Assembly (NCBI RefSeq): GCF_900102635.1
Contig: NZ_FMZQ01000003.1
Coordinates: 62,001 to 126,000, forward strand
Source: Ectopseudomonas chengduensis
Lineage (GTDB): Bacteria; Pseudomonadota; Gammaproteobacteria; Pseudomonadales; Pseudomonadaceae
Direction of reading: 5' to 3'
DNA length: 64,000 nt
Of this stretch, positions 1 through 64,000 are shown in pieces. The notes under the pieces were generated by a model. It searched no databases and was not told the origin of the DNA. It saw only the letters and a list, made by a program, of their open reading frames with translations. A program made the translations under genes and the position numbers. Positions within the stretch are counted from its first letter, which is position 1. Each line of letters opens with the position of its first letter.

Positions 1-168
1 CTTGGTTGAAAAGTGGCGAGAGACGGCAATTCGGCCAAAAATGCGCCCAAGCGCTTGCTTGGTCAGCGCCTGCCGCATACATTTCATCAAGCAAGACAAG
101 CACTTGCCGGCAGCATAGAGAATTCATCAGAACAATCGCCGTGCAAGGCAATCAGGGGAGAAGTCAGC

Positions 169-792
169 GTGGACGAACACAGAGCCCAGGCCGTGATGCA
201 GGAGCTGGTCGCCAGCGGCCAGGTAACCGATCCGGACAGTGCCCGTGGCAAGCTGTTGCAGATGGCTGCGCACCTGTTTCGCAGCAAGGGTTACGAGCGC
301 ACGACGGTGCGCGATCTGGCTGCCGCCATCGGTATTCAGTCCGGCAGCATCTTTCACCACTTCAAGAGCAAGGAAGAGATCCTGCGTTCGGTGATGGAGG
401 AAACCATCGTCTACAACACCGCCCTGATGCGTGCTGCACTGGCCGAGGCGCAGGACACCCGCGAGCGGCTGCTGGCGCTGATCCGCTGCGAGTTGCAGTC
501 GATCATGGGCGGTACCGGCGAGGCCATGGCGGTATTGGTGTACGAGTGGCGTTCCCTTTCGGAGGAGGGCCAGGCGCAGGTACTGGCCTTGCGTGATACC
601 TACGAGCAGATCTGGCTGGCGGTACTGGGCGAGGCGCGCGAGGCCGGTTACTTCAAGGGCGACCCGTTCATTCAGCGGCGTTTTCTCACCGGTGCGCTGA
701 GCTGGACCAATACCTGGTTCCGTTCGCAGGGACCAATGACGCTGGATCAGCTGGCTGAAGAGGCGTTGTCATTGGTGTGTAAGGAAGCCTGA
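169..792 (+). CDS. TetR/AcrR family transcriptional regulator
   Basis: A 207-residue DNA-binding repressor. The N-terminal helix-turn-helix (about residues 35-80) holds the family pattern TTVRDLAAAIGIQSGSIFHHF, followed by an all-helical ligand/dimer domain. The frame is open from base 13, but the GTG at 169 has a GGGGAG ribosome site 8 bases upstream and starts at the usual TetR length; the 52 residues before it look non-coding. It stands alone ahead of two periplasmic binding proteins. Its ligand and targets cannot be read from the sequence. Confidence 0.88.
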   Translation: MDEHRAQAVMQELVASGQVTDPDSARGKLLQMAAHLFRSKGYERTTVRDLAAAIGIQSGSIFHHFKSKEEILRSVMEETIVYNTALMRAALAEAQDTRERLLALIRCELQSIMGGTGEAMAVLVYEWRSLSEEGQAQVLALRDTYEQIWLAVLGEAREAGYFKGDPFIQRRFLTGALSWTNTWFRSQGPMTLDQLAEEALSLVCKEA

Positions 793-887
793 GCGAATTC
801 GGCTAGGATAGGAGCAACTGCCGGTTTTCGGCTCGAACACGGGCGCTGGGGTGTTCCCGCGTTGTGATCCGTGACGAGAGGTCGAGT

Positions 888-1673
888 TTGCGCGCACTAG
901 CCTTTTGCCTGTTGTGCAGTCTTTCGCTGTTGCATGTGCCTGCTGCCCTTGCCCTGCAGGAGGTGCGTGTCGGTGGTTATCACTTCCCGCCATATCTGGA
1001 CAAACCCGAATCACCTTATCCGCAAGGCTTGGTGCCCGAGTTGTTACGCGCGCTCAATGCGGCGCAGCAGCAATACCGTTTCGTCCTGGTGCCGACCTCG
1101 GCGACCCGCCGTTACCGCGACCTCGAGAGCGGCCGCTTCGATCTGATGTTCTTCGAGTCCAGTCGCTGGGGGTGGCAGGGCACTTCATACCTGGCCTTGG
1201 GACTGGATATCGATGATGCGGAAGTCTATGTCGCCGCGGCGGAGCCGGGGCGTGGACAAGACTATTTCGAGGATTTCAACGACAAGCGCATGGCGCTCTA
1301 CAACGGCTATCACTATGGTTTTGCCAGTTTCGATGCCGACCCTGATTATCTCGCGCGCACATTCAATGCGCTGTTGACCTATTCCCACGATAGCAACCTG
1401 CGCATGCTGCTGGCGCGGCGCGTCGATATCGCCGTGGTGACGCGCTCGTACCTAGAGCTGTTTCTGGATCGGCATCCGGAAATGCTGCCCGAGTTGCTGG
1501 TTTCCGATCGGCTGGATCAGTTCTATCACCATCAGGTGCTGCTGCGGCCCAAGGGGCCGCTGAGCCCGGCTGAAGTTGCCGAGTTGTTGAACCGGCTGCA
1601 GGCCAGTGGAGAATTATCGAAGCTACTTGGGCGCTATCGTCTGACATTGGGCTACAAAGTGTCAGTGCAGTGA
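888..1673 (+). CDS. Periplasmic substrate-binding protein (SBP family 3-like), copy 1
   Basis: A secreted solute-binding protein of about 261 residues, resembling the amino-acid binding fold (transporter substrate-binding domain) but with no ABC permease or ATPase nearby. I favour the TTG at 888, which has AGAGG six bases upstream and begins a clean signal peptide (RALAFCLLCSLSLLHVPAALA). A GTG at 864 in the same frame is the alternative. The mature part opens with VRVGGYHFPPYL, typical of the first lobe, and contains RWGWQ and YSHDSNLRMLL blocks shared with the next gene. The pair looks like a tandem duplication. The ligand is unknown. Confidence 0.82.
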   Translation: MRALAFCLLCSLSLLHVPAALALQEVRVGGYHFPPYLDKPESPYPQGLVPELLRALNAAQQQYRFVLVPTSATRRYRDLESGRFDLMFFESSRWGWQGTSYLALGLDIDDAEVYVAAAEPGRGQDYFEDFNDKRMALYNGYHYGFASFDADPDYLARTFNALLTYSHDSNLRMLLARRVDIAVVTRSYLELFLDRHPEMLPELLVSDRLDQFYHHQVLLRPKGPLSPAEVAELLNRLQASGELSKLLGRYRLTLGYKVSVQ

Positions 1674-1749
1674 AAATCCATCTGGTCGGTCAGGAGAGAC
1701 TGGAGTAGTGTGCACCACACTAAGAGAAGGAATTTTTTGGGGACTCGAG

Positions 1750-2568
1750 ATGCGGCATGCGCGGTGCTGGATTCATGGATGTTTGGGTGCCTTGTGTCTC
1801 TTGCTAGCGGATTCTCTCTATGCGGCCGACGTGGTCAAGGTCGGTGGCGCGCACTTTCCCCCCTATGTGATCAAGTCCAACGTGCACGACTCGAGTGGCT
1901 TGCTACCGCAACTGCTCGAAGCGCTCAACCGAGAGCAGAGCGAATACCACTTCACCATGTTGCCCACCGCCATCGTGCGTCGTTTCAGTGACCTGCAGCG
2001 CGGGCGTATCGACATGGCGATTTTCGAGAATCCGCAATGGGGATGGCAGGACATCGACGCTGAAGCTGTCGATATGAGGCTGGAAGATGCTGAGTTGTTC
2101 GTTGCCAGGAACGAGGCGCTGCGCGACCAGAGTTACTTCGAACAGCTCGAAGGCAAGCGCCTGGCGCTCTATCGCGGTTATCACTACGGATTTGCCCAGT
2201 TCAACAGCGATCCGGAGTTCCTGACCACCACCTTCAACGCCAACCTCGGTCACTCTCACGACAGCAACCTGCTGATGGTGATACGCGGGCGCGCCGATGT
2301 CGCATTGGTCACTCGCTCCAATCTCTATGACTTCCTTGAGCGCAATCGCGATTATGCACGCCAGTTACTGATCTCCGAGCGTATCGATCAGGTCTATCGA
2401 CATCATGCGATGATTCGCGCCGGTGCGCCGATAACTCCCGAACGCTTCGCTGCCTTGCTCGAGCAGTTGCGGGAGAAGGGCGAGCTGCAACGCATCTTCT
2501 CGCCTTACCGCATTGCCGTCACGCAAGACGTAACGGATAGCTCAGCAACAGAATATGCAGCAGATTGA
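1750..2568 (+). CDS. Periplasmic substrate-binding protein, copy 2
   Basis: A 272-residue paralogue of the preceding gene, with the same order of blocks: VKVGGAHFPPYV, then QWGWQ, then YRGYHYGFAQF, then HSHDSNLLMV, then DVALVTRSNL. The ATG at 1750 has GGGGA six bases upstream and is followed directly by a signal peptide ending near LYAAD; an upstream GTG at 1708 is possible but would spoil the signal peptide. No transporter partner is visible, so it may serve a distant permease or a sensor (inference). Its last 50 bases overlap the end of the convergent CPBP gene. Confidence 0.83.
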   Translation: MRHARCWIHGCLGALCLLLADSLYAADVVKVGGAHFPPYVIKSNVHDSSGLLPQLLEALNREQSEYHFTMLPTAIVRRFSDLQRGRIDMAIFENPQWGWQDIDAEAVDMRLEDAELFVARNEALRDQSYFEQLEGKRLALYRGYHYGFAQFNSDPEFLTTTFNANLGHSHDSNLLMVIRGRADVALVTRSNLYDFLERNRDYARQLLISERIDQVYRHHAMIRAGAPITPERFAALLEQLREKGELQRIFSPYRIAVTQDVTDSSATEYAAD

Positions 2569-3277
2569 CCGCTGTGTGCAGCGCGATGGCCAGGCTCAGG
2601 CGGCCGCTGTAGTGAAAGGCCAGGCCATAACCGAGGCCAGCGCAGGTCGCCACCACGGCAAATAGCGCGCTGAAAGGCAGATGGGCCGCGCCGAACAAGC
2701 CGGCCGTCAACAGCAAGCCGGGCCAGATGCCCAGGCGCTTGATCAGAGCGGTCTGTAGCAGACCGCGAAAGAGCAATTCCTCCGCCAGCACCGCCACGCA
2801 GAGATTGACCGCCAGCCACAACAGCAGACCCTGCGGCCATTTGGGTTGCCAGGTGACCAGGCCCAGCGCCATGGCCAGCAGCGGCACCAGCAGCAGGGTG
2901 GTGATGCACGTCAGCCAGGCATTTTTCAGCGAAAGCACGGGTCTGCGTGGCTGCCCCAGCCACCAGGCGAGCAGGGCGCTACCCAGCAGCAGTTTGTCCC
3001 AGGACAGGCGCAGGCCATAGGGCGCCGCATCAGCACTGATGAGACGTGGCTGCCACAACTGCCAAGGGCTGAAACCGGGTATGAGGTGCGCCGCCAGGGC
3101 GATTGCGCCAAGCAGAATCAGAGGTAGCCATAGCCAGTTTGGCAGATGCGATTGTCCGGCCAGCAGGACAATGACGAATGCGCTGCCCAGCAGCAGGCCG
3201 ACGGGTTGGATGAAACCCAGGCCGGTGCCCAGGGCCAGGGTCAGAGCGGGGAGCAGCAAGCGCAAGTGCAGGGGCAT
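2519..3277 (-). CDS. CPBP family intramembrane glutamic protease
   Basis: A 252-residue polytopic membrane protein with about eight hydrophobic segments. The CPBP (Abi/Rce1-like) signature is complete: EELLFRG with E166, E167 and R171, FGAAH with H199, and HTAVN with H234 and N238. Family members are intramembrane proteases or bacteriocin-immunity-like proteins; the substrate here is unknown. Its 3' end overlaps the convergent binding-protein gene by 50 bp, so both stop codons lie inside the other gene. The upstream AGGAGG-type ribosome site supports the start. Confidence 0.87.
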   Translation of the reverse strand: MPLHLRLLLPALTLALGTGLGFIQPVGLLLGSAFVIVLLAGQSHLPNWLWLPLILLGAIALAAHLIPGFSPWQLWQPRLISADAAPYGLRLSWDKLLLGSALLAWWLGQPRRPVLSLKNAWLTCITTLLLVPLLAMALGLVTWQPKWPQGLLLWLAVNLCVAVLAEELLFRGLLQTALIKRLGIWPGLLLTAGLFGAAHLPFSALFAVVATCAGLGYGLAFHYSGRLSLAIALHTAVNLLHILLLSYPLRLA

Positions 3278-3359
3278 GGCACCTCCTCCTTGAGAAGGCG
3301 CGCAGTCTAGCAGGCTGCGTTGCGGGCAGTCTTGGCGTTACCTGGCGGGACGAGGGCGT

Positions 3360-3533
3360 TTAGCGCTGACGCTCGCGCGCGTCCTTGGCTTCCTGCTCGA
3401 TGGCGCGTTTACGCATGCGTTCGAGCTGGTCTTCGCTCAGGGGCATTTTCTTGGCACTGCTGCGCAGCACCAGCAGGCTACCGATCACTGAGCCAAACAC
3501 CAGAACCAGCAGCAGCCAGACGTACCAGGGCAT
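3360..3533 (-). CDS. DUF2897 family small membrane protein
   Basis: A 57-residue protein starting MPWYVWLLLVLVFGSVIGSL: a single N-terminal transmembrane helix, then a charged tail (KKMPLSEDQLERMRKRA, ending DARERQR). This matches the Pseudomonas DUF2897 family in length and layout. It lies between the CPBP gene and eutC on the same strand. Function is unknown. Confidence 0.75.
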   Translation of the reverse strand: MPWYVWLLLVLVFGSVIGSLLVLRSSAKKMPLSEDQLERMRKRAIEQEAKDARERQR

Positions 3534-3589
3534 GATGACTCCTCATGGGGGCAATGAAGTTATCACCATAACCCGCGTGCCGGGTCTTG

Positions 3590-4357
3590 TCAGTCGGCCT
3601 GTAGCGCCACCGGCTGCAGGTTGCTGTCGTCCTTGAGCTGCACGCCACTCAGTTGCAGGCGCAGCGCCTGGCGCGCCAGGTAGTCGAGTTTGTGTGCCGC
3701 CAGCTGGTAAGGCAGGCCCTCGGGACGTACGTTGGAGATGCAGTTGCGCGCGCTGTCCAGGCAGCCCACCCGCGGCGCGTAGGTCAGATACAGGCCGAGG
3801 CTGTCCGGCGAGGTCAGACCAGGGCGCTCGCCGATCATCACGATCACCAGGCGTGCACGTAGCGCTTCGCCGATGCCGTCGCCAATCGCCACGCGGCCCT
3901 GTTCGGCAAGCACCACCGGGGTGTTGGCCCAGTCGGTGTCAAAGCGTTCGCGAAAAGCTTGCAACAGCGGCAGGGCATGGCGCTGCACGGCGACGGCCGA
4001 CAAGCCATCGGCCAGCACGATAGCGATTTCCGGTGCGGGCAGTTCGTGTTGCAACTGCACGCGGCAGTCGCCGTGCAGGTGGCGGCCGTGATCTGGACGC
4101 AGCAGGTAGGTTTGCCGGTCCTCGGCGTTGCTGCGTACTTTCAGGGTACGAAAGCCTGCCGTATGCAACTGATGCTTGAGTTCGCCGAAGTCCAGCGGAC
4201 GATGCACCGCATCGCGCGCCTGGGCATGGGCCAGGCCGAATTTGAGCACCTCGCGGGTGGGCAGGCTGCAGCCGACGCGGCCGAGCGCTATGCGTGCCGA
4301 GGTATGCGCGCGCAGTTCGTCCCAGGGATTTTGCTGAATCAGATCATTGGTCATCAC
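3590..4357 (-). CDS. eutC: Ethanolamine ammonia-lyase small (light) subunit
   Basis: A 255-residue subunit of the adenosylcobalamin-dependent enzyme that splits ethanolamine into acetaldehyde and ammonia. Recognisable blocks are TSARIALGRVGCSLPTREVL near the N-terminus, VIVMIGERPGLTSPDSLGLYLTYAP in the middle, and RNCISNVRPEGLPYQ near the C-terminus. Its ATG overlaps the stop of eutB by four bases (4354-4357), so the two are translationally coupled. No eutA reactivase, microcompartment shell or permease gene lies alongside, as in other pseudomonads with a plain eutBC pair. Confidence 0.95.
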   Translation of the reverse strand: MMTNDLIQQNPWDELRAHTSARIALGRVGCSLPTREVLKFGLAHAQARDAVHRPLDFGELKHQLHTAGFRTLKVRSNAEDRQTYLLRPDHGRHLHGDCRVQLQHELPAPEIAIVLADGLSAVAVQRHALPLLQAFRERFDTDWANTPVVLAEQGRVAIGDGIGEALRARLVIVMIGERPGLTSPDSLGLYLTYAPRVGCLDSARNCISNVRPEGLPYQLAAHKLDYLARQALRLQLSGVQLKDDSNLQPVALQAD

Positions 4358-5748
4358 GCGGCTCCCGATATGTGCGGCAGTTGCTTGAGCAGGTGGTGGC
4401 CACGGCCGATTTCGCGCAGGCGGCCGCTAGGCTCGGTAATGGCCATGCGCGCCAGCCAGGCATCGAATTCCGGTGCGCGTTTCAGGCCCAGGACGTTGCG
4501 CAGGTACAGTGCATCGTGGAACGAAGTGCTCTGGTAGTTGAGCATGATGTCGTCGGCACCCGGGATACCCATGATGAAGTTGATGCCGGCTGCGCCGAGC
4601 AGGGTGAGCAGGCTGTCCATGTCGTCCTGATCGGCTTCGGCGTGGTTGGTGTAGCAGACGTCACAGCCCATCGGCAGACCGAGCAGCTTGGCGCAGAAGT
4701 GGTCTTCCAGGCCGGCGCGGATGATCTGCTTGCCGTCGTAGAGGTATTCCGGGCCGATGAAACCGACCACGGTATTGACCAGCAGCGGGCGGAACTCGCG
4801 GGCCACGGCATAGGCGCGAGCCTCGCAGGTCTGCTGGTCGACACCATGATGACCGCCGGCCGACAGCGCGCTGCCCTGGCCGGTCTCGAAGTACATCACG
4901 TTATCCCCTAAGGTGCCGCGACCGAGTGAAAGCGCGGCTTCATGGGCTTCACGCAGGATTGCCAGGGATACGCCGAAGCCGGCGTTGGTGGCTTCGGTGC
5001 CGGCGATGGACTGGAACACCAGGTCGATCGGCGCGCCGGCCTCGATGGCCTGGATTTGCGTGGTGACGTGGGTGAGCACGCAGCTCTGCATGGGGATTTC
5101 GAAGTGCTGGCGCACCTCGTCCATCATCTGCCAGAGGCGCATCAGCGTCGGCAGCGAATCGCTGGCCGGGTTGATACCGACCGTGGCGTCGCCGGAGCCA
5201 TACAGCAGGCCGTCGAGCATGCTGGCGGCGATGCCGCGCACGTCGTCGGTGGGGTGATTGGGCTGCAGGCGCACAGCAAGGTGGCCGGGCAGGCCCAGGG
5301 TGTTGCGAAAGCGGCTGATCACCTGGCATTTGCGCGCCACCAGAATCAGGTCCTGATTGCGCATTAGCTTGCTCACGGCTGCAACCATCTCCGGCGTCAG
5401 CCCGGCGGCCACGGCAGCCAGGCGCGCGCTGTCGGTCTTCTCCAGCAGCAGCCAGTCGCGCAGGTCGCCGACCGTGAGGTGGCTGATCGGGGCGAAGGCG
5501 GCGGTGTCATGTCGGTCGATGATCAGGCGCGTGACTTCGTCCTGCTCGTAGGCAATCAGTGCCTCGTCGAGAAAGCGCTTGAGCGGCACCTCGGCCAGGG
5601 CCAGCTTGGCCGCCATGCGCTCTTCGTAGGTAGCAGCGGCCAGCCCTGCCAGATAATCGCCGGAGCGCGCCGGGCTGGCCTTGGCCAACAGCGTCTTGAG
5701 GTCGGCGAAGCGGTAGACCAGGCTGCCGATGGTGGTTTGATAGGGCAT
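4354..5748 (-). CDS. eutB: Ethanolamine ammonia-lyase large (heavy) subunit
   Basis: A 464-residue catalytic subunit (TIM barrel) of ethanolamine ammonia-lyase. The start is set at the ATG beginning MPYQTTIGSLVYRF; a TTG 18 bases upstream would add six residues without a better ribosome site. Family blocks include LKTLLAKASPARSGDYLAG at the N-terminus, MQSCVLTHVTTQ, FIGPEYLYDGKQIIRAGLED, and NYQSTSFHDALYLRNVLGL near the C-terminus. It is the first gene of eutBC. The 230 bases upstream carry no obvious regulator gene. Confidence 0.95.
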   Translation of the reverse strand: MPYQTTIGSLVYRFADLKTLLAKASPARSGDYLAGLAAATYEERMAAKLALAEVPLKRFLDEALIAYEQDEVTRLIIDRHDTAAFAPISHLTVGDLRDWLLLEKTDSARLAAVAAGLTPEMVAAVSKLMRNQDLILVARKCQVISRFRNTLGLPGHLAVRLQPNHPTDDVRGIAASMLDGLLYGSGDATVGINPASDSLPTLMRLWQMMDEVRQHFEIPMQSCVLTHVTTQIQAIEAGAPIDLVFQSIAGTEATNAGFGVSLAILREAHEAALSLGRGTLGDNVMYFETGQGSALSAGGHHGVDQQTCEARAYAVAREFRPLLVNTVVGFIGPEYLYDGKQIIRAGLEDHFCAKLLGLPMGCDVCYTNHAEADQDDMDSLLTLLGAAGINFIMGIPGADDIMLNYQSTSFHDALYLRNVLGLKRAPEFDAWLARMAITEPSGRLREIGRGHHLLKQLPHISGAA

Positions 5749-5979
5749 GGCTGCAACCTGCTGCAAAAGGATGTGCTTGCCGTGCAGTGCTCATGCCAGA
5801 GGGCCGGCCGCCCGAGATTGGCGCTCCGTAGAAGCAGGCTGGCTATCTCAGGAGCTGGAAAATGGTGCGGAGGCGGGTCTGGCGCACCAGGGTGGCGCGC
5901 CGGCAGCGTGATGTCTGTCACATGATGGCAACTTGGCGCTGTTTGAATGACGGCTTTCCGATAGCAGGGGAGGCCGTTC

Positions 5980-7284
5980 GTGACCCAAGCCAGAGCGCTG
6001 CAATCGCTGATGCGAGCCGTGAAGCCGCTCGCTGCGTCGATGAGCATCAACGAGGTCGCCGATCTGTTTCTGGCGGCTGAACACCGCGCCTTTCTCTCCC
6101 TGCCGGTGGTGGACGAGAACAACCGGCCACTCGGCCTGGTCAGTCGCGCCACCCTGCAGGACATCTTCATGCAGCGCTTCGGGCGCGACCTGCGCGGTCG
6201 TCATCCGGTTGGCGAGGTGATGAACGACGCGCCGCTGATCGTCAGCCTGGAAGCCAGTCTGGAAGAGGCTTCCAAGCAGGTCACCGCCCAGCTGCAATAC
6301 CCGATCACCGAGGACTTCGTCCTGATCGATGCCAAGGGCGAATACTGCGGTCTGGGTACGGTGCTGGATCTGCTCAAGGCTATGGAAGCGCGCGTCGCCC
6401 AGCGCAACCGCGTACTGCGTCAGGCGCTGGTGGATCTCAAGGAGTCTCAGGCGCAGTTGCTGCAGTCGGAGAAGATGGCGTCGCTCGGGCAGATGGTCGC
6501 CGGCGTCGCCCACGAGTTGAACACGCCGCTGGGCTACGTGAAGAACAACGTGCAACTGCTGCGTGAATTGAGTGAGCCACTGTTCGAACTCGCCGCCGCA
6601 CAGGCACGCCTGGGCCAGTGCCTGAACGACCCCGACTGTGACGAGGCGAGCCTGAGCCAGGCCCTGCAGGCCGCCGAACAGGCTCGCCAGCAGGCAGCGC
6701 CGGAGCTGCTGGCCGAGGATCTGCAGCAGCTGTATGGCGACACCCTGTATGGCCTGGAGCAGATTGGCGAGTTGGTGGTGGGCCTGAAGGATTTCGCCCG
6801 TCTCGACCGTGCCATGAGCGAGGAGGTCGACCTCAATGACTGCATCCGCAGCGCGCTGCTGATCGCGCGCAACCACATCAAGGACAAGGCCGAAGTGGTG
6901 CAGCAGCTCGGCGAGCTGCCGCGTATCGCCTGCGCGCCCTCGCAGATCAACCAGGTGCTGCTCAACCTGTTGACCAACGCTGCCCAGGCCATCGATGGCA
7001 GCGGGCGTATCCAGATTCGCAGCTGGGCCGATGCCGAGGGCATCCATGTCTCGCTGCAGGACAATGGCCGTGGCATGCCGCCGGAAGTCATGGCGAAGAT
7101 CTTCGATCCTTTCTTCACCACCAAGCCGGTCGGCCAAGGCACCGGCCTCGGGTTGTCCATCAGCTACAAGATCGTCCAGGACCACGGCGGCCGCATTCGC
7201 GTCGCCTCCGAGCCAGGGCGTGGCACGCGTTTTCTGATCAGCCTGCCGCTGCCCGCTACTGTCGCCATTAAAAGGAGCGCCTGA
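5980..7284 (+). CDS. Sensor histidine kinase with N-terminal CBS domain pair
   Basis: A 434-residue soluble kinase without transmembrane segments. Residues 1-135 form a CBS-like pair (SLPVVDENNRPLGLVSRATL, then FVLIDAKGEYCGLGTVLDLL), a typical adenine-nucleotide sensing module. The HisKA helix has the phospho-acceptor H178 in GVAHELNTPLG. The ATPase part has QINQVLLNLLTNAAQ, DNGRGMP and GTGLGLSISYKIV. GTG 5980 is preceded by AGGGGAGG. It overlaps the next gene by one base (TGATG). The CBS pair suggests it reads energy or nucleotide state (inference). Confidence 0.9.
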   Translation: MTQARALQSLMRAVKPLAASMSINEVADLFLAAEHRAFLSLPVVDENNRPLGLVSRATLQDIFMQRFGRDLRGRHPVGEVMNDAPLIVSLEASLEEASKQVTAQLQYPITEDFVLIDAKGEYCGLGTVLDLLKAMEARVAQRNRVLRQALVDLKESQAQLLQSEKMASLGQMVAGVAHELNTPLGYVKNNVQLLRELSEPLFELAAAQARLGQCLNDPDCDEASLSQALQAAEQARQQAAPELLAEDLQQLYGDTLYGLEQIGELVVGLKDFARLDRAMSEEVDLNDCIRSALLIARNHIKDKAEVVQQLGELPRIACAPSQINQVLLNLLTNAAQAIDGSGRIQIRSWADAEGIHVSLQDNGRGMPPEVMAKIFDPFFTTKPVGQGTGLGLSISYKIVQDHGGRIRVASEPGRGTRFLISLPLPATVAIKRSA

Positions 7285-8198
7285 TGTCCGCACCCGTTCG
7301 CATTCTCTTCGTCGATGACGAGGAGCGCATTCTGCGCAGTCTCGCCCTGCAGTTTCGCCGCCACTACGAGGTGCTGACCGAGAGCGACCCGTTGCGCGCC
7401 CTGCGGCGCCTGCGTGAGGAGCACATTCACGTGCTGGTCAGTGACCAGCGCATGCCGCAGATGAGCGGCGCGCAGCTGCTGGCCGAAGCTCGCGAGATCG
7501 CGCCGAATACCCTGCGCATCCTGCTGACTGGCTATTCCGATCTGGATGCCGCGGTGGAGGCGTTGAACAACGGCGGCATCTTCCGCTACTTGACCAAACC
7601 CTGGGACCAGCAGGAAATGGCCTTCACCCTGCGTCAGGCGGCAGAGCTTGCGGTGCGCCAGGCGCAGCCTTTGCAGGCTGTTGCCAGTGAGAAGCTGAGC
7701 GCGCCGCTGACGCTGCTGTCGCTCGACGATGAGCCGGACACGCTCAGTGTCGTCGGCGAGTTCTGCGTTGCGGGCGGCCACAACCTGCTACGTGCCCGCA
7801 ACCTGGCCGAGGCGATGTTGATGCTCAACAACGAGAACGTGGACATTCTGGTCAGTGACCTCAAGCTGGCCGGCGAAGACACCGCGCCGTTGCTCAAGAC
7901 CCTGGCGCAAGCCCACCCGCGTCTGCTCAGCCTGGTGGTCACACCCTTTCAGGACACCCAGGCGCTGCTGCGTCTGGTCAATGAGGCGCAGATCTTCCGC
8001 TACCTGCCCAAGCCGATTCGTCGTGGTCTGTTCGAGAAGGGCTTGAAGGCCGCTGCCGAGCAGGCGCTGATCTGGCGTGCTCAACCACAGCAGGTGGTCA
8101 CTCGCCTGGCCGAGGTGCCGCGTGACGAGCGTGAGCAGGAGAAAGTGGGCAGCCTGATGGGCATGCTCGGGCGCCTGCGTGAGCGGCTGATAGCCTGA
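7284..8198 (+). CDS. Response regulator with two receiver domains and no output domain
   Basis: A 304-residue protein with two REC domains. The first has DD at 11-12, phospho-acceptor D54 (LVSDQRMP) and K105 (YLTKPWD). The second begins near residue 142 with DD148-149, has D192 (LVSDLKL) and K243 (YLPKPIR). After residue 255 there is only a short helical tail. With no DNA-binding, EAL or HD-GYP output domain, it probably relays phosphate or binds a partner. It is translationally coupled to the CBS kinase. Confidence 0.88.
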   Translation: MSAPVRILFVDDEERILRSLALQFRRHYEVLTESDPLRALRRLREEHIHVLVSDQRMPQMSGAQLLAEAREIAPNTLRILLTGYSDLDAAVEALNNGGIFRYLTKPWDQQEMAFTLRQAAELAVRQAQPLQAVASEKLSAPLTLLSLDDEPDTLSVVGEFCVAGGHNLLRARNLAEAMLMLNNENVDILVSDLKLAGEDTAPLLKTLAQAHPRLLSLVVTPFQDTQALLRLVNEAQIFRYLPKPIRRGLFEKGLKAAAEQALIWRAQPQQVVTRLAEVPRDEREQEKVGSLMGMLGRLRERLIA

Positions 8199-8258
8199 TC
8201 GTTTGGCCACCCTGAGCTTTCGCGGCTGAAGCCGCTCCTACGGGGCAATGCCAGATTC

Positions 8259-8310
8259 GTAGGGCGGGTGAAACCCGCCAGAGGCTATTGGCGGGTTTCA
8301 CCCGCCCTAC
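8259..8310. repeat. Palindromic repeat, perfect 22-bp arms
   Basis: Bases 8259-8280 and 8289-8310 are perfect inverted repeats (GTAGGGCGGGTGAAACCCGC core) around an 8-base loop. The arms themselves contain a smaller palindrome. This is a REP-like intergenic element of the kind scattered through Pseudomonas genomes, and it could also stop transcription between the receiver gene and pyrF. Confidence 0.75.
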
Positions 8311-8439
8311 CGATGCAGCATCCTCGGGTCCTCGAACGCATAGCGCGATTGCCCTGGACAGGGACTTCGGCCGCGACCAGTGATCGGATGCTTTGCGCTA
8401 CAATGCGCGGCGTTTTTCATCCTGTTCGAGACCCACCCC

Positions 8440-9141
8440 ATGCCTGTCTGCCAAACCCCGATCATCGTCGCCCTCGACTTTCCCAGCCGTGATGCTGCTC
8501 TGGCGCTGGCCGATCAGCTCGATCCGGCGCTGTGTCGGGTCAAGGTCGGCAAGGAGCTGTTCACCCGTAGCGGCCCACAAGTGGTCGAGGCGTTGCAGGC
8601 CAAGGGCTTCGAGCTGTTTCTCGATCTGAAATTCCACGACATCCCCAACACCACGGCGATGGCGGTCAAGGCCGCGGCGGAGCTGGGCGTGTGGATGGTC
8701 AACGTGCACTGCTCCGGCGGCCTGCGCATGATGGCGGCCTGTCGTAACGAGCTGGACAAGCTGGCTGGCGCCAAGCCACTGCTGATCGGCGTGACAGTGC
8801 TGACCAGCATGGAACAGCAGGACCTGGCCGGCATCGGCCTGGACGTGCCGCCGCAGGAGCAGGTACTGCGCCTGGCCGGCCTGGCTGCCGATGCCGGGCT
8901 TGACGGCCTGGTCTGCTCGGCGCAGGAGGCGCAGGCTCTGAAGGTCGCGCAGCCGCGTCTGCAACTGGTCACGCCGGGCATTCGTCCCGCCGGCAGCAAC
9001 GCCGACGACCAGAAGCGCATCCTCACCCCTCGCCAGGCGCTGGAGGCCGGCTCCGATTATCTGGTTATCGGCCGCCCGATCAGCCAGGCTGCCGATCCGG
9101 CGCAGGCGCTGGCAGTGGTGGTTGCCGAACTGCGCGCCTGA
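8440..9141 (+). CDS. pyrF: Orotidine 5'-phosphate decarboxylase
   Basis: A 233-residue enzyme for the last step of UMP synthesis (OMP to UMP plus CO2). It starts [14 protein letters not shown] and carries the catalytic block [11 protein letters not shown] with D62, K64 and D67; the C-terminal phosphate-binding part reads [11 protein letters not shown]. The frame is open further upstream (from 8380), but the ATG at 8440 gives the family length and the conserved start. The gene stands alone, flanked on both sides by palindromic repeats. Confidence 0.96.
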
Positions 9142-9146
9142 GCCCT

Positions 9147-9214
9147 GTAGCCCGGATGAAATCCGGGGGGGGCTGGTATGCCGTCCGATCTGTCCCGGAT
9201 TTCATCCGGGCTAC
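9147..9214. repeat. Palindromic repeat downstream of pyrF
   Basis: GTAGCCCGGATGAAATCCGG (9147-9166) and its reverse complement (9195-9214) flank a loop of about 28 bases. This is a second REP-like family, distinct from the one upstream of pyrF. Confidence 0.7.
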
Positions 9215-9359
9215 CCGCTGATCGCGACGCCGCGCTGGTGGAGTCGCCATCAGCGCCCTGCATGACCCTTCACTCCAGAGCCTGATAGTGCTGCTCACCG
9301 TCTGGCTTGCTGGCTAGACTCCTCGCCAATTCAACAAGAATCGCTGCGAGGAAGCAGAC

Positions 9360-10121
9360 ATGAGCATGACGTTTTCCGGCCAGGTCGCCCTGGTCACCGG
9401 TGCAGCAGCCGGTATTGGCCGTGCCACCGCCCAGGCCTTCGCTGCCGAAGGGCTCAAGGTGGTGGTTTCCGATGTCGACGTGGCCGGTGGCGAGGGCACC
9501 GTCGAGCTGATTCGCGCGGCCGGCGGCGAGGCCTGCTTCGTGCGTTGCGACGTGACCCGCGATGCCGAAGTCAAGGCGCTGATGGATGCGACCGTGGCGC
9601 AGTACGGCCGCCTGGACTATGCCTTCAACAACGCCGGTATCGAAATCGAGAAGGGCAAGCTGGCCGACGGTAACGAAGCCGAGTTCGACGCCATCATGGG
9701 CGTCAACGTCAAGGGTGTGTGGCTGTGCATGAAGCACCAGATCCCCTTGCTGCTGGCCCAGGGCGGTGGTGCCATCGTCAACACCGCTTCGGTGGCCGGC
9801 CTGGGTGCCGCGCCGAAGATGAGCATCTACGCCGCCTCCAAGCATGCGGTGATCGGCCTGACCAAATCGGCGGCGATCGAGTACGCCAAGAAGAAGGTGC
9901 GGGTAAACGCGGTCTGCCCGGCGGTGATCGACACCGACATGTTCCGCCGCGCCTATGAGGCGGATCCGAAGAAGGCGGAGTTCGCCGCCGCCATGCACCC
10001 GGTCGGGCGCATCGGCAAGGTCGAGGAGATCGCGGCTGCCGTGCTCTATCTGTGCAGCGACCACGCAGCATTCACCACTGGTCAGGCATTGGCCGTGGAT
10101 GGCGGGGCCACAGCAATATAA
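9360..10121 (+). CDS. Classical short-chain dehydrogenase/reductase (SDR)
   Basis: A 253-residue NAD(P)-dependent oxidoreductase. All classical SDR marks are present: TGAAAGIG at 13-20, NNAG at 90-93, S144, and Y157/K161 in YAASK. The acidic residue after the second strand (SDVD, 37-40) favours NAD(H) over NADP(H) (inference). The ATG has GAGGAAGCAG upstream. The substrate cannot be deduced; it is monocistronic. Confidence 0.92.
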   Translation: MSMTFSGQVALVTGAAAGIGRATAQAFAAEGLKVVVSDVDVAGGEGTVELIRAAGGEACFVRCDVTRDAEVKALMDATVAQYGRLDYAFNNAGIEIEKGKLADGNEAEFDAIMGVNVKGVWLCMKHQIPLLLAQGGGAIVNTASVAGLGAAPKMSIYAASKHAVIGLTKSAAIEYAKKKVRVNAVCPAVIDTDMFRRAYEADPKKAEFAAAMHPVGRIGKVEEIAAAVLYLCSDHAAFTTGQALAVDGGATAI

Positions 10122-10233
10122 AGGCTCTAGCCCGGTAGTCTGCAAGCAGGCTAAGGTTGGCTCGCAGGGCCACTGTCAGCAGTGGTCCTGACTCAGCACA
10201 ATCCTGCCAGGTTCAACTGGAGCGATAACAATA

Positions 10234-11130
10234 ATGACCGCCGATCCCTTGCTGACGTTTTTCCTTCCCGCTGCGCTGGGCATCATCATGCTCGGGCTTG
10301 GTCTGTCACTGAGCCTGGCCGATTTCGCCCGCGTAGCCAAATTCCCCAAACCGGTGTTGATCGGCCTGGCTTGCCAGCTGCTGCTGTTGCCGCTGGCGTG
10401 CTTCTTCCTGGCCAAATTGTTCGGTCTGGCGCCGGCCCTGGCCGTCGGCCTGATGCTGTTGGCTGCCTCGCCGGGTGGCACCACCGCCAATCTCTACAGT
10501 CATCTGGCTCACGGCGACGTGGCGTTGAATATCACCCTCACCGCGGTCAACTCGGTGATCGCGATTCTGACCATGCCGCTGATCGTCAATCTGTCGCTGG
10601 CCTACTTCATGTCGGCCGATCAGGCCATCCCTCTGCAGTTCGCCAAGGTGGTGCAGGTATTCGCAATCGTCCTCGGGCCGGTGGCCATCGGCATGTGGCT
10701 GCGCAGTCGTTTTCCGGGCTTTGCCGAGCGCATGCAGAAGCCGGTGAAGATCATCTCGGCGTTGTTCCTGCTGCTGATCATCCTGTTGGCGGTGGCCAAG
10801 GACTGGCGCACCTTCGTCGATTACGCGCCTGCGGTGGGCGGCGCGGCGCTGGCCTTCAACCTGCTGAGCATGGCGGTGGGCTACTGCGTGCCCAGGCTGC
10901 TCAAGCTCAATCTGCGTCAGGCCATCGCCATCGCCATGGAGATCGGCATCCACAACGGCACCCTGGCCATCGCCCTGGCGCTGAGCCCGGCGCTGCTGAA
11001 CAACCCGACCATGGCCATTCCCGCGGCCATCTACAGCCTGATCATGTTCATCACGGCGGCGTTGTTCGGCCTGTGGGTCAACCGTGTGCATGGCGCAGAG
11101 CTTGCTCACGAAACGGTGGCTGAACAGTAG
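10234..11130 (+). CDS. Bile acid:sodium symporter (BASS) family transporter
   Basis: A 298-residue inner-membrane protein with about nine to ten hydrophobic segments. The family hallmarks are MLLAASPGGTTANLYSHLA and MEIGIHNGTLAIALALSPALL, which form the sodium-site crossing region. Bacterial BASS members take up organic acids such as pantoate or pyruvate; the substrate is not evident here. Its TAG stop lies inside a perfect palindrome that probably ends the transcript. Confidence 0.88.
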   Translation: MTADPLLTFFLPAALGIIMLGLGLSLSLADFARVAKFPKPVLIGLACQLLLLPLACFFLAKLFGLAPALAVGLMLLAASPGGTTANLYSHLAHGDVALNITLTAVNSVIAILTMPLIVNLSLAYFMSADQAIPLQFAKVVQVFAIVLGPVAIGMWLRSRFPGFAERMQKPVKIISALFLLLIILLAVAKDWRTFVDYAPAVGGAALAFNLLSMAVGYCVPRLLKLNLRQAIAIAMEIGIHNGTLAIALALSPALLNNPTMAIPAAIYSLIMFITAALFGLWVNRVHGAELAHETVAEQ

Positions 11131-11191
11131 GGTGCGCCGTGCGCACCGCTTGAACACGCTGTTATCCAGTGGTGCGCACGGCGCACCCTAC
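11127..11191. repeat. Palindrome over the stop of the BASS gene
   Basis: Perfect 21-bp inverted arms at 11127-11147 and 11171-11191 (core GGTGCGCCGTGCGCACC) around a 23-base loop. The left arm includes the stop codon of the preceding gene. It may act as a bidirectional terminator between this gene and the convergent benE. Confidence 0.7.
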
Positions 11192-11217
11192 CGCTCGTAG
11201 CCCAGATTGCATCGGAG

Positions 11218-12408
11218 TTAGCGCTTGCCCCAGTTCAGCACGGCCAGGGTCAGTAGGCCAGCGACTATGCCCCAGAATGCCGAGCCGACGCCCGCCAGGG
11301 TCATGCCGGAGGCGGTGACCAGGAAGGTGATCAGCGCCGCTTCGCGCTCGTTGGGCTCGCTCATGGCTTGGGTCAGGCCGCCGATGATCGAGGCGAACAG
11401 TGCCAGCGCGGCGATTGACAGGATCAACGCCGCCGGCAGCGCCGCGAACAGCGAAGCCAGGGTGGCGCCGAAGATGCCGGCGATGGCGTAGAACACCCCG
11501 CACCAGACCGCTGCGGTGTAGCGCTTGCGCGGGTCTTCATGAGCTTCAGGGCCGGCACAGATGGCGGCGCTGATGGCGGCCATATGAATGCCATGGCTGC
11601 CGAACGGCGCCATCAGGATCGATACCAGGCCAGTGCTGGTCAGCAGCGGTGAGGCCGGCACGTCATAGCCATTGGCGCGTAGAACGGCCATGCCCGGCAG
11701 GTTCTGCGAGGCCATGGCGACGATGAACAGCGGAATACCGATGCTGATGGCGGCGGCCAGCGAGAAGCTCGGCGTGGTCCATTCAGGCGTGGCCAGTTGC
11801 AACTGGAAATCGCTGAAGTCCAGGAGGCCGAAGACCGCGGCCAGCACGCTGCCGACGATCAGCGCAGAGAGCACCGAGTAACGCGGCCACAGGCGCTTGC
11901 CGAGCAGGTAGGCAAGCAGCATGGCGATCACCAGAAAGGGCTGTTGCTCGGCGGCCACGCAGATTTCCAGGCCGATCTTGAACAACACACCGGCCAGCAG
12001 CGCGGCGGCGATGGAGCCTGGTATACGGCGCATCAGGCGGTCGAAGGTGCCGGTCAGACCGATCAGTACGATCAGCCCCGAGGCCAGGATGTAGGCACCA
12101 ATGGCCTCACCGTAGGAGACCTGCGGCAGGCTGGTGATCAGCAGCGCAGCGCCAGGGGTGGACCAGGCGATCATCACCGGCGCGCGATAACGCAGCGAGA
12201 GCACAATGCAGCACAGCGCCATGCCGATCGACAGCGCCCAGATCCACGAGGAAATCTGCCCTGCAGTGAGGCCGGCAGCCTGGCCAGCCTGGAACATCAG
12301 CACCAGGGAACTGGTGTAGCCGGTGAGCATGGCGATGAAGCCAGCGACCACGGCCGAGGTGGAGGTGTCCGCCAGTGGGCGCAGACGAGTAGGGGCGGCG
12401 TCTTGCAT
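11218..12408 (-). CDS. BenE family benzoate/H+ symporter-like transporter
   Basis: A 396-residue inner-membrane transporter with about twelve segments. It starts MQDAAPTRLRPL and shows BenE-family blocks: GFIAMLTGYTSSLVLMFQA, PVMIAWSTPGAALL, LPGMAVLRANGY and APFGSHGIHMAAISAAICAG. BenE-type proteins import benzoate or related aromatic acids; no catabolic genes are nearby, so the substrate is open. Its ATG shares one base with the stop of the LysE-type gene upstream, so the two are co-translated. Confidence 0.88.
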   Translation of the reverse strand: MQDAAPTRLRPLADTSTSAVVAGFIAMLTGYTSSLVLMFQAGQAAGLTAGQISSWIWALSIGMALCCIVLSLRYRAPVMIAWSTPGAALLITSLPQVSYGEAIGAYILASGLIVLIGLTGTFDRLMRRIPGSIAAALLAGVLFKIGLEICVAAEQQPFLVIAMLLAYLLGKRLWPRYSVLSALIVGSVLAAVFGLLDFSDFQLQLATPEWTTPSFSLAAAISIGIPLFIVAMASQNLPGMAVLRANGYDVPASPLLTSTGLVSILMAPFGSHGIHMAAISAAICAGPEAHEDPRKRYTAAVWCGVFYAIAGIFGATLASLFAALPAALILSIAALALFASIIGGLTQAMSEPNEREAALITFLVTASGMTLAGVGSAFWGIVAGLLTLAVLNWGKR

Positions 12409-13019
12409 CAGAACATTCCAGTGTCGACGATGATGGGGTAGAGCGAGGCGACCAGCAGCAGCGCCATGCCGATGTTGAAGGCGCGTAGCGCGCGCGGGTT
12501 GTCCAGCCACTTGCGCAGCATACTGCCGGCGACGGTCCACAACCCCACGCTGGGGCAGTTGACCAGGGCAAACAGGGCGGCGATCAACAGTACGTTGCTG
12601 AAGAAGCCATCCTGCGGCGTGTAGGTGGTGATGGCGCCGATGGCCATGATCCATGCCTTGGGGTTGACCCACTGAAAGGCCGCCGCCTGGATGAAGGTGA
12701 ACGGCTTGGCCTCTGGATTCTCGCGGCTCTGCGGTGCGCCGGACTGGGCGATCTTCCAGGCCAGATAAAGCAGGTACGCGGCGCCGACATAGCGCAGTAC
12801 ATCGTGCAGCACCGGCAGGCGTTGGAACACCTGGCCGAGGCCCAGGCCCACGGCAGCCACCAGCAGCATGAAGCCCAGGCTGATGCCGAGCATGTGTGGA
12901 ATGCTGCGGCGCACGCCGAAGTTCACCCCGGAGGCGAGTAGCATCATGTTGTTGGGGCCGGGCGTCACCGAGGTGACGAAGGCGAAGGCGATGAAGGCGA
13001 GCAGCAGTTCGGTGGACAT
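12408..13019 (-). CDS. LysE family translocator (amino-acid exporter type)
   Basis: A 203-residue membrane protein with about six transmembrane helices. It starts MSTELLLAFIAFAFVTSVTPGPNN; the TPGPNN motif is the family signature, followed by GISLGFMLLVAAVGLGLG. LysE/RhtB proteins export amino acids or their derivatives. It is the first gene of a two-gene unit with the BenE-like gene and diverges from the gene starting at 13163. The open frame runs further upstream but the ATG at 13019 is the family start. Confidence 0.9.
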   Translation of the reverse strand: MSTELLLAFIAFAFVTSVTPGPNNMMLLASGVNFGVRRSIPHMLGISLGFMLLVAAVGLGLGQVFQRLPVLHDVLRYVGAAYLLYLAWKIAQSGAPQSRENPEAKPFTFIQAAAFQWVNPKAWIMAIGAITTYTPQDGFFSNVLLIAALFALVNCPSVGLWTVAGSMLRKWLDNPRALRAFNIGMALLLVASLYPIIVDTGMF

Positions 13020-13162
13020 GGTCGTTCTCCGGTGACTGGCAAAGCCTATTGCGCGGCCGCCACGCCGTCGCGGTACAGCCACCGGTGGGTTGAACCGTAC
13101 AGTCTGGTCAAGCGCTGCCTGGATGGTTAGCCTCGGCTTTTTGCCGAGCAAGGATAAAGGCG

Positions 13163-13810
13163 ATGCAACCAGACAATCCCTACAGTGCGCCGCAGGTGGA
13201 GTTGCTCGACAGCGCGGGCGTACAGTCGTTGCCAGGTTGGAGCGCCAGGCAACTGCAGGTGCTGGGCTGGCTGGCGCTGGTCTCGGTGGTAGCCAACGCG
13301 CTGGTGGTCGGGCTTACATTTGCCGGAGCCCTGCTGGAGGCGGATGAAGCTGAACTGCTGTTTACCTACACCGGCTGGCTTAGCCTGGCGCTGGCGTTAC
13401 TCGGCTGCTACCTGCTGCTGCGCTTCAAAGCCTTTGCCGAAGCCCGCTTTTTCGCGCGCAACCTCAGTGTACCGATCTGGTTGCTGCTTGCGGTGACGCT
13501 GCTGTTGGAGGCAGTGGACATGCTTTTCGGTGACCAATTGTTCGCCGGATTGGACTGGCAGACCATCGGCTATATGGCGCTGTTGGGTCTTATGGGCATA
13601 TGCACCACCTGGCTGGGGATACGGTTGCTCAAGCTGCAAAGTCCCTATCCGGCGCTGAAAGTGATGGCCTGGCTCGATATCGTTGGTGGGCTGATGCTGG
13701 CCAGCGTGCTGTTGATGCTGGTGGCGTTGCTGCCGTTGCTTGGGGCCGGCGTGGCGCTGATGCTGGTGTTCTTCAAGGGCGCTGCCGAGTTGCAGGGGGT
13801 TGCGGACTGA
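13163..13810 (+). CDS. Hypothetical membrane protein with N-terminal NPYSAP motif
   Basis: A 215-residue protein with five probable transmembrane helices (about residues 30-57, 67-90, 103-122, 133-152 and 172-203). The N-terminus MQPDNPYSAPQVEL carries the NPYxAP tag seen at the start of many bacterial membrane proteins of unknown function. It diverges from the LysE gene and has an upstream AAGGATAAAGG ribosome site. I do not recognise a function. Confidence 0.7.
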   Translation: MQPDNPYSAPQVELLDSAGVQSLPGWSARQLQVLGWLALVSVVANALVVGLTFAGALLEADEAELLFTYTGWLSLALALLGCYLLLRFKAFAEARFFARNLSVPIWLLLAVTLLLEAVDMLFGDQLFAGLDWQTIGYMALLGLMGICTTWLGIRLLKLQSPYPALKVMAWLDIVGGLMLASVLLMLVALLPLLGAGVALMLVFFKGAAELQGVAD

Positions 13811-13880
13811 CTGCGTCCAAACGGCAAGAGCCGCCTGATGGGCACAAGGCCAAATCACCGCGGGGGCAGCGCTACAGACC

Positions 13881-13967
13881 TGTAGGAGCCGGCTTGCCGG
13901 CGATGCTTTGCCTCTATGAGCCTGGTGCTCGCCGAGACGCTTGATCGCCAGCAAGCTGGCTCCTACA
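13881..13967. repeat. REP-like inverted repeat (TAGGAGCCRGCTTGCYGGCG family), copy 1
   Basis: Left arm 13881-13904 and right arm 13944-13967 pair with a few mismatches. Each arm is itself a small hairpin (GCCGGCTTGCCGGC or GCCAGCAAGCTGGC). The same unit recurs at 19969-20032. It sits between convergent genes. Confidence 0.7.
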
Positions 13968-14014
13968 CAGTCATTTTTCTACGTTTGACTGACAGGCATT
14001 AGCCCTTCGGGTGG

Positions 14015-16423
14015 TCACCATTTGTAGTCGAGACTGGCTGTGACCCGGCGTGGGTCGCCGGCATAGCAGTAGAAACCATCGCAGGTGGCCAGGTATTCCT
14101 TGTCGAACAGGTTGTTGGCGTTGAGCGATACGCTGGCGCCACGCAGGTTGGCGTCGAGCTGGCCGAGGTCGTAACGCACCGCGGCGTCGTAGACGGTATA
14201 GGCGCTGCTGTGGCCGTCGGAAGGATCACGGACGAAGCCCATGCTGCCGACGGCTATGTTGTCGGTGGAGCCGACGAAGCGGGCGCCAAAACCGATGCCG
14301 AAACCCGCCAGCACACCCTGGTTCCAGTCATAGTCGGCCCAGATCGATGCCTGATGCTCGGGGATCAGCGGCAGGGCGCGGTTCTTGTCGCGCGGGTCAC
14401 CGACCTCGGTCATCTTGCTGTTGGTGTAGCTGTAGGAGGCGGTCAGGCTGAGGTTCTCGGTGATGTTACCGGTAGCCTCCAGCTCCAGGCCACGTACCTC
14501 TACCTCGCTCACCGGCTCGGTGGCCCCGGCGATGTTGGTGGTCACGATGTTTTGCCGCGTCAGGTCATAGACGGCAGCGGTGAACAGCATGTCGCTGCCC
14601 GGCGGTTGATACTTGATGCCCAGCTCGTACTGCTTGCCGGTGCTGGGTTTGAACGCCGCGCCGCCGTTGCCGCCTGCTTCGGCCTGGAAGGATTCGGCAT
14701 AGGACACATAAGGCGTGAAACCGGAATCGAACACGTAGCTCAGCGCCGCATTGCCGCTGAATTGGCTGTCGCGGCGGCTGTCCCTGGCATCGTTGGCGTT
14801 GTGGAACACCGAGTCGGTGTCCAAGCGATCCCAGCGGCCGCCTAGGGTCAGGCGCCAGGCGTCGAGTGCCATCTGGTCCTGCAGATAGAGGCCCGTGTTT
14901 CTGCGTTTCTGGTTGTAGTCCTGGAAGGCCGTGTAGCTGATACCACTGAAGTCCTGGCCATAAATCGGGCGGATGATGTTGCTACTCGGCGCAGTACCGT
15001 ACAGCCAGCGGTAATCGGTCTCGACGCGCAGGTAGTCGAGGCCCAGCAGCAGGGTGTGCCCGATTGCACCGGTGTTGAAATCGGCCTGGAAGTTGTTGTC
15101 CACGGCGAAGTGGCTGATGTTTTCGTCATACACGTTGGCACCACGCGCAACCGTACCGTCGTCAGCGACGGCGGTGGCCCAGCCACCGGCCGTGATGATC
15201 TGGTTATCCAGCTCAAGCTTGCTGTAGCGCAGGTTCTGATTGAACTGCCAGATATCGTTGATGCGGTGCTCGAAGGCATAGCCCAGTGCATAGAAGGTCT
15301 TGTCGTAGAACTCCCAGTCAGGGTCGCCAAGGTTCTTGTGGTAGTCGACCTTGCCGGCCGGGGTGCTCAACTTGGTGCCTTGCAGCGGCAGGAACTGGCT
15401 GGTGCCGCCGGTATCGTCACGGTTGAACTGGCTGAGGAAGGTCAGTTTGCTGTCGTCGGCAATGTTCCAGGTCAGGCTGGGCGCCAGGTTGAAACGCTGG
15501 TCGTCCATATGCTCGATAACGGTGCCACTGTCACGGCCGGTACCGCTGAAACGGTAGAGAAAGCGACCTTCATCGTCGATCTTGCCGGTGCTGTCGAAGC
15601 TGATCTGCTTGTGGTTGTAGTTACCAACCTGCACCTGCACTTCATGGCTGCTTTCGGCCTGCGGGCGGCGGCTGACGGCATCCACCAGGCCGCCGGGCGG
15701 GGTCTGGCCATACACTGCCGAGGCCGGGCCGCGCAGCACGGCGACGCGTTCCAGGTTCCAGGTTTCCAGTTTGGGCATGGCGTAGCTGCCCTTGGGCAGT
15801 GGCAGGCCGTCGAGCATCTGGATCGGTTCGAAACCGCGGATTTTCATCCAGTCGGCGCGGCTGTCGCTGCCGTAGCTGCTGGCGATGACACCCGGCATAT
15901 AGCGCACGGCGTCATCGAGGTTCTGCACCTTGCGGTCCTGCATCTGCTCGCGGGTGGCGACGGAGATCGAGCGTGGGGTTTCCAGCAGCGGCGTGTCGGT
16001 CTTGGTGCCGGTCGCGGTGCGGTTGGCCAGATAACCACGGGTTGGGCCCCAGGCGGTCTCGGCGGTCTGTTCGCTGGCTGTCACGGTCACGTCCGGCAGT
16101 GCCATTGCTGCTTCTGCCGCAGGGGCCAGGCTGTAGGCGCCGCCGTTGCCGCCTTGCAGCTGCAGGCCGGTGCCACGCAGCGCCTGATTGAGGGCTTCGA
16201 TGGCTTCGTAGTCGCCGCTGACCGGTGCCGAGTTCTTGCCCTCGGTCAGGGCTGGATCGATGCTCAGGGTCACGCCGGCCTGGCTGGCGATCTGGTTGAG
16301 CGTGGCTGCCAGAGGACCGGAAGGCAGTTGGTAGACCTCGGCATGGGCCAGCCCGGCATGGCCGGCAAAGGCGATGGTCAGGGCCAACAGCGTGTGGCGG
16401 AAAGGGGCAGGGCGGAAGGACAT
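14015..16423 (-). CDS. TonB-dependent siderophore receptor with STN signalling domain
   Basis: An 802-residue outer-membrane receptor. A signal peptide (1-28, ending GLAHA) is followed by a secretin/TonB short N-terminal domain (about 30-80, EVYQLPSGPLAATLNQIASQ), a plug (about 130-260, with VAVLRGPASAVYGQTPPGG), and a barrel ending in the aromatic residue of SLDYKW. The STN domain marks receptors that signal to an anti-sigma/ECF sigma pair, and exactly that pair lies directly upstream. Ferric-siderophore uptake is the likely role; the siderophore is unknown. Confidence 0.93.
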   Translation of the reverse strand: MSFRPAPFRHTLLALTIAFAGHAGLAHAEVYQLPSGPLAATLNQIASQAGVTLSIDPALTEGKNSAPVSGDYEAIEALNQALRGTGLQLQGGNGGAYSLAPAAEAAMALPDVTVTASEQTAETAWGPTRGYLANRTATGTKTDTPLLETPRSISVATREQMQDRKVQNLDDAVRYMPGVIASSYGSDSRADWMKIRGFEPIQMLDGLPLPKGSYAMPKLETWNLERVAVLRGPASAVYGQTPPGGLVDAVSRRPQAESSHEVQVQVGNYNHKQISFDSTGKIDDEGRFLYRFSGTGRDSGTVIEHMDDQRFNLAPSLTWNIADDSKLTFLSQFNRDDTGGTSQFLPLQGTKLSTPAGKVDYHKNLGDPDWEFYDKTFYALGYAFEHRINDIWQFNQNLRYSKLELDNQIITAGGWATAVADDGTVARGANVYDENISHFAVDNNFQADFNTGAIGHTLLLGLDYLRVETDYRWLYGTAPSSNIIRPIYGQDFSGISYTAFQDYNQKRRNTGLYLQDQMALDAWRLTLGGRWDRLDTDSVFHNANDARDSRRDSQFSGNAALSYVFDSGFTPYVSYAESFQAEAGGNGGAAFKPSTGKQYELGIKYQPPGSDMLFTAAVYDLTRQNIVTTNIAGATEPVSEVEVRGLELEATGNITENLSLTASYSYTNSKMTEVGDPRDKNRALPLIPEHQASIWADYDWNQGVLAGFGIGFGARFVGSTDNIAVGSMGFVRDPSDGHSSAYTVYDAAVRYDLGQLDANLRGASVSLNANNLFDKEYLATCDGFYCYAGDPRRVTASLDYKW

Positions 16424-16503
16424 TGCGAACGTCTCCTAAGAGTTAATGTATCTCAATGTCCTTTTGCCGAAGCAGGAAAGAAAAATGACAGGGGCGGAGA
16501 AAA

Positions 16504-17463
16504 TTATTTTTCTGCCGGCACCACACGAGTCCACCAGGGGCCCAATTGCTCGGTGCGCACGGGCAGGCTCAGCGCCAAAGCGGCCAGCGCCTTGTCGCTG
16601 TCGTGCAGTGGGAAGCTGCCGCTGATACGCAGCCCGGCCAGGCTCGGGTCGAGGCTCAGATAGCCACTGCGGTATTCGCCGAGCTGATCGATCAGGCGTT
16701 GCAGGGGCAGGTTGTCCGCCACCAGCATGCCGCGACTCCAGGCGTCGGCGCCGATGGGCGCTGGGTGGCTGTCGCTGAGGTGCTGGCTGTCCATGCGCAC
16801 CTGTTCGCCGCTGTGGATGATGCGTTCCTGCGAGCCGGCCAGCGGCCTGGCAGCGACCGCTGACTGCAGCACGATCAGTTCGGTCGCAGTACCTTCGCGT
16901 CGGACCAGGAATCGCGTCCCCAACGCACGCAGTCGTCCCTGCTCCGTTTCGACGATGAAGGGGCGGGTATCGCCCTTGGCGGTCTGAACCAGGATTTCGC
17001 CACTGCGCAGGTGCAGGCGTCGTTCGTTGTCGTCGAATGCGATATCCAGCGCACTGCGGCTGTTGAGGCGCACCTGGCTGCGGTCGGCGAGTAACAGGTC
17101 GCGTTGTTCTCCGCTGGCGGTATGGTAGTCGGCTAGGTAATCGCCAAGCGGGCGCTGCTGAGCCAGCAGCACCAGCGTTATGCCCGCGGCCAGCAGCAGA
17201 CCCAGGGCGCTACCGCCAAGGCGGCGCAGGCTGCGGCGACGGCTGACGCTGCTCTGCAACAGGGCGCGTCGTGCCATCGGCGTGCTGGCGGCAGAAAGCT
17301 GCTGGTCGATGCCGCCGAGGCGTCGCCAGACCAGGCCATGCTCCGGGTGCGCGGCCAGCCAGTCGGTGAAGTCGTGGCGTTGCTGCTCGCTGGCTTCGCC
17401 CGAGTCCAGGCACAGCTGCCAGGCGATGGCCTCGTCGAGCACGCGAGCCGAGACCTGGCTCAT
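16504..17463 (-). CDS. FecR family anti-sigma / signal-transfer protein
   Basis: A 319-residue inner-membrane protein that passes the receptor signal to the ECF sigma factor. The N-terminal cytoplasmic part (EAIAWQLCLDSGEASEQQRH, DUF4880-type) binds sigma. One transmembrane helix lies near residues 92-113. The periplasmic FecR domain includes HTASGEQRDLLLADRSQVRL. Its ATG overlaps the sigma-factor stop (17460-17463). An in-frame upstream start would add ten residues inside the sigma gene and is not preferred. Confidence 0.92.
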   Translation of the reverse strand: MSQVSARVLDEAIAWQLCLDSGEASEQQRHDFTDWLAAHPEHGLVWRRLGGIDQQLSAASTPMARRALLQSSVSRRRSLRRLGGSALGLLLAAGITLVLLAQQRPLGDYLADYHTASGEQRDLLLADRSQVRLNSRSALDIAFDDNERRLHLRSGEILVQTAKGDTRPFIVETEQGRLRALGTRFLVRREGTATELIVLQSAVAARPLAGSQERIIHSGEQVRMDSQHLSDSHPAPIGADAWSRGMLVADNLPLQRLIDQLGEYRSGYLSLDPSLAGLRISGSFPLHDSDKALAALALSLPVRTEQLGPWWTRVVPAEK

Positions 17464-17984
17464 TGCGGCGCTCCGTACAGCGCGATGTAGCACTGGCGCA
17501 GGCCCTGGGCGAGGTATTGACGCACGCGCGACGGGGACACGCCAAGGCGCTCGGCGATCTCGGCATGACCGAGGCCATCCAGACGGTTATAGAGGAACGC
17601 TGCGCGTGCCTTGCTCGACAGCTGACCGAGCAGGTGATCGATCTCGGCCAGTTGCTCCAGGGCCAGGGTCTGTTCTTCCGGGCTGGGTTGCACGGCTTGC
17701 GGAGCCAGCGCGAGTTCTTCCAGATAGGTACGTTCCAGCGCATGGCGGCGAAACTGGTCGACCAGCAGCCCCTTGGCGATGGTGGTAAGCAGGGCTCTGG
17801 GCTCGCGCGGGCTGTGCAGGTCGGCGCGACCGAGCAGGCGGACGAAGGTGTCCTGGCTCAGGTCTTCGGCGCGCTGCGCGCAGTTCAGGCTTTTGCGCAG
17901 CCAGCCGAACAGCCAGTCACGGTGATCGCGATAAAGCAGACCGACCAGCTGCTGATTGCTGGAATCCTGAACCGACACGCGCAC
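17460..17984 (-). CDS. ECF sigma factor, FecI type
   Basis: A 174-residue extracytoplasmic-function sigma factor. Region 2 includes LLYRDHRDWLFGWLRKSLN and DLSQDTFVRLLGR; region 4 includes YNRLDGLGHAEIAERLGVSP. It is the first gene of sigma - fecR - receptor, all leftward. The start is taken as GTG 17984; a second GTG two codons on is equally possible because the ribosome site is weak. A Fur-like operator lies just upstream, so iron starvation should switch on the unit (inference). Confidence 0.92.
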   Translation of the reverse strand: MRVSVQDSSNQQLVGLLYRDHRDWLFGWLRKSLNCAQRAEDLSQDTFVRLLGRADLHSPREPRALLTTIAKGLLVDQFRRHALERTYLEELALAPQAVQPSPEEQTLALEQLAEIDHLLGQLSSKARAAFLYNRLDGLGHAEIAERLGVSPSRVRQYLAQGLRQCYIALYGAPQ

Positions 17985-18006
17985 CTCGCGAGATCTAAGT
18001 TAAGGT

Positions 18007-18025
18007 GATAATGATTCGCATATGA
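18007..18025. promoter_or_regulatory. Probable Fur box upstream of the ECF sigma gene
   Basis: GATAATGATTCGCATATGA lies 22 bases before the sigma-factor start. By eye 12 of 19 positions agree with the Fur consensus GATAATGATAATCATTATC, including the whole left half. Placement directly before an iron-type ECF sigma gene fits iron repression by Fur. Confidence 0.6.
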
Positions 18026-18195
18026 TTGCAGAGGTCGTGTCAGGGTGCAATCACGCGTTGGCGTGGCATGACCGGTGGCGCGAAGGGCAGGGGCAGGACG
18101 GCAAGAAAATTGCGGATGCAGGAGCGAGTGCGGCTCGTAAAGGGCGCGGGTTCGCGAGCAGAGCTCGCTCCTACGGGGGAGTGTGACGATGATGC

Positions 18196-18717
18196 TTAGG
18201 TGCGTTCCTGGCGGCTGCGGGCCAGGGCGTGATTGACTTCCAGCCAACCCTGCACGGTCTCTTCGCTCATCTCGCCGAACACGCGCTGTAGCAGGCGTGC
18301 TTGTTCGCGGCGCAGGGCCTGTTCCAGTTTGGCGCCTTCGGCGGTGAAGCCGAGCACACGCTTGCGTTTGTCGTCCGCGGCAGCCTCGCTCTGCACCAGA
18401 TTCATCTCGATCAGCTGGCGCAACGGCATGTTCAGCGCCTGCTTGCTCACGCCCAGGTAACCCAGCAGCTCAGTCATGTTCAGGCCCGGGTACTTGGCGA
18501 TGAAAAACAGAATGCGGTGATGCACGCGTGACAGGCCGCGCTTGGCGAGCATCTCGTCGGGCTTGGCAGTGAAGGCCTGGTAGCCGAAGAAGAAGGCTTC
18601 CATGGCGGCCTGCTGAGCGGCGGAATTCTTGATGACCTGCGCCCCATGACGGCCGGCCTGCGTGCCCTCGGCGGGTGACGTCAAAAACTTCTCGGAGAAA
18701 TTTTTTAGGTCAGTCAT
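18196..18717 (-). CDS. MarR family transcriptional regulator
   Basis: A 173-residue winged-helix regulator. The DNA-binding core is LSRVHHRILFFIAKYPGLNM, then ELLGYLGVSKQALNMPLRQL, then a wing (SEAAADDKRKRVLGFT). N-terminal residues 1-35 are an extension rich in charged residues. It diverges from the aminotransferase at 18801 with 83 bases between them, so it may control that gene (inference). Bases 18119-18171 beyond its 3' end hold an imperfect GGAGCGAG/CTCGCTCC inverted repeat. Confidence 0.87.
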   Translation of the reverse strand: MTDLKNFSEKFLTSPAEGTQAGRHGAQVIKNSAAQQAAMEAFFFGYQAFTAKPDEMLAKRGLSRVHHRILFFIAKYPGLNMTELLGYLGVSKQALNMPLRQLIEMNLVQSEAAADDKRKRVLGFTAEGAKLEQALRREQARLLQRVFGEMSEETVQGWLEVNHALARSRQERT

Positions 18718-18800
18718 ATTGACGTATCTCTGGTCGGCGGCGTAGTTTCGGTCAAGCAGTTTGACTTAATTCCAACGACTTTTGCACCCCAGGACATCCC

Positions 18801-19958
18801 ATGGCCTTCTCCGAACGCATCGCCCGCCTGAAAAGCTCCCTGATCCGTGAAATTCTTGCCGCGGCGCAGCGTCCAGAAGTGATGTCCTTTGCCGGTGGCC
18901 TGCCGGCCGAGCCGATGCTGCCGAAGGTGGACTGGGCCGAGATGCCGGCGAGCATGGGCCAGTACGGCATGAGCGAAGGTGAGCCGGCGCTGCGCGAGGC
19001 CATCGCTGCCGAGGCGCGTGCCCTGGGCGTACCCTGCGATGCCAGCCAGGTGCTGATCGTTAGCGGCTCGCAGCAGACCTTGGACCTGGCGTCCAAGCTG
19101 TTCATCGATCCGGGCACCGAAGTGCTGCTCGAAGCGCCGACTTACCTGGCTGCCCTGCAGGCCTTTCAACTGTTCGGCGCCGACTGCATCAGCGTACCGC
19201 AGGAGGCCGACGGCCCCGAGCTGGCGGCTCTGCGTCAGCGTCTGGAAAACCACAAGCCGGCTTTCGCCTACCTGATCCCGACCTTCCAGAATCCGTCTGG
19301 CACCCGTTACAGCGAAGCCAAACGTGAAGCCGTGGCGGCCCTGCTCGACGAGTTCGGCGTGACCCTGATCGAGGACGAGCCTTACCGCGAGCTGGTGTTC
19401 GATGCCGGTAGCGCCACCCCCATCGTCAGCCGCCTCAAGAAGGCCAGCTGGATCTACACCGGCACCGTGTCCAAGACGCTACTGCCGGGCCTGCGTGTGG
19501 GCTACCTGATCGCCACCAAGGACCTGTATCCGCACCTGCTGCGCCTGAAGCAGTCGGCTGACCTGCACACCAACCGCATCGGTCAGTGGCAGGCGCTGCA
19601 GTGGTTGGGCAGCGAGCAGTACCGCGGCCACCTGGCCGAGCTGCGCGACTTCTACCGCATTCGTCGCGACGCCATGCAGACTGCGCTGCTGGAGCACTTC
19701 GGCGATCTGGCTGACTGGCAGATCCCTCAGGGTGGCCTGTTCTTCTGGCTGACCCTGAAGCAGCCGCTCGACACCCGCACGCTGCTCGACGCGGCGCTGG
19801 CGCAGAACGTCGCCTTCATGCCGGGCGAGCCGTTCTTCATCGATCCGGACGCCAACCCAGGCCGCCTGCGACTGAACTTCAGCCACGTGGCGCCAGAGCG
19901 CCTGAGCGAGGGGCTGCGCCGGTTGGCGACGGTAATTCAAGAGGCACAGGCGAAGTAG
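18801..19958 (+). CDS. PLP-dependent aminotransferase, fold type I (LysN/MocR-like class I)
   Basis: A 385-residue aminotransferase. Cofactor residues are readable: N164 in FQNPSG, D192/Y195 in EDEPYRE, the Schiff-base K225 in TVSKTLLPG, and R232. The N-terminal VMSFAGGLPAE is typical of the 2-aminoadipate/aromatic aminotransferase-like class that lacks the GntR domain. The amino-acid substrate cannot be fixed. It is monocistronic and divergent from the MarR gene. Confidence 0.9.
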   Translation: MAFSERIARLKSSLIREILAAAQRPEVMSFAGGLPAEPMLPKVDWAEMPASMGQYGMSEGEPALREAIAAEARALGVPCDASQVLIVSGSQQTLDLASKLFIDPGTEVLLEAPTYLAALQAFQLFGADCISVPQEADGPELAALRQRLENHKPAFAYLIPTFQNPSGTRYSEAKREAVAALLDEFGVTLIEDEPYRELVFDAGSATPIVSRLKKASWIYTGTVSKTLLPGLRVGYLIATKDLYPHLLRLKQSADLHTNRIGQWQALQWLGSEQYRGHLAELRDFYRIRRDAMQTALLEHFGDLADWQIPQGGLFFWLTLKQPLDTRTLLDAALAQNVAFMPGEPFFIDPDANPGRLRLNFSHVAPERLSEGLRRLATVIQEAQAK

Positions 19959-19968
19959 AGACTTGTAG

Positions 19969-20032
19969 TGTAGGAGCCAGCTTGCTGGCGATGCACTTGC
20001 TAAGACGGATCGCCGGCAAGCCGGCTCCTACA
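19969..20032. repeat. REP-like inverted repeat, copy 2
   Basis: Arms 19969-19992 and 20009-20032 belong to the same family as the element at 13881-13967, with a shorter loop of 16 bases. It lies between the aminotransferase and the GST gene, close enough to the latter to sit in its leader. Confidence 0.7.
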
Positions 20033-20065
20033 GGTAAAAGAAGGAAACACGGGGAGGGCAACGCG

Positions 20066-20668
20066 ATGTTTAAGGTCTACGGCGACTACCGCTCGGGCAA
20101 CTGCTACAAGGTCAAGCTGATGCTGCATCTGCTGGGCAAGGAGTACCAGTGGATTCCCATCGATATCCTCAAGGGCGAGACACAGAGCGAAGCCTTCCTG
20201 GCCAAGAACCCCAACGGCAAGATCCCGGTGCTGGAGCTGGAAGACGGCACCTGTCTGTGGGAGTCCAACGCCATCCTCAATTTCCTCGCCGATGGCAGCG
20301 AGTTCCTACCGACCGAGCCGCGCTTGCGTACCCAGGTGCTGCAGTGGCAGTTCTTCGAGCAGTACAGCCACGAGCCCTACGTTGCGGTGGCGCGTTTCAT
20401 CCAGCTCTATCAGGGCATGCCCGAGGAACGCCGCGAGGAGCACGCGCGCTGCCTGAAGCTCGGCTACAAGGCCCTGAAGGTCATGGAGAAGCAGCTCGAA
20501 CGTACGCCCTATCTGGTCGGCGAGCATTACTCCATCGCCGATATTGCCCTGTATGCCTACACGCACGTGGCTCACGAGGGCGGCTTCAGCCTCGAAGCCT
20601 TCCCGGCGGTTCGCGCCTGGCTCGATCGCGTCGCCAGTCACCCACGCCACGTGACTATGCTCGGCTGA
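20066..20668 (+). CDS. Glutathione S-transferase family protein
   Basis: A 200-residue protein with a thioredoxin-like N-terminal domain (MFKVYGDYRSGNCYKVKLML; NGKIPVLELEDGTCLWESNAI contains the cis-proline and the glutathione gamma-Glu contact ESNAI) and an all-helical C-terminal domain (SIADIALYAYTH). The ATG at 20066 is chosen because GGGGAGG lies upstream; the open frame before it runs through the REP-like repeat. The substrate is unknown. It ends directly against the convergent AraC gene. Confidence 0.92.
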   Translation: MFKVYGDYRSGNCYKVKLMLHLLGKEYQWIPIDILKGETQSEAFLAKNPNGKIPVLELEDGTCLWESNAILNFLADGSEFLPTEPRLRTQVLQWQFFEQYSHEPYVAVARFIQLYQGMPEERREEHARCLKLGYKALKVMEKQLERTPYLVGEHYSIADIALYAYTHVAHEGGFSLEAFPAVRAWLDRVASHPRHVTMLG

Positions 20669-21238
20669 TCACGGTTCGGAGATGGCCTGCGTCCGTGAGG
20701 CGCAGCGCTGCCGCCATACCAAGGGGCTCAATCCGGTCTCGCGGCGAAAGGTGCGGGTGAAATGCGACTGATCGCAGAAGCCGTGGGCGTGGGCGATCTG
20801 CGTCAATGGCTGGTCGGTGGCCAGCATCATCTCCCTGGCTGCTTCGATGCGTTTGCGTGCCACGTAGGCCAGTGGTGTGATGCCGAAGGTCTGTTTGAAC
20901 ACATGGGAAAAATGGCTGCTGCTCAGTTTGAGTTGGGCGGCCAGATCGCAGGTACGAATGGCAGCGGCCAGGTTGTCGCTGATGTACTGATCCAGGCGTC
21001 GCGTCTGCCAGCGTGTCAGACCGTTCGCGCAATGACCAATGCCGCACTGCTTGTTGGCGTTGACCTGGCGTAGCAGCGTCATGGCCTGCTCGACCTGCAG
21101 GTAGGCGTTTTGCGTGTCCACCAGCAACTGCGTTTCCGCCTCCGCGAGCAAGGCAGCGATACGGTCCAGTAGCTGCGGGTCTGGCCTGGCCTGGTGCAAG
21201 CAGGGCGTAATTGCCTGAAGTTCGCCGAACGAGCCCAT
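20669..21238 (-). CDS. AraC family transcriptional regulator, short form
   Basis: A 189-residue regulator whose C-terminal half is the AraC double helix-turn-helix (AAQLKLSSSHFSHVFKQTFG, then ITQ-type helix QIAHAHGFCDQSHFTRTFRR). The N-terminal 85 residues are a short helical region, not a cupin. ATG 21238 has AGGAGG upstream; the frame continues further but without a ribosome site. It contains four cysteines in the N-terminal half, two in KQCGIGHC, which might sense redox or metal (speculative). Confidence 0.85.
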   Translation of the reverse strand: MGSFGELQAITPCLHQARPDPQLLDRIAALLAEAETQLLVDTQNAYLQVEQAMTLLRQVNANKQCGIGHCANGLTRWQTRRLDQYISDNLAAAIRTCDLAAQLKLSSSHFSHVFKQTFGITPLAYVARKRIEAAREMMLATDQPLTQIAHAHGFCDQSHFTRTFRRETGLSPLVWRQRCASRTQAISEP

Positions 21239-21324
21239 TGCCAGCCTCCTTGTCTTATTGGTTGTAAAGCATGCGCGGCGCAGTCGGCGGCGCACAGCTC
21301 ACAAGGAGGGGAAGGGTGACAACA

Positions 21325-21966
21325 CTAAAGTGGGGTGCCGATCTCCAGCACGCCGCGTTGCACGGCGATGGCCACGGCGTGGGTGCGATTGTTGGCGCCG
21401 AGCTTGTCCATGATCAGGCGCATATGGCCTTTGACCGTGTCTTCGGTGATACGCAGTTGCAGCGCAATATCGCGATTTGAATAACCCAGAGCTGCTGCCT
21501 GCAGAACCTCCACTTCGCGTGGACTGAGGCACTGCTGGCCGATGTGCTGGGCCAGGTCGGCGGCGATCTCGGGCGGAATATGGCGTTTGCCGGCGGCCAG
21601 ACTGCGAATGGTCTCCACCAGCTCCTTGCGCAGCGTGCTTTTCAGCAGATAGGCCTGCGCGCCAGCCTGGATCGCATGCAGCGCACGCACGTCACCGCGA
21701 TAGGTAGTAAGGATGGCGATGCGTGCATCCGGGCATTCGCCGCGAATCGCCAGGATGCTGTCGATGCCGTTCATATGGGGCATCTGCAGGTCCATCAGGG
21801 TGACGTCGGGGCGTAGCTGACGAAAACATTCCAGTGCTTCACGACCATCGCTGGCTTCGCCGACCAGATCGATATCCGCCTGCCCGGCGAGCACTGCAGC
21901 GATGCCCTCGCGCAGCAGAGGGTGGTCGTCGGCGACCAGCACACGGATGGGGTTGGCAGCGGTCAT
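21325..21966 (-). CDS. NarL/FixJ-type response regulator (LuxR output)
   Basis: A 213-residue two-component regulator. The receiver has DD at 13-14 and phospho-acceptor D59 (VTLMDLQMPHMNG); the LuxR-type helix-turn-helix is at about 150-210 (LSPREVEVLQAAALGYSNRD). Its ATG overlaps the stop of the propeller sensor kinase by four bases, so that kinase is its partner. Confidence 0.93.
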   Translation of the reverse strand: MTAANPIRVLVADDHPLLREGIAAVLAGQADIDLVGEASDGREALECFRQLRPDVTLMDLQMPHMNGIDSILAIRGECPDARIAILTTYRGDVRALHAIQAGAQAYLLKSTLRKELVETIRSLAAGKRHIPPEIAADLAQHIGQQCLSPREVEVLQAAALGYSNRDIALQLRITEDTVKGHMRLIMDKLGANNRTHAVAIAVQRGVLEIGTPL

Positions 21967-24900
21967 GACTGCGAGCTCCTGATCAATCGTTTCCAGTTTA
22001 GCCAGCGCCGCGCACGAGGGGGCGACTGGCGATAGGCCAATGGTCCGGCCAGGGTCAGCCTGACATGGCAGCCGTGGCCGGGGGCGCTGTCGATATTAAG
22101 CGTGCCGCCAATCTTGGCGGCGCGTTCGTACATGCCTTTCAGGCCCCAGTGATCGACCGGCTCTGCGCCCAGCAGGTATTCGGCCAGCAGGCCGCGGCCA
22201 TCGTCGCTAACGTGCAGTGAAAACTGCCGGGGATGGTAATCCAGCTGCACGCGAACATGACGAGCCCTGGCATGACGGAAGGCATTGCTGACCGCCTCGC
22301 GGGCGAGTTGGCTGATCTCGTCATGTACCACCGGATGGAGGGCGCAGGGTGTGCCTGCAATCTCGACCCGATACTCGGTATCGGTATGTTCGTGCAATTG
22401 ATCGAGTTCGTGCAGCGTCTTTGGCAAGTCGTTCAACGCCTCCTGTGCGTGGCGCAGGTTGCGTACCCGCTCACGACCTTCGGCGATCACCTGATCGGCA
22501 CGATCCAGGGCATTCTCCAGCTTGCCTCGCGCCGGCTGGTCGGCTGGCAGACTGTCTGCCGCGGCCTGCACGTGGAGCATCAGCCCCTGCACGCCCTGCA
22601 GCAAGGTGTCGTGTAACTCGCGGGCGATGCGCTCACGCTCGTTGTGGCGTTCTTCCAGACGTGTGCGCAGGCGTTCGGCTGCGCGCTGCATGTTATTGCG
22701 ATAGAGCAGGTGCAGGGTCAGCAGCACGACCAGTGCCATGCTCAGGATGAACAGCGGATGGCGGTAGAACACCTGGTCGATGCTGAAGCTGAGTTCGGCA
22801 TCCTCCTCGCTGGCCACGCCATTCTGATTGAGTGCGCGTACGCGAAAGCGATAGTCGCCGGCGTGCAGGCCGGTATAGGTCGCCTCGCGCTGACGTCCGG
22901 CGGAATGCCATTCGCTGTCGAATCCATCGAGACGGTAGAGAAAATGCAGGCCCTCTGGTGCGGACAGGCTCAGGGCACCGTATTGGATGACCAGGCGTTT
23001 GCTGTCTGCGGGCAGGGTTGGTGGCGTTCGCAAGGAGATGGTCGCACCGTCAGCCAGTAACGAGTCGATACGCACCTTGGGCGGCTTGTAGCTATGAATC
23101 TCCCGATCCGGACTCAAGCCGGCCACGCCGTTGCGGGTGACGAACCACAGGCGACCATCGCTGCTGCGCACGGCTGTTGGCAGAGCGAGCACCTGGTGCG
23201 GGTCGTTGGCGAGCCCGCCTTGCAGGTCGTAGGTACGGTAATGGATATGGTGCTTGGGATTGTTCAGCGCCTTTGCGATCTCTTCGGCCGGTAACTGAAA
23301 GACGCCACCTTTGCCTTGCAGCCAGAGATCTTCGCCCCGAGGGCCGGTAACCGGGATGATCGCGTAGAGATTGTCGAACAGCCCACTCTCGCTCAGCGGC
23401 AGATGCTGGAAACGCTTGCCATCGAAGCGCGCCAGGCCGCGTTGGCCACCGAACCAGCTGTGGTCCTGCGAATGGGCCATCGCCGTAACATGGCCAATAT
23501 CCAGCCCATCGGCGCTGCCCCAGTGGCGCTCACCCTGATCGTCATGGCTGACGATCAGGTTGTTGCGATAGCCGAACCAGCGTCTGCCATCAGGGGTGAG
23601 GGCAGAGCTCACCGGCATCAGTTGTGCCGGGTCCGCGCTGGGGGCAGGAAGCAGTTGCCAGTTGCCATCGCGCAGCACGTAGAGGCCCTGACGGTTGAGC
23701 GAGAGCCAGAGCGCGCCCTGATCATCGATCAGCAGGGTGCGCACCGAGGAATCCAGATCACGCTCGACCGGCAGGGCGGAGACTTTTTCCAACTGCTCGC
23801 CAGTGATGCGCCAGATACCCTCGGAGCCGGCCAGCCAGACAGAGCCTCCAGGATCTTTGCTGATCGCGCTGATCGGTGTACGCAACGGCAGCTCGTGCAA
23901 ACCCTGTGCATCCAGGCGCATGAGCGGCAGGTTGCTGCTGGCGGCCCAGAGATTGCCGGTGTCATCGGCTGCAATCGCCAGGTTGTGCGCCTCGGGCGGA
24001 AGGCCTGAAGGACGTAGAGGGCGTTCGCGCAGCCGATCAAGCCCGTTCTGCGTGCCGATCCACAGGCTGTCCTCGCTGTCTTCCAGCAGCGGCCAGGCGA
24101 AGTTGGAGCTCAGACCATCACGTGAAGAAAGTCGCTCGATATCATCGAAGCTGCCGCTGCCATGCTCGTTGGGATTGGCCACATGCAGCAAACCGCCGCC
24201 AGCGGTGCTCAGCCAGAGGCAGCCATGTTGGTCGAACAGCATGGCGTTGGCTCTTTCGCCAAGGGCTATGTGGGTCGCCTGCAGTTGCGGCTGATCGATC
24301 TTTACCCGCAGCAGGCTCTCGCGGTCGCGCTCGATCAACCACAGTGCACCGTCAGCGGCTTGCGCGATCTGGCGAGTACGTTGGCTGCGAATGCCGGTGT
24401 CGTGCAGCGTCTGGGCGCCAGGCGGCAGCACATAAAGGCGTTGTTCATCGGCCACCCAGAGACGGTCACTGCTGTCGACGAAGACACTGTAGGCATTCTC
24501 GCCGACAAAACCGTCCGCGATGCCCAGTTGCTGCCAGCGCTTGCCGTCGAAACGCATCAGGCCGTCGTTGGCTGCAGCCCAGACGCTGCCGTCTGCTGTC
24601 TGTGCCAGGGCGTAGATTACGCCGCGGGCCAGATCGAAGCTGCTGGGTTGTTCTTCCACCGATGCGATCAGGTGAACACCGCCGTTGCGCAGGCCGACCC
24701 AAAGCCCGGCGTCGCTGGCCAGCAGGCTGGAGACGATGCCAAGTTCATGACCAGCGGGTGTGCGATATCGGGTGAAGTCGAAACCATCGAAGCGATACAG
24801 AGAGTCGTGAGTGCCCAGCCACAGGTAGCCGTCCCGGGTTTCGGCCAAAGCGCCGATCTGGCTAGGGCTGTCGTCGTTGAGCGTCCAGCGCCGATGTTCC

Positions 24901-25019
24901 AGTTGCTGCTCCAGGGCGCTTCTGTCGGCCAGCGCGGCAGCGCTGAAAAGCACCAGGCAAAACAGGCTTGCCATGACGCCGAGGCGAGCTTGTGGGGTGT
25001 GTGATTTAAAAACGTCCAA
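21963..25019 (-). CDS. Two-component sensor: secreted beta-propeller, Y_Y_Y domain and HisKA_3 kinase
   Basis: A protein of about 1018 residues. After an N-terminal hydrophobic segment (ASLFCLVLFSAAALA) come many two-component propeller repeats (GYLWLGTHDSLYRFDG-type, about 50-640), a Y_Y_Y domain (YRLDGFDSEWHSAGRQREATY), one transmembrane helix (HPLFILSMALVVLLTLHLLY) and a HisKA_3 kinase with H in ARELHDTLLQGVQG and an HATPase with SDDGRGL and GLKGM. The start is uncertain: TTG 25019 gives a basic signal sequence and overlaps the upstream hydrolase stop; ATG 24974 is the alternative. It pairs with the LuxR-type regulator downstream. Confidence 0.9.
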   Translation of the reverse strand: MDVFKSHTPQARLGVMASLFCLVLFSAAALADRSALEQQLEHRRWTLNDDSPSQIGALAETRDGYLWLGTHDSLYRFDGFDFTRYRTPAGHELGIVSSLLASDAGLWVGLRNGGVHLIASVEEQPSSFDLARGVIYALAQTADGSVWAAANDGLMRFDGKRWQQLGIADGFVGENAYSVFVDSSDRLWVADEQRLYVLPPGAQTLHDTGIRSQRTRQIAQAADGALWLIERDRESLLRVKIDQPQLQATHIALGERANAMLFDQHGCLWLSTAGGGLLHVANPNEHGSGSFDDIERLSSRDGLSSNFAWPLLEDSEDSLWIGTQNGLDRLRERPLRPSGLPPEAHNLAIAADDTGNLWAASSNLPLMRLDAQGLHELPLRTPISAISKDPGGSVWLAGSEGIWRITGEQLEKVSALPVERDLDSSVRTLLIDDQGALWLSLNRQGLYVLRDGNWQLLPAPSADPAQLMPVSSALTPDGRRWFGYRNNLIVSHDDQGERHWGSADGLDIGHVTAMAHSQDHSWFGGQRGLARFDGKRFQHLPLSESGLFDNLYAIIPVTGPRGEDLWLQGKGGVFQLPAEEIAKALNNPKHHIHYRTYDLQGGLANDPHQVLALPTAVRSSDGRLWFVTRNGVAGLSPDREIHSYKPPKVRIDSLLADGATISLRTPPTLPADSKRLVIQYGALSLSAPEGLHFLYRLDGFDSEWHSAGRQREATYTGLHAGDYRFRVRALNQNGVASEEDAELSFSIDQVFYRHPLFILSMALVVLLTLHLLYRNNMQRAAERLRTRLEERHNERERIARELHDTLLQGVQGLMLHVQAAADSLPADQPARGKLENALDRADQVIAEGRERVRNLRHAQEALNDLPKTLHELDQLHEHTDTEYRVEIAGTPCALHPVVHDEISQLAREAVSNAFRHARARHVRVQLDYHPRQFSLHVSDDGRGLLAEYLLGAEPVDHWGLKGMYERAAKIGGTLNIDSAPGHGCHVRLTLAGPLAYRQSPPRARRWLNWKRLIRSSQS

Positions 25020-25743
25020 CTTGGTTCTGAACCCATTCGATGCTGTAGTCGGCAATTCTTTCCCAACCGGGTTCGGCGATCAGCCAGTGGCTGTAGCCGG
25101 GGAACTGCTTGAAGCTGGTGATGGCTGAAGAGCCTCGGTGGCGACGATAGAGGGCGGTCACTACGTTGGCGCGAACGGTGTGGGAATTGCCTGCAGCCAG
25201 CAGCAGCAGAGGTGCACGTTCGCCGTTGGTGAAATCGACGGTGCTACCGATGCCCAGCGCAGCCTCGACGAACACCCGGCCAGGCGCCGGAACGATGTGG
25301 CGCGCATAGGCGGCGCTTTGCTCTGCAGGTGTCAGCGTTTGCGCCATATTGCGCGCGAAATACTGCGGTGTCATGTAAAGAAGGTTACGCCAACCCACCC
25401 AGGGCAACAGCCATGGCCAGGTGCTATACAAGCCCAGCAAACCGGCGCGCGGTGGCAGTGGGTCGATGGCGATGCCGGCCTGGCCCAGGCCGCGGTCGAG
25501 CAGCAATTGCACCAGCAGACCACCGAGGTCATGGCCAATCAGTAACGGCGGCTGCTCCAGGTTGCGTACCAGTGTTTCGTAGTGGGTGAGGAGGGCGCTG
25601 ATGCCGGGTTGTCGACCACCTTTGGCAACCGGCCAAGGTGGCGCCGTGCAGCGATAACCGCAGGCGCTGAAGCGTCTCTGAAATGGCTCCCAGATCGCTG
25701 GTGTGAGCCAGGTGCCGTGAATGAACAGGGCGTGACGAGGCAT
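25006..25743 (-). CDS. Alpha/beta hydrolase with aspartate at the nucleophile position
   Basis: A 245-residue alpha/beta hydrolase. The oxyanion-hole strand FIHGTW is followed by the nucleophile elbow GHDLGG with D72 where esterases have serine, as in epoxide hydrolases and dehalogenases. The likely catalytic histidine is H219 (GYSHWL). It is the first gene of a hydrolase - sensor kinase - regulator unit, and its stop overlaps the probable kinase start, suggesting that the hydrolase and sensor deal with the same compound (inference). No signal peptide is seen. Confidence 0.82.
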   Translation of the reverse strand: MPRHALFIHGTWLTPAIWEPFQRRFSACGYRCTAPPWPVAKGGRQPGISALLTHYETLVRNLEQPPLLIGHDLGGLLVQLLLDRGLGQAGIAIDPLPPRAGLLGLYSTWPWLLPWVGWRNLLYMTPQYFARNMAQTLTPAEQSAAYARHIVPAPGRVFVEAALGIGSTVDFTNGERAPLLLLAAGNSHTVRANVVTALYRRHRGSSAITSFKQFPGYSHWLIAEPGWERIADYSIEWVQNQVGRF

Positions 25744-25787
25744 GTTGCACTCAACCTGTCACGCCCTGGTTCGGGCAGTTGCCGTCC

Positions 25788-27392
25788 TCAGGGGGTGGCA
25801 TGGAGCACATCCTTGGCTGGCATTAGAAAATGTTCGATATGCACGGGCACGTCCGGGTTCTGGAAATGCCTGGCAGCAGCCTCGATGCGTTGCTCGGCGC
25901 GCGTTACCCGACCGTGGTGACGCAGGTGTTCGAGCCAGGACTCATCAAAGAAGAACTCCTGCCAGTGCCGTGGATTCTCGCTGTTCTGTACCAGCCCCCA
26001 GGAGAACGCGCCGTTGCGTCTGCGCATGCGGGCGACCTCGGCCATCGCCTGGCGGAAGTCAGGTGCATGCTCCGGCGCGATGTCGTACTGCAGCGTGACC
26101 ATCACCGGGCCGCGTTCCAGATCGGCTTCGTCAGCCAGGATCGGCGCAGGCCAGTGCAGCGACGGGGCGAGATCTTCGCTTTCGGTTACCGGCAGTGGGA
26201 AATGCAGCGTCAGCAGCAAGCCCAGCGCCAGGCAACCAGCCGCGGCCAACAGTGCGACCGAAATCGATGCCTGGCTGGCGACATAACCCCAGAGCGCACC
26301 GCCAGCGGCCATGCTGCCGAAGAACACCAGGATATACACCGACAGCGCGCGGGCTCTCACCCAATCCGGCACCGAGGTCTGCGCGCTGACCTGCAGGCTC
26401 GACAGTACGGCGATCCAAGCCGCGCCGCTGAGCAGCATCACCGGTAGCAGCACGGCGAAGTCACGCACCCAGGCCAGGGCCAGCAGCACCAGTGCGTAGA
26501 GCACGCTGGCAATGGCCACCAGTTTGTTGGCGCTTGTGCGCTCACGCAGTTTGGGCAGCAGCATGGCGCCAAGTACTGCGCCGATACCAACGCTACCCAG
26601 CAGCAGGCCAAAGTCGCTAGCGCTGCCCTGTAGCTCGCCGCGCACGATCAACGGCAGCAGCGACATGCCGGCGCTGGCGCCGACGAAGAACGCCGCGGCG
26701 CGTACCAGTACCGCCTGCAGTGGTTTCGATGCGCGGCTATAGCGCCAGCCGGCGCGCATGGCGCCCAGCAGGCGCTCGGCCGGGAAGCTGGCGACCTGGC
26801 GCTCGCGCTTCCAGGTCAGCAGCACCGCCATCACCGCGAAGAACGACAGGGCATTGAGGGCGAAGGTCGCCCAGGGACCGCTCAAGCTGACCAGTACCCC
26901 GGCGATTGCCGGGCCGAGTGCGCGGGCGACATTGATGCCGAGGCTGGACAGGGCTATGGCCGAGGGCAGGTCGCGCTTGCTTACCAGCTCTGGCGTCAGC
27001 GCCGACCAGGCCGGCATCATCAAGGCGGTACCGACGCCCATGGCCAGGGTCATGCCCAGCAGCAGCCAGACCGTGGTCAGCCCGAGCAGTGTCAGGGTGG
27101 CCAGCAGCGTCGCCACTGCCGCCATCCACAACTGCACGCCAAGCAGGTAGCGACGCTTGTCGATGATGTCGGCCATGGCCCCGGCCGGCAGCGCCAAAAG
27201 GAACATCGGCGCGGAGCCGGCGACCTGTACCAGCGCCACGTGCATGGGATTGGTCGACAGGCTGGTCATCAGCCAGCCGGCACCCACCTCGTGCATCCAG
27301 GTGCCGATGTTCGAGGCGATGCTGGCCAGCCACAGCCAGCGGAAGGTGCTGTGCTTGAGTGCGCCCCAGGGCGAAGGTTTATCGCTGGCCAT
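25788..27392 (-). CDS. MFS transporter (EntS/MFS_3 type) with C-terminal ABM-like domain
   Basis: A 534-residue exporter. Residues 1-405 hold twelve transmembrane segments of the MFS_3 type (STFRWLWLASIASNIGTWMHE at the start). Residues about 430-520 form a soluble ferredoxin-like domain resembling antibiotic-biosynthesis monooxygenases (VTLQYDIAPEHAPDFRQAM, then FSWGLVQNSENP). ATG 27392 lies one base after the stop of the upstream amidohydrolase, so a TTG at 27404 is not needed. It is the last gene of a four-gene operon. Confidence 0.88.
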   Translation of the reverse strand: MASDKPSPWGALKHSTFRWLWLASIASNIGTWMHEVGAGWLMTSLSTNPMHVALVQVAGSAPMFLLALPAGAMADIIDKRRYLLGVQLWMAAVATLLATLTLLGLTTVWLLLGMTLAMGVGTALMMPAWSALTPELVSKRDLPSAIALSSLGINVARALGPAIAGVLVSLSGPWATFALNALSFFAVMAVLLTWKRERQVASFPAERLLGAMRAGWRYSRASKPLQAVLVRAAAFFVGASAGMSLLPLIVRGELQGSASDFGLLLGSVGIGAVLGAMLLPKLRERTSANKLVAIASVLYALVLLALAWVRDFAVLLPVMLLSGAAWIAVLSSLQVSAQTSVPDWVRARALSVYILVFFGSMAAGGALWGYVASQASISVALLAAAGCLALGLLLTLHFPLPVTESEDLAPSLHWPAPILADEADLERGPVMVTLQYDIAPEHAPDFRQAMAEVARMRRRNGAFSWGLVQNSENPRHWQEFFFDESWLEHLRHHGRVTRAEQRIEAAARHFQNPDVPVHIEHFLMPAKDVLHATP

Positions 27393-27393
27393 G

Positions 27394-29376
27394 TCAGAAG
27401 GCAAAGCACGAGCAGCCGAAGGCGCCCCAGAAGCCCTGATGATCGCTCACCGGGATGCTGCTGCGGCGTGCGCGGTCATGCTGGTGGGCATGCACCGAGC
27501 AGGCGCCGATGCACTGGTGGATGCTGGCGGCCATGGGCGCCGCTGACGGCTTCCAGTGCCCAGGCACCAGGGCCACCGGCGACCAGTCCGGCAGTACCGG
27601 CAGCGTCGGCGGGGCGAGCTTGTCGAACTCGCCGGTGCCATGCACCACCTTGCCGCCGACGATGGTCAGCACCGACTCCAGCCACTTGATCTGCTCTTCC
27701 TCGATGCTGAAGAAGTCCGCGCTCAAGGCCACCAGATCGGCCAGCTGCCCCACCTTGATCTGGCCCTTCTTGCCCTGTTCGCTGGAGAACCAGGCGCTGC
27801 CGTGGGTGAACAGTTGCAGCGCGGTGGCGCGTGACAAGCCCTGTGGGTTGAGTGTGGTGCCACCGACCGTCTTGCCGCTGACCAGCCAGTACAGCGCGGT
27901 CCAGGGGTTGTAGCTGGCCACGCGAGTGGCGTCGGTGCCGCCGCCGACTGGCACGCCTTCGGCCAGCATGCGCTGAATCGGTGGAGTAGCTTCTGCGGCT
28001 TTGGCGCCGTAGCGGTCGATGAAGTATTCGCCCTGGAAGGCCATGCGGTGCTGGATGGCGATGCCGCCACCGAGTGCGCGTACCCGCTCGATATTGCGCG
28101 GGCTGATGGTCTCGGCATGGTCGAACAGCCAGGGCAGGCCGTTGAACGGCATGTCGCGGTCGACCTTCTCGAACACGTCGAGCATGCGCGAGATGGATTC
28201 GTCGTAGGTGGCGTGCAGGCGGAACGGCCAGCGTTGCTCGACCAGATGACGCACCACCGGCTCCAGATCGGCTTCCATGCTCGGCGCCAGATCCGGGCGC
28301 GGCTCGACAAAATCCTCGAAGTCGGCAGCGGAGAACACCAGCATTTCACCGGCGCCGTTGTGGCGGAGGAAATCATCGCCCTGGTGCAGCTTCACGCTGC
28401 TGGTCCAGTTCTTGAAATCGGTCAGCTCTTCCTTGGGCTTCTGGGTGAACAGGTTGTAGGCGATGCGCACGGTGAGCTGATCCTTGTCGGCCAGCTCCTG
28501 GATCACCTGGTAGTCGTCGGGGTAGTTCTGGTAACCGCCGCCGGCGTCGATGGCGCTGGTCACGCCTAGGCGATTGAGCTCACGCATGAACTGGCGGGTG
28601 GAGTTGACCTGATACTCCAGCGGCAGCTTCGGACCCTTGGCCAGGGTGGCGTAGAGAATCAGCGCATTGGGCCGTGCGATCAGCATGCCGGTGGGCTCGC
28701 CGCTGGCATCGCGCTGGATCTCGCCGCCGGGCGGGTTCGGTGTGTTCTTGTCGTAGCCCACGGCGCGCAATGCCGCGCGGTTGAGCAGGGCGCGGTCATA
28801 GAGGTGCAGGACGAACACCGGGGTGTCCGGCGCCGCCTTGTTCAGTTCATCCAGGGTCGGCAGGCGTTTCTCGGCGAACTGGAATTCGGTCCAGCCGCCG
28901 ACCACGCGCACCCATTGCGGCGTCGGCGTGCGGTCAGCCTGGTCCTTGAGCATGCGCAGGGCATCGGCCAGCGACGGCACGCCTTCCCAGCGCAGCTCCA
29001 GGTTGTAGTTGAGGCCGCCACGAATCAGGTGCAGGTGCGAGTCGTTGAGGCCGGGAATCACCGTGCGCTTTTGCAGGTCGATCACGCGCGTGGCATCGCC
29101 GCGCAGGGCCATGGCCTCAGCGTCACTGCCGACGGCGACGAAGCGCCCGTCCTTGATGGCCACGGCGCTGGCCTGGGGTTTTTCGCGGTCGACCGTGTGC
29201 AGGCGGCCGTTGTAGAGAATGAGATCGGCACTCATGTTGCCTCCCGATGAACTGGTGGATGAGTCGCTGGCCATGGCCGCAAAGGGCAGGGCTGACCACA
29301 ATGCCCCGGCCGCGCCAAGGACGCTGCTGGTGGCGAGAAAGTGGCGGCGTTTCGGGTCGGAGGGGTCCTGGCTCAT
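27394..29376 (-). CDS. Tat-exported amidohydrolase (YtcJ-like, Amidohydro_3)
   Basis: A 660-residue metal-dependent hydrolase. The twin-arginine signal is KRRHFLATSS (R10, R11). The metal-binding pair H114/H116 lies in IPGLNDSHLHL, and further family blocks are HATYDES, FDHAETIS and GGGTDATRVASYNPW. The final 45 residues form an unusual Cys/His-rich tail (HQCIGACSVHAHQHDRA, ending FGCSCFAF). It overlaps the ABM protein gene upstream by four bases (29373-29376) and the MFS gene starts just after it. The substrate is unknown. Confidence 0.9.
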   Translation of the reverse strand: MSQDPSDPKRRHFLATSSVLGAAGALWSALPFAAMASDSSTSSSGGNMSADLILYNGRLHTVDREKPQASAVAIKDGRFVAVGSDAEAMALRGDATRVIDLQKRTVIPGLNDSHLHLIRGGLNYNLELRWEGVPSLADALRMLKDQADRTPTPQWVRVVGGWTEFQFAEKRLPTLDELNKAAPDTPVFVLHLYDRALLNRAALRAVGYDKNTPNPPGGEIQRDASGEPTGMLIARPNALILYATLAKGPKLPLEYQVNSTRQFMRELNRLGVTSAIDAGGGYQNYPDDYQVIQELADKDQLTVRIAYNLFTQKPKEELTDFKNWTSSVKLHQGDDFLRHNGAGEMLVFSAADFEDFVEPRPDLAPSMEADLEPVVRHLVEQRWPFRLHATYDESISRMLDVFEKVDRDMPFNGLPWLFDHAETISPRNIERVRALGGGIAIQHRMAFQGEYFIDRYGAKAAEATPPIQRMLAEGVPVGGGTDATRVASYNPWTALYWLVSGKTVGGTTLNPQGLSRATALQLFTHGSAWFSSEQGKKGQIKVGQLADLVALSADFFSIEEEQIKWLESVLTIVGGKVVHGTGEFDKLAPPTLPVLPDWSPVALVPGHWKPSAAPMAASIHQCIGACSVHAHQHDRARRSSIPVSDHQGFWGAFGCSCFAF

Positions 29377-30044
29377 GATCGATCCTCATCTACGGTTGGG
29401 TTCAGCCAGGCGTCGAACAGCCGCGTGGCCATGGGCATGAACAGGTACACCACGAGCAGGACGATGCTCAGGGTGATCACGACGTTGCTCGGCAGGTAAG
29501 CGCCGAGCCAGGGAATATGGTGGAACAGCGGTTGCCAGAGCAGCGGCACCAGCAGGCTCAGCGGCAGGATCACCAGAAAGGTGACGCAGGCCTGTTTCCA
29601 GCGGGGCGGCGGCGCCTGCGCGCTTTCCGGCATGAACCAGAATTCCTTGCCCTGGGCGATCTCCAACTGGTCACCTGCGCGCAGCAGCGGTTCGACCTCA
29701 GCGATCAGCTGGCGCCTTTGCTCCGACTCGATCCAGCCCTGCAGCTGCTGCAGGCTGGCGAAACGCAGCACGCAGGTGAATTGCGCCACGCAGGGCTGGC
29801 GGCTGCGTACCACGTCCACGCCGAGGTGGCCGGGGCATTGGCTGGCGGTGGCGATGATGCGCCGTAACCAGGCCTCGTAATGTGGCACGTGGCTGGGGCG
29901 AACCTGATGGCGCACCACCAGGGTGACGGTTTCCGCTTGCGTCTCGCTCATGCTGGAGACTCTGCTCGAGGCCTTGGTCTTGTCGATCCAGCGGCGCGCA
30001 CCGATGCGCGCTGCTGGTCGAGTCGAGGGCGTTTCCGCCGTCAT
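29373..30044 (-). CDS. ABM-domain protein with two C-terminal transmembrane helices
   Basis: A 223-residue protein. The middle (about 38-130) is an antibiotic-biosynthesis-monooxygenase-like fold (VTLVVRHQVRPSHVPHYEAWLRR-type strand and helix, cut here for brevity). Residues about 150-170 and 183-205 are membrane helices. The first ATG lies five bases after the stop of the YcaC-like gene and so could be coupled. A second ATG at 29951 would trim 31 basic residues and gives the usual family start. It is the second gene of the operon. Confidence 0.78.
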   Translation of the reverse strand: MTAETPSTRPAARIGARRWIDKTKASSRVSSMSETQAETVTLVVRHQVRPSHVPHYEAWLRRIIATASQCPGHLGVDVVRSRQPCVAQFTCVLRFASLQQLQGWIESEQRRQLIAEVEPLLRAGDQLEIAQGKEFWFMPESAQAPPPRWKQACVTFLVILPLSLLVPLLWQPLFHHIPWLGAYLPSNVVITLSIVLLVVYLFMPMATRLFDAWLNPTVDEDRS

Positions 30045-30048
30045 GAGA

Positions 30049-30735
30049 TCAGATGGGCGCCGCTACAGGGGCCAGGGTCGGGCCGTGCTCGACACGCTCA
30101 GGCGCCTTGTGGACCATGGTGTAGGCGTAGTCCACGCCCATGCCGTAGGCGCCGGAGTGCTCCTTGACCAAGGCCATGACGGCGTCGTAGGTGTCGCGAT
30201 TCTTCCAGTCGCGTTGCCACTCCAGCAGCACCTGTTGCCAGGTCACCGGCACCACACCGGCCTGGATCATGCGCTGCATGGAGTAGTCGTGGGCGGCCTG
30301 CGAGGTGCCGCCGGAGGCGTCGGCGACCATGTAGATCTCGTAGCCGGCGTCGTGCATGGCGGAAAGGGCGAAGGTGGTATTGCACACCTCGGTCCACAGG
30401 CCGGAAACGATGACCTTGTTGCGGCCGTTCTTCTTCAGCGCGTCACGGACTTTCTGGTCGTCCCAGGAGTTCATCGAGGTGCGCTCGAGCAGCGGCGCGT
30501 CGGGGAATACGGCGAGCAGTTCGGGGTAGGTGTGGCCGGAGAAGCTCTCGGTCTCGACCGTGGTGATGATGGTCGGCACGTTGAAGATCTTGGCCGCCTT
30601 GGCCAGGCCCACGGTGTTGTTCTTCAGGGTTTGCCGATCGATGCTCTGCACGCCGAAGGCCATTTGCGGCTGTTGGTCGATGAAGATCAACTGGCTGTTG
30701 TGCGGGGTCAGGACTTCGGTTTTTGGATTGCTCAT
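30049..30735 (-). CDS. Isochorismatase-family hydrolase (YcaC-like)
   Basis: A 228-residue cysteine hydrolase of the isochorismatase/nicotinamidase superfamily. It starts MSNPKTEVLTPHNSQLIFID, with active-site D20 and nucleophile C118 in GLWTEVCNTTF. Length and the motif ADASGGTSQAAHD fit the YcaC subgroup, whose physiological substrate is not settled. The ATG at 30735 has AGGTAACC upstream. It is the first gene of the leftward four-gene unit. Confidence 0.9.
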   Translation of the reverse strand: MSNPKTEVLTPHNSQLIFIDQQPQMAFGVQSIDRQTLKNNTVGLAKAAKIFNVPTIITTVETESFSGHTYPELLAVFPDAPLLERTSMNSWDDQKVRDALKKNGRNKVIVSGLWTEVCNTTFALSAMHDAGYEIYMVADASGGTSQAAHDYSMQRMIQAGVVPVTWQQVLLEWQRDWKNRDTYDAVMALVKEHSGAYGMGVDYAYTMVHKAPERVEHGPTLAPVAAPI

Positions 30736-30873
30736 AGCGGTTACCTGTTGGTGGGGCGGTGGACGATGCACGCATCCCGTCGGTCGTTGCCGTCGGGTAG
30801 GCGAAAGGACTATTGCAGAGCGGCCGCCACCTGGATTGGATGTAACTGCGATTCTGGTATCGGGCTGTGGCGC

Positions 30874-31851
30874 TCAGGCCAGGTGTTCGCGCAACGCCGC
30901 GCCAGCCTGCTGCATGGCAGTGCGTACCGCAGGCACCTCGGCGATCACGTTGAGCAGGCCGTAGTCGTGGATCATGCCGTTGTAGCGCACCGCGCTGACC
31001 ACGACGCCGGCGGCGCCCAGGCGGCGGGCGTAGGCTTCGCCTTCGTCGCGCAGCACGTCCATCTCGGCGCTCTGCACCATGGCCGGTGGCAGGCCTTGCA
31101 GCTGTTCCAGGCTGGCGCGCAGCGGCGAGGCGTGGATCTCGTTACGCTGCTTGGGGTCGGTGGTGTAGTTGTCCCAGAACCACTCCATCATGCCGCGGGT
31201 GAGAAAATGTCCCTCGGCGAACTGGTTGTAGGAGGCGTTGTTGAAGCTGGCGTCGGTCACCGGCCACAGCAGCAACTGAAAACGCAGCTTCGGCGTACCA
31301 GCCTCTTTCGCCTTGATGGCGACCACGGCGGCCATATTGCCGCCGACACTGTTGCCGGCCACGGCTAGGCGCGAGCCGTCGACACCGATCTGGCTACCGT
31401 TGTCAGCCACCCACTTCGTGGCGGCATAGGCCTGGTTAATCGCAGTCGGGTATTTCGCTTCGGGCGAGGGGGTGTAGTCGACGTAGACCGCCGCGGCGCC
31501 GGAATGCACCACCAGGTCGCGGATCAGCCGTGCGTGGGTCGGATAGTCGCCCAGCACCCAGCCGCCACCGTGGAAGAACATGAAGCCCGGCAGGTTGCCC
31601 TGGCTGCCTGCCGGACGCACCACCACCAGCTTCAGCATCTGGCCGGCGGCCTCGATGCTGTGTTCGCGGGTTTCCACGGCCGATAGATCGACCTCGACCG
31701 AGGCTTGCGCGCCCACCAGCACAGCGCGGGCTTCCGCAGGCGATAGCCGTTCCAGGGGCGTGCCGCCACCGGCGGCCAAGGCTTCGAGAAAGGATTGCGT
31801 GTTGCGTTCGACGCCGGGACTGCCGGCGTCCAGGTTGGGGGAAGGCTGCAT
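30874..31851 (-). CDS. Alpha/beta hydrolase, HSL family, cytoplasmic paralogue
   Basis: A 325-residue esterase/lipase of the hormone-sensitive-lipase group. The oxyanion motif HGGGW is at 94-98, the nucleophile S168 in GNSVGG, with the acid in SAEMDVLRDEG and the histidine in GMIHDYG. It begins directly with MQPSPNLDAG and has no signal peptide, unlike its close paralogue at 62147-63163. It probably belongs with the isochorismatase operon, 138 bases upstream of that gene. Confidence 0.88.
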   Translation of the reverse strand: MQPSPNLDAGSPGVERNTQSFLEALAAGGGTPLERLSPAEARAVLVGAQASVEVDLSAVETREHSIEAAGQMLKLVVVRPAGSQGNLPGFMFFHGGGWVLGDYPTHARLIRDLVVHSGAAAVYVDYTPSPEAKYPTAINQAYAATKWVADNGSQIGVDGSRLAVAGNSVGGNMAAVVAIKAKEAGTPKLRFQLLLWPVTDASFNNASYNQFAEGHFLTRGMMEWFWDNYTTDPKQRNEIHASPLRASLEQLQGLPPAMVQSAEMDVLRDEGEAYARRLGAAGVVVSAVRYNGMIHDYGLLNVIAEVPAVRTAMQQAGAALREHLA

Positions 31852-32014
31852 GGCGATTCACCTCATGATGGCTGAAGGAACTGTAGCGCTACTGCGTCGG
31901 GCATCTTCTGCCCTTGCGGTCGATCCGGCTTGTACCGGCCTGCCGTTTTGGCATCAGGCTGCTGCCGGGCTGCTAGAGTGAGAGCGGAGTCGCTGGCGTC
32001 CGCACGAGGTGGGC

Positions 32015-33442
32015 ATGACAGGGGAAAGTCGCAAGCTGGGCCTGGGGTCGCTGACCGCGCTGGTGGTGGGCTCGATGGTCGGTGGCGGGATCTTCTCGCT
32101 ACCGCAGAACATCGCCGCGCGGGCCGATGTCGGCGCGGTACTGATCGGCTGGGGCATTACCGCGGTGGGCATGCTGGCGCTGGCCTTCGTGTTCCAGGGC
32201 CTGGCCAACCGCAAGCCGCAGCTCGATGGCGGGGTGTACGTCTACGCCAAGGCGGGCCTCGGCGACTACATGGGTTTTTCCTCGGCCTGGGGTTACTGGA
32301 TCAGCGCCTGGCTGGGCAATGTCGGCTACTTCGTCCTGCTGTTCTCGACCCTGGGTTATTTCTTCCCGGTCTTCGGCCAGGGCAATACGCCGCTGGCCAT
32401 CGCCTGCGCCTCGGGGTTGCTCTGGTGCGTGCACGCCCTGGTGCTGCGCGGCATCAAGGAGGCGGCGCTGATCAACCTGATCACCACCGTGGCCAAGCTG
32501 GTGCCGATCCTGCTGTTCATCGCCATCGTCGGCCTGGCCTTCGACCGCGACATCTTCACCCGTGACATCTGGGGCCGCAGCAACCCGCAGTTCGGCGGTG
32601 TGCTGGAGCAGGTGCGCAACATGATGCTGGTCACCGTGTTCGTGTTCATCGGTATCGAAGGGGCGAGCGTGTACTCGTCGCGTGCCGAGCGCCGCCGCGA
32701 TGTGGGCAAGGCCACGGTGATCGGCTTTCTCGGCGTGCTGGTGCTGCTGATGCTGGTCAACCTGCTGTCGCTGGGGGTGATGAGCCAGCCCGAGCTGGCG
32801 GCGCTGCAGAACCCGTCCATGGCCGGAGTGCTGGAGCATGTGGTGGGGCGTTGGGGGGCGGTGCTGATCAGCATCGGCCTGGCGGTGTCGCTGCTTGGTG
32901 CGCTGCTGTCGTGGGCGCTGCTGTGCGCCGAAATCCTCTTCGTCTCCGCCAAGGACGGCACCATGCCGGCCTTCCTGCGCCGGGAGAACGCCAATCAGGT
33001 GCCGGTCAACGCGCTGTGGCTGACCAACGGCATGATCCAGCTGTTCCTGCTGATCACCCTGTTTTCCCAAGGCACCTACCTGTCGCTCATCTACCTCGCG
33101 TCGTCGATGATTCTGGTGCCCTACCTGTGGTCGGCGGTCTATGCGCTGCTGCTGGCGCTGCGCGGCGAAACCTATGAAGACCAGGCCGGGCTGCGCCGCA
33201 AGGATCTGGCCATCGGCCTGCTGGCGGTGGGCTACGCGATCTGGCTGCTGTATGCCGGCGGGGTCAAGTACCTGCTGCTGTCGGCGCTGCTCTACGCGCC
33301 GGGGGCGCTGCTGTTTCGCCAGGCCAAGCGCGAGCAGGGGCAGGTGCTGTTCACCCGCTACGAATGGCCGATCTTCGCCGCCGTATTGCTGACCGCCGTG
33401 CTGGCCGGCTATGGCCTGTATGCCGGGCATCTGAGCTTGTAG
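32015..33442 (+). CDS. APC superfamily amino-acid permease/antiporter (basic amino acid type)
   Basis: A 475-residue inner-membrane transporter with about twelve to thirteen segments. It opens with the APC motif LGLGSLTALVVGSMVGGGIF and has LDGGVYVYAKAGLGDYMGF and FVFIGIEGASVYSSRAERR, which resemble the ArcD/YjdE basic amino-acid antiporters. ATG 32015 has GAGGT close upstream; GTG 32009 would add two residues. It diverges from the HSL hydrolase and is followed by the copper cluster. Confidence 0.87.
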   Translation: MTGESRKLGLGSLTALVVGSMVGGGIFSLPQNIAARADVGAVLIGWGITAVGMLALAFVFQGLANRKPQLDGGVYVYAKAGLGDYMGFSSAWGYWISAWLGNVGYFVLLFSTLGYFFPVFGQGNTPLAIACASGLLWCVHALVLRGIKEAALINLITTVAKLVPILLFIAIVGLAFDRDIFTRDIWGRSNPQFGGVLEQVRNMMLVTVFVFIGIEGASVYSSRAERRRDVGKATVIGFLGVLVLLMLVNLLSLGVMSQPELAALQNPSMAGVLEHVVGRWGAVLISIGLAVSLLGALLSWALLCAEILFVSAKDGTMPAFLRRENANQVPVNALWLTNGMIQLFLLITLFSQGTYLSLIYLASSMILVPYLWSAVYALLLALRGETYEDQAGLRRKDLAIGLLAVGYAIWLLYAGGVKYLLLSALLYAPGALLFRQAKREQGQVLFTRYEWPIFAAVLLTAVLAGYGLYAGHLSL

Positions 33443-33511
33443 CGCTGGACAAAGCGGTCAGCGCGCGGATAATCCGCCTCATCGCCCTCTGACTCTGGCC
33501 TCGCGACCCCT

Positions 33512-33916
33512 ATGCGCAAATCCCTGCGTACCGCCCTGATCTGGATACTGATGCTGGCCCTGCCGGCACAGGCCATGGCGGCGCTCGGCATGCAGTTGTG
33601 CGAGCAGGTGCATCGCAGCGGCGCTCTGCAGATGAGCTCGACTCAGCAGGTCGAGCACGGCATGCACCACGACATGGCGGCCGACAGCGCACATGGCGCG
33701 CATCAGGACGCCGCCCCGGTGGCCAGCAGCAATGCTCCCAGCGATGGCAGCCTCTGCACCCTGTGCGCCTTCTGCGTCGGTGTCGCCGCGCCCAGCCAGC
33801 CGTTTCTGAACGACTCTGCCCTGCAAACCGTCGAGCCGGCTACAGCCTGGCCCGACCGCCTTATCGTCGGCGTGGCCGACACGCCCGAACGCCCCCCGCG
33901 TCTTTCTCTCGCCTGA
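33512..33916 (+). CDS. DUF2946 family protein
   Basis: A 134-residue probable periplasmic protein. A signal peptide (RKSLRTALIWILMLALPAQAMA) is followed by a His/Met-rich stretch (HGMHHDMAADSAHGAHQD) and the DUF2946 Cys motif CTLCAFCVG. This domain is commonly found next to copper-resistance and TonB receptor genes. It opens the copper cluster. The histidines suggest metal binding (inference). Confidence 0.82.
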   Translation: MRKSLRTALIWILMLALPAQAMAALGMQLCEQVHRSGALQMSSTQQVEHGMHHDMAADSAHGAHQDAAPVASSNAPSDGSLCTLCAFCVGVAAPSQPFLNDSALQTVEPATAWPDRLIVGVADTPERPPRLSLA

Positions 33917-33990
33917 GCCCCTTAGGTAGCGCCGTCCTGCGGCGCCTGTAGCTCACGCGGCCGCCTGGCCGCCGTACGCGAGAACACATC

Positions 33991-34290
33991 ATGACTTTGC
34001 ATTCCCTTGCCGGAAGGCTGCTGGGCATCGCTGCCCTGACGCTGCCCGGCATCTTGATGGCGGCCCAGCCCGACCCGCTGGACGCCAACGCCGCCGTGCC
34101 GGCGCAGGATTACCGTTCCCCTCTGCAAGACTACCGTGCCCAGGCCGACGAGCCGTTGCAGGACTGGCGCGCGGCCAATGACCTGGTCGGCCGTATCGGC
34201 GGCTGGCGCACCTACAGCATGGAAGGCTGGGAGCAGCCGGCCGAGCAGGGCGCCGAGCCCGTCGAGGGAGGTGGCCATGACCACCATTAA
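33991..34290 (+). CDS. Small secreted protein with C-terminal histidines
   Basis: A 99-residue protein with a signal peptide (to about residue 25, LMAAQ), a repeated QDYR/QDWR motif (AQDYRSPLQDYRAQADEPLQDWRA) and the ending GGGHDHH. It is the kind of small protein found between DUF2946 and a TolC-like gene in copper clusters, but I cannot name a family. Its 3' end overlaps the TolC-like gene by 14 bases. Confidence 0.7.
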   Translation: MTLHSLAGRLLGIAALTLPGILMAAQPDPLDANAAVPAQDYRSPLQDYRAQADEPLQDWRAANDLVGRIGGWRTYSMEGWEQPAEQGAEPVEGGGHDHH

Positions 34291-35677
34291 ACCCGCCGTA
34301 CTGCTCTGCGCCGCGCTGCTGCTGACCGGCTGCGCCGGCTTCAGCCAGGACGGTGGCTTCGACCCGGTGCAGCAAAGCGCCGAGCGCCAGCTGGACAAGC
34401 AACTGCTGTGGGCGCGCGACGAGGCCGGGCGCGGGCAGATCGAGGCACGCGTCGCCGAGTTGCTGGCCGAACCCCTGAGCCTGGATGCCGCGGTGCAGCT
34501 GGCGCTGCTCAACAACCGCGGCCTGCAGGCGTCCTTCGACGAGCTGGGCATCGGCGAGGCCGAGCGCGTGCAGGCCGGGCGCCTGCCCAACCCCGGCTTC
34601 TCCTACGGTCGTCTGGAAAAGGGCAGCGAGGTCGAATACGAGCGCGGCCTGCACCTGAATCTGGCGCGGCTGATCGCCCTGCCGCTGACCTCGCGCCTGG
34701 AAGGTCGGCGCTTCGAGCAGCTGCAGCGGCAGACCAGCCTGGCGGTGTTCGACCTGGCCAGCGAGACGCGCAAGGCCTGGTACCAGGCGGTCGCCGCCGA
34801 GGAGAGCCTGGTCTACGCACGGCAGGTGCTGGACGCCGCCGAAGCCGGCGCCGATCTGGCCCGGCGCATGGCCGCAGTGGGCAACTTCAGCAAGCTGCAG
34901 CAGGCCGAGCAGCAGAACTTCTACGCCGAAGCCGGCATCGGCCTGTTGCAGGCCGAACAGGCGCGAGTACGTAGCCGCGAGCAGCTGACCCGTCTGCTCG
35001 GCCTGTGGGGCGAGCAGCTCGACTACCGCCTGCCCGAACGCCTGCCGGCGTTGCCGAAAACCGCGGACGAGTTGCCGGACGTGGAGCGCCTGGCCATGAA
35101 CCAGCGCCAGGACATCCAGGCCGTGCGCCTGGATGCCGAGCGCCTGGCGCAGAACCTCGGCCTGACCCGCACCACGCGTTTCATCAACGTGCTGGAGCTG
35201 GGCGTGGTCAACAACCGCTCAAACGAGGAACCGACCCAGCGCGGCTACGAGATCAGCGTCGAGCTGCCGCTGTTCGACTGGAGCGGTGCCAAGGTGGCGC
35301 GGGCCGAGGCACAGTATCGCCAGGCGCTCAACCGTGCCGCCGAGACGGCGATCAACGCACGCTCGCAGGTACGCGAGGCCTATCACGCCTACCGCAACGC
35401 CTTCGAGCTGGCGCAGCACTACCGTACCGAGGTGCTGCCGCTACGTCAGCGCATCGCCGAGGAAAACCTGCTGCGCTACAACGGCATGTTCATCAGCACC
35501 TTCGACCTGCTCGCCGATGCGCGCCGCCAGGTGCAGGCGGTGGATGGCTACCTGCAGGCGCAGCGCGCCTTCTGGCTGGCGCGCGCCGACCTCGACATGG
35601 CCCTGTTGGGCGCCCCCAATCCCTCGCTCGGCGTGGCGCCTGCCGCTGCTGCCGAGCCGGCCGCCGCCGGCCACTGA
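34277..35677 (+). CDS. TolC family outer-membrane efflux lipoprotein
   Basis: A 466-residue outer-membrane factor. It begins MTTIKPAVLLCAALLLTGCAG, a lipoprotein signal with the acceptor cysteine in LTGC. Two OEP repeats follow (LDAAVQLALLNNRGLQASFDELG, then a second near ELPLFDWSGAKVARAEAQYRQAL). ATG 34277 sits within the end of the previous gene, after GGGAGGTGG. No RND or MFP partner is in the cluster, unlike Cus systems. Confidence 0.87.
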   Translation: MTTIKPAVLLCAALLLTGCAGFSQDGGFDPVQQSAERQLDKQLLWARDEAGRGQIEARVAELLAEPLSLDAAVQLALLNNRGLQASFDELGIGEAERVQAGRLPNPGFSYGRLEKGSEVEYERGLHLNLARLIALPLTSRLEGRRFEQLQRQTSLAVFDLASETRKAWYQAVAAEESLVYARQVLDAAEAGADLARRMAAVGNFSKLQQAEQQNFYAEAGIGLLQAEQARVRSREQLTRLLGLWGEQLDYRLPERLPALPKTADELPDVERLAMNQRQDIQAVRLDAERLAQNLGLTRTTRFINVLELGVVNNRSNEEPTQRGYEISVELPLFDWSGAKVARAEAQYRQALNRAAETAINARSQVREAYHAYRNAFELAQHYRTEVLPLRQRIAEENLLRYNGMFISTFDLLADARRQVQAVDGYLQAQRAFWLARADLDMALLGAPNPSLGVAPAAAAEPAAAGH

Positions 35678-35693
35678 ACAAGGAATTTCCCAG

Positions 35694-37106
35694 ATGGTTT
35701 CACGACGCGATTTCTTTCTCGGGGCCGGCGCCATCGGCGCTGCGGTGGCCACTTCGGCGGTCAGCCGGGTGGCCATGGCGGCCCTGCCCGAACCGGTGCT
35801 GCAGGCCAGCGCCGACACCCAACCGCCGCTGCAGCCGAACAGCGGGCGGCCCTACAACCCGGTGGTCACCCTCAACGGCTGGACCCTGCCGTGGCGCATG
35901 AACAACGGCGTCAAGGAGTTCCACCTGGTCGCCGAGCCGGTGGTACGCGAGCTGGCGCCCGGCTATAAGGCCCACCTGTGGGGCTACAACGGCCAGTCGC
36001 CGGGACCGACCATCGAGGTGGTGGAGGGCGACCGGGTGCGCATCTTCGTCACCAACAAGCTGCCCGAGCACACCAGCATCCACTGGCACGGCCAGCGTCT
36101 GCCCAACGGCATGGACGGCGTCGCGGGCCTGACCCAGCCGGCGATTCCGGTGGGCAAGACCTTCGTCTACGAGTTCGTCGCCCGCCGCCCCGGCACCTTC
36201 ATGTACCACCCGCACGCCGACGAGATGGTGCAGATGGCCATGGGCATGATGGGGTTCTGGGTCACTCACCCCAAGGAGCATCATCCGCTGATCAGCGAGG
36301 TGGATCGCGACTACTGCTTCCTGCTCAGCGCCTACGACATCGAGCCGGGCGCCTACACGCCGAAGATCATGCAGATGCTCGATTTCAACCTGTGGACCTT
36401 CAACAGCCGCGTGTTCCCCGGCATCGACCCGCTGGTGGCGCGCCAGGGCGAGCGCGTGCGCCTGCGTGTCGGCAACCTGACCATGACCAACCACCCGATC
36501 CACCTGCACGGTCACGAGTTCGAGGTCACCGGCACCGACGGCGGGCCGACCCCGGTCGGCTCGCGCTGGCCGGAGGTGACCGCCGATGTGGCGGTGGGGC
36601 AGATGCGCCAGCTCGAGTTCATCGCCGACGAGGAGGGCGATTGGGCGCTGCACTGCCACAAGAGCCACCACACCATGAACGCCATGGGCCACGACGTGCC
36701 GACCCTGGTCGGCGTCGATCACCGCGACATGACCCGCAAGATCGCCAAACTGGTGCCGGACTACATGGTGATGGGCGAGCGCGGCATGGCTGACATGGCG
36801 GAGATGCAGATGCCGCTGCCGGACAACACCGTGCCGATGATGACCGGCGACGGCCCGTTCGGCTCGGTGGAGATGGGCGGCATGTTCACCATGCTCAAGG
36901 TGCGCAAGGAGCAGGCCGCCGGCGACTACCGCGACCCGGGCTGGTTCAAGCACCCAGCCGGCACGGTGGCCCATGAGTGGAAAGGCGCACTGGCCAGCCC
37001 GAGCCGCTCGCACGATGGCGGTGGCCAGTCGATGCCACTCAAGCAGCCGCTCGAGGCGCCGGTGGAAGTGCAGGTACGCAAGCCCGGCGGTCATGCCGGG
37101 CATTAA
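35694..37106 (+). CDS. Tat-exported multicopper oxidase
   Basis: A 470-residue periplasmic cuprous/phenol-type oxidase. The Tat signal is SRRDFFLGAG. Copper ligands are seen in HWHGQ (about 129), HPHADEM (about 171), HPIHLHGHEF (about 266) and HCHKSHHTMNAMGHD (about 319). A tail of about 150 residues follows, rich in methionine (MADMAEMQMPLPDNTVPMM), as in copper-tolerance oxidases. It lies 16 bases after the TolC-like gene and is part of the copper operon; periplasmic Cu(I) oxidation is the likely role. Confidence 0.92.
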   Translation: MVSRRDFFLGAGAIGAAVATSAVSRVAMAALPEPVLQASADTQPPLQPNSGRPYNPVVTLNGWTLPWRMNNGVKEFHLVAEPVVRELAPGYKAHLWGYNGQSPGPTIEVVEGDRVRIFVTNKLPEHTSIHWHGQRLPNGMDGVAGLTQPAIPVGKTFVYEFVARRPGTFMYHPHADEMVQMAMGMMGFWVTHPKEHHPLISEVDRDYCFLLSAYDIEPGAYTPKIMQMLDFNLWTFNSRVFPGIDPLVARQGERVRLRVGNLTMTNHPIHLHGHEFEVTGTDGGPTPVGSRWPEVTADVAVGQMRQLEFIADEEGDWALHCHKSHHTMNAMGHDVPTLVGVDHRDMTRKIAKLVPDYMVMGERGMADMAEMQMPLPDNTVPMMTGDGPFGSVEMGGMFTMLKVRKEQAAGDYRDPGWFKHPAGTVAHEWKGALASPSRSHDGGGQSMPLKQPLEAPVEVQVRKPGGHAGH

Positions 37107-37157
37107 CGGGGCGGGCCGCTACGCGGCCCGGTCCCCACAGCAAGCGAGGATTCACCG

Positions 37158-37652
37158 ATGAAAACAGCACAGTTACTGGTTCTGACCCTGATCGGGCTGC
37201 TCGGCAGCCCGGCAGCGCTGGCCCACAGCGAAATGCACGAGGGGCATCAGGCCGCCGCAACGATCAAGGAGCAAAAGCCTTGGGGTATCGCCGGCGATGC
37301 CAGCGAAGTCGACCGCACCATCGAGATCCGCATGACTGATCAGATGCGTTTCACTCCGGATCGGCTGCAGGTCCGGCAGGGCGAGACCATTCGTTTCGTC
37401 CATTACAACGACGGCAAGATCCTCCACGAGTTCGTCATCGGTACCCGCGAAACCCTGGATGAACATGCCGAGGCAATGCTGCGTTTTCCCGGTATGCAGC
37501 ACGACGAGCCCTATATGGCTCACGTTGCGCCGGGGCAGAGCGGCGAGATGATCTGGACCTTCAACCGCGCCGGCGAATTCGATTTCGCCTGCCTGATCGC
37601 CGGCCACTACCAGGCCGGCATGGTCGGTACCATCCAGGTGCTGGCCGACTGA
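37158..37652 (+). CDS. Cupredoxin-domain copper protein
   Basis: A 164-residue periplasmic blue-copper-type protein. A signal peptide ends near ALAHS; the N-terminal mature part has HSEMHEGHQ. The plastocyanin-like domain shows a full type-1 copper set: H90 (ILHEFVIG), C145, H150 and M155 (FACLIAGHYQAGMVG). It lies between the multicopper oxidase and the CusF-like gene, so it may carry electrons or copper between them (inference). Confidence 0.88.
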   Translation: MKTAQLLVLTLIGLLGSPAALAHSEMHEGHQAAATIKEQKPWGIAGDASEVDRTIEIRMTDQMRFTPDRLQVRQGETIRFVHYNDGKILHEFVIGTRETLDEHAEAMLRFPGMQHDEPYMAHVAPGQSGEMIWTFNRAGEFDFACLIAGHYQAGMVGTIQVLAD

Positions 37653-37671
37653 CCTACGAGAGGAAACACGC

Positions 37672-37965
37672 ATGAAGAAGCAACTGATGATCGCGGCGCT
37701 GGCCGCCCTGTTCAGTCTGCCGTTGCAGGCCGCCGACCCCGCGCCGCTGAGCCAGGGCGAGGTGCGCAAGGTGGACGCCGCTGCGCAGAAGATCACCCTG
37801 CGCCACGGCCCCATCGCCAGTATCGGCATGCCGCCGATGACCATGGTCTTCGAGGTCGAGAAGCCGGAACTACTGGAAGGGGTTTCAGCAGGAGAGAAGG
37901 TGAAGTTTCAAGTGCAGCAGCAGGGTAGCCGTTACATCGTTACCGAACTGCAGGTAGTGGAGTAG
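37672..37965 (+). CDS. CusF-like periplasmic copper-binding protein
   Basis: A 97-residue secreted protein with an OB-like CusF fold. The metal block is HGPIASIGMPPMTMVF: H45, M56 and M58 align with the CusF His/Met ligands, while the position of the cation-pi tryptophan is M53. It is the last gene of the copper cluster, with an upstream GAGGAAAC ribosome site. Confidence 0.85.
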   Translation: MKKQLMIAALAALFSLPLQAADPAPLSQGEVRKVDAAAQKITLRHGPIASIGMPPMTMVFEVEKPELLEGVSAGEKVKFQVQQQGSRYIVTELQVVE

Positions 37966-37977
37966 CCAGGAGAGCCG

Positions 37978-37998
37978 GCCCAGGCATTGCGCCTGGGC
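37978..37998. terminator. Hairpin between the copper operon and the HU gene
   Basis: GCCCAGGC (37978-37985) pairs with GCCTGGGC (37991-37998) around a five-base loop. There is no clear T-run, so it is a weak candidate. It lies between convergent genes and could serve both. Confidence 0.45.
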
Positions 37999-38008
37999 TG
38001 GCGAACAC

Positions 38009-38287
38009 TCAGTTCAGGCCGTCAGTCAGGGCCTTGGCAGGTACCAGCTTGACCACTTTCTTGGCAGCGATTTCGATGGCTTTGCCGGTCTGCGGGTTAC
38101 GGCCGGTGCGTGCCGGGCGCTCGCTCACTTTCAGCTTGCCGATGCCTGGCAGGGTGATCTCACCGTCGTTTTCCAGTGCGTCGCCGACAATTTCGCCCAG
38201 CTGATCGATCAGGGTACGGACAGTGGCTTTGGGCAGGGATACGGCCTCGGCCAGGTCGCTGATCAGTTGGTCTTTGGTGATTGCCAT
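38009..38287 (-). CDS. HU family nucleoid DNA-binding protein
   Basis: A 92-residue histone-like protein. It has the HU/IHF pattern: MAITKDQLISDLAEA, then GEITLPGIGKLKVSERPARTG (the DNA-binding arm with RNPQTGK) and KVVKLVPAKAL. The arm proline motif is RNPQTG. It bends and compacts DNA as a dimer. The ATG at 38287 is the family start. It is convergent with the copper cluster. Confidence 0.94.
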   Translation of the reverse strand: MAITKDQLISDLAEAVSLPKATVRTLIDQLGEIVGDALENDGEITLPGIGKLKVSERPARTGRNPQTGKAIEIAAKKVVKLVPAKALTDGLN

Positions 38288-38424
38288 GATGTAACTCCGT
38301 TTGCAGGTGAGAGGTTCGATGCTGCCGATATGGATCTGCGCAGTCGAAAACGTGGGAACGCTAACATAAAAGACATGATTCGGCAGTGCCGCAACGGGCA
38401 CTGCCGATAGGGCTTAGTGTCGCA

Positions 38425-40017
38425 TCAGTCCTGGTGGTTCCAGCGTGCTAGCAAAAAACGCAGCCTGCCGCTGATGCCGGGTTCGCTGGCGCTGTCGAAC
38501 GGCACCTCGATCTCCAGGCTTCCATCGTTCTGGAGGTTGCCATCGAGTTTATGGTCGGCGCTGTGCACCCCCTGGTTCTGCCAGGCGTGGCTCACCTGCC
38601 AGCCGCTGTCGGCGCCAGGCGGGGTTATTTCCAGCACCAGGCTGTTGCGGAACAGGTAGCTGCCCTCGAAATGCTGGTTGACCCATAGCTTGCGCTCCAC
38701 CTCGTAGTCCGGCACTCGCACGTTAAAGGTCAAGGTATAGGCCAGCCCCTTGCGCCTACTGTTCACGCGCGCCCGATCAGCCAGAAACAGGCTGCCAAGG
38801 AATAGCTTGCCGTTCTCCTGCGGTGCCTTGAGCCAGTGCTGGTGGGCGAGACAGGCCACCGAATCCTCTTCGGCAGTACGCCGGCTCAGGTACCAGAGCT
38901 TGCCACGGGGGGCGGCGAGCACTTCGAACTGGTACAGGGCATTGACCGTTTGCCCCTGGCTCTCAGACTTGCGCAGCTCCTTGGGCAGGGTGATGGCGTC
39001 GACTTCAGCCCAGATGTCCACACGTACATCGCCGAACAGAAAGCGCGTGAGATTCTGGTAAGCCTCCTCGCTGTTGACGATGCCGAAGTAGCCGGAATGC
39101 GCTCGATAGGTAAAGGCCTTGGCGCAGGGCGCTGTCGGTTTGCCGCTAGCGTCCAGGCCGCAGAGGGTCGCGTTGTCGATGCGCACCAGGCCGTCGCTGC
39201 CATGGCCGGCGAAGGTACGCGACAGGCCCAGGCCAGCTTCGTAGTCCATGCGGTTGGTGCCAACCATGCAGAAGAATCGTTTGGATGCAAAGCGTGCCTC
39301 GGGTAGCCAGTCGACGCGCTCGGTGAGCTTGTAGGCAGCTTCCAGATCCAGAAAGGTCGCCAGGCGCTGGCGGTTGAAATTGCTGATATCGCTCAGGTTC
39401 AGCCAGCTCGGCGGGTTGATGCCGAGCAGGTCGATGCCGTTGTGCGGGGTAGCGTAGGTGAACACCTTGTCCACCAGCTGAGCCGCGCCGTCCGGATCCA
39501 GCTTGGGATTTTGCAGCAGGCCACGGCAGACCAGGCCACCCATCGAATGGGCCACCAGATAGCAGCGAAAGTCGGTCTTGCTAATGCCGTTCTTGGGGTT
39601 GGCGCAGATCAGCTCGCGCACCTTGAGTATCAGCTCGCCAAGCTTGCTGGCGAATACCTCCAGGCTCGGTGTGCTGCCGATGCCCAGCAGCCGTGAGGCC
39701 TCGTCGTAGTAGCGATAGATGATGATCGAACGGCTGCCCAGGCGATTGTCGGTATTGGCGGCCCATTCCGGGTCGAGAATGTCGTAGCCGTCTTCGTATA
39801 CGTCCTGATAGTCGAATTCCGTGGCCAGGCGGATCACTGGCGACTCGAAGACGAATTTGCGTGGCTGGCGGGTCTTTTCCGCTACCGCGCGGTAGACGGT
39901 AGAACCGAGGTTGAAACCGCAGAACGGGTCGGCGCTGGTCTGGTCGATCTCCCCCGGGGTCATGGCGTAGCCACGCACGTAGATGATCGGATGGAAGGGG
40001 CTATGCGAATTGGCCAT
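38425..40017 (-). CDS. Alpha/beta hydrolase, PGAP1/lipase-like
   Basis: A 530-residue cytoplasmic hydrolase. The N-terminal half has an oxyanion strand PIIYVRGYAM and the nucleophile S158 in LVAHSMGGLVCRG, followed by FTYATPHNGID, a layout shared with PGAP1-like esterases and lipases. The C-terminal half (about 330-530) looks like a beta-rich domain of unknown function. No signal peptide is seen. It is divergent from the chemoreceptor. Confidence 0.78.
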   Translation of the reverse strand: MANSHSPFHPIIYVRGYAMTPGEIDQTSADPFCGFNLGSTVYRAVAEKTRQPRKFVFESPVIRLATEFDYQDVYEDGYDILDPEWAANTDNRLGSRSIIIYRYYDEASRLLGIGSTPSLEVFASKLGELILKVRELICANPKNGISKTDFRCYLVAHSMGGLVCRGLLQNPKLDPDGAAQLVDKVFTYATPHNGIDLLGINPPSWLNLSDISNFNRQRLATFLDLEAAYKLTERVDWLPEARFASKRFFCMVGTNRMDYEAGLGLSRTFAGHGSDGLVRIDNATLCGLDASGKPTAPCAKAFTYRAHSGYFGIVNSEEAYQNLTRFLFGDVRVDIWAEVDAITLPKELRKSESQGQTVNALYQFEVLAAPRGKLWYLSRRTAEEDSVACLAHQHWLKAPQENGKLFLGSLFLADRARVNSRRKGLAYTLTFNVRVPDYEVERKLWVNQHFEGSYLFRNSLVLEITPPGADSGWQVSHAWQNQGVHSADHKLDGNLQNDGSLEIEVPFDSASEPGISGRLRFLLARWNHQD

Positions 40018-40213
40018 GGTTGCTCCTGAGGTGGCGTGCGCGTGCCTCGGGAATGCTCATCATGGCCGAACTGCGGGATGCGACGAGTGGCGCGGGTAAT
40101 AGTGGAGAAGGTTAGTTCAGCGCCAGAGGTTTTCCGGATTTTTGCACCGCCAGACGGCGACTTGGCAAGGCTCGACTAAGCTACTGATACTTGCCTAATG
40201 CTGGAGTGCCATC

Positions 40214-41848
40214 ATGTTGCGCGCATTTGCCGATCTGGGGTTCCGCTGGAAGATTGCCCTGCCCATTCTGTTGCTGGCCGCCTTGCTGGTAGCGATGGGA
40301 ACCTTGGGTGTGCGCGGTATCACTCAGGTCGCCGAATCCAGTACCACGCTGACCAATCGCCATCTGCCGGCCATCAGCCTGCTGCTCAACGCCGACCGCG
40401 ATCTTTATCAGGCCTTCGTCGCTGAGCGTAGCCTGCTTGATGAGGGTGCCGAGGATCACGTCGCCGCGCTCAAGAAAACTCACGCCGAGAACCTGCAGCA
40501 GGCCTACGACCGTGTGCACAAGTTCGCCGACATGCAGCCCGGCAGCGAGGCGCTGGCGCTGGTGGCCGAGTTCGATCGTGGCTTCGAGCGCTGGAAGGCC
40601 ACCTCGCAGCGAGTGCTGGAGCTGGCCTCCAGTGATCCGGAAGGCGCCAGTCGGCTTAGCTTTGGCGACAGCGAGGCGCAGTTCGAAGAGGCGCGCACTG
40701 CCATCGACAAGCTCGGTGAATTGGAAGACAACGCCGCCAATGCCGTTGGCACCGATGCCATTGCACGCGGCGAAGCGCTGGTCTGGCAGCAGGGACTGAT
40801 CATCGCCATCGGCCTGCTGGTGTGCCTGGTCCTGGTGGTGGGCTTCCCGCTGTTGGTGACCCGTCCGCTGCATAACCTGCTTTATCGCATCGAACAGATC
40901 GCTGACGGTGACGGCGACCTGCGGGTGCGCCTGGACGTGCTCTCCAGGGACGAACTGGGCAAGCTCAGCCACGCCTTCAACCGCTTTCTCGACAAACTGC
41001 AGCCGTTGATCAAGGAAGTCGGCAGGGTCACTGGTGAGGTGGCCGACTCGGCACAGAGTCTCGCAGGCATGGCGGCCGCCAATGATCGATTGATAAGCAG
41101 CGAGCACGCGGCGGTCGATCAGGTCAGCACTGCGGCCACAGAAATGAGCGTGGCCGTGCATGAGGTGGCGCGCAATGCGCAGAATGCTGCCGATGCCGCG
41201 CGCCATGCCGAGGTCCAGTCGCGAGAAGGCGCCCAGGTGGTCGGTGCGACCATTCATTCGATCCGCCAACTGGCCCAGGAAGTGGAGAGCGCATCCGACA
41301 CCATCCAGACCCTGGAGCAGGAAACCGCCAACATCGGCGCGGTACTGGCGGTGATCAAGGGCATCGCCGAACAGACCAACCTGCTGGCGCTCAACGCGGC
41401 CATCGAGGCGGCGCGGGCAGGGGAGCAGGGCCGCGGTTTTGCCGTGGTCGCCGATGAGGTGCGAGCGCTGGCAGCGCGTACCCAGGAGTCGACCAAGGAC
41501 ATCCAGCAGATGATCGAGCGTCTGCAGGCTGGTGTGCAGAATGCGGTCAAGGCCACGCATTCAGGCAGCGCACGGGCGCGGCAGAGCGTGGAGCAGGCTG
41601 CCGGTGTGGACCAGGCTTTGAGCGTGACCGGTGATTCGGTGCAGCGCATCAACGACATGGCTGCGCAGATCGCCACCGCCTGCGAGGAACAGAGCAGCGT
41701 TACCGAGGAAATCGCGCGCAATATCAGCGACATTCGCGACCTCTCCAACGAAGCGGCGCAGACCTCCGAACAGAGCACGCGTGCCAGCCAACACCTGTCC
41801 GAGCTGTCCCACGGGCTGGCCCAGTTGGTGGGACGTTTCCGGGTGTGA
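40214..41848 (+). CDS. Methyl-accepting chemotaxis protein
   Basis: A 544-residue chemoreceptor. Transmembrane helix 1 is at about 14-34, a helical four-bundle-like periplasmic sensor follows (about 35-190, [21 protein letters not shown]), then transmembrane helix 2 ([22 protein letters not shown]), HAMP, and the signalling domain with the hairpin tip [22 protein letters not shown]. The ligand is unknown. The ffs promoter begins 36 bases after its stop. Confidence 0.93.
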
Positions 41849-41883
41849 CGTCAGTGTCTCGCGTATCTAAGTGTTTGAAGCAG

Positions 41884-41911
41884 TTGTAAGTTTACGTTTA
41901 GCCGTTACAAT
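41884..41911 (+). promoter_or_regulatory. Probable promoter of ffs copy 1
   Basis: TTGTAA (41884-41889) and TACAAT (41906-41911) with a 16-base spacer, placed about 30 bases before the SRP RNA. This is the chromosomal promoter region and lies outside the duplicated repeat, so only copy 1 keeps it. Confidence 0.55.
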
Positions 41912-41934
41912 GGCGCGGCTCGTCGCAATGGCGA

Positions 41935-42061
41935 GCAGCGTTATGGTGGCCCTGCCGGTCCCCTCGCAACGATTACCCGTTAACCTGGTCAGGCCCGGAA
42001 GGGAGCAGCCACAGCGGGAACATTGTGTGCCGGGGTGTGGCTGGTGGGGTCCACCTCCAGT
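41935..42061 (+). repeat. Left att repeat (covers whole ffs copy 1)
   Basis: A direct repeat of 49153-49279. Differences are T41981 versus C49199 and G42046 versus A49264. The true crossover core must lie inside this stretch but cannot be placed from one sequence. Confidence 0.85.
41943..42057 (+). ncRNA. ffs: Signal recognition particle RNA (4.5S), copy 1
   Basis: The bacterial small SRP RNA. GGTGGCCC near the 5' end pairs with GGGTCCACC at the 3' end. The conserved apical part is present: GGTCAGGCCCGGAAGGGAGC (GGAA tetraloop and symmetric-loop bases), followed by AGCAGCC. It scaffolds Ffh for co-translational protein targeting. Ends are estimated from the terminal stem. Copy 1 retains the chromosomal promoter region. 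Confidence 0.93.
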
Positions 42062-42108
42062 GACATAAGTCATTGATTCTGAAGGGTTTTTCACTCCATT
42101 CCACGCAG

Positions 42109-42128
42109 TGGTACAAGGAGTGATACAT
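42109..42128. promoter_or_regulatory. Putative integrase arm sites, left end
   Basis: TGGTACAA (42109-42116) and TGATACAT (42121-42128) lie between the left att repeat and the integrase start. The same TGRTACAA motif occurs three times near the right end (48963-48970 inverted, 48997-49004, 49021-49028). Short repeats near both att ends are the usual form of tyrosine-integrase arm sites. The motifs here overlap the integrase ribosome site, which would allow self-repression. Confidence 0.5.
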
Positions 42129-42130
42129 CC

Positions 42131-43519
42131 GTGTCTACTGTCCCGTCTTACCTCCTCCTGTCGCGCCATTCGGTCTTCTATTTCCGTATCGTGGTGCCTG
42201 AAGTCATTCGCCCTTTGTTCCCTCAACGGGAGATACGCAGGTCGCTCCAGACGCGCTGCCGTAGGGAGGCGTTGATCCGTGGGCGTGAGCTTCTGCTGCA
42301 GGCCCAGCGACTGTTCACTGAGGCATTCCAGGGGCGTCGGCCATCGTTGGACCTCCTGATCGGTGCCTGGGAGGCGGGTGGGAAGCGCGTCGCTAGCTGG
42401 GCCTCCTGGCTGCGCCAGCAGCAGTTGGTTAGTACCTTCGAGGCCGTGATAGCTAATCCTAGGGCGCAGCCGAGCAGGGGGCCGCAGAAGGCCAATACGG
42501 TCCCCATTCGTGACGAGCCGCCGCTGGCCCCATTGTTCTCCAAAGTCGTTGACGAATACCTACGTCAGCAAGCTCGGGAAGGTGTCTCTACCAAGACCCT
42601 GGACGACAAGCGGGCAATGGCTTCCCTGTTTGTCCGCGTCATCGGAGACCACCCTATAAACTTCATCACCCGCAAGGAGACACAGCAGTTCCGGGAGACC
42701 GCGTTGAAGCTGCCGCCACGGATACACCAGCTGTCCGTCACGTCCCTGGAACAGGCCATTACCGAGGCCAAGACCACCATCAGTCAGACCACTTTCAACA
42801 ACTACGTGAAGAACCTGACGACGTTCTTCGCCTATGCCATCCGGGAGGGTTACTGCGATAAGAACCCGTTCTACAGGCTTGGCATCAAGCGCAGGGGGAA
42901 GGTGAACCAGGAGCGTTCGGCGTTCACTGAGGCCGACCTGAAGGCCTTGTTCGACAGGAGCAGGTACGCGCCTGCAAATGGGCCTAAGCCGAATCAGTAT
43001 TGGCTACCCCTGTTGGGGCTCTATACGGGCGCACGGCTGAATGAACTGTGTCAGCTGTACCTGGACGATATCGTGGTCGTTAATGGTGTGGACTGTATTC
43101 ACATACGAAAGGGTCGGCCGGACCAGAAGCTCAAGAACGATGGCTCTGAGCGTTTGGTCCCGATTCACTCTCGCCTGAAGGCCCTTGGGTTCATCGAGTA
43201 TGTCGCCAGCCTGCGTGTAGATGGGCATGCGCGGCTATTCCCGGAGCTGACCCTTCACAAGAAGCATGGCTACAGTGCTGCCCCTTCCAAGTGGTTCGCT
43301 CGGGTCAGGGCGCAGCTGGGCTTTGAGGGGAAGAAGGACTTCCATAGCTTCCGCCATACATTCGCAGACCACTTGAAGCAGAAGGGGGTTTCTGAGGCGC
43401 TGGTCGGCGGTGTACTGGGGCATCAGACAGGCGGGATAACGTTCGGTCGTTACGGGAAAGACTTCAGGCCGGAGGTGCTGGTGCCCGTGGTGGAGCTAGT
43501 CGGCTTGACTGCCTTGTGA
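42131..43519 (+). CDS. Tyrosine recombinase / site-specific integrase
   Basis: A 462-residue phage-type integrase. A SAM-like core-binding domain (about 135-245, FSKVVDEYLRQQAREGVSTK) precedes the catalytic domain with R302 (TGARLNEL), a lysine near 333-335, H405 and R408 (HSFRHTF), H431 (LGHQTGG) and Y441. GTG 42131 has AAGGAG ten bases upstream. It sits 69 bases inside the left att repeat and reads away from it, as usual for integrases of RNA-gene-inserted elements. The 3' end overlaps the convergent gene by 24 bases. Confidence 0.93.
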   Translation: MSTVPSYLLLSRHSVFYFRIVVPEVIRPLFPQREIRRSLQTRCRREALIRGRELLLQAQRLFTEAFQGRRPSLDLLIGAWEAGGKRVASWASWLRQQQLVSTFEAVIANPRAQPSRGPQKANTVPIRDEPPLAPLFSKVVDEYLRQQAREGVSTKTLDDKRAMASLFVRVIGDHPINFITRKETQQFRETALKLPPRIHQLSVTSLEQAITEAKTTISQTTFNNYVKNLTTFFAYAIREGYCDKNPFYRLGIKRRGKVNQERSAFTEADLKALFDRSRYAPANGPKPNQYWLPLLGLYTGARLNELCQLYLDDIVVVNGVDCIHIRKGRPDQKLKNDGSERLVPIHSRLKALGFIEYVASLRVDGHARLFPELTLHKKHGYSAAPSKWFARVRAQLGFEGKKDFHSFRHTFADHLKQKGVSEALVGGVLGHQTGGITFGRYGKDFRPEVLVPVVELVGLTAL

Positions 43520-44215
43520 AGCCAGGCATTGTCGGCAATTGATTGCGATACTGATGACGGCGGCCGGTGGTCGGGCCTGTTCCGGGACACTCCAGCCTTC
43601 TTCTTCGTCGAAGCCATAATCCGCTGCCGTGTGCCTATGGTCGCTCTGCAGTTCGATGATCTGGACAGCCTCCAAGTGGAGAATTAAGCCGGCCATACCG
43701 ATAGCAGAGATGAAGTACGGCAAAGCCTCAAAGGCAACGATACCTACAGTGCCGTCACAAATCTCCGGCAACTTGCCTGTCAGCAGTTTGCCCTTCGCGT
43801 CGAAGAGGGCCGGTCGGCGCTTCCGCGTATATGTCATACCGCTGTCCACGGAGGTGCCACTAGCCTTCATCTTGAAGTTGAAGATCAGGTTGCCGGTCGG
43901 CTCCTCGGTTTCCTTGTCGTACTCGACGCTGAACAGGTCATTGACCTTCAGCTCTTTCAGCTTCTTGCGCTGCTCGACCTTCAAGCCGGCGAAGCCTTCT
44001 TGACCTTCAGCGATGGCTTGATCCAGGAGCGGTGCCAGGGTCTTCAGTAGGGGCTGTGCAGCCTCCTCGCTCAGGATGACGCCGACCTTGTATTGGCCAT
44101 CCGGGTTCGGGAAGGCTTCGGTGCCGTAGTCGGGCTTGTCGAGGGCGGGGAAGCGGAAGACGCCACGCGGGGTGCGGGCTTTCAGGATGGTGCGTTTCTT
44201 CTTGTCGGTGGACAT
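43496..44215 (-). CDS. Phage-like single-stranded DNA-binding protein (gp2.5/DUF2815-like)
   Basis: A 239-residue acidic protein. The N-terminal KKRTILKARTPRGVFRFPAL, then GQYKVGVILSEEAAQPLL, and the middle VNDLFSVEYDKETEEPTGNL, recall the OB-fold ssDNA-binding proteins of T7-like and related phages. The C-terminus has an acidic run (FDEEEGW) but then continues, so it is not a classical acidic tip. ATG 44215 is chosen over an open upstream extension. It is the last gene of the leftward block with RNase HI. Family assignment is by pattern memory only. Confidence 0.5.
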   Translation of the reverse strand: MSTDKKKRTILKARTPRGVFRFPALDKPDYGTEAFPNPDGQYKVGVILSEEAAQPLLKTLAPLLDQAIAEGQEGFAGLKVEQRKKLKELKVNDLFSVEYDKETEEPTGNLIFNFKMKASGTSVDSGMTYTRKRRPALFDAKGKLLTGKLPEICDGTVGIVAFEALPYFISAIGMAGLILHLEAVQIIELQSDHRHTAADYGFDEEEGWSVPEQARPPAAVISIAINCRQCLASQGSQAD

Positions 44216-44347
44216 GTAGGTACTCAGGTATGGATTTGTTCGAGGGCTTCTAGGCCGCGCTTGGTCAGGTCGACCAGAAAACAGCAGGGGGGAAGGCACG
44301 CCCGTGCGAACCTTCCTGGGGATGGCTCTGCAGGGCGTGATAGCGGG

Positions 44348-44851
44348 TTAGACCATGGATGTTTCTTCAGCCGGAATCAGCTTCCGGTGCGACTTCTGGA
44401 ACTGTGCAGCCTTGGCCGCCAGGGCGTCGACATGTTCATTCTCGGCGTGGCCGCTGTGCCCCTTGACCCAGTGGGCGGTGACGTTGCACTGGCCGAGCAG
44501 GGTATCGATGACCTGCCATAGGTCGGTATTCTCGACGGGCTTCTTATCAGACTTCCTCCAGCCCCTGGATTTCCAGCCTGGCAGCCATTCGTTGATGCCG
44601 AGGACTACGTACTTGCTGTCGGTGTAGAGGTCGACCACTGCAGGCTTCTTGATGATCTTCAGGGCCTCGATTGCAGCGGTCAGTTCAGCGCGTTGGTTGG
44701 TCGGATGGTGGCCGTCGCCCAGTGGGCCTGCGGCTTCCATGGTGGCGCCTTCAGGGTTGCGGACAAGGACTCCCCAGCCAGCCCTGGCGATGAGGCTGCC
44801 GTTGTTGATACAGGAGCCGTCGGTGAAGGCGGTGTAGGTACGTGCGGTCAT
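44348..44851 (-). CDS. Ribonuclease HI
   Basis: A 167-residue RNase H that cuts RNA in RNA-DNA hybrids. The catalytic set is D11 (TAFTDGSC), E56 (NQRAELTA), D78 (LYTDSKYV) and D142 (NEHVDALA), with H132 in the KGHSGH loop. The basic handle WLPGWKSRGWRKSDKKPV is present as in E. coli type. ATG 44851 has GAGGAAC upstream. It is an element-borne second RNase HI, next to the ssDNA-binding gene; a replication or primer-removal role is suggested (inference). Confidence 0.92.
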   Translation of the reverse strand: MTARTYTAFTDGSCINNGSLIARAGWGVLVRNPEGATMEAAGPLGDGHHPTNQRAELTAAIEALKIIKKPAVVDLYTDSKYVVLGINEWLPGWKSRGWRKSDKKPVENTDLWQVIDTLLGQCNVTAHWVKGHSGHAENEHVDALAAKAAQFQKSHRKLIPAEETSMV

Positions 44852-45243
44852 GTGGTGTGTTCCTCGATGGTGAATTTTGGGTGCAACCTTCCCGGCATCC
44901 TCAGCGGAGGGCGCCTGGCGACTGGTGGGGGATAGGACGAGCAGGTTGGAGCGGACCAATTCCCGACAGAGATATAGGTGGTTCACTGGTCCATTTGGGA
45001 TGCATCTTTCAATGCAGCCTTGGGAGCGTTATGTCAGGGGTGGTCGTGGAGGGCGGTAGTAGCGCAGCTGCTGTCGGCTTTCCGAAGAGGCCGACCAAGG
45101 AAAAAGACCAAGGAGGACGGACAGAGGTGGGTAGTCCTTAGTCCATCCTCACTTCATTGTTAATGGTCAGGCTTTCCTTGTTCAGACAGTTGATGCGCGA
45201 CTGCCCTGCAAGCATCTTTCTGGGGTATGGCTACTGTCTGAGG
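44852..45243. other. Gap of 392 bases inside the element
   Basis: No gene is well supported. One short leftward frame (45215 to 45138) could encode 25 residues starting MLAGQSRINCLNKESL with a weak ribosome site. The rest may be a leader for RNase HI. No clear hairpin terminator was seen. Confidence 0.4.
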
Positions 45244-45963
45244 TCAGAGGCATAGCCGATCAAGTTCGGCGTCGGGCTTGACGGTTGGGGCATCGTTTGC
45301 TGCTGGTCGTTGGGCCATATGGCCGAGTCGTCCTTGAAGTAGTTCAGCAGTCTCAGCGTGCCGTTGGCACTTGATCTCGACAGGTTCGGGGGACGCTTGC
45401 TTGAACGCAAGGCTGACCAGCTCCGTGAAAGCGTGTTTCCTGGATGCACTCGGGAAGAGGGACATGAACTCGGAGACATACTCCTGGGCTCGGTCGTGGA
45501 GGTATCCGGCCATGCTGACCAGCGTATCGTTGGCAGCAACGGGGGCCTGTCGAGGAAGCCACTCGGGAATGAACAACGCTTCTTTGCCTTTGGCAGAGGC
45601 TGCTTTCGTGACCTGCTTCTTCAGGTACTGATACTGGGAGTCCGTCATGTCGAGCATCCACGTCCGCCTATCGCGGTCCAGGCGAAGACCATACAATTCA
45701 CGCAAGACCGGCCACATCTCAGAGCGACGTACCCCGCCTGGTCGTGTGCTCAACTTCACCAACTCGGCAATGGCAGCGGCGCGTGTCATTGTTACCTGAT
45801 GCTCAAGAACCAGTGGATTGTCATCCTTGGTCTCCTTCACTTCTTGCTTGATCTTGCGTATCTGGCGTCGGGAGAGTTTGGTCTGCTCCTCAATGGCGCG
45901 TTCGGAGGCTTTGGTCTGCAGTAGCTGGATGACCTGCTGCTTCTGGCTATCGGTCGGCCTCAT
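45244..45963 (-). CDS. Hypothetical protein with N-terminal helix-turn-helix-like region
   Basis: A 239-residue protein. Residues 1-42 (SQKQQVIQLLQTKASERAIEE, then QTKLSRRQIRKIKQEV) look like a resolvase/Hin-type helix-turn-helix. The rest is helical with no family I can name. It overlaps the small gene upstream by four bases (45960-45963), so the two are coupled. Likely a regulator or replication accessory of the element (inference). Confidence 0.65.
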   Translation of the reverse strand: MRPTDSQKQQVIQLLQTKASERAIEEQTKLSRRQIRKIKQEVKETKDDNPLVLEHQVTMTRAAAIAELVKLSTRPGGVRRSEMWPVLRELYGLRLDRDRRTWMLDMTDSQYQYLKKQVTKAASAKGKEALFIPEWLPRQAPVAANDTLVSMAGYLHDRAQEYVSEFMSLFPSASRKHAFTELVSLAFKQASPEPVEIKCQRHAETAELLQGRLGHMAQRPAANDAPTVKPDAELDRLCL

Positions 45964-46244
45964 TGTGCTCGCCTCCCGGTCTCCAGGATGGACGTGGCAT
46001 TGGGCCGTCTGACGATGGGACCGAGGGCGAGCCAGCGAGGCTCCTCACGGTCGCTCCGGGCCAAGTCCAGGAGGTCGTCATCCTCCCAGGACAAGCCCGC
46101 TGTAAGGGCCAGCTCCATGGCTTCAGCCAGGCGTGTGTCGCGGCACTTCTTCTTGCCCAAGGCGCAGGCCAGGGTGGTCAGTCGGTCGATGTGGTCAGGG
46201 CGCAGGTGCAGGTTCAACCGCACCAGCTTGGGGGTGGTGTTCAT
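45960..46244 (-). CDS. Small basic/acidic hypothetical protein, possible ribbon-helix-helix
   Basis: A 94-residue protein beginning MNTTPKLVRLNLHLRPDHID. The beta-strand-like LVRLNLHL followed by helices RLTTLACALGKKK resembles ribbon-helix-helix copy-control or antitoxin proteins, but the match is not firm. It is the first gene of a leftward pair and lies just downstream of the tandem repeats at 46398-46522, which might be its operator. Confidence 0.6.
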   Translation of the reverse strand: MNTTPKLVRLNLHLRPDHIDRLTTLACALGKKKCRDTRLAEAMELALTAGLSWEDDDLLDLARSDREEPRWLALGPIVRRPNATSILETGRRAQ

Positions 46245-46397
46245 TGGATCGAAGTCCTTAGTGATAGAGCGAACGCAAGCGCCCCGCCTGGAGGGCTCCG
46301 GGCAGGGTGTGTTGTGGTCGTCGTTGATGGGAGGTGTAGTGGAGGGCGCTCTCCAGCCGTTGGAGTGAGGAGCGATGCGCCCAGGTTTACTATGTAT

Positions 46398-46522
46398 GGC
46401 CGTAAATCAAAATCGACTTACTGCAGGCCTTTGCGCTGGTTGTTCATTGGGGTGGCCGTAAATGGCCAGGAGGGGCTGCAGGGGCTGTGGCTGGTTGTCC
46501 AATGGGGGGGCCGTAAAAGGCC
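46398..46522. repeat. Tandem repeats with GGCCGTAAA every 55-56 bases
   Basis: GGCCGTAAA occurs at 46398-46406, 46454-46462 and 46509-46517. The last two belong to 47-bp units (46421-46467 and 46476-46522) that agree at 37 of 47 positions and share CTGCAGG, CTGGTTGT and GGCCGTAAANGGCC. The whole gap 46245-46624 holds no gene. The repeats may be iterons of an origin or operators for the flanking regulators. Confidence 0.65.
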
Positions 46523-46624
46523 TGCACGAGCACCGTGAGGGTGGCCCAGGTCGACGGTGGTCATTGGCCAGGCGCTCGTCGTGGCCTGCTCCTAGAGCCG
46601 CCTGGCTTGCTGCTGGAGTGGCGC

Positions 46625-47203
46625 TCAGGCCTCGACCGGGTGTGCCCTACAGGCCCGCTTCACGGTGGCCGTAGAGACGCCCCAGTGGTCGGCAGTGGCC
46701 TGTATGCTGGCGCCGTTCTCCTTCCTCCAGGAGGCGATAGCCGCGTCGTCGTGCTGCTTGGGGGCGCCCAGCTTGCGACCGTCCTGCCTGGCCTTCTCGA
46801 TCCCCGCCATTTGCCTGGCCTTGATGTTCTCCCGCTCCAGCTCGGCGACCCCGGCCAGTAGGGTGAGCATGAGCTTGCCAGTGGGCATTGATAGGTCGAA
46901 GCCTTCACGCATGGATACGACGGTGACGCCCTTGGCCTTCAGTGCCTCGACTGTCTCCAGGACGTCGATGGTGTTGCGCCCCAGGCGGTCGATGGCTGCG
47001 ACGATGACGGTGTCGCCCTTCCTGGCGAAGGTGAACAACGCCTTGAATCCTGTCCGCTCCAGCGCCTTGGTGGTGCCGCTGGTGGCCTCGTCGGTGAACC
47101 ATCCATCGTCGCTGACCTTGTAGCGTTGCCCGATGGCGTGGCGCTGAGCCTCGACTGACTGGCCGTCGCTACTGACGCGGGTATAGGCGAGGATGGTGGT
47201 CAT
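46625..47203 (-). CDS. Serine recombinase (resolvase/invertase family)
   Basis: A 192-residue small serine recombinase. The N-terminal TTILAYTRVSSDGQSVEAQR carries the nucleophile S11; further catalytic residues lie in AIDRLGRNTIDVLETV. A long E-helix (LLAGVAELERENIKARQ) and a C-terminal helix-turn-helix (ADHWGVSTATVKRACRAHP) follow. ATG 47203 has GGAG upstream; ATG 47227 is possible. It is probably a multimer resolver for the circular form of the element (inference). Confidence 0.92.
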   Translation of the reverse strand: MTTILAYTRVSSDGQSVEAQRHAIGQRYKVSDDGWFTDEATSGTTKALERTGFKALFTFARKGDTVIVAAIDRLGRNTIDVLETVEALKAKGVTVVSMREGFDLSMPTGKLMLTLLAGVAELERENIKARQMAGIEKARQDGRKLGAPKQHDDAAIASWRKENGASIQATADHWGVSTATVKRACRAHPVEA

Positions 47204-47540
47204 GGTGCTGGGCTCCGACTGGCTCATAAGGTAGGCTCTCAATCTGCCTTGTGGCTCATTGAAAGTCAACACAATTGAGCCAATCTGCAGGGCTCATTCC
47301 GCCGTGTCGTCGTGAGGTCGCCGGGCTTGGGTCATAAGGTGTACTTCCTGAGCCATCCTCATACCGCCTTCGCGCCGGACAGCAACGTCCTGACGCCGAC
47401 TCTAGAAGGTAGACTTGAACGACGCTTTGACCGTCAATTGCATAGATAGACCAGCCCCCAGGGGGGGAAGTCTGTAAACCACTTTATATTCAAGGCCGAA
47501 CAAATTTTTTCTTTTCAACTTGCCGCCACACGGAGTGCAG
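47204..47540. other. Gap of 337 bases upstream of the resolvase, with a possible res site
   Basis: No gene. TGGCTCA (47252-47258) and TGAGCCA (47276-47282) form an inverted repeat spanning 31 bp around an AT-rich centre, the form of a serine-resolvase binding subsite. Further GGCTCAT motifs lie at 47221 and 47291. Resolvase sites normally lie just upstream of the resolvase gene. Confidence 0.45.
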
Positions 47541-48374
47541 ATGCACACGGAGAACGCAACATGCCCAAACCCCGCACTGGTCGAATTACTCCAAGAGCAA
47601 CTTGAACTGCTACGAGTAGCCCTGTTCGTAGCTACGCAGGGGCCTGCTGAAATGGCAGGAACGCAGTTGCATTGCTCTTTGGAACCCTCCGTCGTCAGCG
47701 CGTCGCAGCCGATAGCAATGTGCGCGGGACAGTCGGTGAGTACGATCCTGCGTTGCCTTGACTGGCGCGGCATTCCAGTAAGAGACCTGTATCCGATTGC
47801 AAGAAGCGCAGTGGAGTCGTTCATCAACGCAGCCTTCCTGGTCTCTCAGGACAACGCCACGTCTGAGCGGGCACTTCGATACGTGAAGTTCGGGTACTGG
47901 AAGCAGCACAACCGAAACGTTGGCGAAGGGCTCTTCAGTCTGAAGCTTTCCTCCAGTGGCTTGCCTGCGGGCTCCACGCCAGCAGAGTTCGAGGAGTTCA
48001 CAGGGAAGGGTCAAGATACCTGGACGAAACTGTCTCTTCCCAGCCGAATCAATCGCGTGGGCCAAGCTGCGGGCAGAAAAGCCGGCAGTCGGCTTCTTGC
48101 CGCTTACGCATTGATCTACTCCGTATCCTCCGAAGTCATCCACGGCTCCCCGTTCGGGGTCAGTTACTTCTACTCTGCCAGGGCACCTGCTTCAGTTGAA
48201 GAGTTTCAAAAAGCTACCGTTCACCAGGTCGAGGACATACTCGTTGCCGTGGCACACGCGGCGGCGGGCTACCTCTCCACGTTTTTCACCTATCAAAGCA
48301 TGGAAGTCGCTGTGGCGGCCGAGCAAGACATCTTCAACAAGCTAATGGCCATCGAAGGAGTAGATCCTCAATAG
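47541..48374 (+). CDS. Hypothetical cargo protein, DUF5677-like
   Basis: A 277-residue mostly helical protein. The central IARSAVESFINAAFLVSQDN with RALRYVKFGYWKQ resembles DUF5677-type proteins, which have a conserved Arg/Glu helix pair and a late His-containing helix (here SSEVIHGSPFG). Function is unknown. ATG 47541 has GGAG upstream; a TTG at 47520 is less likely. Codon use is less GC-biased than in the chromosomal genes. It faces the GNAT gene convergently. Confidence 0.65.
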   Translation: MHTENATCPNPALVELLQEQLELLRVALFVATQGPAEMAGTQLHCSLEPSVVSASQPIAMCAGQSVSTILRCLDWRGIPVRDLYPIARSAVESFINAAFLVSQDNATSERALRYVKFGYWKQHNRNVGEGLFSLKLSSSGLPAGSTPAEFEEFTGKGQDTWTKLSLPSRINRVGQAAGRKAGSRLLAAYALIYSVSSEVIHGSPFGVSYFYSARAPASVEEFQKATVHQVEDILVAVAHAAAGYLSTFFTYQSMEVAVAAEQDIFNKLMAIEGVDPQ

Positions 48375-48478
48375 ACTCCCCTTCGGACGAAGCTGTCGTA
48401 CAATCCCCGCCCTCACACGCAGCTAGAGCCCAAAGGGCGTGGGGCTTGAGGTTTTCACGGGTGTCTCGGCGGTTCGGT

Positions 48479-48928
48479 TCACCGCCGGCCGTGGCGCAGG
48501 TTGCTCATGACGGTGCTGACAGGCGCCAATAGATTTTTCCCTTCTCCGTATCGCACGAAGCCGAACCGGGCCCCGAAGGCCGTGGCGTCAGGGTTCGCCT
48601 GCTCTACGCCGATGTGGGTGTAGGGGACTTCGTCGGCAACCTCGACGAGAAACTGCATTAGTGCTCTGCCGTGGCCTTGCCGCTGGTTCGTGAAGCCAAT
48701 CCTCGACACCACCAGCGTGTCGCTGTTCCATCCGTGCATGGAAGGGGGCGTGACCCGGAAGTAGAGGTCGTACTTGGCTGTCCGTGCATCCACGCTGCAG
48801 CGGGAGATTCCAAGGCGTACTCCTGGTCGTTTGTACCCGAACTGAACCTGTAGGTACTCCGTCAACAACGCGGCGAAAGCACGGGTTCTCTCATTGGCGG
48901 CTTTCAGCATCTCTTCATCGTTGGGCAT
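48479..48928 (-). CDS. GNAT family acetyltransferase-like protein
   Basis: A 149-residue protein. The acetyl-CoA motif A is present as SRIGFTNQRQGHGRALMQFL, followed by a second GNAT-like strand-helix (THIGVEQANPDATAFGARFGF). The N-terminal 60 residues are less conserved. The acceptor is unknown. It is an element-borne gene near the right end. GNAT proteins on islands can be toxins or modifying enzymes, but no partner antitoxin is evident. Confidence 0.72.
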   Translation of the reverse strand: MPNDEEMLKAANERTRAFAALLTEYLQVQFGYKRPGVRLGISRCSVDARTAKYDLYFRVTPPSMHGWNSDTLVVSRIGFTNQRQGHGRALMQFLVEVADEVPYTHIGVEQANPDATAFGARFGFVRYGEGKNLLAPVSTVMSNLRHGRR

Positions 48929-48962
48929 GGGGCGGTTCCGGTATCGATTGGCGTGATGGCTG

Positions 48963-49064
48963 TTGTATCAAGCGAAGCCCGATCCTGTCCCGCAAGTGGT
49001 ACAAAAGGGGGGCAAACAGGTGATACAAAGCGCCTTGTAGGCTGACCCAGGCAGTCGCCTACAA
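48963..49064. promoter_or_regulatory. Putative integrase arm sites and inverted repeat, right end
   Basis: TTGTATCA (48963-48970, inverted TGATACAA), TGGTACAA (48997-49004) and TGATACAA (49021-49028) match the left-end motifs. Then TTGTAGGC (49035-49042) and GCCTACAA (49057-49064) form a perfect 8-bp inverted repeat. TTGTAG and TACAAT within it could also form a promoter with a 19-base spacer pointing to ffs copy 2. Confidence 0.5.
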
Positions 49065-49152
49065 TGGCCTCGATTTCCATTTTTCTGCGTGGTCTGGTGA
49101 AGACCGCTTCAGAGGTGGCGCTGACTCATGAAGGCTCTAGAACGGGCTTTTG

Positions 49153-49279
49153 GCAGCGTTATGGTGGCCCTGCCGGTCCCCTCGCAACGATTACCCGTCA
49201 ACCTGGTCAGGCCCGGAAGGGAGCAGCCACAGCGGGAACATTGTGTGCCGGGGTGTGGCTGGTAGGGTCCACCTCCAGT
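49153..49279 (+). repeat. Right att repeat (covers whole ffs copy 2)
   Basis: A direct repeat of 41935-42061 with two substitutions. It is followed by the chromosomal sequence that leads to the DUF3509-like genes and dnaX. Confidence 0.85.
49161..49275 (+). ncRNA. ffs: Signal recognition particle RNA (4.5S), copy 2
   Basis: A second complete SRP RNA sequence with the same terminal stem and GGAA-capped apical hairpin. Against copy 1 it has C for T at 49199 and A for G at 49264. The latter falls next to the 3' GGGTCCACC strand of the closing stem. It has lost the chromosomal promoter region, so expression would depend on element sequence upstream. Confidence 0.9.
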
Positions 49280-49351
49280 TTCCAAGCCCTTGCATCCTTC
49301 TATCTCAATATCTTCAGCGTCTATCTGGCGGTTTTTTGCTGTGCGCAATAA

Positions 49352-49378
49352 AAAGCCCGCGCTTTGGGCGCGGGCTTT
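49352..49378. terminator. Rho-independent terminator after ffs
   Basis: AAAGCCCGCG (49352-49361) pairs with CGCGGGCTTT (49369-49378) around a seven-base loop. A-rich and T-rich flanks on both sides allow it to work for ffs (+) and for the leftward gene at 49394. Confidence 0.8.
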
Positions 49379-49393
49379 CGGCTGTTTGCAGGC

Positions 49394-49681
49394 TCAGGCG
49401 ATGCGGTAATTCAACACGCTGTCCTGTTCCTTGAGCGTCTTGCGCAGATCGGCTGGGATATTGCCGGCGCGTACGGCCAGTTCCAGGCGGATTTCTTCCA
49501 GGCTTTGGGCGAAGGCATTCTGGTCGTTGATCTGTGGCTTGGCCAGGACGCGGCTGTAGACAGTGATGTCGCTCTCGTCGAGCAGGGCGAGGATGATGCT
49601 GCCGTCCGGGCGCGGTGAGCTGAAGCTGGCACGCAACGGATTGAACAGGTGATCGACGAGCTGTTGGTTGGTGAGTTCCAT
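49394..49681 (-). CDS. Small conserved protein, DUF3509-like
   Basis: A 95-residue protein starting MELTNQQLVDHLFNPLRASF with SPRPDGSIILALLDES, a pattern seen in the Pseudomonas DUF3509 family. Function is unknown. It lies downstream of a related 73-residue gene on the same strand and ends at the ffs terminator. Confidence 0.65.
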   Translation of the reverse strand: MELTNQQLVDHLFNPLRASFSSPRPDGSIILALLDESDITVYSRVLAKPQINDQNAFAQSLEEIRLELAVRAGNIPADLRKTLKEQDSVLNYRIA

Positions 49682-49734
49682 GTCCTACTCCATCCTGAGG
49701 TTGGTCACCTTCGACCTCAGGATGACGACTTAGT

Positions 49735-49956
49735 TCAGGCAGTGAGCGACTGGCGGGTACGCTCGATCACCTGTTGCAGCGATTCGTCGCTGTACTGGCC
49801 TGGGTAGAGACGCTGGCTGTACTGGGCGATACCGGTCTTGTCGACCAGGGTAAAACTGAAGCTGCCCTTGCGCGTTGCCTGAATGCGGCAATCGAACGGT
49901 GCAAAGGCGTGAGTCAGGGTGCTGATGGCTTTCTGAATTTGATATTGAGCATTCAT
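49735..49956 (-). CDS. Small conserved protein, DUF3509-like
   Basis: A 73-residue protein (MNAQYQIQKAISTLTHAFAP, then GSFSFTLVDKTGIAQYSQRL) with the same strand-strand-helix outline as its 95-residue neighbour. The two look like distant duplicates. No function is known to me. Confidence 0.6.
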   Translation of the reverse strand: MNAQYQIQKAISTLTHAFAPFDCRIQATRKGSFSFTLVDKTGIAQYSQRLYPGQYSDESLQQVIERTRQSLTA

Positions 49957-50420
49957 TTTTCTAAGTATTCCTTAAAGCATGTGCGCTTCGTTGCGCGTGG
50001 TGTAGCTCCATGTGGTTGGCCGAAAAACGGCCATAGCATGTCAACCGATCGGAGCTTGATTAGCACGATAAAGTTCCATTGTTACGGTTCTTCGGCGTGG
50101 TCGGTACGTCGGAGGCAGGCAGAGGAACTGCGCCGATAAACGGCGAGTCGGCCTGATCAGTCAGCAGATGGGATCTTGGAGGGCGGCAGCGCAGAGATGC
50201 GCTAGACGTTGAACCGGGAAACCAGCGAGGGGGCGCAAAGGCCTTAATGACTTGCAGCGTGGTACGAACGGCGCGAATACTAATGCTTTGTGCAAGAAAT
50301 GACCAGTGTTATTTCTCAAGTCAGGGCGATGCTGCTCCACACAAGCGGGTGGCGGATGCAATTTGCCGGTTGCTCCGCTAGGATTAGCCCACTTTTGCTT
50401 TCCTCATATGACGGTTTTCC
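49957..50420. other. Gap of 464 bases upstream of dnaX
   Basis: No gene is supported. GGCCG and CGGCC around 50020-50034 form a small hairpin. The stretch must hold the leftward promoter for the DUF3509-like genes and the rightward dnaX promoter, but no strong consensus hexamers stand out. Confidence 0.4.
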
Positions 50421-52496
50421 ATGAGTTATCAGGTTCTTGCACGTAAATGGCGTCCGCGCTCGTTCCGCGAAATGGTCGGCCAGACGCATGTGCTCAAGGC
50501 TCTGATCAACGCCCTGGACAGTCAGCGCCTGCACCATGCCTACCTGTTCACCGGCACCCGTGGTGTGGGCAAGACCACTATTGCGCGGATCATCGCCAAG
50601 TGCCTGAACTGCGAAACCGGCATCAGTTCCACCCCTTGCGGCACCTGTTCGGTCTGTCGGGAAATCGATGAGGGGCGTTTCGTCGACCTGATCGAAGTGG
50701 ACGCCGCCAGCCGCACCAAGGTCGAAGACACCCGTGAGCTGCTCGACAACGTGCAGTACTCGCCAAGTCGGGGTCGCTTCAAGGTCTACCTGATCGACGA
50801 AGTGCACATGCTTTCCACCAGCTCCTTCAACGCCCTGTTGAAGACCCTGGAGGAGCCGCCGCCCCACGTCAAATTCCTCCTCGCCACCACCGACCCACAG
50901 AAGCTGCCGGTTACCGTGCTGTCGCGCTGCCTGCAGTTCTCGCTGAAGAACATGCCGCCGGAGCGAGTGGTCGAGCACCTGACCCACGTATTGACCGCCG
51001 AGAACGTGCCGTTCGAGGACGATGCCCTGTGGCTGCTTGGCCGCGCTGCCGATGGCTCGATGCGCGACGCCATGAGCTTGACCGACCAGGCCATCGCTTT
51101 CGGCGAAGGCAAGGTACTGGCGGCTGACGTGCGTGCCATGCTCGGCACGCTCGATCACGGTCAGGTCTATGGCGTGCTGCATGCGCTGATCGAAGGTGAT
51201 GCGCGGGCACTGATCGAAGCGGTGCGTCATCTGGCCGAGCAGGGGCCGGACTGGAATGGCGTGCTGTCGGAAATGCTCAACGTCCTGCACCGCGTGGCGA
51301 TAGCCCAGGCGCTGCCGGAGGCCGTGGACAATGGCCAGGGCGACCGCGAACGCGTGCTGCAACTGGCCCAGGCGCTGCCGGCCGAAGACGTGCAGTTCTA
51401 CTATCAGATGGGTTTGATCGGGCGTCGTGACTTGCCCCTGGCACCTGAACCGCGCGGCGGCTTCGAGATGGTGCTGCTGCGCATGTTGGCCTTCCGCCCG
51501 GCGGGAGCCGACGACGCGCCCAAGGTCACGCTAAAGCCCTTGGGGATCAGCCAGGCCACTGCTGATTCCCAACAAAACCCAGTGGCCGGCACCGCTATGC
51601 CGGCTCCTGTGGTTTCTGCTCCTGTTATCGCTCCCGTCGCACAGACTCCCGTTGTTACGGCGGTGGTCGAGCCTAGCCCTGTTGTGCCGGCCCCGAGTGT
51701 CACGCCTGTCGTGAGTGAGCCGGTTCAGCCTGTTGAAGTGCCTGTAGCGCCGGCCGCTAATCTGCCCGTCGATCCCGAGCCCGCTGCTCCTGTGGTTGAT
51801 GTGCCGTGGGCAACTGCCAAGGCTGCCGAGCCCGTGGCTGAGCCCGTTCAGCCTGTTGCGCCAGCAGAGCCAGAGGTGAAAACCGCAGAGCCAGTAGTTG
51901 CGCAAGTTGCATCGGTCGAAGTGCCCGCGCCGAGTGAGGTCGCGCCACCGGTAGCCGATGCAGATGGTGGTGAAGATGAGCCACCGCTCGGCGACTACGA
52001 CTATGTGGAAATGGACGCCGAAACCCTGGACTACGATTTCGGCCAAGCCGAAACCGCGGCGCCCGTGGTTGAAGAGCCGTTGCCTGCGGCTAAACCCGCA
52101 ACCGGTCTGGCGGCAGAGTGGCTGTCACTGTTCCCGCAGCTTGGCCTGGGTGGCATGACTGGCAGCATCGCCGCCAACTGCACCCTGATCGAAGCCAATG
52201 GCGATGACTGGCTGCTGCACCTGGACCCGGCGCACAGTGCACTGTTCAATCCGACTCAGCAGCGTCGCCTCAATGACGCGCTGAACCAGCAACAGGGGCG
52301 CAGCATCAAACTGCGTATCGAGCTGTGCAAGCCTGAGCAGGAAACCCCGGCGCAGGCCGCCGCCCGGCGCCGTGCCGACCGCCAGCGCAGCGCCGAGGCG
52401 TCGATCCATGGCGACCCGCTGGTGCAGCAGATGATTCAGCAGTTCGCGGCCAAGGTGCGCGACGACAGCATCGAACCTATCGATATTCCCAGCTAA
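50421..52496 (+). CDS. dnaX: DNA polymerase III tau/gamma subunit
   Basis: A 691-residue clamp-loader subunit. Walker A is GTRGVGKTT (45-53); the zinc cysteines C64, C73, C76 and C79 follow; Walker B is LIDEVHM (124-130); the arginine-finger motif is LSRC. Residues about 370-540 are a Pro/Ala/Val/Glu-rich linker, and the C-terminal part (LAAEWLSLFPQLGLGGMTG onward) is the polymerase-binding tau region. I saw no obvious slippery heptamer for a frameshifted gamma form. It heads dnaX - ebfC - recR. Confidence 0.96.
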   Translation: MSYQVLARKWRPRSFREMVGQTHVLKALINALDSQRLHHAYLFTGTRGVGKTTIARIIAKCLNCETGISSTPCGTCSVCREIDEGRFVDLIEVDAASRTKVEDTRELLDNVQYSPSRGRFKVYLIDEVHMLSTSSFNALLKTLEEPPPHVKFLLATTDPQKLPVTVLSRCLQFSLKNMPPERVVEHLTHVLTAENVPFEDDALWLLGRAADGSMRDAMSLTDQAIAFGEGKVLAADVRAMLGTLDHGQVYGVLHALIEGDARALIEAVRHLAEQGPDWNGVLSEMLNVLHRVAIAQALPEAVDNGQGDRERVLQLAQALPAEDVQFYYQMGLIGRRDLPLAPEPRGGFEMVLLRMLAFRPAGADDAPKVTLKPLGISQATADSQQNPVAGTAMPAPVVSAPVIAPVAQTPVVTAVVEPSPVVPAPSVTPVVSEPVQPVEVPVAPAANLPVDPEPAAPVVDVPWATAKAAEPVAEPVQPVAPAEPEVKTAEPVVAQVASVEVPAPSEVAPPVADADGGEDEPPLGDYDYVEMDAETLDYDFGQAETAAPVVEEPLPAAKPATGLAAEWLSLFPQLGLGGMTGSIAANCTLIEANGDDWLLHLDPAHSALFNPTQQRRLNDALNQQQGRSIKLRIELCKPEQETPAQAAARRRADRQRSAEASIHGDPLVQQMIQQFAAKVRDDSIEPIDIPS

Positions 52497-52544
52497 CCGG
52501 TCGTTTCAACGACTTGTTTAACCCCGAACACCGAGGATACCGAC

Positions 52545-52871
52545 ATGATGAAAGGTGGCATGGCAGGCCTGATGAAGCAGGCTCAGCAAATGCAGGAAAA
52601 AATGCAGAAGATGCAGGAAGAACTGGCCAACGCTGAAGTCACCGGCCAGTCCGGCGCCGGCCTGGTCAGCGTGGTGATGACCGGTCGTCACGACGTCAAG
52701 CGCATCACCCTGGATGACAGCCTGATGCAGGAAGACAAGGAAGTGCTGGAAGACCTGATCGCCGCTGCCGTCAACGACGCGGTGCGTAAGGTCGAGCAGA
52801 ACAGCCAGGAGAAGATGTCCGGCATGACTGCAGGGATGCAGCTCCCCCCCGGCTTCAAAATGCCCTTCTGA
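52545..52871 (+). CDS. ybaB: YbaB/EbfC family nucleoid-associated protein
   Basis: A 108-residue DNA-binding protein: a Met-rich N-terminus ([20 protein letters not shown]), then [21 protein letters not shown] and a final PPGFKMPF. The family forms a dimeric tweezer and almost always lies between dnaX and recR, as here. Confidence 0.95.
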
Positions 52872-52906
52872 GCATGTGACGCCCAGCCGGCACGCATTAC
52901 TGCGTT

Positions 52907-52966
52907 GCGAAAGGCCCCGAGCATCCTCATTTACAGACGTAAACTCCGGTGCTCGGGGCCTTTCGC
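52907..52966. terminator. Long inverted repeat after ybaB
   Basis: GCGAAAGGCCCCGAGCA (52907-52923) and its exact complement (52950-52966) flank a loop that itself holds TTTAC...GTAAA. It may terminate or attenuate transcription between ybaB and recR. A short GTAGGGTGGGCTTTAGCCCAC hairpin follows near 53027-53048. Confidence 0.65.
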
Positions 52967-53082
52967 GCCTTGTACTGCATACCGTCCGGTCGCCCCGTGA
53001 TAATGCTGTGCAAAAACGCACCCGTTCGTAGGGTGGGCTTTAGCCCACCAGATCATTGCCCGCCAACTTTTGCAGGACTTCC

Positions 53083-53682
53083 ATGAGCTTCAGCCCCCTG
53101 ATTCGCCAGTTGATCGACTCCCTGCGCATCCTGCCCGGAGTGGGCCAGAAGACCGCGCAGCGCATGGCCTTGCAGTTGCTCGAACGTGATCGCAGTGGCG
53201 GTCAGCGTCTGGCTCAGGCGTTGAATGCGGCGATGGAGGGTGTGGGGCACTGCAAGCGCTGCCGCAGCCTGAGCGAGGACGAAATCTGCCAGCTGTGTCT
53301 GGACGAGCGCCGCGACGACAGCCTGCTGTGTGTGGTGGAAGGTCCGATGGACGTTCATGCCGTGGAGCAGACCGGCTTTCGCGGCCGTTACTTCGTGCTC
53401 AAGGGGCATCTGTCACCGCTCGATGGTCTGGGGCCAGAAGCCATCGGTATTCCTGCGCTGCTGGAGCGCATCGATGCCGGTGCTTTCAGCGAAGTGATCC
53501 TGGCCACCAACCCGACGGTGGAAGGCGAGGCCACGGCGCACTACATCGCTCAGATCCTCGCCGGCAAAGGTCTGGTCGCCTCGCGCATCGCCCATGGCAT
53601 GCCGCTCGGTGGCGAACTGGAACTGGTCGACGGCGGTACCCTGGCCCATGCCTTGGCAGGTCGGCGCCCGATCAGCCTGTAA
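53083..53682 (+). CDS. recR: Recombination mediator RecR
   Basis: A 199-residue protein of RecFOR gap repair. The helix-hairpin-helix is at the N-terminus ([15 protein letters not shown]), the zinc finger is C57, C60, C69 and C72, and the Toprim domain includes [16 protein letters not shown] and [14 protein letters not shown]. The ATG at 53083 is the family start; the frame is open for nine more codons. Confidence 0.97.
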
Positions 53683-53712
53683 GCAGTTAAACCCTCTCGA
53701 TTCGGAGTGCCA

Positions 53713-54291
53713 GTGACCACCGACACTCTGCGCCGTATTGCTCTGCTGCTCCTGCTCGGGGCGCCTCTGGCTGCACAGGCTCAATGTCCGACCGGGCAGG
53801 TACGGGTGTGCCTGGGCGCATCCTGCCTATGCGTGCCCGATCCGGTACGGGTACGTGAAGATGGCCTGAATATGGCGGCGGCGCGTCTCGAAGCCTGGTT
53901 GCTGCAATCTCGCCAGGCAGCACTGCGAGCCGGCACCGAACCTATCCCTCTGATGATTCGTGCCCAGCTCGCGCCTTTCTACGACGATGCATTGCTTGAT
54001 GAAGTGCGCTTTCGCGTGGGCATCACCGACGAGATGGACGCCGCCACCGTCATGCTGCAGAACCCCGATGTGCAGGCCGTGACGCTGGTCGACGTGGTGG
54101 TGTTTCGCAACGCCGATGCCGCCGCAGAGGATGCGGCGCTGTGGGCGCATGAATTGTGGCATGTGCAGCAATACCGCGAGTGGGGCACCGATGGCTTCGC
54201 CCAGCGTTACACGCGCAATTTCCAGTCAGTGGAAGGGCCAGCCTACGAGATGGGCGAGCGGGTGAGAAAGGCGTTGCGCGAGCAGAAATGA
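53713..54291 (+). CDS. Secreted HExxH protein (DUF4157-like)
   Basis: A 192-residue secreted protein. A signal peptide (LRRIALLLLLGAPLAAQAQ) is followed by a cysteine-rich segment (CPTGQVRVCLGASCLC). The motif HELWH at 146-150 with VQQYREWG is the zinc-protease-like signature of DUF4157 proteins. GTG 53713 is placed after GGAG with five-base spacing; an earlier GTG at 53707 overlaps that site. Actual protease activity is not shown. Confidence 0.8.
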   Translation: MTTDTLRRIALLLLLGAPLAAQAQCPTGQVRVCLGASCLCVPDPVRVREDGLNMAAARLEAWLLQSRQAALRAGTEPIPLMIRAQLAPFYDDALLDEVRFRVGITDEMDAATVMLQNPDVQAVTLVDVVVFRNADAAAEDAALWAHELWHVQQYREWGTDGFAQRYTRNFQSVEGPAYEMGERVRKALREQK

Positions 54292-54357
54292 AACGCTCGC
54301 TTGAAAACCAAGCAAGCGCTAGGTTAGGGTGGCCAAAATAATAACGGGAGTACCCGC

Positions 54358-55506
54358 ATGGCCGCCTCTCTGTCGTATTTCGATGAGTCCCACCAATTGG
54401 TTCGTGATTCCGTCCGGCGTTTCGTCGAGCGTGAAATCCTGCCGTATATCGACGAGTGGGAGGAGGCCGAGGAGTTTCCTCGTGAGCTGTACCTCAAGGC
54501 TGGCGCTGCGGGCATTCTCGGTATCGGTTACTCGGAGCAGCTCGGCGGCAGTCACGAGGGTGACGTGTTCGCCAAGGTGGCGGCCAGCGAGGAACTGATG
54601 CGCAGTGGCTCCGGCGGCCTGGTGGCCGGGCTCGGTTCGCTGGATATCGGCCTGCCACCCATCGTCAAATGGGCCAAGCCCGCCGTGCGTGAGCGCGTGG
54701 TGCCGCAGGTACTGGCCGGCGAGAAGATCATGGCGCTGGCGGTGACCGAGCCCTCCGGTGGCTCCGACGTGGCCAATCTCAAGACCCGCGCTGTGCGCGA
54801 CGGCGATCATTACCGCGTCAATGGCAGCAAGACCTTCATCACCAGCGGCGTGCGTGCCGATTACTACACGGTGGCGGTGCGCACCGGCGGTGAGGGCTTT
54901 GGCGGCGTCAGCCTGTTGCTGGTGGAGAAGGGCACGCCGGGTTTCAGTGTCGGTCGCAAGCTGAAGAAGATGGGCTGGTGGGCCTCGGATACCGCTGAGC
55001 TGTTCTTCGACGACTGCAAGGTGCCGGTGGAGAACCTGATCGGCGCGGAGAATGCCGGTTTCGCCTGCATCATGGCCAACTTCCAGAGCGAGCGCCTGAG
55101 CCTGGCGATCATGGCCAACATGACCGCACAACTGGCCCTGGAGGAGTCCCTGAAGTGGGCGCGCGAGCGCCAGGCGTTCGGCAAGCCGGTGGGCAAGTTC
55201 CAGGTGCTCAAGCACCGCCTGGCCGAGATGGCCACGCAGCTCGAAGTCTCCCGTGAGTTCACCTACCGTCAGGCCGCGCAGATGGCGGCCGGCAGGAGCG
55301 TGATCAAGGAGATCTCCATGGCCAAGAACTTCGCCACCGATATCGCCGATCGCCTGACCTACGATGCGGTGCAGATCATGGGCGGCATGGGTTACATGCG
55401 CGAAAGCCTGGTCGAGCGCCTATACCGCGACAACCGCATCCTTTCCATTGGTGGCGGCACGCGAGAGATCATGAACGAGATAATTTCGAAGCAGATGGGG
55501 CTGTAG
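54358..55506 (+). CDS. Acyl-CoA dehydrogenase
   Basis: A 382-residue flavin dehydrogenase. The FAD block is AVTEPSGGSDVANLKTRAV, and the C-terminal block is QIMGGMGYMRESLVERLYRD. The usual C-terminal catalytic Glu position (YEGT) reads GGGT. E245 in FQSERLSLA sits where isovaleryl-/long-chain-type enzymes carry the catalytic base, so this is a member of that subgroup. The substrate chain is unknown. It is monocistronic. Confidence 0.9.
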   Translation: MAASLSYFDESHQLVRDSVRRFVEREILPYIDEWEEAEEFPRELYLKAGAAGILGIGYSEQLGGSHEGDVFAKVAASEELMRSGSGGLVAGLGSLDIGLPPIVKWAKPAVRERVVPQVLAGEKIMALAVTEPSGGSDVANLKTRAVRDGDHYRVNGSKTFITSGVRADYYTVAVRTGGEGFGGVSLLLVEKGTPGFSVGRKLKKMGWWASDTAELFFDDCKVPVENLIGAENAGFACIMANFQSERLSLAIMANMTAQLALEESLKWARERQAFGKPVGKFQVLKHRLAEMATQLEVSREFTYRQAAQMAAGRSVIKEISMAKNFATDIADRLTYDAVQIMGGMGYMRESLVERLYRDNRILSIGGGTREIMNEIISKQMGL

Positions 55507-55609
55507 CCGGGCGCGCAGTGGGAAGGGCTTTAGCTGCGATCATGCTCAAAAAGGGCGGAAAAGCTCGCCGCTGAAGCACCTCCCACGGGGGCATGGTCCT
55601 GCGCGGTTA

Positions 55610-56557
55610 TCAGGAAGCGACCTGATTCTGCGCAGCCTGGCGCAGGCGGGCGATGTCGCGTTGTGGCGGATCGCCGAACAGGCGGCTGTACTCGCGGCTG
55701 AACTGCGATGGGCTTTCGTAGCCGACGCGGTAGCTGGCCGCTGCCGCTTCGAGGTTGTCGCACAGCATCAGCCGGCGAGCCTCCTGCAGGCGCAGCTGCT
55801 TCTGATACTGCAGCGGGCTGAATGCCGTGACTGCCTTGAATCTATGGTGCAGGGTCGAGGGGCTCAGGTTCACCTCGCGGGCCAGTTCCTCGATCCGCAG
55901 CGGCTGATCGAAATTCTTGCGCAGCCACTCGATGGCGCGGGAGATGCGCTGGCTCTGGCTGTCGGCGATGACCACTTCATGCAGGCGATGGCCCTGCGGG
56001 CTGAGCAGCATGCGGTAGAAAATCTCACGCAATGCCAATGGCGCCAGCATGGCGATGTCGGATGGGGTTTCCAGCAGGCGCAGCAGGCGGATCACCGCAT
56101 CCAGCAGGCGCGGGTCGAGACGATCGAGAAACAGCGCCCGTTGGGAGGCCGCGTCCGGGGCTGGAATCGCTGGCATTTCGGTGAGCAGGCTGCTGATCAG
56201 CGCGGGATCGATCTCCAGAGCAATGCTCAGATAGGGGTGATCCGGGCTGGCCTCGATCACCCGACCGGTTACCGGCAGCACCACCGACGCCACCAGGTAA
56301 TTCAACGGATCATAGACGTAGAGCTCGTCACCCAGACGTATCTCTTTACGGCCCTGGGCGATGATGCACAGGCAGGGGTCGTAGACTGTCTGCATCGGCA
56401 GGCTGGGTGTCGTGGCGCGTGCCAGCTTCAGGCCAGGAATCGCTGTGAGGTGCAAACCGTCCTCGGGGACGAAGCGATCGACCAGACGCGCCATTTCGTG
56501 GCTCAGTTCGGCAAGGGGGGTGTCGAGAGTTGTGGCGGTGTGAATGGGTGACTGCAT
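55610..56557 (-). CDS. AraC family regulator with AraC_N (cupin-type) domain
   Basis: A 315-residue regulator. The N-terminal domain (VYDPCLCIIAQGRKEIRLGD, then NYLVASVVLPVTGRV) is the AraC_N type. The C-terminal double helix-turn-helix includes IEELAREVNLSPSTLHHRFK and AAASYRVGYESPSQFSREYS. Two near-identical palindromes lie upstream, at 56625-56647 and 56732-56754, and may be its operators. Inducer unknown. Confidence 0.9.
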   Translation of the reverse strand: MQSPIHTATTLDTPLAELSHEMARLVDRFVPEDGLHLTAIPGLKLARATTPSLPMQTVYDPCLCIIAQGRKEIRLGDELYVYDPLNYLVASVVLPVTGRVIEASPDHPYLSIALEIDPALISSLLTEMPAIPAPDAASQRALFLDRLDPRLLDAVIRLLRLLETPSDIAMLAPLALREIFYRMLLSPQGHRLHEVVIADSQSQRISRAIEWLRKNFDQPLRIEELAREVNLSPSTLHHRFKAVTAFSPLQYQKQLRLQEARRLMLCDNLEAAAASYRVGYESPSQFSREYSRLFGDPPQRDIARLRQAAQNQVAS

Positions 56558-56624
56558 GGCGCGCCTCCGGAAAGTCAGCGAAGCCTAGCCAGGTTTTTCA
56601 GGCAAGTCATGAGGGGCGGCAGGA

Positions 56625-56647
56625 TTAGGCAAATATTTGCCAGTAAT
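56625..56647. promoter_or_regulatory. Palindromic operator-like site 1
   Basis: TTAGGCAA, two bases, ATTTGCCAG, one base, AAT-type ending. The GGCAAATATTTGCC core is a perfect 14-base palindrome. Its twin lies 107 bases away. A half-like GGGCAAATAACC follows at 56648. It lies 68 bases before the AraC start. Confidence 0.6.
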
Positions 56648-56731
56648 GGGCAAATAACCGGTGATACAGAGTATTTCAAGGGAGTCAGGGTGAGCTGCAC
56701 TCGGTTGCAGTAATTTCCTTGCTATGGAGTT

Positions 56732-56754
56732 TTAGGCAAGGATTTGCCAGAAAT
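56732..56754. promoter_or_regulatory. Palindromic operator-like site 2
   Basis: This matches site 1 at 20 of 23 positions, differing in the two central bases and one flank base. The pair fills the intergenic stretch 56558-56886 between the AraC gene and the small secreted peptide. No other feature is seen there. Confidence 0.6.
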
Positions 56755-56886
56755 CGACTAACGCTCTGATGACCTTCTGCCTGATCTTTGTAGCCATCGA
56801 GCGGTGCCTCTGCATCGGCTCGAACGCATGCTGTAGCCATATCACCCGCTAAGTGGTGCTCACATACCTCACGAAAGGAGCGAACC

Positions 56887-57033
56887 ATGCCCAGCAAATG
56901 GCTGATCGCACCGCTGACTCTGTTATTGCTCGCCACGGCCTGGCTTGACTCAAGAGCCGTTGGCGAAGCGGCTTTTGCCGAGCCGGACGCAGCGCCCCAT
57001 GTTCTGCAGCGAAACGCTGCTGGTATGTATTGA
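56887..57033 (+). CDS. Small secreted/membrane peptide, 48 residues
   Basis: Starts MPSKWLIAPLTLLLLATAWL, a signal peptide or single transmembrane segment, and ends in a short Ala-rich tail (NAAGMY). GAAAGGAG lies before the ATG with good spacing. It is followed 20 bases on by the ABM protein and preceded by the operator-like palindromes, so the two may be one AraC-controlled unit. I know no family. Confidence 0.55.
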   Translation: MPSKWLIAPLTLLLLATAWLDSRAVGEAAFAEPDAAPHVLQRNAAGMY

Positions 57034-57053
57034 TTCAGTTCCAGGAGGTTGCC

Positions 57054-57353
57054 ATGAGCATCATTCACCGTATGACCGTTCGCGCCCGTCACGGCCGTTC
57101 AAATCGGTTGGGGCAGTGCCTGGCGCGGTTGCATGAGGTCGGGCGAGATATTCCAGGTTGTGAGCGCCTGCGTGTGTTCTCACTGCGCAATGATCCGTTG
57201 ATATGGCAGGTCGAAGGGCAGTGGCGTTCGGCAGCGGCACGCGACGCTTTCCTTGGCAGCGAAGGCCTGCGTCGGGTTTTGGCCCAGGCGATAGATGAAG
57301 GGCTGTTCACTCATCTCGAATGCGGTATGGAATTGCAGCAGCAGGTCGCCTGA
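57054..57353 (+). CDS. ABM-domain (antibiotic biosynthesis monooxygenase-like) small protein
   Basis: A 99-residue ferredoxin-like fold protein. MSIIHRMTVRARHGRSNRLG gives the first strand and helix; CERLRVFSLRNDP and WQVEGQWRSAAARDAFL follow. AGGAGG lies seven bases before the ATG. Substrate unknown. It follows the small peptide gene and precedes the polyamine operon. Confidence 0.8.
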   Translation: MSIIHRMTVRARHGRSNRLGQCLARLHEVGRDIPGCERLRVFSLRNDPLIWQVEGQWRSAAARDAFLGSEGLRRVLAQAIDEGLFTHLECGMELQQQVA

Positions 57354-57431
57354 GCCGCTCAGACTTGCCTTTGTGAAATTATCTCTATAGATTTTCATGA
57401 AATTAATTATTTTAAATTTCATGAGTCGTCT

Positions 57432-58721
57432 ATGTTTCGCCATGCCAGTGAGCACGTCGACAGCTATTACGCCCATAGCTGCAAGGATCGACTGACGCAT
57501 CATCCCGTGCTGCAAGATGATTTGCAGTGCGAGGTGCTGGTGATCGGTGCTGGTTTCAGTGGTCTGCACACTGCTTTGCGCCTGGCCGAAGCAGGCCGCA
57601 AGGTCATTCTGCTGGAGGCCAGTCGTGTGGCCTGGGCGGCCTCTGGACGCAATGGCGGGCAGGCGATTCTGGGCTGGTCCTGCGATATGCCGCCGCTGGA
57701 AAAGGCGCTGGGCATCGAACGCGCCCGCCGTCTGTGGGATGGCATGAGCTGGGCAGCTCGTGAGCTGCGTGAACTGCCCGAGCGCCACGGCTTCGACTGC
57801 GATTACCGCCGCGGCCATCTGTGGACGGCAGTGCTGCCACGTCGTGTGGCGCTGCTGCATGAGTGGCAGGAGGAGGCCGCTTATAAATGGGGGCATCGCG
57901 CGCTGCAGTTCGTCTCTCGTGAGCAGATGCCGGAGTGGGTCGCCAGCGAGCGTTACCGCGCTGGCCTCTACGACCCCGAGGCCGGGCATCTCAATCCGCT
58001 CAAGTTGGCGCTCGGGCTAGCCGAAGCCTTCGTTCGCGCCGGTGGGCAGATCTTCGAGCAGAGCCGTGTGCTGAGTCAGGACAAGCAGGGCGCGGGCTAC
58101 CGGGTGCGTACCGAGCACGGCAGCGCGCAGGCCGACACCCTGGTGCTGGCCTGCAACACCTATATCGATCACCTCGAGCCGCGTCTGGCGCGGCGCATCC
58201 TGCCTGTCGGCACCTACCAGATCGCCACCGAACCGCTGGGCGCCGACTGCGCCGAGGCACTTTTGCCGCGCAATGCGTGTGTGACCGACAACCAGTTCGT
58301 CCTCGATTACTTCCGCCGCACCCCGGATCACCGCCTGCTGTTTGGCGGCGGCTGTACCTATCTGGGCGGCCTGCCGAGAGACATGGCGGCGGCCACGCGA
58401 CCGTTCCTCGAGCGCGTATTCCCGCAGCTGTCAGGCGTGGCAATCGACTTTGCCTGGGGCGGCCATATCGACGTGACTCGTGCTCGCACGCCCGACGTTG
58501 GCGGCGAGAACGGCCGTTACTGGCTGCAGGGCTTTTCCGGGCATGGTGTGCTGCCGACCCTGGCGGCGGCGCGGGCAGTCAGTGATGCCATTCTCGGCAA
58601 TGACGACGAACTGGCTCTGTATCAGCAACTGCGCAATCCCGAATTCCCATTCGGCGAGCGCCTGGCGGCACCGCTCGAGGCCATCGGCAAGGCCTGGTAT
58701 CGATTAAGAGACTATTTCTGA
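57432..58721 (+). CDS. FAD-dependent oxidoreductase, gamma-glutamylputrescine oxidase-like (PuuB/DadA type)
   Basis: A 429-residue flavoprotein. The Rossmann motif is VLVIGAGFSGLHTALRLAEAG, followed by WAASGRNGGQ, a pattern of the DAO/PuuB subgroup. The C-terminal part has YWLQGFSGHGVLPTLAA. It is the first gene of a unit with a PuuR-like regulator, a PuuA-like synthetase and a SpuC-like aminotransferase, so oxidation of a gamma-glutamylated polyamine is the best guess. Confidence 0.88.
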   Translation: MFRHASEHVDSYYAHSCKDRLTHHPVLQDDLQCEVLVIGAGFSGLHTALRLAEAGRKVILLEASRVAWAASGRNGGQAILGWSCDMPPLEKALGIERARRLWDGMSWAARELRELPERHGFDCDYRRGHLWTAVLPRRVALLHEWQEEAAYKWGHRALQFVSREQMPEWVASERYRAGLYDPEAGHLNPLKLALGLAEAFVRAGGQIFEQSRVLSQDKQGAGYRVRTEHGSAQADTLVLACNTYIDHLEPRLARRILPVGTYQIATEPLGADCAEALLPRNACVTDNQFVLDYFRRTPDHRLLFGGGCTYLGGLPRDMAAATRPFLERVFPQLSGVAIDFAWGGHIDVTRARTPDVGGENGRYWLQGFSGHGVLPTLAAARAVSDAILGNDDELALYQQLRNPEFPFGERLAAPLEAIGKAWYRLRDYF

Positions 58722-58722
58722 C

Positions 58723-59280
58723 ATGGACAAGAATCTGGAGATGGCCGCGCTGGCCGTGCTCATTCACGACCTGCGCAAGCACAAGAAGGTCACCCTCAAC
58801 GAGCTGGCCGAGCGCATCGGTCGTTCCGTGGGCTTTCTCTCGCAGGTCGAGCGTGGCCTGTCGCGCCCGACCGTGGCAGATCTGACTGCCATCAGCGAGG
58901 CACTCGACGTACCCACCACCTATTTCTACAGCCTGCCCAAGCCCAAGGCGCTGGACTGGGTGACCCGTCCGGACGAGCGCCGCACCCTGTACCTGGCCGG
59001 TGGCATCACCGACATCATGGCGTCGCCGACCTTGCAGGGCGCCTTCATGGTCGTCGATAGCCTGCTCGAACCGGGGGCCAGCAGTGGCGAGCGGCAGATG
59101 AGCGATCGCTCCGAGCAGGCCGGCTACGTACTCGAAGGCCAGCTGACGCTGTGGCTGGGCGAGGACGAAGAAAGTGCCACCCTCTATCCCGGCGATGTTT
59201 TCCAGGTGCCTAGCTATGCGCGCCTGCGTTATGCCAACCAGGGCGACACCCCCGCGCGGGTGTTGTGGATCTACACCTGA
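58723..59280 (+). CDS. XRE family regulator with cupin domain (PuuR-like)
   Basis: A 185-residue regulator. The N-terminal helix-turn-helix is VTLNELAERIGRSVGFLSQV; the cupin is at about 110-180 (GYVLEGQLTLWLGEDEES, then YPGDVFQVPSYARLRYAN). It starts one base after the oxidase stop, so the two are coupled. Cupin-XRE proteins in this context repress polyamine catabolism (known of PuuR); that role here is inferred. Confidence 0.9.
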   Translation: MDKNLEMAALAVLIHDLRKHKKVTLNELAERIGRSVGFLSQVERGLSRPTVADLTAISEALDVPTTYFYSLPKPKALDWVTRPDERRTLYLAGGITDIMASPTLQGAFMVVDSLLEPGASSGERQMSDRSEQAGYVLEGQLTLWLGEDEESATLYPGDVFQVPSYARLRYANQGDTPARVLWIYT

Positions 59281-59309
59281 ACCTTCCCGTGAACCCGGAA
59301 ATAACCACA

Positions 59310-60656
59310 ATGAACGCCACCCGAGTCGAGCTGCTCGACGAAGTCCGTCAATTTCGCCAGGTCCACCCCGAGGTGCGCTTCGTCGACCTGATCTGTCTGG
59401 ATATCCCCGGGCATTTCTACGGCAAGCGCTACCCCATCGAGATGCTGGAGAAGGTCGCCGCCGGCAGCGCCCTGAAACTGCCGCAGAACTGCGTGCTGCT
59501 CGGCGCTCAGGGCGGGCTGTACGAGATCGGCGACTACTGCTTCCATGACGGTGACCCGGACGCGCCACGGCGACTGATCCCCGGCACGCTCAAGCTGGTG
59601 AACTGGGAGCGCCAGCCGCTGGGGCAGATGCTGATCAGCTCCGATGGCACCGAAGCACCGATCGAGTTCGAGCCGCGCGAGGTGCTGGCGCGCGTGGTGC
59701 AGCGCCTGGCCGCGCGTGGCATTCGTCCGGTGGTGGCCTTCGAGCTGGAGTTCTACCTGTTCGACAAGGCGCTCAAGGACGGCTTGCCGCAGTACCCGCG
59801 CGATGACCTGAGTGGCGATGCCGACGACCAGCCGAACATGCACATCGAACGGCTGTCGCGTTTTTCCGAGGTGCTCGACGACATCAGCGAGACCGCGCGT
59901 CTGCAGGGCATCGACACCACGGTGATCACCGCCGAGATCGGCCCGGGGCAGTTCGAGATCAACTTCAGCCACAACATGGATCCGATGCAGGCGGCCGACT
60001 GGTCGGCGCTGTTCTGCCGGGTGACCCGTGGTGTGGCGCTCAAACACGGCCATCGCGCCAGCTTCATGGCCAAGCCGTACCTGCAGTATCCGGGCAGTGG
60101 CATGCACATCCACGTCAGCCTGTACGACGAGGCGGGCGACAACCTGCTGGCCTGTGACGAGCAGCGTCCGCTGCGGCATGCCGTGGCCGGTTGCCTGGAA
60201 CTGCTGCCGGAGCTGATGCCGATCTACGCGCCGAACCACAACAGCTATCGCCGCTTCGGCGCTCAGGTGAACTCGGCGAGCAAGGCCAGTTGGGGCTTCG
60301 AAGACCGCGACGCCTGCGTGCGTATTCCCGAGTCGGACGCGCGCGACCTGCGCCTGGAATTCCGCCTGCCGGGCGCCGATGCCAACCCCTATCTGGTGCT
60401 GGCGGCATTGCTGACCAGTATCGAGCATGGCCTCGACGCCAAGGTCGAGCCCATTGCACCGCTCAATGACGACCGCACCAGCGGCGTCGACTTTCCCAAG
60501 GACATGCTCGACGCCGTGCGCCGCATGCAGGCCAGTGAGCGCGTTGCCGCGGGGCTGGGCAGCGAGTTCGTCATGGTCTATTGCGAGAACAAACGCCAGG
60601 ATCACCTGGCCTTCATGCACGACATCAGCCCGCGCGAATACCGCTGGTACCTGTGA
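59310..60656 (+). CDS. Glutamine synthetase family protein, gamma-glutamylpolyamine synthetase-like (PuuA type)
   Basis: A 448-residue ATP-dependent ligase. The GS metal/ATP blocks are VVAFELEFYLF, ITAEIGPGQFEINF, HRASFMAKPYLQYPGSGMHIHVS and FEDRDACVRIPESDARDLRLEFRLPGADANPYL. Housekeeping GlnA features such as the adenylylation tyrosine region are not obvious. ATG 59310 gives the family start; the frame is open 45 bases earlier into the regulator gene. Confidence 0.9.
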   Translation: MNATRVELLDEVRQFRQVHPEVRFVDLICLDIPGHFYGKRYPIEMLEKVAAGSALKLPQNCVLLGAQGGLYEIGDYCFHDGDPDAPRRLIPGTLKLVNWERQPLGQMLISSDGTEAPIEFEPREVLARVVQRLAARGIRPVVAFELEFYLFDKALKDGLPQYPRDDLSGDADDQPNMHIERLSRFSEVLDDISETARLQGIDTTVITAEIGPGQFEINFSHNMDPMQAADWSALFCRVTRGVALKHGHRASFMAKPYLQYPGSGMHIHVSLYDEAGDNLLACDEQRPLRHAVAGCLELLPELMPIYAPNHNSYRRFGAQVNSASKASWGFEDRDACVRIPESDARDLRLEFRLPGADANPYLVLAALLTSIEHGLDAKVEPIAPLNDDRTSGVDFPKDMLDAVRRMQASERVAAGLGSEFVMVYCENKRQDHLAFMHDISPREYRWYL

Positions 60657-60679
60657 TGTCACGGATAGAAGGAGGCGCC

Positions 60680-62059
60680 ATGAACAACGCCGTAAACAAC
60701 CCCAAGACCACACACTGGCAGGCCCTGAGCCAGGCTCACCACCTGGCACCATTCAGTGATTACAAGCAGCTGGCCGAGAAGGGCCCGCGCATCATCACCG
60801 AGGCAAAAGGCGTGCACCTGTGGGACAGCGAGGGCAACAAGATCCTCGATGGCATGGCCGGTCTTTGGTGCGTGGCGGTCGGCTATGGTCGCGAGGAGCT
60901 GGTCGAAGCTGCCGCTACGCAGATGCGCCAGTTGCCGTTCTACAACACCTTCTTCCAGACCGCCCATCCACCGGTGCTGGAGCTGGCCCATGCCATCTCC
61001 CAGCTGGCGCCGGCCGGCATGAACCATGTGTTCTTCACCGGGTCGGGCTCGGAGGGCAACGACACCATGCTGCGCCTGGTACGCCACTACTGGGCGTGCA
61101 AGGGGCAGCCTGCGAAGAAGATCATCATCGGCCGCGACAACGGTTATCACGGTTCCACCGTGGCCGGCGCCAGCCTCGGCGGCATGAAGTTCATGCACGA
61201 GCAGGGCGATCTGCCGATTCCGGGCATCGCCCATATCCCGCAGCCCTACTGGTTCGGCGAGGGCGGCGACCAGTCGCCGGAGGAATTCGGCATCTGGGCA
61301 GCCGATCAGCTGGAGAAGAAGATTCTCGAGCTGGGCGAAGAAAACGTTGCCGCCTTTATCGCCGAGCCGATCCAGGGCGCCGGCGGCGTGATCATCCCGC
61401 CCGAGACCTACTGGCCGCGGATCAAGGAGATCCTGGCCAAGTACGACATTCTGTTCGTGGCCGACGAGGTGATCTGCGGTTTCGGCCGTACCGGCGAGTG
61501 GTTCGGCAGCCAGTACTACGACCTCAAGCCGGACCTGATGACCATCGCCAAGGGCCTTACCAGCGGCTACGTGCCGATGGGCGGGCTGATCGTCAGCGAC
61601 AAGGTATTCGAGGTGATCGAGGCGCATGGCGACTTCAACCACGGCTTCACCTATTCCGGGCATCCGGTGGCGGCAGCGGTGGGGCTGGAGAACCTGCGCC
61701 TGCTCCGGGAAGAAGGCATCGTCCAGCGGGTGAAGGCAGACACCGCGCCTTACCTGCAAAAGCGCCTGCGTGAACTGGCGGATCATCCGCTGGTGGGCGA
61801 AGTGCGTGGCGTCGGTATGCTCGGTGCCATCGAGCTGGTACAGGACAAGGCCACGCGCAAGCGCTTCTCCGGTGATGTGGGCGTGGGTATGGTGTGCCGT
61901 GGCCACTGCTTCAACAACGGCCTGATCATGCGCGCGGTGGGCGACACCATGATCATCGCGCCGCCTCTGGTAATCAACCAGGCGGAAGTGGATGAGCTGG
62001 TGGAGAAAGCGCGCAAGTGTCTGGATCTGACCTGGGAGCAGGTTCGCGGTCTGGCGTAA
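60680..62059 (+). CDS. spuC: Class III aminotransferase, polyamine:pyruvate type (SpuC-like)
   Basis: A 459-residue omega-aminotransferase. The PLP-binding blocks are FTGSGSEGNDTMLRLVRHYW, GYHGSTVAGASLGG, DEVICGFGRTGEWFGS and the Schiff-base lysine in IAKGLTSGYVPMGG. GAAGGAGG precedes ATG 60680. Length and context fit the Pseudomonas putrescine/pyruvate enzyme SpuC; related diaminoacid enzymes are the alternative. It ends the operon before a terminator. Confidence 0.9.
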   Translation: MNNAVNNPKTTHWQALSQAHHLAPFSDYKQLAEKGPRIITEAKGVHLWDSEGNKILDGMAGLWCVAVGYGREELVEAAATQMRQLPFYNTFFQTAHPPVLELAHAISQLAPAGMNHVFFTGSGSEGNDTMLRLVRHYWACKGQPAKKIIIGRDNGYHGSTVAGASLGGMKFMHEQGDLPIPGIAHIPQPYWFGEGGDQSPEEFGIWAADQLEKKILELGEENVAAFIAEPIQGAGGVIIPPETYWPRIKEILAKYDILFVADEVICGFGRTGEWFGSQYYDLKPDLMTIAKGLTSGYVPMGGLIVSDKVFEVIEAHGDFNHGFTYSGHPVAAAVGLENLRLLREEGIVQRVKADTAPYLQKRLRELADHPLVGEVRGVGMLGAIELVQDKATRKRFSGDVGVGMVCRGHCFNNGLIMRAVGDTMIIAPPLVINQAEVDELVEKARKCLDLTWEQVRGLA

Positions 62060-62100
62060 TTCAAGAAGGTGCGCGTAGCGCGCACCGGCCAGGCAAATGA

Positions 62101-62138
62101 AAACCCCGCGACCGGTGACGGTGGCGGGGTTTCGTTTT
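62101..62138 (+). terminator. Rho-independent terminator of the polyamine operon
   Basis: AAACCCCGC (62101-62109) pairs with GCGGGGTTT (62124-62132), and a T-run follows. It lies 41 bases after the aminotransferase stop and just before the convergent hydrolase ends. Confidence 0.85.
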
Positions 62139-62146
62139 TCAGCCGC

Positions 62147-63163
62147 TTACTTGAGGCTGTTTTTCAACGTCTGTGCTGCCTGATCCATGGCGGAGCGTAC
62201 CGCCGGGACTTCGGACACCACATTGAGCAGGCCGTAGTCGTGGATCATGCCGTTGTAGCGCACGGCGGTCACCGGTACGCCGGCGGCGTTCAGGCGGCGA
62301 GCGTAGGCTTCGCCTTCGTCGCGCAGCACGTCCATCTCGGCGGTCTGCACCAGTGCTGGCGGCAGGCCTTTGAGCTGTTCCAGGCTGGCGCGCAGGGGTG
62401 ATGCATGGATCTCGTTACGCTGCTTCGGGTCGGTGGTGTAGTTGTCCCAGAACCATTCCATCATGCCGCGGGTCAGGAAGTGGCCTTCGGCGAACTGGTT
62501 GTAGGAGCCATTGTTGAAGTTGGCGTCGGTCACCGGCCACAGCAGCACCTGGGCGCGCAGTTTCGGCGTCCCGGCTTCCTTGGCCTTGATGGCCACCACG
62601 GCGGCCATGTTGCCGCCGACGCTGTTACCGGCCACTGCCAGGCGCGAGCCGTCGACACCGATCTGGCTGCCGTTGTCAGCCACCCACTTCGTGGCGGCAT
62701 AGGCCTGGTTGATCGCGGTCGGGTATTTGGCTTCGGGTGATGGCGTGTAGTCGACATAGATCGCGGCGGCGCCGGAACCTACTACCAGGTCGCGGATCAG
62801 GCGTTCGTGGGTCGGATAATCACCCAGTACCCAGCCACCGCCGTGGAAGAACATGAAGCCCGGCAGAATGCCGCGAGCGCCTTCAGGACGTACCACCTTG
62901 AGGGTGAGCGACTGGCCATTAACCTGGATCACCTTGGTGTCCACGATAATGCCGGACAGGTCCACCTTGACGCTGGCCTGAGCACCTACCAGTACGGCGC
63001 GGGCGTCTTTCGGCGAGAGGGTTTCCAGCGGCTGACCACCACCGGCTGCCAGGGCATCGAGAAAGCCCTGGGTGTTGCGCTCCACGCCGGGGCTGCCTGC
63101 GGCGAAGCTGCTGTTGATGGCCAGGGCAAGCAGCCCGGCAGTCAGAGTGCGAGAAAATTTCAT
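62147..63163 (-). CDS. Alpha/beta hydrolase, HSL family, secreted paralogue
   Basis: A 338-residue esterase/lipase. It is a close paralogue of the gene at 30874-31851, with a long run of identical residues across the catalytic region. It carries a signal peptide (KFSRTLTAGLLALAINSSFA) that the other lacks. HGGGW is at about 107, the nucleophile S181 in GNSVGG, and the acid and histidine motifs match. ATG 63163 has AGGAG upstream. Substrate unknown. Confidence 0.9.
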   Translation of the reverse strand: MKFSRTLTAGLLALAINSSFAAGSPGVERNTQGFLDALAAGGGQPLETLSPKDARAVLVGAQASVKVDLSGIIVDTKVIQVNGQSLTLKVVRPEGARGILPGFMFFHGGGWVLGDYPTHERLIRDLVVGSGAAAIYVDYTPSPEAKYPTAINQAYAATKWVADNGSQIGVDGSRLAVAGNSVGGNMAAVVAIKAKEAGTPKLRAQVLLWPVTDANFNNGSYNQFAEGHFLTRGMMEWFWDNYTTDPKQRNEIHASPLRASLEQLKGLPPALVQTAEMDVLRDEGEAYARRLNAAGVPVTAVRYNGMIHDYGLLNVVSEVPAVRSAMDQAAQTLKNSLK

Positions 63164-63199
63164 GGTCAAACTCCTGTCGATCAGTTGGGTGGCTGGTTG

Positions 63200-63460
63200 T
63201 CAGTTCTGGTTGGTGCAAACGCTGGAGAGTTGTTCGTAGTCGAGAACTTCCACGTCACCCGCGCTGTTGCGGTAGGTCATCGTTGCCGTGACCACTTCGC
63301 ACTGCGAGCTGTTAGGCACGTCGATGGAAATCACCTTGGCGATATCCAGGTTCTGGCCGTAGCGGTAGGGCGTGGCCTCGGCGCTGTGGGCGAGGGTGGT
63401 GAGCGACGCGCTGAACGCGAGGGCAGTCAGGGCGGTGGCGAGCAGGGTGCGGGTTTTCAT
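63200..63460 (-). CDS. DUF2790 family secreted protein
   Basis: An 86-residue protein with a signal peptide (KTRTLLATALTALAFSASLTT) and the DUF2790 body (YRYGQNLDIAKVISID, then ATMTYRNSAGDVEVLDY, ending SSVCTNQN). This family is largely confined to Pseudomonas and of unknown function. ATG 63460 has GAGGAG upstream; the longer frame reaches into ohr. It lies between the secreted esterase and ohr on the same strand. Confidence 0.85.
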   Translation of the reverse strand: MKTRTLLATALTALAFSASLTTLAHSAEATPYRYGQNLDIAKVISIDVPNSSQCEVVTATMTYRNSAGDVEVLDYEQLSSVCTNQN

Positions 63461-63519
63461 GGCGGTTCTCCTCTTGGAGCCGCGCTCGGGCTGTGGCCGC
63501 GAGCGCTGGCTGCTAACTG

Positions 63520-63945
63520 TCAGACGATGGTCAAGGTGACGTCGATGTTGCCGCGGGTGGCGTTGGAGTACGGGCAAACGATGTGCGCGCGATCCACCAG
63601 GGTTTGTGCGGCTTCCGGGGTCAGGCCGGGCAGGCTGATGCGCAGTTCCACCTCGATACCGAAGCCGGTGGGGATGGCGCCGATGCCGACGGTGCCTTCG
63701 ATGAAGGTGTCAGCCGGGATGCTCAGCTTGTCGCGGGCGGCGACGAATTTCAGGGCACCGAGGAAGCAGGCGGAATAACCGGCGGCGAACAGCTGCTCCG
63801 GGTTGGTGCCGTTACCGCCGGCGCCACCCAGTTCTTTCGGGGTGGACAGGGCGATGTCGAGGATGCCGTCGGAGGAGACAGCGCGGCCTTCACGGCCACC
63901 AAAGGCTTCAGCGGTTGCACGGTAGAGAACGTTTTCGATAGTCAT
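63520..63945 (-). CDS. ohr: Organic hydroperoxide resistance protein (Ohr)
   Basis: A 141-residue thiol peroxidase of the OsmC/Ohr family. The redox cysteines are C60 (YSACFLGAL) and C124 ([12 protein letters not shown]); the N-terminal [15 protein letters not shown] is typical. It reduces organic hydroperoxides with lipoyl-dependent recycling (known of the family). No OhrR regulator is in view; upstream bases 63946-64000 carry the start region only. Confidence 0.93.
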
Positions 63946-64000
63946 GGCATTGATCCTTGTCGGTGGGGTAGTGATGGATTGGCTTGCTAATCTTTTGTGC

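Follow-up and report, generated by a model that had tools for sequence, protein, structure and literature searches.

How did a 7.1-kb element come to carry a copy of an essential RNA gene at each of its ends, and from where does the second copy derive? The gene is ffs, which specifies the SRP RNA; this RNA serves protein export, and the gene is normally present in a single copy. In the 64,000-nucleotide stretch of Ectopseudomonas chengduensis DNA analysed here (the window), a 7,091-bp element lies between two ffs copies, and we examined both its ends and its relatives.

Two ffs copies enclose an element with an integrase gene

The copies form a forward-strand direct repeat of 127 nt (41935–42061 and 49153–49279; 125/127 identical, 98%) with starts 7,218 bp apart, and they differ at repeat positions 47 (41981 T versus 49199 C) and 112 (42046 G versus 49264 A). 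The pair is not a chance repeat, because the runner-up in the 10-kb region, a tandem pair, measures only 55 nt at 75% identity. Rfam model RF00169 matches both copies over model positions 1–97 (41953–42049 and 49171–49267; 76.7 and 75.9 bits), in agreement with the repeat search and with the first-pass annotation, which had described a complete ffs at either end; these are the only two ffs matches in the whole 5.41-Mb assembly. On the host side, the left copy is preceded by a promoter-like site called by the promoter scan (41884–41911, + strand; TTGTAA-16-TACAAT), and the same sequence also precedes ffs in element-free relatives. Sequence comparison placed another promoter-like site before the right copy (49035–49065, + strand; TTGTAG-19-TACAAT), where GCCTACAATGGCCTCG is unchanged across 6 related elements; the promoter scan, which allowed spacers of 16–18 nt, made no call at this site, the spacer of which is 19 nt.

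As had also been proposed, an integrase reads inward from the left copy. Its gene (42131–43519, + strand) starts 69 bp past the left ffs and specifies a 462-aa tyrosine integrase, in which a domain search recovered DUF6538, SAM-like, and catalytic domains (PF00589, residues 266–441, E = 8.9e-15). Genes on the minus strand specify a single-stranded DNA-binding protein of the T7 gp2.5 type (43496–44299; PF21265, phrog_112), an RNase H (44348–44986; PF00075), a 239-aa protein that matches no family and is conserved in several related elements (45244–45963), a 94-aa protein likewise without a match in family searches (45960–46244), a small serine recombinase of the resolvase/invertase type (46625–47272; PF00239, phrog_125), and a possible GNAT acetyltransferase (48479–48928), the PF00583 score of which (20.3 bits) falls just below the Pfam cut-off of 20.7; a DUF5677 protein (47520–48374; PF18928) is encoded on the plus strand. 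Among the 8 element proteins scanned, all from the larger ORFs, searches of Pfam, PHROGs, and NCBIfam found no relaxase or conjugation genes, no Tns or Cas proteins were present, and PADLOC gave no match to defence cargo. A phage origin was considered and set aside, as the nearest integrases are distant (1 IMG/VR locus at 26% and 1 phage record at 32%), and so was a plasmid origin, for which 1 plasmid record with an integrase at 36% and no plasmid DNA match were found. Pairs of GTGRTACA repeats lie near the left and right ends (42108–42127 and 48996–49027, both + strand); since the end repeats at both element ends vary with the integrase lineage, they are probably the arm sites of the element's integrase.

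Element-free sites and the integrase family

Empty sites are present in relatives. One genome (G238) shows a gap-free alignment of 2,400 bp (99.4%), and the one ffs that it has is identical to the right copy of the window; three others (G114, G213, and G100) align through the site at 93.6%–97.6%, and the alignment of a fifth relative (G099) stops at the end of ffs. Base 112 is A in all 4 syntenic element-free relatives, as it is in the right copy of the window, versus G in the left copy.

Homologues of the integrase were likewise found beside other ffs genes, with ffs sequence standing directly before the integrase in all 24 family members seen; three Bacteroidales loci (23%–43% over part of the query) were left out of this count. 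Both sequence checks suggested in the first-pass annotation, for empty sites and for integrase homologues at ffs, therefore favour its reading as an integrative element. A search of the genus yielded 48 places, and the integrase adjoins ffs sequence in 30/30 fetched loci, 24 of them from a more distant group (18 weaker places were left out of this count). The latter, a second Pseudomonas group of ffs integrases (35%–39% identical, 24 loci), uses the same target gene, and in 24/24 loci a piece from the 3′ part of ffs lies close to the integrase, but its integrase lies at the opposite end, beside the right piece, and since that piece starts at position 22–78, no complete right copy is seen there.

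Both ffs copies were seen in 17 of the 24 family members, and these pairs form the set compared below. Left out were Pseudomonas sp. ML96 (G316), in which ffs is present as half copies; three members with one copy found, namely, P. lundensis (contig ends), P. peli (integrase fragment), and Neptuniibacter CAU 1671; and three with one copy and an interrupted integrase frame, P. argentinensis, P. morbosilactucae, and IPO3778. The two copies of PIC25, P. defluvii, and PGPPP3 lie on different contigs. A short att core was sought in four single-copy loci, and no second same-strand match of at least 13 nt was found in the stretches covered (Neptuniibacter CAU 1671, 80 kb; P. morbosilactucae, 35.8 kb; IPO3778, 40 kb; P. 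argentinensis, 13.8 kb).

Repeats of this length break assemblies, as in ML96, whose ffs is split into four half copies over three contigs, and the paired copies might be read as an assembly artefact or as a chromosomal tandem duplication of ffs unconnected with the integrase. However, the same structure, with homologous ends and integrase, recurs in independent assemblies, including the single-contig G221 and G291, and we consider such an origin extremely improbable. The 6,495-bp contig of ML96, which starts and ends inside ffs, was considered as an excised circle and rejected, its ffs half copies resembling an assembly break.

Two classes of right end and the probable place of exchange

Among the 17 paired members, 9 have a complete right copy; in the remaining 8 it is a fragment, with the first 17–30 nt replaced and no homology before position 18–31. 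The whole-gene duplication highlighted by the first-pass annotation is thus real but less of an exception than it supposed, given how many relatives share a complete right copy and that islands between identical SRP RNA genes have been published (PMC6299553). On the integrase tree, members of each class group together (2 changes versus a shuffled mean of 5.9–6.0; 1/500 shuffles as low), and the block shared by left and right ends has a 5′ limit that varies from about −24 to +31 in repeat coordinates and a 3′ limit that is constant at the gene end. The second copy of PGPPP3 is cut at the contig end, and the sequence upstream of it is similar to right ends in the other integrase group, so that its class is uncertain. 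Whole-model Rfam matches in four right copies of the replaced class (69–75 bits) suggested a conserved structure in the replaced 5′ halves, which was rejected by a duplex test against shuffles: the 8 right copies with a replaced start gave z between −1.7 and +1.2, whereas z lay between −2.3 and −4.7 in the 9 complete right copies and between −2.6 and −5.2 in the 17 left copies.

From the 8 relatives without early homology and the non-host base at 112 in the left copy of the window, we infer that the exchange takes place somewhere between about positions 31 and 111 of ffs. The upper limit is set by that one base, which could be a mutation, and by G221, in which the tails of the two copies differ; the crossover may lie anywhere within 31–111. 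Given the same 8 relatives and base 112 of the window (non-host in the left copy, host-type in the right), the earlier proposal that the crossover lies in the 5′ part of ffs lacks support in the form in which it was put.

Agreement of both copies with the host gene

At host-variable sites, left and right copies show 2 mismatches in 17 × 84 positions, both of them in the window, compared with 8.4 mismatches per pair between genomes, and none of 20,000 permutations of left–right agreement was as low (lowest, 64). This agreement in all 17 pairs suggests that the duplicated ffs tracks the host and not the element. The other option raised in the first-pass annotation, that the element has acquired a spare ffs, comes nearer the mark, yet this spare has the sequence type of whichever host carries it. 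A complication for the reading given next is that most members are host-type to the left as well as to the right of any point within 31–111, which requires homogenisation on either flank of the exchange.

We favour, with moderate confidence, an integrative element that entered ffs by a crossover within the gene, likely catalysed by the tyrosine integrase that it encodes, and whose ffs segment recombination keeps host-like. The circular form, of which neither a circle nor a junction was seen, would bear a whole ffs as its attachment site, and exchange at a core within about 31–111 would generate a left copy with a host 5′ and an element 3′ part and a right copy with an element 5′ and a host 3′ part, the left copy keeping the essential gene under its own promoter. 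In the window lineage, the element end would supply a promoter-like site together with an entire 5′ half, which would make the right copy whole too; in the sister lineage, the 5′ half at the element end would be degenerate and the right copy a 3′ fragment. In the circle, transcription from the right promoter-like site would pass through ffs and on into the integrase gene. Homologous recombination with the host gene likely refreshes the element-borne segment, either through gene conversion between the copies or through capture of host DNA by imprecise excision, and such renewal would explain the host type of both copies.

An ordinary RNA-gene island, with an ffs segment inherited unchanged, would also match its host if each element stayed within one species group. 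Some integrase clades do follow host groups, for example, fluorescens-type MIACH and P. nabeulensis, and integrase DNA is no closer than host dnaX in 3 of the 6 pairs with both values, so that recent transfer is not supported throughout. However, five elements with 92%–96% identical integrase DNA reside in hosts whose ffs genes differ at 5–12 of 84 sites in 9 of 10 pairs, and the left copy equals the right copy in each of them, which leaves strict host restriction an unlikely explanation.

Alternatively, integration or a linked step might duplicate the host's own ffs, the element bringing none and both copies stemming from the present host, with about 95–150 bp of the target copied from a fixed 3′ end of the gene to a variable 5′ side. 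The variable 5′ and constant 3′ limits of the shared block fit this scheme, as does the absence of donor-type bases over 84 positions in 16/17 pairs; the non-host base at 112 in the left copy of the window, the differing tails in G221, and the inheritance of the right-end class with the integrase lineage do not. Duplications of this kind are not known from tyrosine integrases, and we regard this route as improbable; if true, it would mean that an element with a tyrosine integrase makes a long duplication of its target.

Known ffs-associated elements and implications

Some Tn7-like transposons also use ffs as a site, and their recombinase differs from the tyrosine integrase of the present element. 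In P. aeruginosa, a 19.8-kb island with a carbapenemase transposon was described in 2018 between two identical SRP RNA genes, a flanking that the authors read as strong site preference (PMC6299553). These islands, also from Pseudomonas and with SRP RNA genes at both ends, resemble ours in their flanking genes, and the sections of that paper covered here contain no account of an integrase, empty sites, right-end classes, or host tracking. Among the papers listed by the literature searches, SRP-RNA-flanked islands were found in PMC6299553 only; term look-ups in PMC12884075 and PMC12629846 found neither ffs nor SRP in their main texts, and the parts covered of PMC10763512 and PMC10383233 mention SRP RNA only as a genome gene. 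Because of the 2018 islands, SRP-RNA-flanked islands are a known kind, to which the two right-end classes and host tracking are additions. Islands in tRNA and tmRNA genes, as described in the parts covered of PMC4383910, resemble the present element in having a tyrosine integrase by the RNA gene, direct repeats at the ends, and an intact target, but their far end is a displaced fragment, whereas here it can be a complete gene, and the target is ffs.

The ffs gene is an integration hotspot for at least 2 integrase groups, one that a search confined to tRNA and tmRNA genes would overlook, and the element gives pseudomonads another complete copy of a gene that is both essential and normally single-copy. 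The attachment site of an element is generally regarded as an unchanging part of it. The ffs site has the length and sequence variation needed to distinguish element from host, and in 17/17 pairs it goes with the host; ffs elements therefore offer a way to test how a mobile element adapts its attachment site when it enters a new host.

Two complete ffs genes bound an inserted element

Both ends of the element carry complete copies of ffs, the SRP RNA gene. The direct copies at 41935–42061 (left) and 49153–49279 (right) each match Rfam RF00169 in full, are identical at 125 of 127 positions and are the only ffs matches in the whole assembly, in agreement with the first-pass annotation, which had described two near-identical complete genes with starts 7,218 bp apart. 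The 7,091 bp between them include a tyrosine integrase gene, starting 69 bp past the left copy, and genes for a T7 gp2.5-type SSB, an RNase H, a small serine recombinase, a DUF5677 protein, two proteins without a family and one with a weak GNAT match; PADLOC gave zero matches among the eight element proteins searched. The G+C content is 59.0% in the element and 65.1% and 61.7% in the adjacent 10 kb on either side. An imperfect 55-nt tandem pair (75%) lies at 46421–46530, in the gap between the genes for a 94-aa protein and the serine recombinase. Directly past the left ffs, an inverted repeat at 42060–42077 (AGTGACATAAGTCATT) has counterparts at the same place in related elements (loci L096, L064 and L101: AGTAACCTAAGTTACT, AATCACATAAGTGATT and AATCATCTAAGTGATT), with the symmetry kept and the letters changed, and is possibly a protein site or an RNA hairpin.

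The element at ffs is an insertion, as empty sites in relatives demonstrate. The left flank, searched against 392 relatives (E ≤ 1e-100), matched 37 others, five of them at 92–98% (G238, G114, G099, G213 and G100), and none of these five has a match to the integrase in the genus search described below. Sites with a single ffs between the two flanks, which the first-pass annotation had proposed to look for, do occur: when the window's flanks are placed around one ffs, the alignment to G238 has 99.4% identity over 2,400 bp and zero gaps, and those to G114, G213 and G100 run through the site with 93.6–97.6% identity and 1–4 gap openings; against G099, the alignment stops at the ffs end. The single ffs of G238 equals the right copy at 127 of 127 positions, and that of G114 has T at position 47 and A at 112 of the repeat. 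A more distant empty site is found in G012. Among named records, the nearest is P. chengduensis strain 402, with flanks 95.5% and 97.7% identical to those of the window.

An integrase family specific for ffs

The integrase family is specific for ffs. In the genus search, 44 of 398 genomes (the window's own included) had integrase matches at E ≤ 1e-30, at 48 places, and ffs sequence lay near the integrase in all 30 loci fetched from these. Six of the 30 have integrases 68–100% identical, with ffs (half an ffs in one) before the integrase; the other 24, the second integrase group, have integrases 35–39% identical and a 3′ ffs piece starting at position 22–78. A scan of named genomes yielded 24 loci, of which 21 were examined (50–97% in the best segment), all with ffs sequence directly before the integrase; homologues beside other ffs genes, whose absence the first-pass annotation had named as counting against its reading, are present in both sets. 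We regard an integrative element at ffs as nearly certain. Elements flanked by identical SRP RNAs are already known, since PMC6299553 describes such islands in P. aeruginosa, read by its authors as site preference.

These 21 loci, the window, G221 and G291 make up a family of 24 members, with both ffs copies visible in 17 (on one contig in 14). Named loci are abbreviated Pchen (L094), Pcomp (L095), Palca (L096), Potit (L098), Pdefl (L099), Pnabe (L100), MIACH (L101), PGPPP3 (L102), Sazot (L103), P818 (L104), Skunm (L106) and PIC25 (L110). When the window genes were compared by tblastn with 13 related elements (only part of the locus for Sazot, Skunm and P. nabeulensis), all 13 contained the integrase, and 10 gave matches to the serine recombinase, one of them incomplete and at the edge of a contig; P. 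chengduensis, Sazot (a partial stretch) and Pontibacterium gave no recombinase match, and the remaining genes were patchy. The locus of G294/P. peli (L067, L114) is a remnant in which a single ffs precedes an integrase fragment and the usual right flank follows; in this case the left copy is apparently sufficient by itself. A phage-type C4 antisense RNA lies on the minus strand of L107 (9340–9426), ~400 bp before the P. morbosilactucae ffs.

Both copies are of host type

Across 17 left–right pairs, compared at 84 aligned positions (31–114), only 2 sites differ in total, both in the window, against an average of 8.4 differences between ffs copies of different genomes over the 84 positions; no permutation of 20,000 was as low, the lowest total being 64. 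The copies are therefore of host type. Inheritance of the ffs segment unchanged with the element would be expected to leave the donor's bases, and is opposed by Sazot, P818, G291, PIC25 and Skunm, in which integrase DNA is 92–96% identical and left and right copies are the same in each element; between these elements, ffs differs at 5–12 of 84 positions in nine of ten pairs and at 0 in the tenth. Outside the family, five second-group elements, taken together with G024 (an ffs piece but no integrase match at E ≤ 1e-30), showed 1 mismatch in 6 × 52 positions versus 2.9 per between-genome pair. The G024 locus (G024:C56:249504-252084, L071), where 2.4 kb separate ffs from a 3′ piece of the gene, may represent a third type of element at ffs, or else a remnant.

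A simple reading of host-tracking is challenged by the comparison of integrase DNA with host dnaX, which covers eight pairs and is mixed. Integrase identity exceeds that of dnaX in P818–G291 (95.7 vs 93.0), P818–PIC25 (92.3 vs 88.2), G291–PIC25 (93.4 vs 87.9), G000–Pcomp (96.1 vs 92.3) and Pchen–Pcomp (96.6 vs 92.1), and falls below it in G000–Pchen (96.3 vs 98.2), G000–Palca (78.0 vs 88.2) and Potit–Pdefl (79.4 vs 85.6).

Right-copy classes and end repeats

The outer stem of the right copy pairs like the whole gene in 9 of the 17 elements, including PGPPP3, cut at a contig end and hence of uncertain class; in the other 8, different sequence stands in place of the first 17–30 nt, and its pairing does not exceed that of shuffled sequence. 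Class tracks the integrase tree (21 rows), requiring 2 changes against a shuffled mean of 5.9–6.0, with 1 of 500 shuffles as low; this pattern calls for some caution, as Pontibacterium and Neptuniibacter are long branches. A literature search for the two classes or for host-tracking found neither; coverage of subscription papers was thin, and the search is therefore weak evidence that both are new.

Repeats at both element ends match each other and vary with integrase lineage (the window's clade has GTGRTACA, a second clade GTGATCCA and Pontibacterium TAGTACAC); judged by sequence, they are putative integrase arm sites. In many second-group elements (L040, L041, L043–L046, L049, L052, L055, L059, L061 and others), a palindrome-like GCATGCTTGCATGC precedes the right ffs piece, within a degenerate ffs 5′ part.

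Probable location of the exchange and likely source of the copies

We infer an integrase-driven exchange inside ffs, quite probably between positions 31 and 111. Homology is gone before position 18–31 in the replaced-5′ class. At position 112 of the window, the left copy reads G and the right copy A, which is also the base of all four syntenic element-free relatives. The 3′ part of the left copy thus probably belongs to the element, with the exchange located before 112, although this single base could differ by mutation. Position 47 is uninformative because hosts vary there. In G221, the left tail parts from the right copy past about 113. In L038, a member of the other integrase group, the right piece does not start until 78; this hints that the core may lie nearer the 3′ end, with the caution that the group is a different one.

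After integration, the left gene would remain on the putative host promoter detected by the promoter scan at 41884–41911. A possible promoter for the right copy is a predicted TTG-19-TACAAT site at 49035–49065, a candidate absent from the scan output, with a −10 region invariant in 6 related elements; in the circular form, transcription from this site would run through ffs and on into the integrase gene.

The host-type sequence likely stems from homologous recombination between the copies or from imprecise excision that picks up host DNA. Elements differ in where the shared block begins on its 5′ side: in window repeat coordinates, P. nabeulensis has about −24, P. alcaligenes −6, the window 1, MIACH 9, the two Stutzerimonas elements 18, and P818 and G291 31. 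Such limits, with no homology flanking them, accord better with capture than with conversion by itself. On balance, we lean toward an element-borne ffs that recombination keeps host-like.
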